A stretch of DNA of 42,410 bases from a virus, in the IMG/VR virus record IMGVR_UViG_3300014502_000013, positions 1 to 42,410 of that record. The stretch is one strand, 5' to 3'. The notes beneath the pieces were generated by a model. That model did no database searches, was not told the origin of the DNA, and saw only the letters and a list, made by a program, of their open reading frames with translations. The stretch's first letter is position 1, and every line of letters starts with the position of its first letter. The position numbers and the translations under genes are program-made. Positions 1-42,410 of this stretch are shown in pieces.

Positions 1-80
1 CGCAAACAAAAAGTATAATGAAATGGTCAGAAACTAAAAAGCGATCTGACAATGTTGATATGATGTCATCATTTCAGCCT

Positions 81-123
81 GGAGAGGTGACCGAGAGGCT
101 GAAGGTGCCGCTCTCGAAAAGCG
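81..123 (+). repeat. attL: attL: 43-bp copy of the tRNA-Ser 5' half
   Basis: The 43 bases are identical to 42288..42330. They run from the first base of the tRNA-Ser acceptor stem through the anticodon loop to the 3' side of the anticodon stem, then the sequence diverges, so this copy cannot make a tRNA. Bases 1..80 to the left are therefore host DNA that originally lay upstream of the tRNA gene, and everything from 124 on is phage. The integrase lies at the other end, next to attR. Confidence 0.95.
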
Positions 124-202
124 TCACTTTTTACACTCAAACAGACACGACAATTTTCCTGTCATTCCCCAAGATGTAGAAGCTATTCCCCGGCAAATTA
201 GA

Positions 203-224
203 CTGCTCATTTGAGCGGTTTTTT
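203..224 (+). terminator. small hairpin plus T tract inside the left phage end
   Basis: A GCTC-ATTT-GAGC hairpin (205..216) is followed by GG and six T. It could stop transcription entering from the host side. It overlaps a 14-base motif (209..222) that recurs near attR, so it may instead be an integrase arm site. The rest of 124..381 shows no convincing gene. Confidence 0.4.
209..222 (+). repeat. ATTTGAGCGGTTTT direct repeat, left copy (possible integrase arm site)
   Basis: The same 14 bases occur at 42237..42250 in the same orientation. In the excised phage circle the two copies would flank the attP core, 85 bp to one side and 37 bp to the other. Tyrosine integrases with an N-terminal arm-binding domain use such short direct repeats. 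That role is inferred from position only. Confidence 0.45.
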
Positions 225-381
225 GTGCGGTTTTATCTTCTGCCAAGCGATGAGCAGGCCAAGTTCTCCCCCGTCGACAATCTTCAAAAAATAAAAGGGT
301 GCTTACTTTTAGATAAAATACAAGATCCCCCTCAGGGAGATAATAAGTATATCTGTAGAAACTTCAGGTCATTCTCGTGTT

Positions 382-804
382 TTATACTGTTTGCCAGATA
401 ATTATGACAACCCAAACTATGAGGAAAGCTGAGGGAAAAACTACATAAGGACGGAGAAATGGAATTGACTTGGAATCTGGACGTCTTCCGATGATGTCAG
501 GGCCGATGTAATCAAGATTTTTATTTTCATCCCACCACATTCTAAGTGTCCTGATAGCTTTTAAACTTGATTGTATGGCGTAATAAGTTGATATGGATAA
601 CACAATCCCCAACACTGCTAGTAAATATATGAGAATAGATATATCGGTCTTTCCCCACGCAAATGCGAGAACGGCGAAAAGAATGCCTTGGAGTGTCCCA
701 AACCAAGTAATTCTGTGGTTAATCAATTCATTCTCATGTCTAATCATCTCACGAATTATCTCAGCTTCGTTGGTTCCAGCTTGATGGCCTAATTGTTGTT
801 CCAT
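382..804 (-). CDS. small membrane protein, two central TM helices and one C-terminal TM
   Basis: A 140-aa protein. A charged N-terminal part (about 1-35, with HENELINHR just before the membrane) leads into two hydrophobic helices (about 37-55 and 58-78), then a soluble stretch and a C-terminal hydrophobic helix (about 117-138). The layout recalls small phage and bacterial membrane proteins of the RipA octameric type, but I do not recognise it securely. The ATG at 804 is chosen because GGAG lies 9 bases upstream; a TTG at 819 has no such site. It lies alone in the cargo zone beside attL, convergent with nothing, and could be a lysogenic conversion or exclusion gene (inference). Confidence 0.75.
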   Translation of the reverse strand: MEQQLGHQAGTNEAEIIREMIRHENELINHRITWFGTLQGILFAVLAFAWGKTDISILIYLLAVLGIVLSISTYYAIQSSLKAIRTLRMWWDENKNLDYIGPDIIGRRPDSKSIPFLRPYVVFPSAFLIVWVVIIIWQTV

Positions 805-979
805 TCTAGTTTTCTCCAATTGAGGTCAATCCCCCGCATTGCCAAGTATCTCTTGTCTTATAGCCGTGTTCCACGCTTTGCTCTCGCACACTCCCATTTT
901 CTGAAGGTGCTGGCATACCACTCCGCGCATTGTGCCGCTGACTTGGCATATTCTTTTTATCTCTTTCAGATAGGTGGAG

Positions 980-1834
980 TTAAGTTACTTTTTCGGGCAC
1001 GGATATATCAGAAGAGTGGAACATAATTTCATGGCCTTTTTGTTTAGTGCTAGCACTATAATTAATAGAATAATTCAGTTTTGGCGAAGAAGCATACATC
1101 GTATTAATTTCGGGAACGTCGTCATAGGTTACTATCCAAGGCGTCCTAAGTTCGTCCAATATTACCTTAGATAAATTTAAATGATCTCGTGGATCCAAAG
1201 CGTTGAAATAGAGTTTATGCCCTTTTTTATAGTAAGGAGGGTCAACAAAACTGAGGCAATCTCCACGGCTATTATTTACGACATCCCTGATAAACTCAAC
1301 CGCATCAAAACGTGTCATCGATATATCATTTTTTCGACTGGCAAATTCTTCAATTCGCCGAATAAGTGAGTCTTTGTTGAATCTACAATCGATTTTGTAA
1401 TCGCCTGTCTGATCCAAACCACCGATAATACCACCTTCGATGATCCCTGAACGGTTTGTCCTATTGAGGAAAAAAGTAGCAAAGCCTAATTCAAGAACCG
1501 TATGGTCCATCGGATTTAAAAGAATATCTTTCTCGCGGAACCACTCGTTTACAGTTACTGGCGTATCCTTGATAAGCCGGCACAAATCCGAAGTCTCTTC
1601 TAATGCACTAGACCAAAAAGCGAAGACAGCGCAGTCTAAATCATTCAGGAATACGTGAGATACATAATTATCTGCCAATAACGCGAGGGCAATGCCTGCT
1701 CCACCTGCAAACGGTTCAGCATAACTTATCCCTGCAAGATCATTTAATTCAATGATCTTTTTTACCCAGCACGCCAAAGAAGATTTGCCTCCCGGGTATC
1801 TAAGAGGCGACCGATAGAAATTTTTAGTGGGCAT
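980..1834 (-). CDS. DNA adenine-N6 methyltransferase, D12 (Dam-like) class
   Basis: A 284-aa protein, close to Dam length (278). The D12 hallmarks are in order: RYPGGK near residue 13 (start of the AdoMet site), AEPFAGGAGIAL near 40 (motif I, AdoMet binding) and FVDPPYY near 196 (motif IV, catalytic DPPY). It should transfer a methyl group from AdoMet to adenine N6 in a short DNA site; Dam-like enzymes often use GATC but the target is not readable here. It follows the ParB-like gene by 49 bases and has its own AGAGGT ribosome site. No ordinary restriction endonuclease is beside it, so it is an orphan modifier, or the ParB-like partner supplies a second activity. Confidence 0.93.
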   Translation of the reverse strand: MPTKNFYRSPLRYPGGKSSLACWVKKIIELNDLAGISYAEPFAGGAGIALALLADNYVSHVFLNDLDCAVFAFWSSALEETSDLCRLIKDTPVTVNEWFREKDILLNPMDHTVLELGFATFFLNRTNRSGIIEGGIIGGLDQTGDYKIDCRFNKDSLIRRIEEFASRKNDISMTRFDAVEFIRDVVNNSRGDCLSFVDPPYYKKGHKLYFNALDPRDHLNLSKVILDELRTPWIVTYDDVPEINTMYASSPKLNYSINYSASTKQKGHEIMFHSSDISVPEKVT

Positions 1835-1883
1835 TTTTACCTCTTACTTGTATTATAATATGGCAAACGACTTTTGGCCAGTA

Positions 1884-3362
1884 TTATTTTAGAAGATATT
1901 CTAAGAGGTTTTTCAACCCGGACGAAACCCACCCCTCCAAGACTGTTCCGGTCGGCATCGACAACCCTGGATGATGCATATTTAAGTCCATCAATTCTTT
2001 TATCCCTTCTCCGTTAGGGAATAAGCCAACGAATACGCGGTGGTAATTCTTGTCTGCAAATAAATCTGGACTATTACAAAAATGTCTTAGAATTGTCGTT
2101 AGGAACGCGTCCTTGTTGACCGGACATAATTTTCCAAAAGCTGCGGAGTCATTAATTCGCAAATATCGTTTGCAGGCCTGTTCTATCAAAGCTCTGGTGA
2201 GAAATGATGTCGCCAGCGGGTATTGCCTATAAGCGCTTCCTCGGGAGATTTTTTTAATTTCTTCGCATATAGCGACCAATGCTTTGTCTTGATCTGTGAC
2301 AGGCGTAAATGTATAGGTTAAGTTCTCAAAATAGAAATCAGTCTGTCGTGTTGTTTTGTTTTTGAGAGTGGCGGGAGCTATGGGTTCCACCGACAGCGTC
2401 GTTGCAGGTACTCCTTTAATAACTGCATCGATAGGATTATCTTTTAACGTCTTCGCCGACTGGGGAATCTCGATGGACTTATCGCCCTGAATTGGTTTTT
2501 CGACAACATCGGGTATCCATTCTTTAACGTCGTCCTCAATGTCCAAAAACGTGTTACGAGTTGACAAAGGAGTTTTACCAGGCAGGAGATTGAGCGATCT
2601 TCTTACAACATACTCGACAATTTTGCCGAATTCAGGGAGTTCGGAAACCGGTTTAAAGTGTGTGTTATATGATAATTTTAGTTTTGATGCGCCTTCGGTC
2701 TGGAATATTCTCAATATTCTATCGACGCCAATTCGATGCAGTGAAGTATAATTAATTAGGTTTTGCTTTTCAACCTCTGACCAGCAATCAAGAGACAAAA
2801 TATATTGTAGAAAATAATGTTTTTTTAGAGCTGCTGTAATCTGGCTTTTCTTCACTCCAGTTAGCAACTCTATTTGCTCGATAGTTTTTCCAGATTCAAA
2901 GTGATTTGCAAAAAATATGAATTTCGAGATAGAAGGCCACGTTTTTACACCGGTAATATGCCTTGTCCCCAAAACTATTTGCGCTTCTTCTCTTGATCCG
3001 ATGACATGAACTTGGATTCTATTAAGCTGGGTTCTGGCATTCTTTGCTAACACCGGAACAGAAGCCCTATATTCAGTTGGCGCAAGGTTGGGGCTCAAAA
3101 GCACTTTTAAAGCGCAAAGACGGCGATTTCCTTCCACGACTATTTTCTTATCGTCTTCGATGCAAACTATCGGGAATTCTCCGGGCATTAAACCTCCATA
3201 TGCTGAAATGGACCTTGCAAGTTCGATTACCTCTTCGTTCTTTAAGAGGTAACCTATAATTCCGCTTTGACTCGTGTCTGCCAAATCTACAAACCTAGGA
3301 TTCTTCGCATCTAATAGCAGCTCTCTTACCCCAAATTTTCTAGTTTTGAATTTATCCGCCAT
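1884..3362 (-). CDS. ParB/Srx-domain protein, partner of the D12 methylase
   Basis: A 492-aa protein. The N-terminal third is a ParB/sulfiredoxin-like fold: NPRF near 23, then an ARSISAYGG helix, and EGNRRLCALK near 77 corresponding to the GxRR NTP/nuclease motif. Residues 130-240 look helical and may hold an HTH. A Pro/Lys-rich linker (about 275-345) leads to a helical C-terminal domain with FLTRALIEQACKRYL near 390. This length and C-terminal domain do not fit a plasmid ParB. ATG at 3362 has an AGGAG site; a promoter lies at 3418..3445. It is first in a two-gene operon with the methylase. Function unknown; DNA nicking, sensing or regulation are possible. Confidence 0.8.
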   Translation of the reverse strand: MADKFKTRKFGVRELLLDAKNPRFVDLADTSQSGIIGYLLKNEEVIELARSISAYGGLMPGEFPIVCIEDDKKIVVEGNRRLCALKVLLSPNLAPTEYRASVPVLAKNARTQLNRIQVHVIGSREEAQIVLGTRHITGVKTWPSISKFIFFANHFESGKTIEQIELLTGVKKSQITAALKKHYFLQYILSLDCWSEVEKQNLINYTSLHRIGVDRILRIFQTEGASKLKLSYNTHFKPVSELPEFGKIVEYVVRRSLNLLPGKTPLSTRNTFLDIEDDVKEWIPDVVEKPIQGDKSIEIPQSAKTLKDNPIDAVIKGVPATTLSVEPIAPATLKNKTTRQTDFYFENLTYTFTPVTDQDKALVAICEEIKKISRGSAYRQYPLATSFLTRALIEQACKRYLRINDSAAFGKLCPVNKDAFLTTILRHFCNSPDLFADKNYHRVFVGLFPNGEGIKELMDLNMHHPGLSMPTGTVLEGWVSSGLKNLLEYLLK

Positions 3363-3417
3363 TTTGCACTCCTATCCATCTATAGAGAATCAAACTCCAA
3401 GGATATAAAACAGCGCA

Positions 3418-3445
3418 ATTATAGCACTTTAACTAAAAAATTCAA
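3418..3445 (-). promoter_or_regulatory. promoter of the ParB-like/D12 methylase operon
   Basis: On the minus strand there is TTGAAT (3440..3445), a 16-base spacer and a perfect TATAAT (3418..3423), about 55 bases before the ATG at 3362. This makes the cargo operon independent of the phage late promoter, so it can be expressed in the lysogen. Confidence 0.7.
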
Positions 3446-3593
3446 AACCGAACACAAAGAGCCACGCTTTTTAACGCCGGGCAGCTCTTACTTTTCCAAT
3501 ATATTATTCAGATAGCTTCTCAATTTCATCAACGTGCTCTTGACACATGGTTTATTATTGAATAGTCAGACAAATCTGAATGGAGGTACCGGA

Positions 3594-4049
3594 ATGTGGC
3601 ATAGACAATCTTGCATCGATTGCGGTTTTCTTGGCTGGTGTCATGTAAATAGTGGTCCTGGAGGTATGACTCAGGGACCGGCGAAAGATGAGGTCAATAA
3701 CCAAGAGAGGAATGAAATAATCAAATCTCCGGAAGCAGTTCAATCTTGGTACTGGGGTCCGCAAGACGATTCAGGATCAGTTTTAGGCTGCTACAGAAAA
3801 TTATGGTTTCATTTCTATTCCCCAAATGGTAAAAAGACAGAGGAAATACAAAACGAAGTAGTTAGTAGGCGAAGTTGTAAGCATTTTATTAATTATGAGC
3901 CTTCGAGAACGCCTGTGGAACATATTTCAATACAAGAAAAAGCGAGAGACCGAAATGATACTGTAAAAAATATCTTTATAGGAGCCGCCGCAGTAGCGGC
4001 TTCAACAGCGATTATCGAGCTCATAATAAGGTTAGTTACGAAGAAATAA
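3594..4049 (+). CDS. Cys-containing protein with C-terminal membrane anchor, function unknown
   Basis: A 151-aa protein. The N-terminus holds CIDCGFLGWC (about 7-16), a tight cysteine cluster that could bind a metal. The middle is polar. Residues about 125-145 form a hydrophobic helix (IFIGAAAVAASTAIIELIIRL) ending in VTKK, so the protein is probably tail-anchored with the Cys part in the cytoplasm. The ATG at 3594 has a perfect GGAGG seven bases upstream; longer in-frame starts lack one. A TTGACA at about 3540 may be its -35 box but no good -10 follows. It is transcribed against the rest of the cargo. Not recognised. Confidence 0.75.
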   Translation: MWHRQSCIDCGFLGWCHVNSGPGGMTQGPAKDEVNNQERNEIIKSPEAVQSWYWGPQDDSGSVLGCYRKLWFHFYSPNGKKTEEIQNEVVSRRSCKHFINYEPSRTPVEHISIQEKARDRNDTVKNIFIGAAAVAASTAIIELIIRLVTKK

Positions 4050-4074
4050 AAAAGCCCCGGATTTAACCGGGGCT
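4044..4074 (-). terminator. terminator of the tRNA-Glu-like gene
   Basis: An 8-bp stem (AGCCCCGG / CCGGGGCT) with a 6-base loop is followed on the minus strand by CTTTTTTATT. It ends the short transcript that starts at the promoter at 4180..4208. Confidence 0.85.
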
Positions 4075-4078
4075 GCAA

Positions 4079-4149
4079 TTTACCGAGCGGGAGTCAGACC
4101 CGCATTTACTCCTTGAGAGGGAGCTGTCCTATCGTTAGACTACCGGGGA
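4079..4149 (-). tRNA. tRNA-Glu(CTC)-like, divergent
   Basis: A 71-nt cloverleaf can be drawn. The anticodon arm is perfect (5 bp, loop CTCTCAA, anticodon CTC), the D stem is GTCT/GGAC and the T stem GCGGG/CCCGC. Odd points: the T loop is TCTGACT, not TTCGAAT, the D loop lacks the usual GG (AACGATA), the acceptor stem has two mismatches, and CCA is not encoded. In the D/T loop contact the usual G19-C56 becomes A19-T56, which would still pair. It has its own promoter and terminator. It could be a working phage tRNA, a tRNA mimic, or a relic. Confidence 0.6.
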
Positions 4150-4179
4150 ATGGATAAGGTACTTAATCCTTACCCTTAT

Positions 4180-4208
4180 ATTATAACATTTGAACTTAAC
4201 AAAATCAA
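4180..4208 (-). promoter_or_regulatory. strong promoter for the tRNA-Glu-like RNA
   Basis: On the minus strand: TTGATT (4203..4208), exactly 17 bases, TATAAT (4180..4185). Transcription would start near 4173 and end at the terminator at 4044, giving an RNA of about 125 nt that holds only the tRNA-like element. Confidence 0.8.
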
Positions 4209-4241
4209 AACGGAGCCGCCCGGTAAGGTCCCGGACGGCTC
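4201..4241 (-). terminator. terminator after the 168-aa gene
   Basis: Stem GAGCCGtCCGG / CCGGgCGGCTC (4213..4241) is followed on the minus strand by CGTTTTGATTTTG. Its T-rich tail overlaps the -35 box of the next promoter, so the units are packed back to back. Confidence 0.8.
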
Positions 4242-4266
4242 ACTCATTAGTATATACTTTTAGTAG

Positions 4267-4773
4267 TTACTGTTTGGTTATCTTTTCCCCGTAGACCACC
4301 TGCGCTTCATGTTCTTTGAGCAGTGCCTTGCCAGCTTCTTTCAGCAGCCATCTGATGGGACTGTCGGCTTTGTAAGTACTCTCCCTCGACTGCTGGCAGA
4401 CCTCCACGATGAACTTAGAGCCCGCGATAACGCTACCGTCCTTGAGTTGCACCCGGCCCCCGGCTGCGCGCCCCGTTTTGGCTCCTGAAGGCTCAACCAC
4501 CACTTGCTTGTCAGCTGCCGGCGTCGGTTCCGGAGCGGGCGGCGGCTCTGGAGCCGGTACCACAACTGGCTGCTCAATTTTCTTCTCGCTGATGGCCAGC
4601 AGCTTGTAGTTCTTCCTCAAGCTGGTCTCGGTCATGGTTTTGTAGCCGTCACCATTACCGACCGCGGAAATCTGGATGACTCCGGTCTCCTGATTGATTC
4701 CTGTGACCTCGAACTTCTTTTCGTTGCCTCTGTCCTGCCAAATTGTTCCGATTGTAACCTGTACTTTTTTCAT
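4267..4773 (-). CDS. two-domain protein with Pro-rich linker, function unknown
   Basis: A 168-aa soluble protein. Residues 1-62 look like a small beta barrel (VTIGTIWQDR start, FEVTGI strand). Residues 70-90 are a Pro/Ala/Glu linker with repeated PAPEPPPAPEPTP. Residues about 103-168 form a second domain (GGRVQLKDGSVIAGSKFIVEV, RWLLKEAGKALLKEHE). ATG 4773 has GGAG eight bases upstream. It is last in a short operon behind two tiny genes and ahead of a terminator. I do not recognise the family. Confidence 0.75.
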   Translation of the reverse strand: MKKVQVTIGTIWQDRGNEKKFEVTGINQETGVIQISAVGNGDGYKTMTETSLRKNYKLLAISEKKIEQPVVVPAPEPPPAPEPTPAADKQVVVEPSGAKTGRAAGGRVQLKDGSVIAGSKFIVEVCQQSRESTYKADSPIRWLLKEAGKALLKEHEAQVVYGEKITKQ

Positions 4774-4796
4774 TGAATTCTCCTTTTATATTTTTA

Positions 4797-4967
4797 TTAT
4801 TCCAGCATGTCCCGGATGAACTGGAGGGCTTCCGGGTTACTTTTGTGCTTTTTGAGTAGAGCCTTGACCTGGGTTTCGCTGTATTTTCCGGGCTTGATGT
4901 CCCCCGGGTAACGACCCGGGGTCACCGGGTCGTATTCTGGGATAATCAATATCTTTTCGTTACACAT
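4797..4967 (-). CDS. 56-aa protein, possible SAP-like/helical, unknown
   Basis: Begins MCNEKILIIPEYDP, then a Pro/Gly-rich turn (TPGRYPGDIKPGKYS) and a basic amphipathic helix ending FIRDMLE. The start ATG overlaps the stop of the upstream zinc-ribbon gene (ATGTGTAA), a sign of translational coupling, and a GGGGAC-type site precedes it. The SETQVKALLKKHKSNPEALQ part resembles short helical DNA-binding or tail-capping peptides, but no family is assigned. Confidence 0.65.
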   Translation of the reverse strand: MCNEKILIIPEYDPVTPGRYPGDIKPGKYSETQVKALLKKHKSNPEALQFIRDMLE

Positions 4968-5124
4968 GGTACACGTCCCCGCATTCCAAGCAAGTCACGC
5001 AATCGCTGTCGTCGATTTCCAAGGTGTCCATGTTGTCGTTGCCGCACTTCGGGCATGCCTGCTTTTCTTCGACCTCGTTGTCATTGTGCAGTAAAATTAT
5101 TGTGAAATTTGATTCACCCGCCAT
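4960..5124 (-). CDS. 54-aa zinc-ribbon protein
   Basis: A tiny protein with two CxxCG knuckles, CPKCG near 24 and CLECG near 45, an acidic spacer between them, and an extra Cys at 42. This is a classic zinc-ribbon. ATG 5124 has an AGGAAGGTG ribosome site. It overlaps the next gene by 8 bases and is first of a three-gene minus-strand operon. Likely role: nucleic-acid or protein contact; not known more exactly. Confidence 0.75.
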   Translation of the reverse strand: MAGESNFTIILLHNDNEVEEKQACPKCGNDNMDTLEIDDSDCVTCLECGDVYHV

Positions 5125-5224
5125 TCGATTCACCTTCCTTTTTCTTAACTGTTCTATTCATCACTCTTTCCAGATTCGAAGTCAAGACCCTTTACGCTCA
5201 TTTCCACTATTTATTTTCTGAACA

Positions 5225-5258
5225 CAAAAAAGAACCCCCGGGGGTTGATTCCCGGGGG
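5225..5258 (-). terminator. terminator at the end of the tail/lysis operon
   Basis: Stem CCCCCGGG / CCCGGGGG with an 8-base loop, followed on the minus strand by TTCTTTTTTG. The nearest minus-strand gene upstream ends at 6033, so late transcription probably runs antisense through the two plus-strand genes at 5361 and 5768 before stopping here. Between 5125 and 5225 a TTGACT on the minus strand may start the next operon, but its -10 is weak. Confidence 0.8.
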
Positions 5259-5360
5259 CATTTCTTTAGAAGTTATTAAGAATTTTATAGGGAAATGGGT
5301 CACATAAACCTTTTTAATGGATTATAATATTCTGGCAAATAAAAAAAGGGGTGAACAATC

Positions 5361-5663
5361 ATGTTCAAAAAAATGGTAAGTGTGATACTAGCATTTGGTC
5401 TGACAGTAACGTTTTTTGAAAAATTAATTGAATCTGCCAATAACCTATATCCCAACCGAGGCTTTATCACAATTGGAATGAGGACTTTTCCTAAATGGTT
5501 AAATTTCCTATATCCCATACACAATGTATTGAGCGGTCAACCAGGTATTATCGTTTTGTTAATTCTTTCAACCGTTGCTTTCGTTTATGAGTTCGTAACG
5601 CTGATAAGAAAAATCGGTAAACACCCAAAGGCTGTCTCAACTAAAGCCAATGACGATGATTAA
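5361..5663 (+). CDS. small protein with two membrane segments (moron)
   Basis: A 100-aa protein. The first hydrophobic helix is about 5-22 (VSVILAFGLTVTFF), the second about 63-80 (IIVLLILSTVAFVYEFV). The tail is basic then acidic (KANDDD). An AGGGGTG site lies before the ATG. It is on the plus strand inside a minus-strand late region and is AT-richer than its neighbours, as is usual for a moron. Function unknown; superinfection exclusion or a host-membrane role is possible. Confidence 0.7.
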   Translation: MFKKMVSVILAFGLTVTFFEKLIESANNLYPNRGFITIGMRTFPKWLNFLYPIHNVLSGQPGIIVLLILSTVAFVYEFVTLIRKIGKHPKAVSTKANDDD

Positions 5664-5767
5664 AAACTAAGAACTAACCGGCCTAGGGCGGAAAAACCTT
5701 AACCGGGGGATATCACAATTTTGTTATATTATTTCTTAAGAAATATTGGAGAAAAAGGAGAAACTCA

Positions 5768-6010
5768 ATGCCGATCAGTTTAACAAAAGAACAGATGGGT
5801 GAACGTTTGCTGGAACCTCACCGTTTGAAACTATTGACATTAGCTATTAATGAAGACGTCAAGAGTTGTTTTCCCATAAAATACAAGTCGCAAGGTCGCA
5901 TTCCGGCGGGAACAGATATAAATTTAGACTTAACCGAGGCTTTGAAGCCTGTCGTTAATAAAATAATATTTCGTGCGATCGAGATAGCTTACGATGAGTC
6001 TTTAGATTAA
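5768..6010 (+). CDS. 80-aa soluble protein, unknown (moron)
   Basis: A short mixed alpha/beta protein with no membrane segment: SLTKEQMGERLLEP at the start and an amphipathic EALKPVVNKIIFRAIEIAYDE helix at the end. The GGAG eight bases before the ATG is strong. A 14-bp perfect palindrome ATTTCTTAAGAAAT (5731..5744) lies just upstream and may be its operator. It is read toward, and ends 23 bases before, the minus-strand gene at 6033. Not recognised. Confidence 0.7.
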   Translation: MPISLTKEQMGERLLEPHRLKLLTLAINEDVKSCFPIKYKSQGRIPAGTDINLDLTEALKPVVNKIIFRAIEIAYDESLD

Positions 6011-6032
6011 GTGGCATAAATGTTTTCCATGT

Positions 6033-6362
6033 TCACCCCTTGTGCGGTGATGTAAGCCATGTCCAGAATGCCTGCCAGACGATTGCCAGCCCGACGCCGC
6101 CACCGGCCCCGGCTGCTGTGCTGATGCTCAAATGCCGTTTATCACGGGCTTCGATGTCCGTGAGTCGCTTATCTAACGATCCTTTTTCTTCGGGGTCGAA
6201 TTCGCCTATGCGGTTTTTGATATTTGCAAACTCAAGTACGCAGATCGCGCATCTTTTGTTGGTGGCATACATCTGCCTGGCAACGAACCGGTTTAGGTCA
6301 TCCCCTGATAGTTTGCATATTTGCTCTTCGAATTCCATGTCATTCAGCATTTGCTCAGCCAT
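6033..6362 (-). CDS. holin-like/XhlA-like protein, one C-terminal TM
   Basis: A 109-aa protein. Residues 1-75 are helical and charged (KRLTDIEARDKRH) and may form a coiled coil. Residues about 80-102 are hydrophobic (ISTAAGAGGGVGLAIVWQAFWTWL). This plan, helix then single C-terminal TM, is that of XhlA-type phage lysis proteins, and the place behind a peptidase gene at the end of the tail genes fits. ATG 6362 has GAGGAG six bases upstream; the TTG at 6368 does not. It is called holin-like from architecture and position only. Confidence 0.6.
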   Translation of the reverse strand: MAEQMLNDMEFEEQICKLSGDDLNRFVARQMYATNKRCAICVLEFANIKNRIGEFDPEEKGSLDKRLTDIEARDKRHLSISTAAGAGGGVGLAIVWQAFWTWLTSPHKG

Positions 6363-6372
6363 CGGCAACTCC

Positions 6373-6954
6373 TCAAGTTTTATTTTGGCAACTATCCAAA
6401 GCGTTCATCATTTTCGAGATTAACGGTTCTTCCCAGCACGGCTGCAGTTCTTTACCCATGTACTGGCAGAAATTGCTGAGATTCTCCCAGCACATCAGGC
6501 GTTTATCCGTAATCGAGAAATGCCAGTTGAAAAGAACAGTGACGATCACCCAAAAATAGGCAAGGGCATCATAAGGAACGCCATTCCACTCATCAACATA
6601 CCGCTCGATCGCTGCCGGATCCGGGTTGTCCAGCCAGTGGTATATTTTACAGTCTCCCATATCCGCTACAGAGGCATAGGTTACCGCGCAGACGCCGGTG
6701 AACAGATTGACAGCCTGAAATGTGACAATCTCCCCGGTGTCCAGTACCTTGACAACAAAGCCGGTGTGCCATGGCAGCCAACCTTTTTTGATAATAATTT
6801 TGAGATACGGAAACTTCCGGGATAACTGAAATTTAATGGATAATTTGTAGCGCGCCCGCCACGACTTATCTTTCAGCGCCAGGATGCCGGATAACAGGTT
6901 GGTAAAGTTGCCGCCGCCTTTCCACAAAATAATATCGCCGGGTTTAATATCCAT
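6373..6954 (-). CDS. candidate permuted papain-fold (YiiX/NlpC-like) peptidase
   Basis: A 193-aa protein starting MDIKPGDIILWKG, the usual opening of YiiX/YaeF-type permuted NlpC/P60 enzymes. WHTGFV near 63 gives the catalytic His and RLMCWENL near 155 gives the Cys; in the permuted family His precedes Cys, as here. Such enzymes cut amides in peptidoglycan stem peptides or in lipids. Lying after the fibre genes and before a holin-like gene, it could be the endolysin. There is no signal peptide, so it would need a holin. The usual CxEL around the Cys is only partly kept. Confidence 0.6.
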   Translation of the reverse strand: MDIKPGDIILWKGGGNFTNLLSGILALKDKSWRARYKLSIKFQLSRKFPYLKIIIKKGWLPWHTGFVVKVLDTGEIVTFQAVNLFTGVCAVTYASVADMGDCKIYHWLDNPDPAAIERYVDEWNGVPYDALAYFWVIVTVLFNWHFSITDKRLMCWENLSNFCQYMGKELQPCWEEPLISKMMNALDSCQNKT

Positions 6955-6962
6955 ATTTCACC

Positions 6963-7496
6963 TCAGAAAAGTTTGGGGTAATATTGCTTCAATTCTTCAG
7001 GCATTTCCGAGCCCCAGTACCGGTATGTTTCCGCGTGGCCTTCGACATCATCTTTCAGGCCGTAAGAATTGACCGACCACAGATAAACCAGTTTCGGGTC
7101 CGTGTTTTTCAGAGAATCAAAAAGTATGGTAAAGGCCGCTTTCTGCTCGTTAGTCAAAAGCGCGTAACTGTTATGAGCCTGCTCATGGGCGATCACGCCG
7201 CCGTTTGCGTATTCCGGCCGTGCAACTAAATGCCGTGTGTTGCCGTCCTGATAAGTGGCCGCCGGATAAGGGATCGTATCGGAAAGCGTGATGATGATCT
7301 GATTGGCGAAATACTGCTGATTTTCCTCCGGCACATTCCAGCCCTTGAACCATTGCGTCAGGACATCCGGGATAGAGGTATTTGTCATCGTCTGGGAGAG
7401 ATTGACCGGCTCTTCGGGGTGAGGTAGTTTTATGGGCGCGGGAACTGGAGGAGGCGTCATCGGCGCGGATTGTTTCTTAAACCATTTCAGGCACAT
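6963..7496 (-). CDS. HExxH metallopeptidase-like protein
   Basis: A 177-aa protein. After a basic, Pro-rich N-terminus (about 1-35) a globular part holds VIAHEQAHNSY near 104, an HExxH zinc site in a helix, and EGHAETYRYWG near 157 whose Glu or His may be the third ligand. The spacing suits small zincins that act at metal and peptide bonds; the substrate cannot be read. It sits between a Zn-knuckle gene and the papain-like gene, so a lysis or virion-entry role is likely. ATG 7496 is preferred over GTG 7502 because the AAGGAG site is better spaced. Confidence 0.65.
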   Translation of the reverse strand: MCLKWFKKQSAPMTPPPVPAPIKLPHPEEPVNLSQTMTNTSIPDVLTQWFKGWNVPEENQQYFANQIIITLSDTIPYPAATYQDGNTRHLVARPEYANGGVIAHEQAHNSYALLTNEQKAAFTILFDSLKNTDPKLVYLWSVNSYGLKDDVEGHAETYRYWGSEMPEELKQYYPKLF

Positions 7497-7498
7497 TT

Positions 7499-7840
7499 TC
7501 ACTCCTTATGAATTCCCCAAATTAATAAATCACTTGGTTTATAGCAATCGGGGCAAACGATACCGGTTTTCTGAACTTCCCTTTCAGTACTAACCGTTTT
7601 TCGATAGGTTGATTTCGCGCCCAGAACATCTTCCGCCTCCTTGACTTCAACGGCGTCAAAGTCGTCAATTGTGATGACCTCATCATTTTTCAACTTCTCT
7701 TTTATCTTGTCATTGGTAAACAAAGCCACGACTACAATTTTTTCTTCACGGTTGATGCCTTTGGTATCCTCAGCCATAACGTAGTCGGCGTTGGTATTAT
7801 CCGGATGCGCAATTTCCTTCCCGCATCTAAAGCAATTCAT
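7499..7840 (-). CDS. 113-aa Zn-knuckle protein, unknown
   Basis: One CxxC pair lies at the very N-terminus (CFRCG, residues 3-7) and another near the C-terminus (CPDC near 96), so one zinc may clamp the two ends. The middle is acidic with VVVALFTNDKIKEKL and DDFDAVEVKEAEDV. GGAG precedes the ATG. It sits between the collar-domain fibre gene and the HExxH gene in the late operon. No family recognised. Confidence 0.7.
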   Translation of the reverse strand: MNCFRCGKEIAHPDNTNADYVMAEDTKGINREEKIVVVALFTNDKIKEKLKNDEVITIDDFDAVEVKEAEDVLGAKSTYRKTVSTEREVQKTGIVCPDCYKPSDLLIWGIHKE

Positions 7841-7851
7841 TGATAATCTCC

Positions 7852-8310
7852 TTAGGTCTTCATAATAAATGCAACATCAAAGAATAGAGGACGGATATCT
7901 GCGATGGATGAATCAGGATGCACATGACCTCCACCACCACCTGCGCTCTGAGTTTGAGTAGCACCTGCGGGAGAATTCAAGCCTGCTGCAACACCATCAG
8001 TATAGCCAGAATAATAAGTTTGGATTGCATGTGTATGCGCAGGCATTTCGGTAATAGTTAGAGTATGAGATGGTGTTATAGTTGTTTTAGCCGTTGAACC
8101 GCCGGTTGTTCCCGGATTAGTGGCAGCGGTAGCAACGCCCTCGATAAACCTACCGAGTAGATTCGGTGTGCCGTTATTACCGTCGCAGATTACCCAGCCG
8201 GGGGGAATATTAGCGATTGTACCCGTCCATACTCCGACAAATCCGGGAGGCATGTTAGCACCGTTGGCAACATCCGCTGCTCGAGCTGTTTGTCCTGCTA
8301 CAATTGTCAT
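7852..8310 (-). CDS. tail fibre protein with phage collar domain
   Basis: A 152-aa protein with the tail collar signature: PPGWVICDGNNGTPNLLGRF (about 35-55), MPAHTHAI (about 94-101), a Gly-rich tip with His (GGGGGHVH) and the closing RPLFFDVAFIMK. These domains trimerise at the distal end of fibres and help host binding. It is short compared with full fibres, so it is probably an accessory tip protein. It lies downstream of the hub and a companion structural gene. The GGAG site fits ATG 8310. Confidence 0.88.
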   Translation of the reverse strand: MTIVAGQTARAADVANGANMPPGFVGVWTGTIANIPPGWVICDGNNGTPNLLGRFIEGVATAATNPGTTGGSTAKTTITPSHTLTITEMPAHTHAIQTYYSGYTDGVAAGLNSPAGATQTQSAGGGGGHVHPDSSIADIRPLFFDVAFIMKT

Positions 8311-8322
8311 ATTTAAGCTCCC

Positions 8323-8790
8323 TTAACCGATGGTGAGGCTATAATCTATTGTTATGTCATAGGTACCGGCTGAATTATCGAAGGAAACCAGGTAGTGGCT
8401 GAACATGATTCCGCTGCCGGGTGTCGCTGACGCTGTAGAATGCCCGAATACACCACCCTCTTTGATGTTGTACGTACATTCAGAAGCGGCAAAGAACGTG
8501 GTGAAGGTTACGACATTTACCAATCTGGATTTGAATGTAATGGCCTTTCTTGCAGCTTCTGCGGTCATTGTCGTATCTGCCACATTTACGGCGGTGTTAC
8601 TGGTTCCGATTGCCTGATAAGTTAACCCGGTGTCGTAGCCGGTGGTATTGATGAGCATATCCCCGACGAGATTCTTGCCAATCGTGACGATGAGGTTGTC
8701 GCCTTCTTTGACGATCACCCCACCGGTATGGATATTCCGCGCGGTCAGTTTCCAATGCCCACGCAGTTTTAAGTTGTTTTGTTCTTTCAA
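8323..8790 (-). CDS. tail-tip/baseplate accessory structural protein
   Basis: A protein of 155 aa from TTG 8790, which has a perfect AGGAGG five bases upstream; ATG 8829 (168 aa) lacks any site. The fold looks all-beta, with runs such as GGVIVKEGDNLIVTIG, and a C-terminus rich in Ser/Thr/Gly. The 8790 start still overlaps the end of the hub gene by some 15 nt no longer, only the longer start does. Its place between hub and collar protein supports a receptor-binding or fibre-attachment role. Not assigned to a family. Confidence 0.65.
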   Translation of the reverse strand: MKEQNNLKLRGHWKLTARNIHTGGVIVKEGDNLIVTIGKNLVGDMLINTTGYDTGLTYQAIGTSNTAVNVADTTMTAEAARKAITFKSRLVNVVTFTTFFAASECTYNIKEGGVFGHSTASATPGSGIMFSHYLVSFDNSAGTYDITIDYSLTIG

Positions 8791-8804
8791 AACGTCCTCC
8801 TGTT

Positions 8805-10337
8805 TTAAGCCCACGTAAACATGTCCCATTTTGTCGTCACATTATCCCAGAGATAAGCACCAGTGGCGTGGCTCGAAAGCGCAGCTGATTCCGAAAGACC
8901 CAACTTTTCGTGCTCGAGGTTGCACCCTTTTGATTTACCCGGAGGCAGTGCAAGCCATCGATTAACCACCCCACCCGAGAAGTTATCGGTATTAAGTGCG
9001 GTGAATTCTACCAGAGCCAAAGTTTCTGCTGTGGCCAGCAGTTTTAGAAGCAGGTCACCGCCGACTCGTATCGATTGATCTTGCCGTTTGAGTATTCTTG
9101 AAAAGAACTGGCTCCAGCTGCCCATTGCCGGGCCGGTGATGCATGTCACGGTATATTCCACTAAATCTCCATCCGGGTTTACCTGTACCGACTCAATAAG
9201 CATTTGGTGAGCCACGAGGCCGAATGGAGAGTAAGTAATAGATTGTAGTTGTCCCGGCGCCAGTCCGCGTTCGTATGTTTTGTAGGTGAAGCTTTCGGCT
9301 TCCTGACAGTACTGAGTGATTTTTGCCGATGCCGACTGCCGCGCAGATTCTTTTGTCTCGTGGAAGGCTTCGCGGACAATATCCTCAACGATTCCGGTAC
9401 CGCCTTCAATCGCTTTTCGAGCGGCAACTCCAGCTCCGTTAATCGCATAGGTCATCAGCGGGAACTGCCCATAGTATTTGACTTGTATCGTTACTCCGAT
9501 GGCCGGAGCTACCGCGGCAGCGACAGTATTATCGCCCTTGCTCCAGTAGTAATCCTTACCGGTGTCGATGCCCTTAATTCCAAGAGTTTTAATAACCGTA
9601 TTTTCTTTAATAGAGACCGGTTCACTTGCCAGCGGATAACCCAGAGCAAAATCGGTAAGTACTCCGTTCCCGGTGAAATTGGAGGTCTGCAGGTCTGATG
9701 TTGCGGTCCCGCCCCAAATATACTGATAGTTGCGGTATAGAGGATTGCCGGTGCTCAGGGAAACACTGTCTTTGATCGGTCTGTGGACTTGCCCATCCAG
9801 ATTCCAAGGCGCAAGGTTGGTGCTGCGATCGATGAAGTAAAGTCTTTTCAGGTCGTCGATTATCCAAGTGAAGGTACCGCAAAGCTCTTTCAGGTTGTCG
9901 TAGCATTCCGAGACTTTGACGTAATTAAATATCGCCTCAGCAACTACCGGCCCATTCTGTATGTCACCGATCGTCACGCCCTCATCTGCGAGATAGTTTT
10001 CCCAGATGTCATGAACCATGAAACCGGCCGTCACATTTCGGTAGGACTGGACTACAAGACGTTTGTCAGCCAGGTAATGGTTATCCATACAGGAGATGTC
10101 GTGGATGACGCGGGACTGGTTCTTTTTATTAGGTGTGTCGATGAATCCGGAGAAAATAATAGCTCCAAAGACATCGCGCATTTCTATTGGCTGACCGCGG
10201 ACATAAGAAACGGCACCCGTGATATCGACCGGAGAAAAAGCGGCTGTACTGCGTTCTTCGATCCTGCGGTCGACAGAGATGCTTCTGCGTTCGTTATACA
10301 GGACAGGATTGCCACTGATTTTGATTGTGATCGCCAT
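8805..10337 (-). CDS. tail/baseplate hub protein
   Basis: A 510-aa protein. The N-terminus (ITIKISG, then YNERRSISVDRRIEERSTAAF, RGQPIEMRD and IFSGFID) matches the beginning of baseplate hub proteins that cap the tail tube. Middle parts are beta-rich, and a helical stretch (about 310-350) follows. It starts at ATG 10337, which shares bases with the tape-measure stop (TAATG), so the two are translationally coupled. This position, right after the tape measure, is where Dit/Tal or hub proteins lie. Which of those names applies is not clear. Confidence 0.8.
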   Translation of the reverse strand: MAITIKISGNPVLYNERRSISVDRRIEERSTAAFSPVDITGAVSYVRGQPIEMRDVFGAIIFSGFIDTPNKKNQSRVIHDISCMDNHYLADKRLVVQSYRNVTAGFMVHDIWENYLADEGVTIGDIQNGPVVAEAIFNYVKVSECYDNLKELCGTFTWIIDDLKRLYFIDRSTNLAPWNLDGQVHRPIKDSVSLSTGNPLYRNYQYIWGGTATSDLQTSNFTGNGVLTDFALGYPLASEPVSIKENTVIKTLGIKGIDTGKDYYWSKGDNTVAAAVAPAIGVTIQVKYYGQFPLMTYAINGAGVAARKAIEGGTGIVEDIVREAFHETKESARQSASAKITQYCQEAESFTYKTYERGLAPGQLQSITYSPFGLVAHQMLIESVQVNPDGDLVEYTVTCITGPAMGSWSQFFSRILKRQDQSIRVGGDLLLKLLATAETLALVEFTALNTDNFSGGVVNRWLALPPGKSKGCNLEHEKLGLSESAALSSHATGAYLWDNVTTKWDMFTWA

Positions 10338-12949
10338 TAGATTTTCATCCCTGTTTTTTGTCGGATTTTGTTGACCAACATGTCGCCAATCCGGTCAATG
10401 TCCGAGTCCTGACGAATGATCATGTTCGGGAAAGTGATGTTGATGTTTCCAAATCCTCCACCCACTCTTTCCGGTCCGGCCTCCCCGGCTATCGCAATCG
10501 GTCTCAGAGTTCGTAATGAAGTGATCAGCGAGGGCTCGTTGATCATGCCGCCATTGGCCCATTTGGGGACATTCAAACCGTTAGGCGGAGGAGAGGGCGG
10601 CGGCGTGGTAGTTTCTGGCGGTGGTGCGGCTTTATTGACGATCTGGTTAATAATCAAATCCGTGGTAATCGACTTCGTGATATTAGCAAGGAGAGCATTG
10701 TAATCAGCTATAAATTGAGTTTCTGATACCAATTTTTCGGCGTTGGCATTCTTTAAAGCAGTCAAATCGGCGTTGTAGTTGTTGATTTGATTGGTGAGTA
10801 ATTCGTCTTGTTTGAGCTTCTGGGTGTCGAAGTAAGACTGCATATCGACGCCCTGAATCTTGAGATTGCGCTCTTTGATTAACGTCTCTTTGGTAGCGGC
10901 ATCATCAATGGCCTCGATTTCGCGGTACAAAGCAGCCCTCTTTTCGGGGTCGGTTTCCTGCGCCGCCTGGAGGACTAAATCCTTTCTGCGTTGCGCATCA
11001 TCGGCGGCCTGCCTTGCGGCAGCTTTATCATTTAATGCCTTTATTGCTTGATTATAGCCAGCTAGAATAGAGACCATCTTGGGGTCGTTGGACGCCGCCC
11101 CTAATTCTGCCATCATCTGCTGATCAATTAAATCCAAGCGCTCATAACTGAAATCACGGTAATACTGAGCTCTCTGGTCAAGCTTGGACTTCTCGTCATT
11201 GACTACCTTTGTAGCGTTATCAATCGCGGCCTGAGTAGCTTTTTCAGCATCGGACACGAAACCAGCGTTAAAGTTCTTTTCTACCTTAGCCATATCATTG
11301 AGGCTGATACCCAATCCCGCCGCCCATGCGTTTACATCATTGCCGAATTTTTTGAAATTGTCAGCAGTTAATAACGCACCTTTTCCCGTAGCGAACAGGT
11401 AATTTTTAAGATCATCCATCGTAAGACCGAGTTTACCTGCGATGGTTTGAGACTGTCTCCATGTATCATTTAGATCCTTTGTATTCTGCATGAAGTCGGC
11501 CTCGGCTTTTGTTGTTTTTTCTATCACGGACTTCTGATTGGAATAAGATAGTTCCCAATCCTTCATAATAGATATAGCTTTTTTATAAGCTGCCTCGTTA
11601 TTTTTCAGCCATTCCAGTTCCTGTTTACTCGCAGTACCTGCCAGTCTCTTGGCGTATACGACATCTAAGGTGGCCTGCATTGTAGCTATGGCTTGGCTTT
11701 CTTCACCCTTGTAAGCCTTCGTGATTTCCTCGTTCAAGGCCTTTAAAGATTCGGCAGAAGATCGGGCAGCGTCGGCGTTAAGTTTAAAGCCATAAAGGCC
11801 TAACGCTATCATGCCCAGTCCGATGAGAAGTCCGGAAATAGCTATGGTACTGGCTCCGACTGCTGTAGTGAACAACCCTTGCGCAGCGGCCGCGGCCTTT
11901 GTCAGCAAAGCGTTCGCCATTAACGTCGGGTTCAATAATGTGAATTTAATCCATGCTACTGTCAAAGCCACGTTATCCGCAGTAACCGCGATAACATGAG
12001 CGCCTACGGTTGTTGAGGCAAACAAGAATATCGGGCCCAACGTGGTCATTAACGCCAACAAGGGCTCAAAAACGGATATAGCCGAACCGACGCGTAAACT
12101 CAACTCTTCAAACTTCTGTCTTATTTTGTCAATGATCGTAAATTGGGAATTACTTACCTCAGCGTATTGTCGGGTTATCCCGGTCGCATTATTTAGTTTG
12201 TCCTGGTACTTATTAACCTCGTCTGTGGTGAGTCCTAACGCCTTACTGAGAGTTATCCCCTGCTCTGAGGCCGCCTTGATCGCGTCGCCCAGTTGCTGAG
12301 TGGCCTTACGGCCGGTGATTCCACGTTCATTCAAAACTGCCAACGCAATAACTACATCATTGGTTTTCAGTCCTGCCTTGGTCATTTCAGGAGCCAGACG
12401 AGTAATAATAGTTGAAAAGTCGGATAAATCCACGGTCGTATTCTTTACCAACCATGTGTATTTATCCAAAGCGTTGGTGTTATCAGGTATTTCCTCCCCA
12501 AGGGCTTTGAAAGCGGGGATTAACTCTCCTGCAACCCCGTCTGCTGTGCCTCCGGTCGCATCTGCCAAAACATCAAAAGCATCAGCTGACTTTTTGAGAG
12601 TATCGGTATTCTTGATACCTGCGCGCACTAACAGGTCAAAAGTCGCGGTGACTTCCTTTAGTGGGAAATCTACGTTCGTGATTTCCAATGCCATGTCTCG
12701 CGCCGCCTTCCCCGAGATACCCAACGTCAGAGCGGTCTGACCTAATTTGGCATTTAGCTTGGCCGCATTGTCTGCCATTGCCAATCCTGCGACACCAGTC
12801 GCAGTCATGGCAGTTCCAGCTGCGCGAAGTCCTTTTTCCCAGTCTTTAGTCGATTCCGCTATTTTTGCACTGACCCCGGCTAAAGCATTACCTACATCCC
12901 CGGTATCGATACCCATTTTGAGGAGAATGTCGCCTGCATTTATTGCCAT
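10337..12949 (-). CDS. tail tape measure protein, TP901 family
   Basis: An 870-aa protein. Residues 1-270 carry the TP901 core (KEVTATFDLLVRAGIKN, RLAPEMTKAGL, LNERGITGRKATQQLG). Two hydrophobic stretches lie near 300-340 and 365-395, as in other tape measures that reach into the membrane. Residues 400-770 are long helices, then a Pro-rich patch and a short globular tail. By the usual rule of about 0.15 nm per residue the tail would be about 130 nm. It follows the G/GT chaperone genes after a plus-strand lipoprotein gene. GAGGT precedes ATG 12949. Confidence 0.93.
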   Translation of the reverse strand: MAINAGDILLKMGIDTGDVGNALAGVSAKIAESTKDWEKGLRAAGTAMTATGVAGLAMADNAAKLNAKLGQTALTLGISGKAARDMALEITNVDFPLKEVTATFDLLVRAGIKNTDTLKKSADAFDVLADATGGTADGVAGELIPAFKALGEEIPDNTNALDKYTWLVKNTTVDLSDFSTIITRLAPEMTKAGLKTNDVVIALAVLNERGITGRKATQQLGDAIKAASEQGITLSKALGLTTDEVNKYQDKLNNATGITRQYAEVSNSQFTIIDKIRQKFEELSLRVGSAISVFEPLLALMTTLGPIFLFASTTVGAHVIAVTADNVALTVAWIKFTLLNPTLMANALLTKAAAAAQGLFTTAVGASTIAISGLLIGLGMIALGLYGFKLNADAARSSAESLKALNEEITKAYKGEESQAIATMQATLDVVYAKRLAGTASKQELEWLKNNEAAYKKAISIMKDWELSYSNQKSVIEKTTKAEADFMQNTKDLNDTWRQSQTIAGKLGLTMDDLKNYLFATGKGALLTADNFKKFGNDVNAWAAGLGISLNDMAKVEKNFNAGFVSDAEKATQAAIDNATKVVNDEKSKLDQRAQYYRDFSYERLDLIDQQMMAELGAASNDPKMVSILAGYNQAIKALNDKAAARQAADDAQRRKDLVLQAAQETDPEKRAALYREIEAIDDAATKETLIKERNLKIQGVDMQSYFDTQKLKQDELLTNQINNYNADLTALKNANAEKLVSETQFIADYNALLANITKSITTDLIINQIVNKAAPPPETTTPPPSPPPNGLNVPKWANGGMINEPSLITSLRTLRPIAIAGEAGPERVGGGFGNINITFPNMIIRQDSDIDRIGDMLVNKIRQKTGMKI

Positions 12950-12951
12950 TG

Positions 12952-12981
12952 TTGTACCTCATAAATAAAAGATGTTATGAT
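12952..12981 (+). promoter_or_regulatory. promoter of the lipoprotein gene
   Basis: TTGTAC (12952..12957), an 18-base spacer and TATGAT (12976..12981) lie 38 bases before the ATG at 13019. This supports independent, lysogenic expression of the plus-strand gene. Confidence 0.55.
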
Positions 12982-13018
12982 TTTGTCTAATACGCGATAC
13001 TGCGGGAGGGATTAATTC

Positions 13019-13450
13019 ATGAATAGAAATGTGGCAAAGCGAATACTATTAGTTTCGATAGTTTTGATAACATTGCTTTTAACAGCTTGCAGCAACACCG
13101 ACGAACCCGAAACGATAACAATTAGTCAACCGTCGGGACCTCCAATAATTCTCACTGGCCCTCCGATAGATAAAAACGCTGCCGCGGTAGAATATTTAAT
13201 ATCTGGGACAGCTACTAAAGTAAATGTAACCCTCAGTAATGGCACAGGTGGTACAGAGCAATACCAAGACGTTGCCCTTCCGAAAATTTACTCATACAAT
13301 TCGTTCTCGAACTATTTTCTCTACGTATCTGCGCAAAATGCGAGTGAAAGTGGTAGCGTCAAGGTGAGTATCTTTCTGAAAGGAAAACTCTATAAAACTT
13401 CCGACAGCGAGGGCGCTTACGTTATTGCGACCGCGTCAGGGAAAAAATAA
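13019..13450 (+). CDS. lipoprotein, MmpS-like (moron)
   Basis: A 143-aa protein. A basic N-terminus, a hydrophobic helix and the lipobox LLTAC (Cys near 24) show a type II signal peptide, so it is lipid-anchored outside the membrane. After a Pro/Thr-rich stretch the domain VEYLISGTATKVNVTLSN and the strand YLVSAQ-like NYFLYVSAQNASES follow the pattern of the MmpS family. GGAGG is nine bases before the ATG. It lies against the direction of the tail operon with its own promoter, so it is a clear moron that would change the host surface. Effect unknown; exclusion of other phages is a guess. Confidence 0.8.
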   Translation: MNRNVAKRILLVSIVLITLLLTACSNTDEPETITISQPSGPPIILTGPPIDKNAAAVEYLISGTATKVNVTLSNGTGGTEQYQDVALPKIYSYNSFSNYFLYVSAQNASESGSVKVSIFLKGKLYKTSDSEGAYVIATASGKK

Positions 13451-13492
13451 TGGCCTAATACAAACCAAACAGACAAATTTGGCCATAATTTA

Positions 13493-13690
13493 TTAGCCCG
13501 CCATATTGACCTTAATCCCCATCTTTGCGAATAGTTCTTTATCCGATATCATGTTGGTAGCTGGAGCCGGGCGATCATACCCGGCCTCTTTCTTTTTGCG
13601 CTCTGACAGTTTTTCTACCATGAGATTTAAGAGCTCACGGCTCCAGTGCTCAGAAATATAAACTGGGTCAATACCATGCCACTCTAACAA
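13493..13690 (-). CDS. tail assembly chaperone T part (C-terminal half of the G-T frameshift product)
   Basis: A 65-aa stretch as an independent ORF, opening at a TTG with no good ribosome site. Upstream its frame stays open to the slippery site at 13747, so it is better read as the T extension of the preceding chaperone gene. A -1 shift would join 115 codons from the first frame to 84 codons of this one, giving a protein of about 199 aa. The residues LEWHGIDPVYISEHW and the closing MGIKVNMAG fit the tail chaperone T region that contacts the tape measure. Confidence 0.85.
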   Translation of the reverse strand: MLEWHGIDPVYISEHWSRELLNLMVEKLSERKKKEAGYDRPAPATNMISDKELFAKMGIKVNMAG

Positions 13691-13704
13691 AAAGAACTCG
13701 AAAG

Positions 13705-13736
13705 CGGCTCCTATTGTGAAATCGTTTTCAGAGCCG
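13705..13736 (-). other. hairpin downstream of the slippery site
   Basis: CGGCTC and GAGCCG form a 6-bp stem (7 with a G-T pair) around a loop of about 20 bases. It starts 10 bases after the slippery heptamer on the minus strand, close to the spacing of frameshift-stimulating structures. Confidence 0.6.
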
Positions 13737-14091
13737 TCATTCCGGATAAAAAAGGTTTTTCAAATTCCAGCACTTCCTGAAAGGCTGCCATGATCTCGGA
13801 TGAGGAGGCGATCTCTTCCAATTTAACCCGGTCAAGGTTTTTAGCATATTCCCAAAAGAGTTCAACGAGCTGTTCAGGTGATTCAGCAAGCGCCTGTAAA
13901 ATCACCTTTCCCACATCTGCCGGTTCTTTTATTTCGAGTTCATTCAATGAAATACTGGCCGTATACAATTTGAGCAACTTCTTCACCCAGGGAATGGAGT
14001 GCTTGATTGGTAGCGGCGATATCGTGTATTTTCCCCCTCCCAGAATAATTTCTACCGGCTGCTGAATGAGTTTTTCCATTTCTGTGCGCAT
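13711..14091 (-). CDS. tail assembly chaperone G
   Basis: A 126-aa helical protein with an acidic C-terminal half (KNLDRVKLEEIASSSEIMAAFQEV), lying between the tail tube and tape measure genes where siphophages keep their G/GT pair. It helps load the tape measure so that the tube can grow around it. Close to its end the codons CCT TTT TTA hold a T-TTT-TTA heptamer in the correct phase; ribosomes that slip back one base bypass the TAG at 13711 and make the longer GT protein. ATG 14091 has a GGAG about 12 bases upstream. Confidence 0.88.
   Translation of the reverse strand: MRTEMEKLIQQPVEIILGGGKYTISPLPIKHSIPWVKKLLKLYTASISLNELEIKEPADVGKVILQALAESPEQLVELFWEYAKNLDRVKLEEIASSSEIMAAFQEVLEFEKPFLSGMTALKTISQ
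13747..13753 (-). promoter_or_regulatory. -1 ribosomal frameshift site TTTTTTA
   Basis: On the minus strand the heptamer is T-TTT-TTA with the codon phase needed for a -1 slip. After slipping, the reading frame is open for 84 codons and joins the 65-aa ORF. The zero frame stops at 13711. See also the hairpin at 13705..13736. Confidence 0.85.
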
Positions 14092-14121
14092 GATTTCTTC
14101 TTTCTCCTTTTTAATTAGTGA

Positions 14122-14147
14122 AGGGGAGGCCGATTAAGACCTCCCCT
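14122..14147 (-). terminator. hairpin between tail tube and chaperone genes
   Basis: AGGGGAGG and CCTCCCCT pair around a 10-base loop. The T run after it on the minus strand is weak, so it is likely a partial terminator or an mRNA end that favours tail-tube expression over the downstream genes. Confidence 0.6.
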
Positions 14148-14170
14148 TTAGTCAACAGTTACACACATCT

Positions 14171-14656
14171 CTAACTGGTTGCGTCTGTGATTGTACAAAC
14201 GGTCCCGGCATTGTAAAGCGCCTGGAATGTGACCGGCACCACTGTCTTCGCGCCTTTCTTGTAAGCCATGCCCACGTTGCCGTTGGCAGTCGCTAACGGG
14301 ATTTCGATAACCCGGTTGAATCCTCCGGGATTCTTTCCCGTAATCCTGACCGACATCTTTTTATTGACACCGCCGCCGATGTTGATGACACTGCCTGCCA
14401 GAACGGATCCGGCTATCGCTTTGTCGATGTTTACCAGTGAAGACTCTGCCATATTACAGGTAAACTTCACATCTTCCGAAGTGATTACTCGATCGATAGG
14501 TACGGTCGTCTCCTCTACATTGATATCGGCCTCGCTGACCGAGTATTCCATCGAAACACCGTCTTCAGTAAAGCCTACGTCAACGTAAGAGCCGCCGACC
14601 GGATATCGAATTTCGAGTTTTGCGGCGCCAACAATTACATTTGCTGCTGTTCCCAT
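14171..14656 (-). CDS. major tail protein (tail tube)
   Basis: A 161-aa protein of beta-sandwich type: AKLEIRYPVGG, VDVGFTEDGVSMEY, then VEETTVPIDRVITSEDVKFTCNMAE and the closing strand of a tail-tube subunit. It forms stacked hexamers around the tape measure. It sits after the tail terminator and a structural protein and ahead of the chaperones, the usual order. A hairpin behind it suggests stronger expression of this gene. Confidence 0.85.
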   Translation of the reverse strand: MGTAANVIVGAAKLEIRYPVGGSYVDVGFTEDGVSMEYSVSEADINVEETTVPIDRVITSEDVKFTCNMAESSLVNIDKAIAGSVLAGSVINIGGGVNKKMSVRITGKNPGGFNRVIEIPLATANGNVGMAYKKGAKTVVPVTFQALYNAGTVCTITDATS

Positions 14657-14690
14657 GTTTTTCTTTAACCTCCGTTTTCTTCTTTACTTA

Positions 14691-15059
14691 TTACTGGGGA
14701 TTAGCGACGCGGCAAGCGATATAAATATCAGTTGCCAAGCCACCAGCCGCCGGCTGGAATTTCACCCGGCCGTTGGTGTCATTCCACAACTCGGGATTGA
14801 AGGGACCGTAAATCGCGGTCTTGGATGCAGTGGGTGTCGGCGCGAGAGTTTCAGTACGTCCGTAGCGATCCGCTACCGGCGTGAACGTGATCTGCTTGGG
14901 GGCGGCGCCGACTACTGCCACAAGCACGGTCTTGCCGTCATTCGGGAAATAGAAGTAGTCCGTGCCCGCTGCGTTTCCGGCTTTGGCGTTGGCGTCCGCG
15001 GAAATGTCCGGTACGCCCGCTTTTGTCAGGTCTTTTACTGTCATAATCTGGTCAGCCAT
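14691..15059 (-). CDS. virion structural protein, unknown
   Basis: A 122-aa protein with an Ala/Gly-rich N-terminal part (KAGNAAGTDYFYFPNDGKTVLVAVVGAA) and beta strands (QITFTPVADRYGR, YIACRVANP). Such small beta proteins beside tail-tube genes are virion components. AGGAGG precedes the ATG. The neighbours are the tail terminator and the tail tube, but whether it belongs to head or tail is not clear. Confidence 0.7.
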   Translation of the reverse strand: MADQIMTVKDLTKAGVPDISADANAKAGNAAGTDYFYFPNDGKTVLVAVVGAAPKQITFTPVADRYGRTETLAPTPTASKTAIYGPFNPELWNDTNGRVKFQPAAGGLATDIYIACRVANPQ

Positions 15060-15150
15060 GTTTGATTTGCCTCCTAAAATATTTCTTGCGACATAAAAAA
15101 ACTCCGATTTCTCGAAGCTCGATTACCTTATTGCCGTATTGAATAACTTA

Positions 15151-15531
15151 CTAAACGCGAATCATGATACTGAAAAATGTGATGACTTTGTAGAAATTCG
15201 GGACGTCCGGGTCTTCCATGTCTTGCCCCTGCACTTCTTCGATGGCACTGGCAATGCTACCCCAGTCCTCAAGCCCCTGCAGCGCGTCATAGAGCGCGCC
15301 GTATACCTGTCGGGCAATGATGGGCGTGTTACCCCAACAGCTGAACTGGACGGATGGTGTCACGATCGTTGGGATATACGGGTCTGATTTGCCGCCCCGG
15401 GTATTGTAAGAAAGAGCCGGTAAGACGCAATTCTGTGGTAGTTTCGGGCAATAGATACGATCACTGACAAGCTCTTTCAGCGGTGACTGCGTGATCAGAA
15501 ACGAATGGATTATCGCGTTCGTATCTTGCAC
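15151..15531 (-). CDS. tail terminator/completion protein (DUF3168-like)
   Basis: A 126-aa protein. IIHSFLITQSPLKELVSDRIY at the start, PALSYN near 37 and VQFSCWG near 61 followed by ARQVYGALYDALQG match small tail-completion proteins that cap the tube where it meets the head. Its GTG start overlaps the stop of the upstream HK97 gp10-like gene (TAGTG), so the two are coupled. The order gp10-like, terminator, tail tube is standard. Confidence 0.82.
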   Translation of the reverse strand: MQDTNAIIHSFLITQSPLKELVSDRIYCPKLPQNCVLPALSYNTRGGKSDPYIPTIVTPSVQFSCWGNTPIIARQVYGALYDALQGLEDWGSIASAIEEVQGQDMEDPDVPNFYKVITFFSIMIRV

Positions 15532-15893
15532 TATGTCTCTCCCAGATGTCGTTTAATACCTTCAGCCATCTTTTCAGGGGTGAAATCCTTATCCGCAGCG
15601 GGTTTAATGTACGGCCGAGGTGCCATTTTAATGGTACCTGTCTCTAAAAACCCACCGTACCCTGACGATGAAAAAACCGCGCCCTGTAACTCCTTAAGTT
15701 GCAAATCCCCACCGGGTCCGACTTCCATATTGATTGACCGCCTGTTGTTGCCTGTAAGATATGGACTATTCTCTTTTGCGTCCTGAGTGGTATCGACAAC
15801 GCAATCAATCAAAGCCTTACCGGCAGCAGCTTTAACCTCGTCACTGGCTTCTTTGAGATGCAAATTCAGAGTCACGCTCGAATTCATCTGCAT
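15531..15893 (-). CDS. HK97 gp10-like head-tail joining/tail protein
   Basis: A 120-aa protein. The C-terminal half has GYGGFLETGT and then MAPRPYIKPA, the signature of HK97 gp10-like proteins; the DTTQDAKENSPYLTGNNRRSI part before it fits as well. These act in head-tail joining. ATG 15893 is chosen because it overlaps the stop of the upstream gene (TAATG) and is preceded by GGCGGT; a GTG at 15917 is possible. Confidence 0.85.
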   Translation of the reverse strand: MQMNSSVTLNLHLKEASDEVKAAAGKALIDCVVDTTQDAKENSPYLTGNNRRSINMEVGPGGDLQLKELQGAVFSSSGYGGFLETGTIKMAPRPYIKPAADKDFTPEKMAEGIKRHLGET

Positions 15894-16219
15894 TAACGCA
15901 CCGCCTGCAGGTAACACTCTTTATGATGAGAGGTTACCGCTCCTAGCTTATCCTCGACTAACAAGATTTCGTAGGTCACTGAATCGATTGTCACTCGATC
16001 CTGCTCGGTTAAAGCCAGGTCACCGATAAACAATTTGTAGTTCGCGATGACAACCTGCTCGCCCTGAGTGATTTCCTTACCACCCCCGGCAACCAACCGG
16101 CACCGCTCGTCCGGAAAGACAATACCCCACGTCCTGACTTTGTTGCCGTAAGAGTCCGGTAGGCCTTCGGTAAAACGGCTCACATCGCAAATTTGAGTCA
16201 ATAAATCATCGAAGCTCAT
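15893..16219 (-). CDS. head closure/head-tail adaptor protein
   Basis: A 108-aa mostly beta protein (MSFDDLLTQICDVSRFTEG, RCRLVAGGGKEITQGEQVVIANYKLFIG, VTYEILLVED). Size, fold pattern and place between the connector and gp10-like genes fit SPP1 gp16-type head-closure proteins. Both ends overlap neighbours by 1-4 bases, so it is translationally coupled. Confidence 0.75.
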   Translation of the reverse strand: MSFDDLLTQICDVSRFTEGLPDSYGNKVRTWGIVFPDERCRLVAGGGKEITQGEQVVIANYKLFIGDLALTEQDRVTIDSVTYEILLVEDKLGAVTSHHKECYLQAVR

Positions 16220-16563
16220 CGTTCGCCCTCTACAGAACCATCCCCATCCAGATCCATTTCCGCCCAGCCAGCAGCTGGGACTGAACTATCTTTGTCCCTG
16301 AGCCTTTGCGCCAACGCAAGCATATTGGCGGATGTTTTTTGAGAGTAACTGTAATCGCCTATTTTTTCGCTGTCGGCATTGGCAGAATAGGAGGCCGCCC
16401 AAGATTCAATCGCTGTGGCAGCGGCCAGATTAACAGAGTTACCGTTATCGGTCAGGAAAGAAACTATCTCCTCATCCTGGAAGACGGGGTTCGTGACATC
16501 CTTGTCGTTAATCAACAACCGGACTTTACCGACTAAAGTATTTAAATCGTAGGTTACTGCCAT
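16216..16563 (-). CDS. head-tail connector protein (gp6/gp15-like)
   Basis: A 115-aa helical protein: DLNTLVGKVRLLINDKD, VFQDEEIVSFLTDN, LAAATAIESWAASYSANA. These match the connector/adaptor that binds under the portal. Its last four bases overlap the ATG of the closure protein (ATGA). The C-terminal tail is acidic and may be disordered. Confidence 0.8.
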   Translation of the reverse strand: MAVTYDLNTLVGKVRLLINDKDVTNPVFQDEEIVSFLTDNGNSVNLAAATAIESWAASYSANADSEKIGDYSYSQKTSANMLALAQRLRDKDSSVPAAGWAEMDLDGDGSVEGER

Positions 16564-16572
16564 ATTACGCTC

Positions 16573-17823
16573 CTACATTCGAGAGGGTTTAATACGTGAT
16601 ACTAAAACTCGCGGGAGTGGTTTCCGGACTCGGTAAACAAGCGGATTCCCGAATGCTTCACCGCTGCCGATACCCGCAAGTAGAATATAAACCGGGCCCG
16701 GAATAACCAGAGCGTTCCCGAACGTCTCTTGCCCCTGAATTCCTTGAGGTGAAATAAACACGGCGCCAGGGAAAACGGAGGGGTTCCCAAACATCTCGCT
16801 GCTGGGGATTCCGGATGGTGCGATAATCAGGTAGTTTATCCAGCCGCTGTTCCCCGCGCCATAGATTGAATTGACACCGTAAACCCATGTGTAATTAGGG
16901 CTGCCGGCGGAATAGGACAGGTTGATGAAGTCCACAAAAACCTGTCTTCCCCCAGATTTAGTGATTGTCCAACCTGCTGTACTTGTGCCGGTAAGGGTAT
17001 GAACATGACCGGCTGAACCGGACAACGAGCAATCGGTTATGGTGGTTGTCGTTCCATCTGTGAATTTGATGGTTTGGGTTACAGACGAATTACCATTTAA
17101 CTGAGCAAACGAATTACTACCTACGATAGTGTAGATGCCGGAAGCTGTAAGATTCACAATGTTATAAGCGTTCCCCCCACCGCCGAATATACTAGCGGTA
17201 TTGACGTTAATAGTACTACCTGCAGAAGTCAAGGAGGGATACGAGCCCGACCAAATGTTACAGTTAATTGTGGAATTGGTAATATCCAAAGTAACTCCAC
17301 TAAACTGAATAAATTTACCAGTAATCGCGTAACCATTTGTCTTTGCACCACCCTGAAAATAAACCCACGAATTAGGAACATATAGAGCACTGCCCAATGA
17401 CAAAATACCACCATTGCCAAAATTCTCCACACGACCACTAAATCCGCTGACTGTAGGGTTATTAAAAGTCCACACCTGCGTTCCAGTGGATGCCCAGTCA
17501 ATCAAACCGCTATCCACACTGCCAGTTATGGTCATAGCTGAAATAAGCGTCAGATTGCCATATATATATATCATGTAGATACCAAGAGCCAGCGTTGGGC
17601 TATTTATAGCACCTGTCCAATCCATCGAAAGGCAATCAGGATAAGTATCGACTGTCAGAGTCGCCCCTGTCGCAATACTGGTAGATGGCATAACCGCATC
17701 CGCAGCGGTAGGTATAGAAGCACCTGTAGGTGTGCCGTTACTATTAGCAGACCACGTGCCCGTTGAAGACCAGTTGTTATTGCCGATCGCTAAAACAAAA
17801 TAACGGTTAGCCAATTGCACCAC
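16573..17823 (-). CDS. large beta-rich virion surface protein with C-terminal FGN repeats
   Basis: A 416-aa protein. Residues about 1-310 are Gly/Ser/Thr/Asn-rich short strands, typical of a beta-helix or adhesin-like fold. Residues about 333-396 hold three copies of a 23-residue repeat with GI, E and FGN at fixed places (SEMFGNPSV, QETFGNALV, GEAFGNPLV), then a basic tail. GTG 17823 is the start used; a TTG at 17814 would also fit. The stretch overlaps the end of the previous gene by 17 bases. It lies between capsid and connector genes, so a head decoration or fibre role is likely. Unrecognised otherwise. Confidence 0.7.
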   Translation of the reverse strand: MVQLANRYFVLAIGNNNWSSTGTWSANSNGTPTGASIPTAADAVMPSTSIATGATLTVDTYPDCLSMDWTGAINSPTLALGIYMIYIYGNLTLISAMTITGSVDSGLIDWASTGTQVWTFNNPTVSGFSGRVENFGNGGILSLGSALYVPNSWVYFQGGAKTNGYAITGKFIQFSGVTLDITNSTINCNIWSGSYPSLTSAGSTINVNTASIFGGGGNAYNIVNLTASGIYTIVGSNSFAQLNGNSSVTQTIKFTDGTTTTITDCSLSGSAGHVHTLTGTSTAGWTITKSGGRQVFVDFINLSYSAGSPNYTWVYGVNSIYGAGNSGWINYLIIAPSGIPSSEMFGNPSVFPGAVFISPQGIQGQETFGNALVIPGPVYILLAGIGSGEAFGNPLVYRVRKPLPRVLVSRIKPSRM

Positions 17824-18157
17824 CCCAGGTTCTGTTCGCTAAAATCGTTCCCGTCCAGATTCCGTTGCTGCCGTCCGTGGTCTGACTGACCAGTGTTGCC
17901 AGCAGTGCATTGTAGTCCGCTTGCGTCATCACCGTCAGTCCCGCGCCGTCCTGCATCCCTGACGGTAGCGCCTGCGCCCCCACCGGGAACTGTGCCAGGC
18001 AGTAACCGTCAGCGTCATTGTAGGTATCTATCTGTACGGCGGGTTTGGCTGCTAAACATGTACCGTACCATCCCTGAGAATAACGCGGGGAGGAGAAATC
18101 CGTAATCAGTGCCTTTAGATTCGATGGGTATGTGATTTTATAATAAACGTTTGGCAT
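17807..18157 (-). CDS. 116-aa virion-associated protein, unknown
   Basis: Begins MPNVYYKITYPSNLKALI. The middle has paired cysteines (TCLAAKP, DGYCLAQF) and the end is small and beta-like (GIWTGTILANRTWGGAIG). Position between two structural genes suggests a virion protein or a chaperone for the repeat-bearing protein downstream. Not recognised. Confidence 0.65.
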   Translation of the reverse strand: MPNVYYKITYPSNLKALITDFSSPRYSQGWYGTCLAAKPAVQIDTYNDADGYCLAQFPVGAQALPSGMQDGAGLTVMTQADYNALLATLVSQTTDGSNGIWTGTILANRTWGGAIG

Positions 18158-18164
18158 TTAAAAC

Positions 18165-18578
18165 CTACAATTTAAAAATCTTATTGCTGCCATTGTCGAA
18201 CTGGACGGTGATATCTCCACCGTTGGGTGTGACCGGCAATCCTGTTGCCGTGTCAATGTACGCAATTAAAGGAGAAGTTGCCGGGTTGCCGTTGTCTTTG
18301 TAGATGACAATCGCGCCGCATACCGCCCCGCTCACTGTGGGAAACGTAATATCCGCTGCGTCCGCCACTCCCAATGTGGATGTCTTGCTGGTCAGATTGC
18401 CGCTTATCGCCACCCGGTCACCGGCTGCGATCGCCGCCAGGTACTGGTCGGAATCAATAGCCAGGGTATAATGCCCGCCCGCGATGTTTACTAACGCCGC
18501 CTTGATGTTATCGGCCAAGAACGCAACCCCGCCTTCAAGTATGGATTGACGGCCTTTGCCGTATAGAGCGTTCGCCAT
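18165..18578 (-). CDS. phage structural protein of the MANALYxKGRQ type
   Basis: A 137-aa protein with the opening MANALYGKGRQSILEGGVAF and the closing TGLPVTPNGGDITVQFDNG, a set seen in small virion proteins of many temperate siphophages. Middle: GDRVAISGNLTSKT and SPLIAYIDTATG. It is thought to coat the head or the fibre. It follows the major capsid gene after a hairpin (18626..18656) and an AGGTGAG ribosome site. Confidence 0.75.
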   Translation of the reverse strand: MANALYGKGRQSILEGGVAFLADNIKAALVNIAGGHYTLAIDSDQYLAAIAAGDRVAISGNLTSKTSTLGVADAADITFPTVSGAVCGAIVIYKDNGNPATSPLIAYIDTATGLPVTPNGGDITVQFDNGSNKIFKL

Positions 18579-18592
18579 AAACTCACCTCGTT

Positions 18593-18611
18593 GATATTTC
18601 TCAAGAAATAA
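18593..18611 (+). repeat. GATATTTCTCAAGAAATAA repeat, copy 1
   Basis: The same 19 bases occur at 25570..25588. A 16-base inverted match lies at 33619..33634, and a palindromic relative at 5731..5744. This copy is intergenic, just upstream of the 137-aa gene. Confidence 0.5.
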
Positions 18612-18625
18612 AGTCTGAATTCCGA

Positions 18626-18656
18626 AAGGGCCAGGAGATGTTTGCCCCCGGCCCTT
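18626..18656 (-). terminator. hairpin after the major capsid gene
   Basis: AAGGGCC and GGCCCTT pair. No strong T run follows on the minus strand, so it is likely a partial terminator or an mRNA-stabilising end behind the abundant capsid message. Confidence 0.5.
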
Positions 18657-18670
18657 CTGGAATCAAGTGT

Positions 18671-19789
18671 TTACTGACCGTTTGACGCCCAGCCCGCGCG
18701 TCCGTCCAGTGTGCAGCCGCCGAATACATAGCGGGAAAGGTAACCGACGCTGCCGGTATCCCAGTCACCTTCCAGAGGACTGACTTCACCGCCGCCCAGT
18801 CGGGACATGCCCGGGTTCTTGATGAAAATCTCCGGGGCTTCATGACCGATCAATTGCCCGAATTCAACGGATGCAATCTTCGAGGGATCGCTGAACAAAC
18901 CCCAGCAGGTATCGGCAACGGTACCGGATGTGACAACGAAAGGAATCATGCGGTTGTTAACCACTTTCAGGTTGAACTGCGCGATCACGTTATCGACTGG
19001 TAACGTTGCAGTCGTGGTACCGGTGCTCTGAACCGTTTTGGTGCCGGTGATATCCAGGGCATTTACGTAGTTACCGGGGCCGACCATCAGAATTACGGGA
19101 CTATTGTCAATCGGTGCGTCCCCTGATTTGTTCTTGTATTTCAGCATGGCCGTGCAAGCTATTTTCAGGTTGGCAAGGGTTAAAGGCAGGTTACTGACGG
19201 CGGCGCCGCCGTTGTTGACTGCGAAATAAGCAGACGAAGGACCGGACGCCCCGAAGAGTAAAGAGGTCAGGAAAAACTCTTCAGTATTCATGGCCATGTC
19301 GGCGAACCATCTGGGGATCCGGTTGAAGGCTCCCAGATTGTCTTTTAACAGTGCTTCCCATGACAACAGGAATTTTTCGCCGTAGGAACCAAGCCGGTAC
19401 TGATAACGACCTTCGGTGATATTGGTGACATGATATTCACCTTTCTCTGTTCTGGTGGACATGCGACCGGCCCCGGGTTGAACGTCAAAGACATTCCCTA
19501 AACCGAAATCGGCGCGTTTGCCCGGCTGGCAGATCTGGCGCATTACACGCGGCGCTGACTGGTAAGCAGCCAGCAACGACCGATCGAGGATATCGCCGAA
19601 AAGCAACGGGAAATCACTGGTCGTCATGGCCTCGCGGACAAGGAACTCATGGCGGTGAGGGGCGTATTTGGCTTTATTATTTACCAGGTCGATGGTTTCC
19701 TTGATTCGCTCATCCCAGTTTGAGGGGCGATCGCCATTCAAAGGTTTCCAACCTTTAGTGCTTTCGATTACTTGCATTAATTCAAGCAT
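18671..19789 (-). CDS. major capsid protein
   Basis: A 372-aa protein of HK97-like capsid type: RHEFLVREAMTTSDFPLLFG (about 45-65), a GRYQYRLGSYGEKF beta region, FADMAMNTEEFFLTSLLFG, NSPVILMVGPGNY, and the final YVFGGCTLDGRA strand. The length is usual. It lies after protease-scaffold and decoration genes and ahead of the connectors. GGAGG is about 12 bases upstream of ATG 19789. It builds the icosahedral head shell. Confidence 0.9.
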   Translation of the reverse strand: MLELMQVIESTKGWKPLNGDRPSNWDERIKETIDLVNNKAKYAPHRHEFLVREAMTTSDFPLLFGDILDRSLLAAYQSAPRVMRQICQPGKRADFGLGNVFDVQPGAGRMSTRTEKGEYHVTNITEGRYQYRLGSYGEKFLLSWEALLKDNLGAFNRIPRWFADMAMNTEEFFLTSLLFGASGPSSAYFAVNNGGAAVSNLPLTLANLKIACTAMLKYKNKSGDAPIDNSPVILMVGPGNYVNALDITGTKTVQSTGTTTATLPVDNVIAQFNLKVVNNRMIPFVVTSGTVADTCWGLFSDPSKIASVEFGQLIGHEAPEIFIKNPGMSRLGGGEVSPLEGDWDTGSVGYLSRYVFGGCTLDGRAGWASNGQ

Positions 19790-19828
19790 TGTATTTCAAT
19801 TCCTCCATAATTTAATTATTTGGCTCTA

Positions 19829-20200
19829 TTAGTTGGCGGGGTGTCTGACCATGATCGTCGCGGTCGAACCGGAAGTGATCGTTTCCATAGCGTAGCCGTA
19901 GAATACGCCAGTGGCTTTCTTACTCAGGACGGGGGTATCGCCGCTGACGTAGTAAATCTTGTCGTTCACCGCCACGGCACTGTTGCCGCCGCCATCGACG
20001 GCTTTGACACTATGGGTTGCCACATACGGCCCAAGCTCGATAGTAGTATTACTTGGAGCATTCCCACCTTCACCCTCTGCTGTCATTGCAATACCGGTCT
20101 GGGGTCCAACCAGGACAGGGTCACCGGATACGGGAACAGCGGGATCGGTGACGACTAGTGATAAGCTGTAACCGGGTTTATCAACGATGTTCTTTGCCAT
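19829..20200 (-). CDS. capsid decoration/stabilisation protein (DUF2190-like)
   Basis: A 123-aa beta protein with SVKAVDGGGNSAVAVNDKIY and SKKATGVFYGYAMETI, the two blocks typical of the DUF2190 family of phage head proteins, which bind to the shell surface and reinforce it. It precedes the major capsid gene directly, the normal place. AGGAGG stands nine bases before the ATG. Confidence 0.82.
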   Translation of the reverse strand: MAKNIVDKPGYSLSLVVTDPAVPVSGDPVLVGPQTGIAMTAEGEGGNAPSNTTIELGPYVATHSVKAVDGGGNSAVAVNDKIYYVSGDTPVLSKKATGVFYGYAMETITSGSTATIMVRHPAN

Positions 20201-20243
20201 TGTGTACTTTGCCTCCTAAAATATTTTGTAGTTTATTTTTTAA

Positions 20244-20642
20244 TTAGCGGCCGTTTGCCGCTATCTCTGCCTGCTCTTTGGTCATGCCTGAAGCCACAAA
20301 GCTCTCAACTAAAGCTTCATGGATTTTCTTTGTATCGGTAGATGACGGACCCAAATTCTTCACCTTGCCGGATTCGGTGACTTTAGCCAGATAATCGTTT
20401 TCGGCATTGATGGCAGCATCAATACCGTCAGCGGTTACCGCCTCTTTGAACTGCTCGGTCAATTTATCCTTGGCAACCTGGGGAAGCGTGGCCTTTGCGA
20501 TGGCTTCTTTAATAGAAGCTTGCGCTGTGGCTTTTGCTTGCGCCTTGGCGGCTTCGTCAATTTTGGCAGTCAGTTCTTTGTTTTGATTAACCAGTTGTTC
20601 ATTGTCCTTGGTGAGTTGCTCAACGGTTGCTTGTAATTCCAT
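20244..20642 (-). CDS. nested scaffold-only product (alternative start within the protease gene)
   Basis: ATG 20642 lies inside the protease-scaffold gene in the same frame and has GGAGG upstream at 11 bases. It would give a 132-aa protein (MELQATVEQLTKDNEQL...) that is a long coiled coil with Ala/Lys-rich helices, which is how scaffolding proteins look. Lambda C/Nu3 is the classical example. The spacing is a little long, so this is a candidate only. Confidence 0.4.
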   Translation of the reverse strand: MELQATVEQLTKDNEQLVNQNKELTAKIDEAAKAQAKATAQASIKEAIAKATLPQVAKDKLTEQFKEAVTADGIDAAINAENDYLAKVTESGKVKNLGPSSTDTKKIHEALVESFVASGMTKEQAEIAANGR

Positions 20643-21506
20643 TGAATGCTTAACCTCCAGTTTATTTTTAGAGTCAATCTCTGTTTCCACTTCTTTGATG
20701 AGGTCGGGGCGGCATTCTTTGAGTTTGGCGAGGTCAATAATGCAAACGTCCATGATTTCTACACTTTCTTTAACTCCCGCCTGTCCACCGGCTCCGGCCT
20801 CTGTAACAAAATCAACGCTCTTGAAAGGATGGTCGACTAGACTTTCCACAACAAAGGTTTCTACTCCGTCAATTTTCTGTTTTGAGCCGCGCCCGATGGA
20901 GTTGATGGAGACGCCCAGTTTATTCAGGGTGCCAGCCTCATACAGACCCTGAACCATTTCTTTAAACCAGCCGGCATGAATGCGCGCCTGGCCGACCGAT
21001 TTACCGTTGGGCGCGATATGGATATTCTCAACTGTCGACACCCAGTCCCGGATGTCCCGTTCCGGCCTCTCTTTCTCTTCGGATTTGGTGGCGTGGTTCG
21101 CATATTGTTTGGCGCCCTCAAAAACCTTGACCGTATCAGCCACGGCACCGCTGCTGTAGTGCCTGCTCTTTGAAGTATTAAAACCGGGTTGAATCAATAC
21201 AATGGGCAGTATCCCTTTGGCGATATTTTCAGCGGTTACTTCTGCAATTGGGATTTCCACAGACTCGTGAACATAATCCCTGACCTCGCTGACTTCTTTG
21301 ACCCATTTGGGGATATTTTCATCCGCAGTACCGGCCTTCCGGAAAGACTCACGGATTAAAAGCTTTATGCCAGGCAATTCGGCGGCGGGAATGTCCATTT
21401 TCTTGCCATCGAATCCGCCGGGAGAAAAATAGGCAGCGGCTTTCTGATGTTCGTTGACTGCCATGAGTTTGAATTCCTCGACTGTAATGGTTGCCATCTT
21501 GGTCAT
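20244..21506 (-). CDS. prohead protease fused to scaffold
   Basis: A 420-aa protein. Residues 1-250 carry the protease: NHATKSEEKERPERDIRDW near 138-156 with a His and LGVSINSIGRGS near 197 with a Ser, then SVDFVTEAGAGG. Residues about 285-420 are a coiled coil and Ala/Lys-rich helices, the scaffold part. The enzyme cuts itself and the scaffold during capsid maturation. AGGAGG lies six bases before ATG 21506. It sits between the Mu F-like gene and the decoration gene, the classic order. Confidence 0.85.
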   Translation of the reverse strand: MTKMATITVEEFKLMAVNEHQKAAAYFSPGGFDGKKMDIPAAELPGIKLLIRESFRKAGTADENIPKWVKEVSEVRDYVHESVEIPIAEVTAENIAKGILPIVLIQPGFNTSKSRHYSSGAVADTVKVFEGAKQYANHATKSEEKERPERDIRDWVSTVENIHIAPNGKSVGQARIHAGWFKEMVQGLYEAGTLNKLGVSINSIGRGSKQKIDGVETFVVESLVDHPFKSVDFVTEAGAGGQAGVKESVEIMDVCIIDLAKLKECRPDLIKEVETEIDSKNKLEVKHSMELQATVEQLTKDNEQLVNQNKELTAKIDEAAKAQAKATAQASIKEAIAKATLPQVAKDKLTEQFKEAVTADGIDAAINAENDYLAKVTESGKVKNLGPSSTDTKKIHEALVESFVASGMTKEQAEIAANGR

Positions 21507-21526
21507 AAAAAACCTCCTGAAATCGT

Positions 21527-22336
21527 TTATTTGTTCCTATCCAGTCTCACCGGACTCAAACAGCACCGGCAATTGGGATGCGCGGGCGGCATCATGTCAC
21601 CGCTGGAAAACTGCTCATCGATCGGTATAACGCCATCGTCTGTATTTCCCTGACAGATTTCACATGGTTCAGTCGGAATCCATTCCTTACCGTCGACGCC
21701 CATGTCCTGCATTTTCTGAAACATGCCCTGAGACAGGGCTCGGTTGGTTTCAGTCTGGGAAATCATGTCGGCGCGGGTTTTGCTCATGTCGGTAAAGAGC
21801 TGCCGGATACTTCGGGAAACGCCGTCGACTCCGCTTTTGTTTTGAATACCGTCACTGATCACCTTCGCCAACTGAGAGCGGGTTTCAATGTCCATGTTCT
21901 TGACAAGTCCAGCTGCATAAGATTCCGCCCAGTTCACGGCCTCAGACATAGGCGGCCCCTCGTAGAGAATGGGTATGCCCATCTTCGTCTTGCCGTAAGA
22001 CAGCATCTGCGTGCTGCCTTGAACGTATATAGTTACCAGATGGCCACTGACGCTGGCGACCAACTGAGTTCTAAATGCTTTTAATAATGAATCCAGCCAA
22101 TCATTCCATTCCCCTGCAGCGGTCAAGATTTTAGGCGGCGCCACCTCTTTGACATTTTGATTGTAGATGGCGTTAATCTCGTGGTAGGGGAATTTTTCAG
22201 CTAAAGTGGTGAAATAGTTAGACAGCGAATGCTTGAATTGAGACTCCAGCTTCTTATTCGCGGGATTGGCCATATTGCCCGGCATTCTCGATTTAACGAC
22301 CTCAATGAGGGCGTCGAGTTCTTCAATGACGGTCAT
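21527..22336 (-). CDS. minor head protein, Mu F/SPP1 gp7 family
   Basis: A 269-aa protein. The last third has SQTETNRALSQGM, then CEICQGN and PPAHPNCRCCLSP, the Cys/His signature of Mu F-like head morphogenesis proteins. The first part is helical. It overlaps the portal gene by 14 bases and likely works with the portal when the head forms and DNA is ejected. Confidence 0.88.
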   Translation of the reverse strand: MTVIEELDALIEVVKSRMPGNMANPANKKLESQFKHSLSNYFTTLAEKFPYHEINAIYNQNVKEVAPPKILTAAGEWNDWLDSLLKAFRTQLVASVSGHLVTIYVQGSTQMLSYGKTKMGIPILYEGPPMSEAVNWAESYAAGLVKNMDIETRSQLAKVISDGIQNKSGVDGVSRSIRQLFTDMSKTRADMISQTETNRALSQGMFQKMQDMGVDGKEWIPTEPCEICQGNTDDGVIPIDEQFSSGDMMPPAHPNCRCCLSPVRLDRNK

Positions 22337-23804
22337 GTTCCAATCCTTGTCTTATTTCTTGAAGAGCTTTTATTAATCTAGCCTCCGCGCTTTCCTGAAC
22401 AGGCGGCGGTGTGTTAACTGCAGGTAGTACCGGTGGCACGGTGGGAGGTTGCGGCGGGATTTGTGCAGGAGACTGGCTCTTGGCTATCTCCGCAGCCTTT
22501 GCTTTCTTTTCATTCTTGATTTTCTCTATCTCATCAATGATTTCGTCAACGTTATTCACGCCGATGTTAATAAGAGCCTGTTTCAATACCTCATTAACAT
22601 CTGCCGTATTCGGGAATGCGTTGACGAGACTGTCGATTGCTGCAAGTGCGGCCTGCGCGTCTTGGGGTGCGATTTCAGGCCAATCCAAATCCACGAAACG
22701 GTTGTCTTCAGCGATATTGTTGTGCTCTAAAACCACGTTGAAGATGTCAGAGTAACCGCCGCCCCAAAGGCCCTGATAACAACTGAACTGCTTAAGTAGC
22801 GGCAACTCCACAGTCTTGGCAGTGGCTAGGTTACCGGTTGCGATGTCACCGTAATATTGCTCAGGGATCCCAACGCCCGCGCATACTTGGAGCTTGATCA
22901 TCCTGCCGTCGTCTTTAGCGTTGGAGGAACCGGTGTCTGTTTTTATCGGGTCGAGAGTACTGCTTTGGTTTTCAGTCCATACCGAGGCGGTCTGCGGTGA
23001 CTTACCATCCAAAACTGCCTTAGATGAAGCTACCGCTGCGGGCCCACCGGTTATTTTATTCTTCCAGGCAAACTTCGCCAGTGCCCGGACAATCGCAATA
23101 CGCGAGGCAAGGAAACGCCGGTATTGATCTATCCAGTCAACCACCGGCAATAGCAGAGGATTACCACGCGCCCCAATACAGTTAAACGGCAAATGGTATA
23201 CCAATGCGTCTTCGGTTGATGTGATGGCTTTCCCTAAACTGTCGGGAGCGCTCAGATTGACTTGATTTGTGGTACTGCGATAGTAAGATGTACGAGAAAC
23301 ACCCTGTGAATCTGTCCATTCCCTTTTGTAAAACAACGCCTCTTCGATATCATCAGGGTCGGTTATAATTTCAGTAATTTCGAGAGGGTCAATACGTCTT
23401 ATCGTAACCTCGCCTGCAGGACCAAGAAATAAGGCAAAGAACACTTCACCGTCGCTGAGGATTTTGTCAGACGATTTGCGCTGTCCTTGCTCTGAAAGTA
23501 CTTTCCTGTTTTTGGGATTCTTCCAGAATTTATCAAGGGCGGACTGCACGTCTTTGTTCTCTGAGTGGTAAGAAATGCCGGAGCCGAAAGAATAGTCAGT
23601 CCACATACGGATGGAGCGATTAGCCAGCGGATCGAAGTTGTAAAGATAGCGGCTTTTTTTGACATAGGCATTGCGCAAGGTTTCGGTCAAGTCGCTGCCA
23701 TTGTTCGTACCAAGTTTTGTCCAACCTTGGATATCAAGAGAGGTTTCAACTTCACTGGTAGCTTCTTTTAAAAACTGTTCAAACTCACTGATTTCTGGTA
23801 ACAT
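22323..23804 (-). CDS. portal protein
   Basis: A 493-aa protein. N-terminal FDPLANRSIRMWTDYSFG, then ILSDGEVFFALFLGPAG with IRRIDPLEITEI, HLPFNCIGARGNPLLLPVVD, a helical stem region and an IPEQYYGDI block are all portal-like. The C-terminus is Pro-rich. Twelve copies would form the channel at one head vertex for DNA packaging and ejection. It follows the large terminase by one base. Confidence 0.9.
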   Translation of the reverse strand: MLPEISEFEQFLKEATSEVETSLDIQGWTKLGTNNGSDLTETLRNAYVKKSRYLYNFDPLANRSIRMWTDYSFGSGISYHSENKDVQSALDKFWKNPKNRKVLSEQGQRKSSDKILSDGEVFFALFLGPAGEVTIRRIDPLEITEIITDPDDIEEALFYKREWTDSQGVSRTSYYRSTTNQVNLSAPDSLGKAITSTEDALVYHLPFNCIGARGNPLLLPVVDWIDQYRRFLASRIAIVRALAKFAWKNKITGGPAAVASSKAVLDGKSPQTASVWTENQSSTLDPIKTDTGSSNAKDDGRMIKLQVCAGVGIPEQYYGDIATGNLATAKTVELPLLKQFSCYQGLWGGGYSDIFNVVLEHNNIAEDNRFVDLDWPEIAPQDAQAALAAIDSLVNAFPNTADVNEVLKQALINIGVNNVDEIIDEIEKIKNEKKAKAAEIAKSQSPAQIPPQPPTVPPVLPAVNTPPPVQESAEARLIKALQEIRQGLEHDRH

Positions 23805-23805
23805 T

Positions 23806-25155
23806 TCACAACCCCAGTTCTCTTTCGATTTCTGTTAAAGGATCGTAAACAACTATCTGTTCCCTGGGCTCTTCCTCTTGAAGCATTAACTCAGTAAAAG
23901 CGTGAACGAGCGCATCCAATCTATCCGGTGATTTCTCGCCGGGCACCCATTCACAAAGTTGATCTTCCAACTCCGGAAAGAAGCCGACATGGTGAATTCT
24001 GCTTTGTTCGTAAAGTGCAGATACCGGCTCGGCCCGGGTAACCTTGCCGCGGCTGGCGTGTATCTTTTTAACCGGGACATTGGCGTCTGCGACTCGAATG
24101 GTCGACTCAACCATGTCGCCGCCTTGATTCACCTCGGCTACAATTCTGTCAGCCCTGTTTTTATGAAATCCGGTGACTGAAGCCGTGGCCCATTCGTTTG
24201 GAGTTCCCCTGAGGGAAAGGTCATCGAGCACATAGCCGTGAATCTGATTGCTGATAATTCCGATTCCGGCAACGATGATTCCGGTCTCGGCTGAATCCTC
24301 GTTGTTAGCTGCTTCCGGATCCACTGCAACTACCACTCTGATCAGATCGGGGCATTGCTTAACCCTTAGCTCATCGATCTGGGTACGTTTCCATAAAGCG
24401 TTGGGGTTATCGTCCAGGATTTCGCCGGCGAGTTCCTGCCTTCCTAACCGCGTGCCCTCGTATTTATCAAGGACATATTTCAGAAAGGATTGAGGTAAGT
24501 TTGCCTTGTTATCGAGGGTGTGACCACGGGTGATAGCGGTCGAGCTGTCGGCGGTTATCGTTTTAATCGTGGGAATAGGTCTTGGTGTCGTGGTAACTAC
24601 GACTTGCGGATTGTCCCCAAGCCGCAAACCAAACATCAGGTTATCCCAAGTTTCCTGCGGATATTTGAATTTTGCCAGTTCATCGAGCCAGCCGCCATGA
24701 TGCTGAGGACCGCGGAGTTGGTCAGGTTCTTCCCCGGAATAAACGATCCCTACCGCGCCATTTGGCCATGTAATTCTGCGCTTAGAAGGTTCGTATACGG
24801 GTTTAAACCACGGCGGCGATATTGCAAGCAGCCCAGAATCACCAAGCTCTATCATGGTATCCCGGACATCTGCTGGGGTTTTGCCGACTAAAGCAACCCG
24901 TCCCCATTTTCCGGATTCCACCATCGACCGTACAAACTCGGCGCCGCTGCGGGTCTTTCCGAAGCCACGGCCGGAAAGCAGCAGCCAAATCTTCCAGAGA
25001 ACATCCGGCGGCAGTTGGTTAGGACGCGCCCAAAAACTCCAGTCATAGAGAAGTTGCTCAGCTTCCTTCTCTGTCAGACTTGCCACCGCTTTCTGTCGTT
25101 CCTGCACTGGCAGCAATGCGATTGAATACGCTAAGGAGTTTCCCTTTTGCATCAT
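23806..25155 (-). CDS. terL: terminase large subunit
   Basis: A 449-aa protein. LLLSGRGFGKT near 61-71 is the Walker A motif, GGWLDELAKF near 160 is Walker B, and VVVTTTPRP follows as the coupling motif. The C-terminal nuclease has VVVAVDPEAANN near 286 and later acidic residues (VAEVNQGG, DALVHAF). It cuts concatemeric DNA and drives packaging through the portal. ATG 25155 has AGAGGT five bases upstream; the TTG at 25161 does not. The first 98 bases overlap the end of the small-subunit-like gene. Confidence 0.93.
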   Translation of the reverse strand: MMQKGNSLAYSIALLPVQERQKAVASLTEKEAEQLLYDWSFWARPNQLPPDVLWKIWLLLSGRGFGKTRSGAEFVRSMVESGKWGRVALVGKTPADVRDTMIELGDSGLLAISPPWFKPVYEPSKRRITWPNGAVGIVYSGEEPDQLRGPQHHGGWLDELAKFKYPQETWDNLMFGLRLGDNPQVVVTTTPRPIPTIKTITADSSTAITRGHTLDNKANLPQSFLKYVLDKYEGTRLGRQELAGEILDDNPNALWKRTQIDELRVKQCPDLIRVVVAVDPEAANNEDSAETGIIVAGIGIISNQIHGYVLDDLSLRGTPNEWATASVTGFHKNRADRIVAEVNQGGDMVESTIRVADANVPVKKIHASRGKVTRAEPVSALYEQSRIHHVGFFPELEDQLCEWVPGEKSPDRLDALVHAFTELMLQEEEPREQIVVYDPLTEIERELGL

Positions 25156-25639
25156 GTTCAACCTCTAACGGACCGCCATTCTTGCCTGTAATCTCGTGTT
25201 TGTCCGTAAAGTTCAGCCGGTCTTTGGCCTTGGGGTCATCGTTATGGTCAGTTGCCTTCAGGAAACCGAAGGCCGCGGTAAGTTGAGTACCGTCCGCGTG
25301 CACTTCTACCCAGCCCTTCCCATGACAGCCGTGGCAATTCCGGTCATCGCCATATTTCCCGGTACCTTCACAGACAGGGCATATCGCTACGCTCTCGTGA
25401 GCTGTGGCCATTCGATAAACAATACTGGCCACTTCATCGCGGCGGTTAGGTAACAGCTCGTTCTCGTAGGCGGCCTTAAACTTTGCGTCGTTCTTCAGCC
25501 AGTCGTAGAAAGTCTGGCGGGATTTGACGCCGATTTCCTTAAGGGTTTTGCCAACGGTACCATACTCCGGATATTTCTCAAGAAATAACTTCTTGTTTTT
25601 GCTCAGCTTTTCTTCGGTTTTGGTTTTCTTAGGGGCCAT
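25058..25639 (-). CDS. terminase small subunit-like HTH protein with zinc motif
   Basis: A 193-aa protein. Basic N-terminus, then a helix-turn-helix (TLKEIGVKSRQTFYDWLKND) and helices. Residues about 90-113 hold a DnaJ-type CxxCxGxG pair (CPVCEGTGKYG and CHGCHGKGW), a zinc knuckle not usual in small terminases. It lies directly upstream of the large subunit and shares 98 bases with it, so it is the likely TerS or its accessory. ATG 25639 has GAAGG nine bases upstream; a TTG at 25648 is possible. Confidence 0.72.
   Translation of the reverse strand: MAPKKTKTEEKLSKNKKLFLEKYPEYGTVGKTLKEIGVKSRQTFYDWLKNDAKFKAAYENELLPNRRDEVASIVYRMATAHESVAICPVCEGTGKYGDDRNCHGCHGKGWVEVHADGTQLTAAFGFLKATDHNDDPKAKDRLNFTDKHEITGKNGGPLEVEHDAKGKLLSVFNRIAASAGTTESGGKSDREGS
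25570..25588 (+). repeat. GATATTTCTCAAGAAATAA repeat, copy 2
   Basis: Identical to 18593..18611. This copy lies inside the small-terminase-like gene, encoding LFLEKYP on the minus strand, so it is under both coding and possibly site constraint. Confidence 0.45.
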
Positions 25640-26060
25640 GTTCTTCAACCTTCAAATTCGAGGCGATATCGTTTAGTTTGTCGAGCAGCTTTGACTTAGC
25701 GTCTGCAGTTGGCGGCTCGTTGGATTTGACCGGCGGCTCCGGATGTTCTTTCCGTCCCCAGTCCTTGGGATATTTCCGCTCCAGCCACCAAGCCGCGGCT
25801 TGCCATGATTCCCGGGTAGCCAATTGAATCACGGTGACATTCTTGGCGATTGCGGTGGCTTCTGCCTTTTTAACCGACTCCAAGAATTCAAAATATACGC
25901 CCTTGCTTTGCTTCTCGCCCCAGTTTTTCCAGTTGTTGAAAGTCTGCTCGCTGATTCCTGAAGCCTGACATGCTGTTTTAATGTAGTTTCCGGCGCTAAT
26001 TAGCCGGCATATCTGATCCTGTAGTTCCTTCGTTAATTTTGGCTTTCTTCCCGCACTCAA
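25629..26060 (-). CDS. second terminase small subunit-like HTH protein
   Basis: A 143-aa protein with the homeodomain-like HTH of small terminases: GNYIKTACQASGISEQTFNNW (about 24-44), then GVYFEFLESVKKAEA and WWLERKYPKDWGRK. The C-terminus is Pro/Lys-rich with a coiled end. TTG 26060 is used because GGAG is four bases upstream. It overlaps the methyltransferase gene by 65 bases and the next TerS-like gene by 11. Two TerS-like genes in a row are unusual; one may bind pac/cos and the other serve as a partner. Confidence 0.75.
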   Translation of the reverse strand: MSAGRKPKLTKELQDQICRLISAGNYIKTACQASGISEQTFNNWKNWGEKQSKGVYFEFLESVKKAEATAIAKNVTVIQLATRESWQAAAWWLERKYPKDWGRKEHPEPPVKSNEPPTADAKSKLLDKLNDIASNLKVEEHGP

Positions 26061-27282
26061 TTTTCTCCGCTTTTCGCCCGGAATACTTTTCCCAGCGATT
26101 TATTATTACATCGCAATAATGTGCGTCTAACTCAAGCATGTAGCATTTCCTGCCCATCTTTTCACAACCAATCAAAGTAGAACCGGAACCGCCAAAGGCA
26201 TCTAACACAATATCGTCTCGAACGCTTGAATTGCATAATGCCTTCTCGATAAGTGCCACCGGTTTCATTGTCGGGTGTTCTTTAGATACCAGAGGCCGGG
26301 GAACTTCCCAAACGCTGCTCTGATCCTTGCTGCCATTCCAAGATGACTTTTCCATCCATCCGTACCAGATATTCTCGTGGCGGTAATGGTAATGACCGCG
26401 CCCCAGAACAAAGTTGTTTTTCACCCATACCAACGATTGACGTTGCTGAAAACCCGACAAAGTCATCGCTTGCGCCAAAAACGCATTTAGCGGCCCGGAT
26501 GGTCCGCAGACATATACGTCGCCGTCGACCACTCCGGCTACCAGGGTAAATACCGAAGTCCAGAATTTAAGCATTTCGTCTTCTGAAAGGCTATCATTTG
26601 CAATGGGTTTATGCCTTTTCGCCCAGTCACCGCCGTTTGGACTTCCGTAAGCTACCCCATAGGGCGGGTCAGTAAAAACCATCTGACATTTAGCGCCACC
26701 CATTAGTTTTTTATAATTCTCTACATCGGTAGAATCGCCGCAAAGCAGCCGGTGTTCTCCCAGCTGCCACAAATCACCATACTCACAAACGGCAGCCGCG
26801 TTCTCCGGGACAGCATCATCGTCAATCGCTCCGGTTTGCGAAGGTCGTAAATCCGCCAGGAGTTCCTCGAGATCCTTGTCCTTGAAACCGGTGGCGCCCA
26901 TGTCGAAATCGCTCTTTTCGAGTGCGTAGAGCAATTCCTTCAGGACTGGGGTGTCCCATTCAGCTAAAAGAGCCGACTGATTGTCCATGATGGCAAAGCC
27001 GGTTGCCGATTGCGGGTCGTCTTTGACCTTGACGACGGCGATCTGGCTCCATCCCAGGGTCTTGGCCGCTTTCCAGAGGCCGTTACCAGCTTCGATAATG
27101 CCGGTCTCAGAGTTGACCACAATAGGCTTTCGCTGACCGTAAGTGCTGAGGCTTTGCTTGATGGCCGTTATATTGGCGCTGTCGTGTTTGCGCGCGTTCT
27201 TCGGGTCTTCTTTGACCGAATCAATATCAATTGCCAGAGGCATTAACGAGTCCGTAATTTTGTTAATAGAAGCCGTGGTCAT
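25996..27282 (-). CDS. ParB-domain/N4-N6 DNA methyltransferase fusion
   Basis: A 428-aa protein. Residues about 15-120 are a ParB/Srx domain (NARKHDSANITAIKQSLSTYG and AGNGLWKAAKTLGW). Residues about 170-400 are a beta-class methyltransferase: HRLLCGDSTD near 174, TDPPYGVAY (motif IV) near 205, and LDAFGGSGSTLIGCEKMGR (motif I, AdoMet) near 368. It would methylate adenine N6 or cytosine N4 in phage and host DNA, probably to protect phage DNA. ATG 27282 shares bases with the upstream stop (TAATG) and has AAGGTG. It lies just before the packaging genes. Confidence 0.9.
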   Translation of the reverse strand: MTTASINKITDSLMPLAIDIDSVKEDPKNARKHDSANITAIKQSLSTYGQRKPIVVNSETGIIEAGNGLWKAAKTLGWSQIAVVKVKDDPQSATGFAIMDNQSALLAEWDTPVLKELLYALEKSDFDMGATGFKDKDLEELLADLRPSQTGAIDDDAVPENAAAVCEYGDLWQLGEHRLLCGDSTDVENYKKLMGGAKCQMVFTDPPYGVAYGSPNGGDWAKRHKPIANDSLSEDEMLKFWTSVFTLVAGVVDGDVYVCGPSGPLNAFLAQAMTLSGFQQRQSLVWVKNNFVLGRGHYHYRHENIWYGWMEKSSWNGSKDQSSVWEVPRPLVSKEHPTMKPVALIEKALCNSSVRDDIVLDAFGGSGSTLIGCEKMGRKCYMLELDAHYCDVIINRWEKYSGRKAEKIECGKKAKINEGTTGSDMPAN

Positions 27283-27479
27283 TATTTCACCTTTGCCTGT
27301 TTGTGTGGGGCCTGAGCCATAAATCTTGCTAACTTTTCGTTCTCCGGAAGAGTATCCATCGTTTCCTTCTGGGATCCCAGCCATTCGCTATATAGTTCGA
27401 GGAGTTTTTTATGATGCTTCGCCTGGTATAAAAGCAACTTGAGCCTGTCGTCAAATGAAATTAAATCCCAGAACCTCAT
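27282..27479 (-). CDS. 65-aa helical protein upstream of the methyltransferase
   Basis: A short helical protein (FDDRLKLLLYQAKHHKKLLELYSEWL) with a basic C-terminus. Its stop overlaps the methyltransferase start (TAATG), so the two are coupled. GGAG is close to the ATG. It is first in the late/packaging operon, directly after a terminator hairpin at 27491..27524. Not recognised. Confidence 0.65.
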   Translation of the reverse strand: MRFWDLISFDDRLKLLLYQAKHHKKLLELYSEWLGSQKETMDTLPENEKLARFMAQAPHKQAKVK

Positions 27480-27490
27480 ATATTCTCCTG

Positions 27491-27524
27491 GAAAAACAAA
27501 AAGCCCCTCGTTGATTGAGGGGCT
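27491..27524 (-). terminator. terminator upstream of the late operon
   Basis: AGCCCCTC and GAGGGGCT pair with a 7-base loop; on the minus strand the stem is followed by CTTTTTGTTTTT. It would stop RNA from the structured stretch above it and isolates the 27479 start. Confidence 0.85.
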
Positions 27525-27534
27525 TCGAATTGAC

Positions 27535-27606
27535 TGGTAGCGGAGGTTGTAGTCGAACCAACGGAGCAGGGCTTATGGGGCCGAGCTGAATCCGATTCTC
27601 CCCGCA
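27535..27606 (-). tRNA. degenerate tRNA-Met(CAT)-like sequence
   Basis: About 72 nt. The 3' side is good: T loop TTCGACT, T stem with 4 of 5 pairs, acceptor 6 of 7 pairs, then ACCA encoded. The anticodon arm keeps only 3 pairs, the loop is CCCATAA (C in place of the T before the anticodon), and the D arm is unusual. It ends at a strong terminator. It may be a decayed tRNA or a tRNA mimic. Confidence 0.35.
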
Positions 27607-27609
27607 TGC

Positions 27610-27641
27610 GCCGGTGAGGAAAATGAATAAACCTCACCGGC
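27610..27641. other. perfect 10-bp hairpin in the noncoding stretch
   Basis: GCCGGTGAGG and CCTCACCGGC with a 12-base loop. There is no T run on either strand. Together with the pseudoknot-like element at 27667..27719 it shows that 27525..27747, which holds no gene, is dense in RNA or DNA structure. Confidence 0.6.
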
Positions 27642-27666
27642 TAAAGAAAAAGGAATGAGAAGTATG

Positions 27667-27719
27667 GCAAGCCGGGGCGGTTTTGGACTTTCACCTGCTT
27701 GCGGTTATCTCCCCGCCCC
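27667..27719. other. interlocked stems: possible H-type pseudoknot
   Basis: Four blocks lie in the order GCAAGC (667-672), GGGGCGG (674-680), GCTTGC (697-702), CCGCCCC (713-719) after 27000. The first pairs with the third and the second with the fourth, so the two stems interlock, as in an H-type pseudoknot. Read on the minus strand it also holds GGTGAAAGTCC, like a cobalamin riboswitch core, but the rest of that family is missing. Confidence 0.45.
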
Positions 27720-27747
27720 TATTTCAAAAAAAGTTATCAAAGGAAAT

Positions 27748-27778
27748 GAAAGAGCCCGCCTTTTGGGCGGGCTCTTTT
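27748..27778 (-). terminator. terminator behind the 46-aa gene
   Basis: AAGAGCCCGCC and GGCGGGCTCTT form an 11-bp stem around five bases. On the plus strand a TTTT follows, so it may work in both directions. Confidence 0.8.
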
Positions 27779-27782
27779 AATG

Positions 27783-27923
27783 TTACTTGTGGGTTAAAGA
27801 ACTAGAACCAAGAAACACGCAAATAACTCCAAATATATCGAGTGCGTCTGCGTTACTACCTAAACAAACAATAAGACAAATACCGAAGACCAACACGATA
27901 TAGGAGGTTAAATTTTCTTTCAC
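27783..27923 (-). CDS. 46-aa membrane peptide
   Basis: A tiny two-helix membrane protein (MKENLTSYIVLVFGICLIVC..., then DIFGVICVFLGSS). It begins with GTG and has only a weak GAAG before it. It has its own extended -10 promoter (27983..27991) and a terminator right after the stop, so it is probably a real single gene. Function unknown; holin-like or exclusion roles are possible. Confidence 0.5.
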   Translation of the reverse strand: MKENLTSYIVLVFGICLIVCLGSNADALDIFGVICVFLGSSSLTHK

Positions 27924-27982
27924 TTCTTATAACTTTATAACCACTTTTAAGATTTGGGAGTATTTCTTTTCCCACGCTTTAT

Positions 27983-27991
27983 ATTATATCA
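27983..27991 (-). promoter_or_regulatory. extended -10 promoter (TGATATAAT)
   Basis: On the minus strand TG-A-TATAAT is a perfect extended -10 element; no good -35 lies upstream. It would drive the 46-aa gene starting at 27923. Confidence 0.5.
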
Positions 27992-27999
27992 CATGCTAA

Positions 28000-28028
28000 T
28001 AAAAAAGCCCCCGAAATAGTTCGAGGGC
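28000..28028 (-). terminator. terminator of the early operon
   Basis: GCCCTCGA and TCGGGGGC pair with one mismatch, followed on the minus strand by TTTTTTATT. The nearest minus gene ends at 28960, so early transcription may pass antisense through the 225-aa gene and end here. Confidence 0.75.
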
Positions 28029-28098
28029 ATAATGTATCGCTGTCTATTATGCTATTCCTGTGCGTAAAGTTTGTCAATACCCCTTTAAAAAAACATTT

Positions 28099-28120
28099 TT
28101 GACTACTTTTTGGTAGTCAA
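28099..28120. promoter_or_regulatory. inverted repeat TTGACTAC...GTAGTCAA
   Basis: Perfect 8-bp arms around six bases lie about 45 bases upstream of the -35 of the 225-aa gene. It could be an operator for a regulator. It carries no T run on the useful side, so it is not a terminator. Confidence 0.5.
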
Positions 28121-28144
28121 GTTGGCGGATTTTTGGGCTAGTGT

Positions 28145-28160
28145 ATCATTTTGAAATGAT
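28145..28160. promoter_or_regulatory. inverted repeat ATCATTT-TG-AAATGAT at the promoter
   Basis: Perfect 7-bp arms around two bases, ending five bases before the -35 box at 28166. Such a dyad next to a strong promoter suggests binding by a repressor or activator. Confidence 0.55.
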
Positions 28161-28165
28161 TATTT

Positions 28166-28193
28166 TTGACAAACTTTCTATAAGTGATAGAAT
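28166..28193 (+). promoter_or_regulatory. strong promoter of the 225-aa gene
   Basis: A perfect TTGACA (28166..28171), a 16-base spacer and TAGAAT (28188..28193). The ATG starts six bases after the -10, so the start of transcription should fall on or next to the start codon, giving a leaderless mRNA. Confidence 0.85.
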
Positions 28194-28199
28194 AGGGGC

Positions 28200-28877
28200 A
28201 TGGATGAGTGGATTAAAACAAGAATTACAAGTCAACTCGACGTTCTCATATCTGCGGCACTTCTTGCGGGAGGTGCCGTTGTGTGGTCACTAATAAGTAA
28301 ATTACCCCCTCCTGTGATAGCTGTAATTGGACTCGCTGTTTTCGTTTTAGTTTTAGTGGGAATCAATCAACTTATTACTTTTAGAAATAACCGTAAAAAG
28401 ACTATCACAAAACTTTCCGATGCCGAATTAGAGAAGACGATTCGTGAATGGTTCGATGTTCAGAATTTGACATTTCAAAGATGTGAAACTACTCCAGAAG
28501 AATATTTTAGATTTAATATAACCTATACCAACAAATACCATGTCGAAATAGTTAGACGGAAAGAAGATTCCTTCTTGTTGTATGCAGTATCGACGATGGA
28601 TTTTAAAGACAATCTAACAAAATTAGACGATGGTAGTCGTTTGCATATAGTTCGCGCAATAGCAATAGAAATGGCTAGGTTAGGCGTTGAATTTAGATGG
28701 GAAGAAAGCAAATTTGTAAAATTGGACGTTGTTCAAAAGATATTGCTTGATGATGAATTGACTGGTTTTGAGTTTAGAAACCAAGCGGCCACGCCTATCA
28801 GGGCTTTAATATTGGTACAGGCAGTCTCAAATGAAGCTAATCCTCTCACTTCTCATAAGGAAGATTATCAGAATTGA
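28200..28877 (+). CDS. membrane protein with cytoplasmic C-terminal domain (moron)
   Basis: A 225-aa protein. Two hydrophobic helices near 13-32 (LDVLISAALLAGGAVVWSLI) and 36-58 form a hairpin. Residues 75-225 are soluble: WFDVQNLTFQRCETTPEEYF, then NKYHVEIVRRKEDSFLLYAVS and helices. This pattern resembles small DUF2299-like domains but I do not assign it. It is on the plus strand between two minus-strand operons, with a strong promoter, two dyads upstream and no ribosome site before its ATG. It is likely expressed in the lysogen; exclusion or host-interaction function is a guess. Confidence 0.8.
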   Translation: MDEWIKTRITSQLDVLISAALLAGGAVVWSLISKLPPPVIAVIGLAVFVLVLVGINQLITFRNNRKKTITKLSDAELEKTIREWFDVQNLTFQRCETTPEEYFRFNITYTNKYHVEIVRRKEDSFLLYAVSTMDFKDNLTKLDDGSRLHIVRAIAIEMARLGVEFRWEESKFVKLDVVQKILLDDELTGFEFRNQAATPIRALILVQAVSNEANPLTSHKEDYQN

Positions 28878-28959
28878 TTAACTTTCAACTATCTTTATAA
28901 TGTCCTCAATAGTCCCGATATAGTCACTAATTCCGGCGGCCTTTTGAAATACGTATTAA

Positions 28960-29478
28960 TTATTTTTGCTTATTTTGTCGGCGCTTTTCTTGTTTTAACC
29001 AGGCTTCAAACTCCATTGTTTTCCGCTCGAAAGACATATACTTTAAAATCATCTTGCTGTCGTAACAGAGGTCACCTATCTCAACCGGCCTCAATTTAAG
29101 ACGCTCCTCTTCATTCAGTGCTTTGATGTCAATTTCTGGCCGGGTCTCTTTCATGAACACTATCAACTTCTTTTCGGGGATCATTCTCAATCTCGCCTCA
29201 AGTTCAATATGAAGTTCACTGACACTATTCGGGGCGCTAACGTGTAACGGGATCCGGATCGATTCGTCAATTTTACCGCCGCCGAGAATCGGATACTCGC
29301 CGTCCTCGATCAATTCCCAGATCGACATACAGTAAAGAACTTGCGGCGGGCAATATCTGATAGCCCAGAGCGGAAACCAATCTCCCCAGGGATAACCGCA
29401 AGTTGTGTACCTGGGGTGAGTAGCGTTCCGTATCTTGGCGGCTTTTTCCTTTTCACAGCAGACTTCGCAATCTAACAT
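28960..29478 (-). CDS. 172-aa Cys-rich phage protein, unknown
   Basis: The N-terminus has CEVCCEKEKAAK, then CGYPWGDWFPLWAIRYC and a Cys-containing middle; a zinc site is possible. The C-terminal half is helical and charged (EFEAWLKQEKRRQNKQK). It is last in the early operon, after a Cys-tail protein and the RuvC-like gene. Not recognised. Confidence 0.7.
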   Translation of the reverse strand: MLDCEVCCEKEKAAKIRNATHPRYTTCGYPWGDWFPLWAIRYCPPQVLYCMSIWELIEDGEYPILGGGKIDESIRIPLHVSAPNSVSELHIELEARLRMIPEKKLIVFMKETRPEIDIKALNEEERLKLRPVEIGDLCYDSKMILKYMSFERKTMEFEAWLKQEKRRQNKQK

Positions 29479-29493
29479 CTCAATCTCTCCGCT

Positions 29494-29856
29494 TTATTTC
29501 TTGTTCTTTCCGATTTCGCACTCATCACAATAACCTTCCTGACAGGTGTACCCGGCTTTATCGCACCACTCGCCTTTATGGTTTGCTGGTAAGGGTTGCG
29601 GCGGGATGACAGGTTTTTCGACTTTTGTCTCCATTGGCTTTATTTCCTCCTGTTTTATTTCGTTTGGTTTGTCCAACAAACTAGGGCTTCGTTGTCCGCC
29701 CGCGGCATGGTGGACTTGGGGTTGTTTGCGCATGCGCTCAATGTTGGCACGGTTTCTAGCGGCTGCAGCGACATTATTAACCAGCCCGGTATCGCCATCG
29801 TCAACCAGATGGATATCCTTGACTCTTTCGGATAACGGGCGAATGGTTGTGATCAT
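29494..29856 (-). CDS. 120-aa basic protein with Cys-rich tail
   Basis: Residues 1-45 are basic and helical, then a Pro/Lys-rich linker (about 60-90), and a C-terminal knuckle CDKAGYTCQEGYCDEC (four Cys). Its first bases overlap the resolvase stop (ATGA), so the two are coupled. The pattern suggests a small nucleic-acid-binding partner for the RuvC-like enzyme (inference). Confidence 0.65.
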   Translation of the reverse strand: MITTIRPLSERVKDIHLVDDGDTGLVNNVAAAARNRANIERMRKQPQVHHAAGGQRSPSLLDKPNEIKQEEIKPMETKVEKPVIPPQPLPANHKGEWCDKAGYTCQEGYCDECEIGKNKK

Positions 29857-30317
29857 TTTCCGATGTCTCCGAATCTCGCAATCAGCAAAGCGTCCGCCCT
29901 GCCGATATCCTTCTTCCGGGATAACTCCGCCATCGGATAAAGCCGCTGCGCCAACGTCCGGGCAAAGTCCTTATCCTTCCCGATTAGTCCGGCTCTTTTC
30001 TTCCACTGCTGGGGAGTTACGAATACCACGGGAATGAACAGCGATGCCAACACACCCTGAACGATTCCGTAACTGACTCCAAACCCGAACATGGACGACA
30101 CCCCCTGCCCCGGCATGGCTGAGACCTGTTCAAGATAAGCAGTGGCCGTTTCCGTTCTAGTCCATAACGCGATAACTTTCCTCAGCGCCGCCGCGTTGAC
30201 CTGATTACGCTTTCCCGTGAGTGGCATCACCGGCATGTCCAGCAGATCAGAAATTGAGTTGTCGTCTTCCAAGAGTGCTAAAGCTCCGGTTAGACCCGGG
30301 TCAATTCCAATTTTCAT
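29853..30317 (-). CDS. RuvC-like Holliday junction resolvase
   Basis: A 154-aa protein. MKIGIDPGLTGALALL gives the first catalytic Asp (D6), YLEQVSAMPGQGVSSMFGFG gives the Glu (about 67) and KDIGRADALLIARFG gives the last Asp (about 143). This is the RuvC/RNase H fold. It should cut branched DNA made in replication or recombination before packaging. It overlaps both neighbours by four bases (ATGA). The size is close to RuvC (about 170 aa). Confidence 0.88.
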   Translation of the reverse strand: MKIGIDPGLTGALALLEDDNSISDLLDMPVMPLTGKRNQVNAAALRKVIALWTRTETATAYLEQVSAMPGQGVSSMFGFGVSYGIVQGVLASLFIPVVFVTPQQWKKRAGLIGKDKDFARTLAQRLYPMAELSRKKDIGRADALLIARFGDIGK

Positions 30318-30589
30318 TTTTCCACCCCCGCGTATCCCTGATGCTGCCCGTAGAGTCCGCAGCCGGGGGTCCAGCAGACTAACCTGTCTTTCTTACTGTT
30401 GAAAGAGCCGCGACTAATGGGCTTGCCGCAAAAACTGCATTTCAACTTCGGGTCCAGCCGGTAGTTATCGGCGCCGGGGAAAGACGGCTTGCCGAAACCG
30501 GACATTCCTGCAGCCCGGCCGGTGAGCAGATCCTTAACCTGCAGCCCCTGTTTGCGGGGTGATTTAGTTTTCGTCCTATTTTTATCCAC
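30314..30589 (-). CDS. 91-aa zinc-ribbon-like protein
   Basis: Basic N-terminus, then CSFCGKPI (about 51-58) and CWTPGCGLYGQ (about 72-82). Four Cys in two pairs suggest one zinc. It overlaps the resolvase start by four bases and is read with it. Not assigned. Confidence 0.68.
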   Translation of the reverse strand: MDKNRTKTKSPRKQGLQVKDLLTGRAAGMSGFGKPSFPGADNYRLDPKLKCSFCGKPISRGSFNSKKDRLVCWTPGCGLYGQHQGYAGVEK

Positions 30590-30666
30590 TGTAACAATTA
30601 CTCCTTTTTTAGCTGTCCATTACCCTGATTATTTCTTGATAATTATTTCCCTTTTTGGCTGTAAAA

Positions 30667-31473
30667 TTACCGTTGAACAAGATTCCCAAATTTGCCCTTT
30701 ACGAATTTGTCAGGGTCGTCCCTTCGCGGCGGCGCCGTTCCCGATGGGATCCTCCCTTCCACGTGCCCCTCGCGCTCCCACGTGCGCAAGATTCCGGCGA
30801 TGTACTCCCAATTGCGCTTGCCCGCGTCTTTTTCTTTGGCTACCAGGATCGCGTCAATAACCCAGACGCCGGTATGTTTTTCACAAGCTGCAGCAATCAG
30901 CTCTTTCAAAGAATCCGTTAAAACTTCGATGTTCGTTTCGTAAAGTTCGAAAATATTTAAAAGTTCGTCATTTTTGTCAGCAGATGATGATCTATCTTCT
31001 TCTCTTCTATCATCTTCTGTACTGTTCTGTTGGGTACTGTTGGGTACTGTAGCCCCGTGACGTAACGGTGACGTAACGGTTATGTCATTGTTACGTAACT
31101 GTGACGTGCCCTGTGACTTAATCCTTTCCCGATGTTCCCGTTGTCGCTCTTTATTTGAGATTCGATTAGCTACGAGTTTTCCGGCATAGTCTTGCCAATT
31201 ATGTAAACTAATATAATCGCCATCTTTATCCAACCATCCGGCTTGGCATAAGGCTTCAACGAGTGGGGTCGGCTTGCCTTTCCAATGACAGGCGAGGGCT
31301 AATTCTTTGTCAGTCAATCCTCCAAGGTCGCCGTCCGGGGCGTTGTCGAGGGCCCACCACCACAAAAAATGGAGCAAACCGACAGCCCTCAGATCGTCAA
31401 TATTCAGTAAAGTACAAAGCCGCATTAACTTTCGGTGTGTCCCTAAATCTTGGTGACTCTCAATCCACGCCAT
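30667..31473 (-). CDS. DnaD-like replication initiator protein
   Basis: A 268-aa protein. Residues 1-100 form an N-terminal winged helix (HRKLMRLCTLLNIDD, LVEALCQAGWL). Residues about 118-165 are a basic, Ser/Thr/Asp-rich linker that holds the DNA iterons described separately. Residues about 170-245 match the DnaD C-terminal domain (TGVWVIDAILVAKEKD, NWEYIAGILRTWEREG). Such proteins load the helicase at an origin. As with lambda O, the origin appears to lie within the gene. It follows the AAA+ gene and a 63-aa gene. Confidence 0.85.
   Translation of the reverse strand: MAWIESHQDLGTHRKLMRLCTLLNIDDLRAVGLLHFLWWWALDNAPDGDLGGLTDKELALACHWKGKPTPLVEALCQAGWLDKDGDYISLHNWQDYAGKLVANRISNKERQREHRERIKSQGTSQLRNNDITVTSPLRHGATVPNSTQQNSTEDDRREEDRSSSADKNDELLNIFELYETNIEVLTDSLKELIAAACEKHTGVWVIDAILVAKEKDAGKRNWEYIAGILRTWEREGHVEGRIPSGTAPPRRDDPDKFVKGKFGNLVQR
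31027..31046 (+). repeat. two tandem CTGTTGGGTA repeats
   Basis: Two 10-base copies in a row, ten bases before the 11-base iterons. A length of 10 does not keep the codon frame, so the repetition is not explained by the protein. Confidence 0.7.
31057..31123 (+). repeat. 11-bp iterons in the initiator gene: candidate replication origin
   Basis: Five abutting 11-base units (31057, 31068, 31079, 31090, 31101), then one more after a single base (31113). They are GTGACGTAACG twice, the degenerate GTTATGTCATT, GTTACGTAACT, GTGACGTGCCC and GTGACTTAATC. Units follow GTKACGTAAC, which is close to a palindrome. Eleven is not a multiple of three, so the repeat is at the DNA level. Its place inside the initiator gene mirrors the lambda origin inside gene O. 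Confidence 0.8.
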
Positions 31474-31537
31474 ATCTTTTTTCCTTTATCCGCTAATACC
31501 TACAACAAACCCATCTGCGCCTGTCTCTTAAATCTCT

Positions 31538-31729
31538 TCATTTCGTAAACCCGGCCCGCGGCAGCTTTTCTACTAAGCTGAGGATGTCAATGCTGCGGAG
31601 TTGTTTGTGAGCCGCTGTGAGTTTCTCCAACGCATCCCAATCAGCCGGGGTTTTGGGTACAGCGGTAACTACTATTTGCGCCAATTGAGAGGTGAGGTCT
31701 TCTATTTCCTTCACTAATCCTGTTTCCAT
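31538..31729 (-). CDS. 63-aa helical protein, unknown
   Basis: Helical throughout (METGLVKEIEDLTSQLAQIV, ALEKLTAAHKQLRSIDIL). A perfect GGAGG stands six bases before the ATG. It lies between the AAA+ gene and the initiator gene, so it may assist either. Not recognised. Confidence 0.65.
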   Translation of the reverse strand: METGLVKEIEDLTSQLAQIVVTAVPKTPADWDALEKLTAAHKQLRSIDILSLVEKLPRAGFTK

Positions 31730-31739
31730 TACAACCTCC

Positions 31740-32702
31740 TCAAATTAATAACAGTGATTCTTCCGGCTTATGGATGAGTGGCCTCGCGTCTGTGCTATAT
31801 TTCGCCTTCATTCGCAATACCCGGATTGCCTCTTCTTCAGTCGGCTCTCTCATCAACTGCCAAACACCGCGGGCCTGCCTCACATCCCCAAGCTGGTTAT
31901 CGAATACCTGCCGTCCTATCATTTCCGCAAGATCCTCGGGGCACTGCTCGGAGCGAGAGAGCATAGACCGCACCACGTCAATGAATTCTTGCCGCGTGTA
32001 ACGCTGGAAGACAGGATGCAGGGCAAAGCGCGATAGAAATTCCGGCGGCATCTTATTGGAACGGTTGCAGGCGCCGATGACCATACAATTGAGCTTCAGC
32101 CCGCGGGTATCTCCCTGCTTGGTGTTGATAATCTCGCCGGCTTCCATGAGCCCCAATGTCAAGCTGAAAACATCATGTCTCATCTTGTCCGCTTCATCCA
32201 GTAGCAGTACACCGGGTCTCTTTTCAAACAGCAAGTCAGAAAGCCCTTTGCCGGATGTGCGGCTCCCGAAAACCATCAAAGCATCGGGCACGGTAGCTCT
32301 TATGGCATCCAGCATCACACTCTTACAGCATGCCGGCGGCCCTTCTAACAGAAAATGAGTGCGTGTGCGTTTCTGGATAGCATAGGCAATCGTTTCCTTA
32401 ATGTCGTCGAAGCCAACTATTAAGTCCATCGCTGCCAGGATGACAGCGGCTGAAACGTCTTGCAGTGGCTGTTCGGGGTTTGTAGCCAAGCCCCGGCCCT
32501 TAGAAGTCAGAGCGTATAAACTGGGGCCATACTGCCCGATCCCGACACGTGATGATCGTACCCGTAGGATAATAAGTCCTGCTTCTGCCAATCGGTTAAT
32601 ATCAGCCCTCCCCGCACCGACCGCCGAAGCGTCCCAGCATTGTGGGGCTCTTTTGGCTTCGAAGTTTAGAGCCTGCGTTAAGATTTCGATATCCGTAGCC
32701 AT
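31740..32702 (-). CDS. AAA+ ATPase with MCM-like P-loop
   Basis: A 320-aa protein. Residues 1-85 look like a winged helix. Residues about 94-280 are an AAA+ core: GFDDIKETIAYAI, LLEGPPACCKS (Walker A, about 118-128), VLLLDEADKM (Walker B, about 165), GACNRSNK (sensor 1) and LSRF (arginine-finger region). The Walker A has Cys where most have Gly before Lys, like the Ala of MCM (AKS). It may open or remodel DNA at the origin. Its ATG overlaps the ASCH stop (TAATG). RuvB/MoxR relation is also possible. Confidence 0.8.
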   Translation of the reverse strand: MATDIEILTQALNFEAKRAPQCWDASAVGAGRADINRLAEAGLIILRVRSSRVGIGQYGPSLYALTSKGRGLATNPEQPLQDVSAAVILAAMDLIVGFDDIKETIAYAIQKRTRTHFLLEGPPACCKSVMLDAIRATVPDALMVFGSRTSGKGLSDLLFEKRPGVLLLDEADKMRHDVFSLTLGLMEAGEIINTKQGDTRGLKLNCMVIGACNRSNKMPPEFLSRFALHPVFQRYTRQEFIDVVRSMLSRSEQCPEDLAEMIGRQVFDNQLGDVRQARGVWQLMREPTEEEAIRVLRMKAKYSTDARPLIHKPEESLLLI

Positions 32703-33148
32703 TAACTTTTGACCTCTGATTTCGGTAAATTTACTTCAAAGAATCCCAGCTGGCCGCAGTAAGGAATTGGTTTGTCGTAAAGCAAAGGGTTAGCCAGGAC
32801 AAAGCCGTACTTCCCCACGAACCACGGACTTTTACTTTCCGTTACACAGCCGGTGATATCCACCTCCCCAATGATGGCGCCGAGTGATTTAAAATGAATA
32901 TAATTTTGTTTAACAATATTTCCATCTGACTGGCCGTGAAGAAGTTCTATTAAAGTAAAAGCCGCATACATATTGGGGTAATCTTCCGTCTTGCTCGCGT
33001 GCACATAAATGCGCATTGGTACCGGGATGGCGAAATTAACCGCGCCGGATGCGACTTTGCGTCCGATAAACCAATCCCGATTTTCGATATCCTTGTATCC
33101 GGCGCAGATCAGCCACGCCCACGGTTGTTTGATCGATAACGCTTTCAT
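32702..33148 (-). CDS. ASCH-domain protein
   Basis: A 148-aa protein. The ASCH pattern is clear: MKALSIKQPWAWLICAGYKD, IENRDW, then GAIIGEVDITGCV, SPWFVGKYGFVL and IPYCGQLGFFEV. ASCH domains have a PUA-like fold that binds RNA or modified bases, and some act as amidohydrolases on modified cytidine. It overlaps the DUF5131 gene by four bases (ATGA) and the AAA+ gene by one. Its partners suggest a base-modification or RNA role in the early phase. Confidence 0.85.
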   Translation of the reverse strand: MKALSIKQPWAWLICAGYKDIENRDWFIGRKVASGAVNFAIPVPMRIYVHASKTEDYPNMYAAFTLIELLHGQSDGNIVKQNYIHFKSLGAIIGEVDITGCVTESKSPWFVGKYGFVLANPLLYDKPIPYCGQLGFFEVNLPKSEVKS

Positions 33149-33930
33149 TTCGGGAACTCCTGGCGTAATCGGTATAAATTAATCCCATTCCCATCTTTGC
33201 CAACCCATTTTTTGAATTCAGGACTTTGACCGAGTAAAGGATCAAGATTATCCTTCAGAAACACCGGAATCCCGGCCTTGTCGCATGCTTCGACTATCTC
33301 ACGAACCCAAGCGATCTCCGGCATTACCTTACGCGGCCTCTCCTGTCCGCCGATGACAACCCAGTTAACCCAATTAGTGTCAATAGCAGAACACTGAGCC
33401 AGTCTTTCATAAAGAGGCTCGATGGATAACCAAGTGTGAGTATCGGCACGGGTTGCGTTTAGCCCCATGAATGCTTCATCTAATCCTTTGTTATCGCAAA
33501 CACTCGTCCCCACCAAAGCGTTTTCCGGGAACTTGCCCCACTTGCGGAGATTGTGAGGGGCTTTAGTCAGGAAGAAGAATTGAGAATCGGGGCATTGTTC
33601 TATAACATCAAATACCGCATTCTTGAGAAATATCCCTTCTGAAAATATAGTCGTTGGTTCTTGTAACGAAATCCAATATGTCGGGTCAACCCAATCCCCA
33701 AACAGGTCGCCAGTAAAACAGGCTCCAATTCTGGCGGGCTTCTTGAGTTTCAGCGGGTCAAGCAATAGTTTCGAGTGAAGTGTCGGTTCAAATGACCTGT
33801 GGAAACGTTCAGCCATCGATTTAGCCCAGCAGTTCTCACCCACCGCGCAAACTCCCGTCTTCCAGTGGTCGCAGCCGGTGTAAAAATTCCAGGCCCAGTT
33901 AAGGTATTCGATATCGGTTTTAGTTAGCAT
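33145..33930 (-). CDS. phage Gp37/Gp68 family protein (DUF5131)
   Basis: A 261-aa protein. EYLNWAWNFYTGCDHW, then CAVGENCWAKSMAERF, place three Cys as in the DUF5131/Gp37-Gp68 family, which resembles radical-SAM enzymes. Further blocks TGDLFGDWV, FFFLTKAP, WLSIEPL and VVIGGQERP fit the family. ATG 33930 is used because GAGAG lies just upstream, and it overlaps the end of the ParB-family gene; in-frame codons farther up are not plausible. The reaction is unknown; it probably uses a metal-sulfur cluster. Confidence 0.85.
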   Translation of the reverse strand: MLTKTDIEYLNWAWNFYTGCDHWKTGVCAVGENCWAKSMAERFHRSFEPTLHSKLLLDPLKLKKPARIGACFTGDLFGDWVDPTYWISLQEPTTIFSEGIFLKNAVFDVIEQCPDSQFFFLTKAPHNLRKWGKFPENALVGTSVCDNKGLDEAFMGLNATRADTHTWLSIEPLYERLAQCSAIDTNWVNWVVIGGQERPRKVMPEIAWVREIVEACDKAGIPVFLKDNLDPLLGQSPEFKKWVGKDGNGINLYRLRQEFPK

Positions 33931-36214
33931 CGCCGCTCTCGCTGTCCCCAGGCAAGGCAAGCTGAATGGTTTCCGTGCACTTTCCCCAGCCAACTCCCAC
34001 ACCGCCGGCTGTGCTCTTTTTACCACTGGATTTCCAGACCTTGACCTCGGTGACGTCTTCGGGTTTCTTGCCAACTGCGGCAATGGCCACGTTGATGTTA
34101 TCTGCGGTCACATCATTGAAACTATGGCCTTTGAAGCTAATCCGATAGGTGTGGTTTAAGATGAAGATCACACCTGTTGCGTCAGTGTCTATCGAGGTTG
34201 AAATCGGTATATACGAATCCTTAGCCTGTCGGTCGGCGCTTTCCTTGTAGCTACCTATGGCGATAATGACACCCGCACTATTTTCAGCCACCCAGTCGCT
34301 GCCGATTTTTTTCAGCTTATAGATAGGTGGGTCAACGATCGGGACTGCAACTGCTGCCGGGGTGGGTTTTCCCATGTGCGCAGCCTTAAACGATTTCAGC
34401 AGCCGGTCAACAGTTTCCTTGTCCGGATTGCCATAACTGCCTTCATTTATAAATATTTCAAAACTGAGACGCGCAATCATCCGCATTAATGTATCGTTAT
34501 CAAAATTCTTTGCGCGGATGGTGTTCATGGCAACGTCGTTCAAATATTCTTGTTCGTCTTCTTCATCCTCCTTGATTTCAAACAAGTTAAATGCTTTAAC
34601 AAATGGCAGGATCTGCTCAGTGTCGCTTGTAGAATTCAGTAGGCACTCAATTGTAGTCTGCAGACTCTTCTCATTGATGGGCAGCTCGGTAAAAACGTCT
34701 TCGATGTACTTCTCGGCTTTCTCGGCTTCAACTTCCTGAGCGTGTTTATCTGCAGCGGCTTTGGTCTTTTCTTTAGTCTTGAGGCATTCCTTATCAATGC
34801 AACAGGCTTCATATTTACCCGAATAATCGGGGATAGCCGCCCGCTTCGGACAAGTTTTGCATTCTGTCGGATTATCGAGCTGTTTTAATCTCCAGCCGGA
34901 AAGTGGCTCTTTAAAATCAGCTTTCGCGGGAAAGTTAACGATACCCTGGGCTTTTAGATCGTCTATCTCTTTTTGATGAGTTGCCTGCTGGACGGCATTG
35001 TTCTTTTCGACCCAGCAATCGTTGTTATCACATCGCGGTGAAGGCTCTTCTTTGGCGCTTCCCCAAGGCGATTTAAGCATCAGTCGGTGCTCACAGTCAT
35101 TGCAGCAAACCGGGTCAAAATGTATCTCATACCCGTAATTGAGTACCGTAGATGTGAGTGGACGGGTTTTGTCCCAAAGGTTGCTTTTAATCTTTCTATC
35201 CAGCTCGGCAACCGTTGTCCTGTTTTCTACTACCGACTTCGCCAATCGGTTCATTTCTTTCGGGTCTTTCACCTGCAGTAGATATCGCGCGTGGGTCTCG
35301 GATATGTCGTGAGAAATAACTTTGTCCTGGATTTCCCCCGGCAACTCCAGCAGTCGCAAAGTGTTAGCGATCTCTCCCTGACTGACGTTGTGGATCCGGG
35401 CCAATTCCGCCTGCGTAATCTTGAAATCCTCCAGATACTTTTTGTAGAACTTGGCCAGCTCGATCGGTGACAAATCGTGCCTAATGGTGTTGGCCTCCAT
35501 GACCAGGTCCGCCATCTGCTTGTCTGTGAGTTCCCGGATGATGACCGGAAGCATCTGCCAGACTTTGTCCCTCGAAGCCTCAAGCAAGAGTTCATATCCG
35601 CATAGCCTTATCCAGCCGTCCCCCATTTCGTATTTACCATCCGGACGGCAGCGGACAACCGGTGTCTGCAGCAACCCATGTTCTTTGATAGATGCGGCAA
35701 TGCGCTCTACCACATCTTGGGGCGGTTTAATTCTTCCCTCGGGCTGATATGGGTTCGGTAGGATATAATTGATGTCCAGCTTAATTACGGTTTCGAATGC
35801 AAGTTGTCCGCTTACCTCGGCGGACGAGGTCTCCTTTTTTGTTTTTACTGCCATCTCCTCTCCTTTTTCCTTGACTGATTTAAGATACTTTGCCCAATCC
35901 TTCAGGCAAACTTTTTGATAACCAATTTCTCCGTGATAACCTTCGACAGGAAAACTCAGGTTCACGCTGTGATCAGTCGGGCCCAATTCGCAGGCATGAC
36001 ATTCTTCATCCGGGACTTGGGTGTCCAATCTGACACCTGCAGGAATAGCCGCTGACTTTTTCTTCTCATCCATTTTGTCGAACGTAGTTAGTTTCGGTTT
36101 CTCTTCCTGCCAGTGCTCCGGTGTCAACCCGGCCTTGATTAGCGCGGCGTCCCGGGTATCCGCTTCCGGCAGCTCAACATCTTCTCCGTTTAGATTTACT
36201 GTGAATATTGGCAT
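33920..36214 (-). CDS. large ParB-family protein with zinc-like middle region
   Basis: A 764-aa protein. Residues 1-120 form an extra N-terminal region with a Cys pair (ECHACELG). Residues about 140-330 are ParB: NPYQPEGRI, IAASIKEHGLLQTPVV, EMGDGWIRLCGYELL (box I, GxRR replaced by GWIR), NTIRHDLSPIELAKFYKKYL and an HTH (ITQAELARIHNVSQGEIANTL). Residues about 365-520 hold many Cys (CCNDCEH, CDNNDC, CKTCPKR). The rest is helical, then beta. ATG 36214 has AAGG five bases upstream. It may act in partition, replication or DNA nicking. An internal start at 35854 has a strong site. Confidence 0.85.
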   Translation of the reverse strand: MPIFTVNLNGEDVELPEADTRDAALIKAGLTPEHWQEEKPKLTTFDKMDEKKKSAAIPAGVRLDTQVPDEECHACELGPTDHSVNLSFPVEGYHGEIGYQKVCLKDWAKYLKSVKEKGEEMAVKTKKETSSAEVSGQLAFETVIKLDINYILPNPYQPEGRIKPPQDVVERIAASIKEHGLLQTPVVRCRPDGKYEMGDGWIRLCGYELLLEASRDKVWQMLPVIIRELTDKQMADLVMEANTIRHDLSPIELAKFYKKYLEDFKITQAELARIHNVSQGEIANTLRLLELPGEIQDKVISHDISETHARYLLQVKDPKEMNRLAKSVVENRTTVAELDRKIKSNLWDKTRPLTSTVLNYGYEIHFDPVCCNDCEHRLMLKSPWGSAKEEPSPRCDNNDCWVEKNNAVQQATHQKEIDDLKAQGIVNFPAKADFKEPLSGWRLKQLDNPTECKTCPKRAAIPDYSGKYEACCIDKECLKTKEKTKAAADKHAQEVEAEKAEKYIEDVFTELPINEKSLQTTIECLLNSTSDTEQILPFVKAFNLFEIKEDEEDEQEYLNDVAMNTIRAKNFDNDTLMRMIARLSFEIFINEGSYGNPDKETVDRLLKSFKAAHMGKPTPAAVAVPIVDPPIYKLKKIGSDWVAENSAGVIIAIGSYKESADRQAKDSYIPISTSIDTDATGVIFILNHTYRISFKGHSFNDVTADNINVAIAAVGKKPEDVTEVKVWKSSGKKSTAGGVGVGWGKCTETIQLALPGDSESGDAN

Positions 36215-36306
36215 TGATTCCTTCTCCGGGGAGGCCGGGGATTTAACCACCTATTGTTACCCCGGCCTCCCACACCCGTTATGCTAAATCTGCTTTGGGT
36301 TCTAAG

Positions 36307-37050
36307 TTAGAATGGGATATCATCACCCGGTTCGGGATCGAGTTTTAACTTTGCCTGCAGCCACTGGATTAATTGTTCTGCCTGAAGTTGAGTTAAATCT
36401 TTTTTAGCCTTGGCAACCCAACCGCGCTTAACAATTTCAGCACCGAGAGCGGCAAGTGGCGTGACTGTTTTTTCCAGCCATTCATCCAACACTTTCAGCG
36501 TTGCAGGATTGACCTTCGCGAGAGATGTTCCGGAAGGTTGAGTACCAGGGGCTGCAGCGGGTTTTGAGGTCATACCTGACTGCGGTGTAGACTTTGGCGC
36601 AGCTGCACTGGTAGCCTCTCCAGTAAGTCGGGGTAATAACCAATTATTAAGTGCGGTTGACTGTTCGGGTGTTGCCTTTCCTGCAATAACCAGTTCGCAT
36701 ACAATCTTTGCCGCGCACTGGCTTTCGATGCTATTCCTGTCCTCTGATGTACGCCCGGTGTAGGCGCTGCGACCCGGCCCCTTGCCTTGACCACTCACCG
36801 GCTGCCCGTCAACGAATAACTGCTTTATAGAATGGTTTACTCCAGAGGCACTAGCCGTCTGCCAGGACTTGTCCTCGATTTCGCAATCAAGCACTTTACC
36901 GACTACGAAATATCCGGCGATCGTACTGCTTATGGTTTCGTATTTTTGCCCATCCTCACCCATAAAGGCGTAACTGGTGAGGTCTTTACCGTTGCTGGTG
37001 AAATGCCGAGGTTCTACCATTGTTTTGACTGTGATTTGTTTCCTTTCCAT
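36307..37050 (-). CDS. SSB-like protein with acidic C-terminal tail
   Basis: A 247-aa protein. The first about 130 residues are strand-rich (ITVKTMVEPRHFTSNGKDL, YETISSTIAGYFVVGKVLDCEIEDK), as in an OB fold. A Ser/Pro/Ala-rich linker follows (about 140-175), then a helical part and the end PEPGDDIPF, which matches the SSB tail DDIPF that recruits repair and replication enzymes. It is not a standard short SSB. It is placed beside the ParB-family gene and the coiled-coil gene of the recombination set. Confidence 0.65.
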   Translation of the reverse strand: MERKQITVKTMVEPRHFTSNGKDLTSYAFMGEDGQKYETISSTIAGYFVVGKVLDCEIEDKSWQTASASGVNHSIKQLFVDGQPVSGQGKGPGRSAYTGRTSEDRNSIESQCAAKIVCELVIAGKATPEQSTALNNWLLPRLTGEATSAAAPKSTPQSGMTSKPAAAPGTQPSGTSLAKVNPATLKVLDEWLEKTVTPLAALGAEIVKRGWVAKAKKDLTQLQAEQLIQWLQAKLKLDPEPGDDIPF

Positions 37051-37112
37051 TTATATCCTCTTTTCTTTTTATTAACCCGTTACTTACGGGTTGATTCATT
37101 ACTTTTACTTAG

Positions 37113-37763
37113 TTATTTCGTGTTGACTTTCAGCGTGTCTTCTGTCCAGATGCGGATACCTGAAATCGAGGAGATCCCAGCCCGGACAAGTTTGCCGATT
37201 GCCACCTCATCAACCCTGAGGTATTCTGCCGGGACTTTGGTTATGTCCTGGACTTCCCATTTTTTGACTTTCATTGTTCCCAACGTACCTGACTCCGTTC
37301 TGACAGTGGCCGGGGGTGCTGCTGGTGCGTCAATGATATTTACAGACTGTGTAATCTCGCCGGTACCGTTAAGTTTGGCCTCGGCTTGCGCCGCTTCAAC
37401 GCGTAAGTTATTGATTCGCTCAATTTCGGCGGCCTTCTTTTGCTGTTCCTGTCGAAAGACCATGACCTTAGTACGTGTGGTTTTATCGGCGGCGTCCAGC
37501 GGCGCCGTTATTGCTTTGAAAGCATCGTTAACCAGTTTCAAGTGTTCATTAATCGGACTGACATATTCCTTGCGCTTCTCTTCGATGGTCTTCTTGAGCC
37601 GGGCTATGATGCTGAGGTCATCGGTGGCAAGTTTCACATCTTCTTCTTTAGCGATAATCAGGCCTTCCGCAAATACCTGAAGCCTCTGTACCGATTGGGA
37701 CAAGTCGACTACCCCGGGGTCGCTGTTGGGGTTGACTTTAATTACTGCCGTTGAATTCTCCAA
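37113..37763 (-). CDS. recombination-associated coiled-coil protein
   Basis: A 216-aa protein. Residues 40-125 are a long charged helix (IARLKKTIEEKRKEYVSPINEH, DKTTRTKVMVFRQEQQKKAAEIERI). The C-terminal 50 residues (WEVQDITKVPAEYLRVDEVAIGKLVRAGI, SGIRIWTEDT) form a small domain that is common in phage proteins next to recombinases and SSB. It probably helps recombination. No enzyme motif is visible. Confidence 0.7.
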   Translation of the reverse strand: MENSTAVIKVNPNSDPGVVDLSQSVQRLQVFAEGLIIAKEEDVKLATDDLSIIARLKKTIEEKRKEYVSPINEHLKLVNDAFKAITAPLDAADKTTRTKVMVFRQEQQKKAAEIERINNLRVEAAQAEAKLNGTGEITQSVNIIDAPAAPPATVRTESGTLGTMKVKKWEVQDITKVPAEYLRVDEVAIGKLVRAGISSISGIRIWTEDTLKVNTK

Positions 37764-37785
37764 TTTCCTTCTCCTTCCCTTTTAT

Positions 37786-38025
37786 TTACTCTTTGAAAAC
37801 TGCGTGTAGTACTTTGCCATCAGTTAAGATTGAGCTGATAAGAATTCCGTCCGGGGTTTCTGTCAGGAATAAGGTTCTAGCGTTCGCGGTAGTCACATCC
37901 TGACCGTCCAATTTCGCCTTTGCCTTGGCGCTCGCTGAAACTATCTTGAACACCTCGGACATGGAATAGCTGACGATTATATATTTAGCTTCGGGTGACT
38001 TTGATTTTGTTTTTGTCTCTGCCAT
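37786..38025 (-). CDS. 79-aa early protein, unknown
   Basis: A basic N-terminus (AETKTKSKSPEAK) is followed by a small alpha/beta part (YIIVSYSMSEVFKIVSASAKAKAKL, GILISSILTDGKVLHAVFKE). It lies between the HTH gene and the coiled-coil gene. Not recognised. Confidence 0.65.
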   Translation of the reverse strand: MAETKTKSKSPEAKYIIVSYSMSEVFKIVSASAKAKAKLDGQDVTTANARTLFLTETPDGILISSILTDGKVLHAVFKE

Positions 38026-38042
38026 CTTTCCTTCTTTCCTCT

Positions 38043-38264
38043 TTATTTCATCCAGCCGGGGTCACCCGGCTTGTGATTGCCTTTACAGTCTTCCATCCAA
38101 CGAATAATCTTGTCCTTTGAAATAATCCACTTCTTCTTGCCAAGTTTCCGGGCCGGGATTGTGCCGTCCTCCAGATACGTGTAGGCGGTGTTGACGCAAA
38201 TCCCAACCAGTGTCGCCATTTCTGCTACTGACAGAGTAGCTTTCTCTACTGGTATAGTTGTCAT
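38043..38264 (-). CDS. excisionase-like HTH protein
   Basis: A 73-aa protein with a MerR/excisionase type winged helix: LSVAEMATLVGICVNTAYTYLEDG, then IPARKLGKKKWIISKDKIIRWM. Small proteins of this kind bend DNA beside attP and aid excision, or regulate early genes. It is at the start of the early operon, 4 kb from the integrase. Its short, basic C-terminus agrees with DNA binding. Confidence 0.78.
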   Translation of the reverse strand: MTTIPVEKATLSVAEMATLVGICVNTAYTYLEDGTIPARKLGKKKWIISKDKIIRWMEDCKGNHKPGDPGWMK

Positions 38265-38266
38265 GG

Positions 38267-38515
38267 TTATTTGCCCCTCACTATGGAAGCCTCTACCCGG
38301 TCAAGACAGGCTGAAACGTCCTTGCAAGAATAACGTATGCCTTCATTCCCGGTGGGTGTCCGATAGTCCTCTTCGACTATTTCAGTGTCTTTGGCGAACA
38401 GGGATCCGAACTTGCCCTGGAATCCGCAGATAGCGCAAGTTCGTTGACCCTCTTTTTCCTTGCGGGTTTTGGGTGTCTGATATCCGGTTTGTGCTTGTAG
38501 AGTCGATTCCATCAT
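38267..38515 (-). CDS. 82-aa zinc-knuckle protein
   Basis: Cys pairs CAICGFQG (about 27-34) and SCKDVSACLD (about 64-73) may hold one zinc. A perfect AGGAGG stands upstream of ATG 38515, inside the small gene before it. It is part of the early operon. Unknown function. Confidence 0.68.
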   Translation of the reverse strand: MMESTLQAQTGYQTPKTRKEKEGQRTCAICGFQGKFGSLFAKDTEIVEEDYRTPTGNEGIRYSCKDVSACLDRVEASIVRGK

Positions 38516-38517
38516 TT

Positions 38518-38619
38518 TTAGTGACCTCCTAAATTAACTAAGAAGAAGACCAGAGCAGCCAAGGAGACGAGCAGGAGAATAGCTGTGAAGGCCAAGTGAT
38601 TTGGTAATTTTGTTGCCAT
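38518..38619 (-). CDS. 33-aa membrane peptide
   Basis: MATKLPNHLAFTAILLLV, then a run of Leu/Val/Ala/Phe to the end: one membrane helix. GGAG lies nine bases upstream of the ATG and its stop is two bases before the next start. Such tiny genes are easily missed. It could modify a membrane protein of the host. Confidence 0.5.
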   Translation of the reverse strand: MATKLPNHLAFTAILLLVSLAALVFFLVNLGGH

Positions 38620-38632
38620 TTCCTAGAGCTCC

Positions 38633-38866
38633 TTATGCTACCTTTTTGCTATCTCGTCTAGCATTTTCGGACAAAAAAAGGGGTATTAAATCCGGCCAGA
38701 TTTCGATAGCCTTAGCTTTCATCTTGGCCGATAACGGTATGGTTCCGGCCTTGATTTTAGCCCATGTTATCTCATGAATCTCAAATAGTTCTGCTATTGC
38801 ATTATTTGTGAGTTTGAGAAGTACCTGTTTTTCTTTGACTGCCTCTAACATGTTTTTCTTATCCAT
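38633..38866 (-). CDS. Cro-like small HTH protein
   Basis: A 77-aa protein. KLTNNAIAELFEIHEITWAKIKAG near 18-41 fits a helix-turn-helix of the Cro/XRE type. It is read divergently from the repressor, the classic place of Cro, and begins the early (lytic) operon. The ATG lies at the predicted start of transcription and no good ribosome site precedes it. Confidence 0.75.
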   Translation of the reverse strand: MDKKNMLEAVKEKQVLLKLTNNAIAELFEIHEITWAKIKAGTIPLSAKMKAKAIEIWPDLIPLFLSENARRDSKKVA

Positions 38867-38873
38867 GCTATGA

Positions 38874-38903
38874 ATATTAGCTTAATTGCTATGTACTTGT
38901 CAA
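38874..38903 (-). promoter_or_regulatory. early (lytic) promoter with operator
   Basis: On the minus strand: TTGACA (38898..38903), an 18-base spacer, TAATAT (38874..38879). The dyad TAGC-N6-GCTA (38878..38891) lies in the spacer and touches the -10. The predicted +1 is at about 38867, one base before the ATG. Confidence 0.85.
38878..38891. promoter_or_regulatory. operator TAGCTTAATTGCTA (early side)
   Basis: A 14-base dyad with TAGC/GCTA arms. It differs from the copy at 39002..39015 by one base only (TAGCATAATTGCTA). Both lie in promoter spacers and are spaced about 124 bases apart. Binding by the repressor or the Cro-like protein is inferred. Confidence 0.8.
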
Positions 38904-38993
38904 TACCCTTTTGGCTAGTTACAAAAATATTTATTAGCCTCAATATAATGAAGTTTAGTGATGAAAAGTTACATTACCTAGAACACTATTCTA

Positions 38994-39022
38994 TTGACAA
39001 CTAGCATAATTGCTATTATTAT
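38994..39022 (+). promoter_or_regulatory. repressor (lysogenic) promoter with operator
   Basis: TTGACA (38994..38999), a 17-base spacer, TATTAT (39017..39022). The dyad at 39002..39015 lies in the spacer. The ATG at 39033 is about 10 bases from the -10 edge, so the message has at most a few leader bases and no Shine-Dalgarno site. Confidence 0.85.
39002..39015. promoter_or_regulatory. operator TAGCATAATTGCTA (repressor side)
   Basis: Matches the operator at 38878..38891 except for one base. It lies between the -35 and -10 of the repressor promoter, so binding here would give autoregulation. Confidence 0.8.
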
Positions 39023-39032
39023 AAGTAATGTT

Positions 39033-39725
39033 ATGGAAAAATGGGGTTTGAAACTAAAGAAACTTCGCGAAGAGCGTCACCTTACTCAGGACGACGTAGC
39101 TGAAAGAGCTCCGATGAAACGCGTCACTTATGGTTCATGGGAGAAGGATAAAAAAGAGCGGCTTAACCCTGATGATATTCAAGGACTTGCCCGCGCTTTT
39201 GAAATGTCCCCCGAAATAGTTGAATTGTCGCTTTTCGGAAAAAACATGTATTTCGGACAAAGTACTATTGACAACTCCCCCAATTCGATAGATGATACTA
39301 CTTTATACCTCATGGTTAAAGACCGACTCGAAAAATCAGAAATACTCACAATAAAATACGATGGGTTAATTAATGCGGGAAATAATAAACAAGCGGAGAA
39401 TTTAGGCAGCGTTCAGGTGCCTAAAATAATGATTAGCGGAGATGCAAACATGGCGGAATTAAAAGCGTATAAGGTAGCAGGCAACGAATTAAACCACATC
39501 AAAGGATATGGTGACGGCGTTTCAGTAATAGCGACGCCGGTTCAAACAATAATTGATGGAAAGATGTATATTCTTGACCAAGATGGCGATATTATCGCAT
39601 CTCAGGTTCATATCGATAAAGACGAAGCCTTATATTTAGTCCACGGGAAACCGACAAAAAAGCCGGTATCTGAACTTAAAATCAAGGGCCGGATAATTTG
39701 TCACGGATCTTGGGAACAAGACTAA
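39033..39725 (+). CDS. phage repressor: XRE HTH plus S24-like domain lacking the catalytic Ser
   Basis: A 230-aa protein. Residues 1-65 are an XRE HTH (LKKLREERHLTQDDVAERAPM, ...TYGSWEKDKKERLNP). Residues about 125-225 fit the LexA/CI C-terminal fold (AYKVAGNEL, GYGDGVSVIATPVQTIIDGKMYILDQDGD). In cleavable repressors GDSM carries the Ser; here it reads GNEL, so the Ser is missing, and the later Lys is not clear. It should hold the lysogenic state but may not cut itself. The in-frame ATG at 39033 is taken as start; the upstream ORF part is the promoter. Confidence 0.85.
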   Translation: MEKWGLKLKKLREERHLTQDDVAERAPMKRVTYGSWEKDKKERLNPDDIQGLARAFEMSPEIVELSLFGKNMYFGQSTIDNSPNSIDDTTLYLMVKDRLEKSEILTIKYDGLINAGNNKQAENLGSVQVPKIMISGDANMAELKAYKVAGNELNHIKGYGDGVSVIATPVQTIIDGKMYILDQDGDIIASQVHIDKDEALYLVHGKPTKKPVSELKIKGRIICHGSWEQD

Positions 39726-39734
39726 TATATTTTT

Positions 39735-39762
39735 TTGACTTTTTGTGCGTCATATTGATAAC
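39735..39762 (+). promoter_or_regulatory. candidate promoter of the MBL-fold/integrase operon
   Basis: TTGACT (39735..39740), a 16-base spacer and GATAAC (39757..39762), 35 bases before the ATG at 39798. The -10 matches only four of six bases. Confidence 0.45.
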
Positions 39763-39797
39763 AGTAGGCTCGGAATGAATCTGTTAAGAGGTTGAAC

Positions 39798-41093
39798 ATG
39801 GCTCCTAAAAAGCGAAGTTCTATAGCATTTACGTTGTTCATTGGGTCCTTGGTTCTTTTAGCCTTGGTACTTGTCATTGTCTTTGTCGCCAACCTCCCAG
39901 GTAAAGCTCCAAATAATAAGACTATAACTACCACGCCTACAATGTCTGCAACCTTTACCTCTACAACCACAGCAACTACAACGACAGCTGCAATGACAAC
40001 CGCAACGACAATCGCGACGACTACGACCAACCCAACAATAACTACAACATCCTCTACGGTGATCACGTCGACCACATCAACGTCCGCGGATCCGATGGGT
40101 ATGAGTGTCTATTACTTCGATGTCGGTCAGGGTGATTGCATCCTTATTGATCAGGGAACCACAGAAATATTGATTGACGCCGGTACCGGAGCCGTAAACG
40201 TAGCCAACCTGATCAAGCCCTACATCGACGGCCCGTTAGAAGATATCATTGCCACTCACATGGATGCTGACCATATCGGCGGCTTGGCGGCTGTCTTGAG
40301 CAGCTATACAGTTCTGAATGTCTGGGATAACGGAGATACCAGTACTTCGGCAACCTATAAAACATTTAAAGCTGCTATTCAAACGAGCGGCGCCGTTGAA
40401 CATGCCGGTCGACGCGGAAACGTAATCACTGCCGGTACCCTTTCGTTTAACGTGCTCAACCCTGTCAATACTTCTGGTACCAGTAACAATAATTCAATTG
40501 TTACAAGACTCAATTACGGCAGCATTAGTTTCCAGTTTGAAGGTGACGCCGAGCAAGAAGCGGAATCCAGCATGTTGGCAGCCGGCTTAATTTCCCATGT
40601 CGACATTTTGAAGGTTGGCCACCACGGATCCAGGACAGCTTCCTCCCCGGCCTTCCTGAAAGCTACCAGCCCAAAAGTAGCGGTTTATCAGGCCGGAATC
40701 GGTAATAGTTACGGTCATCCCCACCCGGAGACAATAACGGCACTTACGCAAATCGGCGCTTTAATTTATGGAACCGACAAATACGGAACCATTGCGATAA
40801 AAACAGATGGCACCTCTTATAATATTGATGGCTCGCGCGCTCCGCCATCAACAACACCGGCAGCGGTTATACCTGGAATTCCATCGACTAGTTCAAATAC
40901 GATAATAACAACGACGTTGACTACAACGACATCCCCAACTATCCAAGGTGCCAATGACATCGTCTACATTACTAATAGCGGAACCAAATATCACCGGGCC
41001 GGTTGCAGATATCTTTCAAAGAGTGCCATCGCTATCAGTAAAGCCGACGCTATCGCAAGAGGTTTCAGTCCCTGCTCAGTTTGTAATCCATAA
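39798..41093 (+). CDS. secreted/membrane-anchored MBL-fold hydrolase (ComEC C-terminal type) with Ada-like zinc tail
   Basis: A 431-aa protein. A basic start and a hydrophobic helix (about 9-34) give a signal anchor. A Thr-rich spacer follows (about 40-95). Residues about 98-340 are a metallo-beta-lactamase fold: FDVGQGDCILID, LIDAGTG, and THMDADHIGG with the HxHxDH-type ligands, then VGHHGSRTA. A second Thr-rich linker leads to YHRAGCRYLSKSA...PCSVCNP (about 393-431), a Cys/His zinc-knuckle like Ada. It would act outside the cytoplasm, on nucleotide or phosphate ester substrates. AGAGGT precedes ATG 39798. It lies between repressor and integrase. Confidence 0.82.
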   Translation: MAPKKRSSIAFTLFIGSLVLLALVLVIVFVANLPGKAPNNKTITTTPTMSATFTSTTTATTTTAAMTTATTIATTTTNPTITTTSSTVITSTTSTSADPMGMSVYYFDVGQGDCILIDQGTTEILIDAGTGAVNVANLIKPYIDGPLEDIIATHMDADHIGGLAAVLSSYTVLNVWDNGDTSTSATYKTFKAAIQTSGAVEHAGRRGNVITAGTLSFNVLNPVNTSGTSNNNSIVTRLNYGSISFQFEGDAEQEAESSMLAAGLISHVDILKVGHHGSRTASSPAFLKATSPKVAVYQAGIGNSYGHPHPETITALTQIGALIYGTDKYGTIAIKTDGTSYNIDGSRAPPSTTPAAVIPGIPSTSSNTIITTTLTTTTSPTIQGANDIVYITNSGTKYHRAGCRYLSKSAIAISKADAIARGFSPCSVCNP

Positions 41094-41117
41094 AACACGT
41101 ATTAAAAGAGGTAGCCG

Positions 41118-42242
41118 ATGCGCGGTCACATCGTCAAGAAATATAAAAGTTCTTACACTATCCTGCTGTCTTTAGGCCGCGATCCGATAACTAACAAATA
41201 CAAAACAAAATCAGTCAATGTGAAGGGCACCCGGGCCATGGCGGACAAGAAGCTCGCGGAACTTTTACATCAGGGCACGACTACCGGCTTCATCGATTCA
41301 TCGAAGACAACTCTTGGAGAGTTCTTGCTAAAATGGCTTGACCTTCGTAAAACCAAACTTCCTCCCAGTTCCTATGCCAGCGACGAGATGGTGGTCAATT
41401 ATCACCTTATACCGTCACTGGGTAAAATCCCGGTGCAGTCCTTGGCTCTAGAACATGTCGAATCCTACTACTCCAAGAAGGTAAAACAAGGTCTGAATCC
41501 TTTGACAGTGAGAAAACATCACATCGTGCTTCTGGGTGCGCTGGAAACCGCCCTGAAATGGGGATTGGTATATCGAAATGTCGCACAAGGCGCGGACACT
41601 CCCAAAGGAAAGCGAAAAGAATTCGAGACTTGGGATGTTGACGAGGTAAACCAATTTTTAAACAATCAAAAAGACAGCCCTAAATACGCTCTGTTTTACA
41701 CCGATTTATTTACGGGGATGCGCCGGTCTGAAATACTGGCGCTCAGATGGTCTGATATCGACCTGACACAGGGAACAATTGCCGTTAAAAGAGGCCTTCA
41801 CCAGGGTAAAGACAGGAAGTATTACTACTCCGACACAAAATCAGCTAAAAGCAGACGTGTAATTGATATATCTCCATCTGTTATAATGGTTCTTAGAAAA
41901 CATTGGGAAACGTCTAAACTCCCACAAGGTCAGGATTCGTTGGTATTCTCAAATCAAGGTAAACAGCTGCGACCCAACACTATTTCACGGATATGGACTG
42001 CCAGTTGTAAAAAGGCCGGCGTTAAAGTTATCCGGCTCCATGATGCCCGGCATACCCACGCCACCCTTCTCCTTCTGGCCGGTGTCCACCCGAAGATAGT
42101 CCAGGAAAGATTGGGACATGCATCGATCGCTGTTACTTTGGATCTATATAGTCACGTCATGCCGACAATGCAGAAAAGCGCGGCCCAGTCGTTCGAAGAG
42201 CTTTTTACTCCGAAGTCAAAAATGGATTTGGTCGGTATTTGA
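41118..42242 (+). CDS. int: tyrosine-type phage integrase
   Basis: A 374-aa protein. Residues 1-55 are an arm-binding domain (YTILLSLGRDPITNKYKTKS), about 60-150 a core-binding SAM-like domain (TLGEFLLKWLDLRK), and 165-360 the catalytic domain: FTGMRRSEILALRW (Arg I), the beta-hairpin Lys region, HDARHTHATLLLLAG (His/Arg) and LGHASIAVTLDLYSHV (His and the nucleophile Tyr). It cuts and joins attP and attB, here in tRNA-Ser 45 bases beyond its stop. GAGGT precedes ATG 41118. It is 24 bases behind the MBL gene and may share its message. Confidence 0.95.
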   Translation: MRGHIVKKYKSSYTILLSLGRDPITNKYKTKSVNVKGTRAMADKKLAELLHQGTTTGFIDSSKTTLGEFLLKWLDLRKTKLPPSSYASDEMVVNYHLIPSLGKIPVQSLALEHVESYYSKKVKQGLNPLTVRKHHIVLLGALETALKWGLVYRNVAQGADTPKGKRKEFETWDVDEVNQFLNNQKDSPKYALFYTDLFTGMRRSEILALRWSDIDLTQGTIAVKRGLHQGKDRKYYYSDTKSAKSRRVIDISPSVIMVLRKHWETSKLPQGQDSLVFSNQGKQLRPNTISRIWTASCKKAGVKVIRLHDARHTHATLLLLAGVHPKIVQERLGHASIAVTLDLYSHVMPTMQKSAAQSFEELFTPKSKMDLVGI

Positions 42243-42250
42243 GCGGTTTT
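42237..42250 (+). repeat. ATTTGAGCGGTTTT direct repeat, right copy
   Basis: Identical to 209..222 and in the same direction. It overlaps the integrase stop. See the left copy for the arm-site idea. Confidence 0.45.
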
Positions 42251-42287
42251 GTTTTTATGTCAACCTGAAACATGGTTTCTGAAGCTA

Positions 42288-42330
42288 GGAGAGGTGACCG
42301 AGAGGCTGAAGGTGCCGCTCTCGAAAAGCG
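42288..42330 (+). repeat. attR: attR: 43-bp core shared with attL
   Basis: Perfect copy of 81..123. It forms the 5' half of the intact tRNA-Ser. The phage-carried copy restores the gene, and host DNA continues after 42330. Confidence 0.95.
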
Positions 42331-42376
42331 GTTACGGTAACCCCGTACGCGGGTTCGAATCCCGCCCTCTCCGCCA
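42288..42376 (+). tRNA. tRNA-Ser(CGA)
   Basis: An 89-nt gene: acceptor GGAGAGG/CCTCTCC, anticodon stem CCGCT/AGCGG with loop CTCGAAA (anticodon CGA, reads UCG), a long variable arm (GTAACCCCGTAC part) as in type II tRNAs, T arm with TTCGAATC, discriminator G and encoded CCA. The first 43 bases come from the phage side and the rest from the host. Its old host promoter now lies left of attL, 42 kb away, so phage sequence (integrase read-through or a weak local promoter) must drive it. No clear promoter is visible at 42243..42287. Confidence 0.95.
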
Positions 42377-42410
42377 GCCAACCGCCAATTAGTAAACTGA
42401 CCCAAACCAA

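Follow-up and report, generated by a model that had tools for sequence, protein, structure and literature searches.

At one end of a prophage, beside its left attachment site, lie a gene for a ParB-like protein with a helical C-terminus and a gene for a DNA methylase, and the question raised by this locus is whether the two act together as a modification and DNA-sensing or defence system of two parts. This idea came from a first-pass annotation of the DNA, which placed a ParB-like protein and a D12 methylase at 980–3362 beside attL. Both open reading frames are found exactly there, and attL is a 48-bp repeat of tRNA-Ser. We refer to the ParB-like gene as A, to the methylase gene as B, and to the whole 42,410-nt stretch analysed (positions 1 to 42,410 of the IMG/VR virus record IMGVR_UViG_3300014502_000013) as the window. 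Both A and B match components of PD-λ-5 (PADLOC), which supports the proposal of a two-part system, and on sequence grounds the pair is a divergent member of this already known system type. The first-pass annotation had not recognised it as such.

The locus and its prophage

The window is a complete prophage. The two copies of its 48-bp repeat are 96% identical when compared within the stretch, and the features discussed here are collected in Table 1. A and B are encoded on the same strand, with A first, and are separated by a spacer of 49 bp. In a Pfam search the neighbours of the pair were found to be an 8xMP membrane protein and one unassigned open reading frame, in keeping with the earlier remark that no classic restriction enzyme is present. 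The 8xMP gene was considered as a third component; it was found beside none of the relatives searched, and was therefore left out of the system. A literature search on 8xMP found nothing.

Table 1. Features of the prophage, in nucleotide coordinates of the window
Feature	Coordinates	Strand	Basis or remark
attL	76..123	+	5' half of a tRNA-Ser (truncated); 48 bp, repeated at attR
Membrane protein, Pfam 8xMP (octameric membrane protein family)	382..819	-	E 5e-9; sits between B and attL
Gene B, PD-Lambda-5_B-type D12-class DNA adenine methylase	980..1834	-	284 aa, ATG start
Possible promoter of B, in the A–B spacer	1852..1880	-	TGGCCA-17-TATAAT, 10/12; consensus match only
Gene A, PD-Lambda-5_A-type protein, predicted ParB/Srx fold	1884..3362	-	492 aa, ATG start
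A residues 345-492, predicted all-helical C-domain, weakly HEPN-like fold	1887..2330	-	AlphaFold, Foldseek, alignment
A residues 286-344, linker, probably disordered	2331..2507	-	pLDDT below 50 at 289-325 and 330-340
A residues 141-285, predicted helical region with ParB-like helix-turn-helix (about 161-190)	2508..2942	-	alignment, AlphaFold
A residues 1-140, predicted ParB/Srx N-domain	2943..3362	-	alignment, AlphaFold, Foldseek
Possible promoter of A	3418..3445	-	TTGAAT-16-TATAAT, TG before -10; consensus match only
Second ParB-like phage protein, 776 aa	33920-36250	-	PHROG 4715 E 7e-23
ComEC/Rec2-type metallo-beta-lactamase-fold protein	39792-41093	+	TIGR00361 E 2e-34; PADLOC LmuA E 8e-18, Avs1a E 2e-12
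Tyrosine integrase	41118..42242	+	PF00589 E 1e-27; adjoins attR
attR copy	42283..42330	+	inside intact tRNA-Ser(CGA) 42288-42376

In terms of transcription, B had been credited with a good promoter of its own. The candidate site does have a good -10 element, but its -35 element is poor and a promoter scan of the region returned 12 sites against 7.9 +/- 2.2 by chance, i.e. little excess, so that a promoter belonging to B itself is weakly supported.

With respect to the host, the tRNA-Ser of the prophage reaches up to 84–87% identity with Chloroflexota genomes, and the nearest A found comes from a Dehalococcoidia genome bin. An assignment to Chloroflexota was considered on these two grounds, which do not settle the host. 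Beside the closest relative of the pair, at L002:8292-9188 (+), lies a gene for a 298-aa protein with a weak match to the PADLOC candidate PDC-S11 (E 5e-6). The prophage also holds a tRNA-Glu(CTC) gene at 4078-4150 (-). Of its other genes, the one of ComEC/Rec2 type, directly beside the integrase, might be another defence cargo, this one at the end with attR, and the 776-aa ParB-like protein is apparently unrelated to the A–B pair.

Co-occurrence of A and B

Relatives of A came from three sources: viral contigs, searched with a pattern confined to the ParB domain; records of phages and plasmids; and a set of 301 Chloroflexota genomes. Since they were collected by A alone, the methylase had no part in the collection. 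Once near-duplicates had been removed, a D12 methylase gene was found within about 500 bp of every one of the 24 non-redundant A proteins that bear the C-domain, and the proposed association of the two families thus came through this methylase-blind comparison without being refuted. The distances among A proteins and among their B partners, calculated for 44 complete pairs, were also correlated (Mantel r 0.63), with 0 of 2000 permutations giving a value as high and the largest reaching 0.19. By these counts and distances, A and B are shown to behave as a conserved unit that is inherited together.

Gene B

The assignment of B to the D12 methylases is supported by its match to PF02086 (E 1e-14, 55 bits, cut-off 22), and PADLOC PD-Lambda-5_B matches it over residues 7–282 of 284 (E 2e-114). 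A further PADLOC model, MTase_II PDLC03358, matches at E 1e-102. Of the earlier description of B as a Dam-like D12 methylase, the D12 class stands and the likeness to Dam was overstated; Dam proper was rejected, with TIGR00571 scoring 36 bits against a curated cut-off of 115. The motifs YPGGK, EPFAGG and DPPY are intact, and PLRYPGGK (P10–K17), E40, G44, G45 and D198-P-P-Y201 are invariant over 20 relatives. With its SAM-binding and DPPY motifs invariant, B looks catalytically intact.

GATC is rarer in the window than expected (121 sites vs 170 +/- 11 in dinucleotide shuffles); this scarcity was considered as a pointer to the target site of B, which it does not identify. The closest B-type methylases occur also without A, for example beside AAA ATPases in E. 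coli. Genes for AAA/OLD-like ATPases adjoin close relatives of B at L024, L042 and L043 (a Citrobacter phage and E. coli chromosomes), and methylase plus AAA/OLD-like ATPase is a possible further methylase–effector pairing.

Domain structure of protein A

The sequence of A itself has no match in Pfam. Among more than 20 PADLOC models of PD-Lambda-5_A that match it, the best reaches E 3e-37; the matches to these models are strongest over residues 9–141 to 11–212 and weaker over the C-terminus. At E <= 0.1, ParB_N is matched by 5 of 47 relatives. An AlphaFold model based on an alignment of 40 relatives (seven rows from phage and plasmid records were left out) has a mean pLDDT of 84 and is composed of an alpha/beta N-domain resembling that of ParB, a helical region that holds a ParB-like helix-turn-helix, a linker modelled with low confidence and an all-helical C-domain. 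When this model was compared with the PDB using Foldseek, the top matches were chains of ParB, Noc, KorB and Spo0J, headed by 7bnr_A (E 9e-4, probability 1.00). Taken together, the PADLOC match, the AlphaFold and Foldseek matches to ParB proteins and the relatives that match ParB_N argue that the N-domain of A has a ParB-type fold. No credible match to the sequences of solved structures was obtained with A itself, with its family profile or with a profile of the C-domain, the match to 3jqh spanning 15 residues.

Conservation in this part of A is concentrated, to the point of invariance or nearly so, in NPR (21–23), EGNRR (77–81) and H135, and in W142 just beyond the N-domain. ParB proteins can serve as nucleotide-gated DNA clamps, and the EGNRR of A resembles one nucleotide motif of such clamps, GERR; the other nucleotide motif of ParB could not be made out by eye, and CTP binding and hydrolysis by A are putative. 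The region that follows, residues 141–285 with the helix-turn-helix, is missing from several relatives, so that target recognition may not depend on the helix-turn-helix.

The C-domain was described at first pass as helical, and the AlphaFold model agrees, with helices making up residues 357–491; folded alone, the domain reaches a pLDDT of 92. Its first seven matches in the PDB are all HEPN-superfamily chains, including the HepT-type toxins 7bxo, 7ae9, 8xeh and 6m6w, the MtlR-family protein 3c8g and HI0074 (1jog), and all are weak (E about 1–2.4, TM 0.33–0.48); for the HEPN matches as a whole, the best E is 0.9 and TM runs from 0.33 to 0.51. The HEPN toxins 8yuf and 8xdj appear at lower rank. 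Among 40 members of the C-domain family, weak profile matches are seen to DUF4145, which is a HEPN family, in 4 and to DUF5677 in 3. The HEPN signal given by these models and profiles is thus consistent but weak.

With respect to a possible active site, the histidine of the HEPN motif (H463) is kept in 39 of the 40 members, and E368, R390 and E394 are conserved as well, being nearly invariant. The Rx4-6H motif as such is absent from the C-domain, as position 458, where its arginine would stand, is L or M in 36/40. Given the weak fold match and the replacement of this arginine, the C-domain may be inactive or act differently, and we term it HEPN-like, weakly so, rather than a canonical HEPN RNase. 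The loss of this standard arginine makes the action of the C-domain the least certain part of our reading.

Relation to PD-λ-5 and other known systems

PD-λ-5 was found by functional selection in E. coli, where it altered plating or plaque size for all but one of ten phages, and its discoverers (Vassallo et al. 2022, PMC9519451) regard it as an RM+Abi system in a compacted prophage form. The conjecture of a defence function is therefore supported, and was already known for this system type. We found no published mechanism for PD-λ-5, and the published text on the system is silent on abortive infection as its mode of action. A and B, adjacent and on the same strand, agree with PD-λ-5 in family, composition and order. 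As far as the PADLOC models convey it, the two also share a long A with a C-terminal domain, a D12 methylase and carriage on a prophage. These models describe the long-A architecture over its full length, as is apparent from relatives of the same layout (L035, E 5e-302; L031, 7e-190; L008, 7e-174). The A of the window differs in being divergent in sequence, with a PADLOC match mainly over its N-terminal 140–210 residues, and the nearest relative found (61–72% identity) is in the Dehalococcoidia bin and not in enterobacteria. A DNA-similarity search for the original E. coli PD-λ-5 with a Kosakonia pair matched the methylase alone, beside AAA ATPases.

Related combinations have been listed before. 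A 2013 paper (PMC3710099) lists fusions of ParB with HEPN domains of the Swt1-like group (Saro_3948), and also operons in which a HEPN gene accompanies genes for ParB and a DNA methylase (MAE_28990). The prophage pair resembles these fusions in joining ParB to a HEPN-type domain with a methylase nearby, but its C-domain retains the histidine without the motif arginine. With type II restriction-modification systems the pair has in common the combination of a DNA methylase with a putative effector, and B also matches MTase_II; here, however, no restriction endonuclease gene is adjacent, and B is paired instead with a ParB-type protein that bears a HEPN-like domain.

A sister architecture with a separate nuclease-like gene

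Some relatives of A are short proteins of about 355–400 aa that lack the C-domain. The gene behind them encodes a protein of about 300–340 aa, which belongs to one family in 51 of 52 cases (PHROG 3984, 'unknown function'; L085:4962-6071 and 50 homologues). In its motif 'GDGGLDIIAW...FVQCG', D250 and D254 are invariant and Q274 is present in 50/51, and from this pattern the family looks like a PD-(D/E)XK nuclease. The methylases accompanying short A fall into three unrelated classes (C5, 29; D12, 17; N6/N4, 3), with four further short-A loci standing outside these counts, either for their short flanks or for lack of a recognised methylase. Among the collected relatives, the prophage pair included, the C-domain and the nuclease-like gene were never found together.

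The gp98-gp96-mth cassette of the P2-like phage Wphi belongs to this sister architecture. Such Wphi/P2-like cassettes resemble the prophage pair in their methylase gene and in a ParB-like N-domain homologous to that of A; unlike the pair, they have a short A without the helical C-domain and a separate PD-(D/E)XK-like gene, and their methylase is usually convergent and of the C5, D12 or N6/N4 class. Judged by gene content and motifs, the short ParB-like gene, the nuclease-like gene and the methylase look like an unrecognised three-gene cassette of restriction-modification type that is present in P2-like phages. At one locus (L230:1032-7030), the short ParB-like gene and the nuclease-like gene accompanying it are clustered with Z1, DUF4420 (PD-(D/E)XK) and HhH-GPD genes near an integrase.

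A simple rule describes both layouts: where the ParB-like protein has the helical tail its partner is a D12 methylase, and where it lacks the tail it is accompanied by the PD-(D/E)XK-like gene and by a methylase of any of the three classes. This alternation of tail and nuclease gene suggests that sensing falls to the ParB part and that the tail is the effector, and a constant sensor with an exchangeable mark and an exchangeable effector follows the logic of restriction-modification.

Proposed mechanism and alternatives

The reading we favour, and consider reasonably probable, is that the prophage carries the pair as cargo and that the two genes make up a divergent anti-phage system of the PD-λ-5 type, in which B marks self, A senses and the C-domain is the effector. 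In detail, B would mark the DNA of host and prophage as self by methylating adenines within a specific sequence. A would bind DNA by its ParB/HTH part and recognise incoming DNA that lacks the mark, or else a phage-altered state, and recognition would make A assemble or unleash its C-domain. The latter would then serve as the effector and shut down the infected cell, most likely as an RNase. In the sister architecture, a separate PD-(D/E)XK-like nuclease would take the place of the C-domain beside the same ParB part.

Some of the evidence could also be taken to mean that A is itself a DNA nuclease, an activity reported for some ParB/Srx proteins, and cuts unmethylated DNA, with the C-domain dimerising or regulating it and the pair forming a compact restriction-modification system. 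PMC12839542 cites nucleases and NTPases of the ParB/Srx superfamily that act in conflicts, and both the near or complete invariance of NPR and EGNRR in the N-domain and the loss of the HEPN motif arginine from the C-domain would fit such a role. We nonetheless hold it to be unlikely, as relatives without the tail regularly carry the separate PD-(D/E)XK-like gene, for which there would be no need if DNA were cut by the ParB part, and as the near invariance of H463, R390, E368 and E394 gives the C-domain the appearance of an active site. It is also rather improbable that the pair is a toxin–antitoxin-like guard, with the HEPN-like domain of A toxic when free, held off for as long as B or its methylation is intact and triggered by phage disturbance. 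Toxins with HEPN domains are common in abortive infection (PMC3710099) and A and B are co-inherited, as such a guard would have it, but the sister architecture is served by three unrelated methylase classes, which suggests that what matters is the DNA mark and not contact with one protein.

A role in phage housekeeping, in which a partition-like or regulatory ParB and an orphan methylase protect the DNA of the phage itself and have no part in host defence, seems to us very improbable. Phages commonly carry orphan methylases and ParB-like genes, and this prophage does hold another ParB-like gene (Table 1). Set against this are the strict pairing of A with a methylase, the position of the pair at the attachment site and away from structural genes, the exchange of effectors between the two architectures, and the defence shown experimentally for PD-λ-5 in E. 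coli.

Returning to the favoured reading of a divergent PD-λ-5 system, the prophage pair by itself is an ordinary result, as it represents a known kind of defence cargo. Beyond it, we tentatively put forward a wider scheme, possible though as yet doubtful, in which methylation-dependent defence systems form a modular class built on ParB-type sensors as their constant core. Around this core, the class of methylase (D12, C5 or N6/N4) and the effector (a fused HEPN-like domain or a separate PD-(D/E)XK-like nuclease) would be exchanged, and in the branch of the prophage pair a modified HEPN-like active site (R390/H463/E394) would kill or arrest the infected cell once the sensor has encountered DNA without the mark. 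The exchange rule makes the mechanism of PD-λ-5 testable, and names the residues to mutate.
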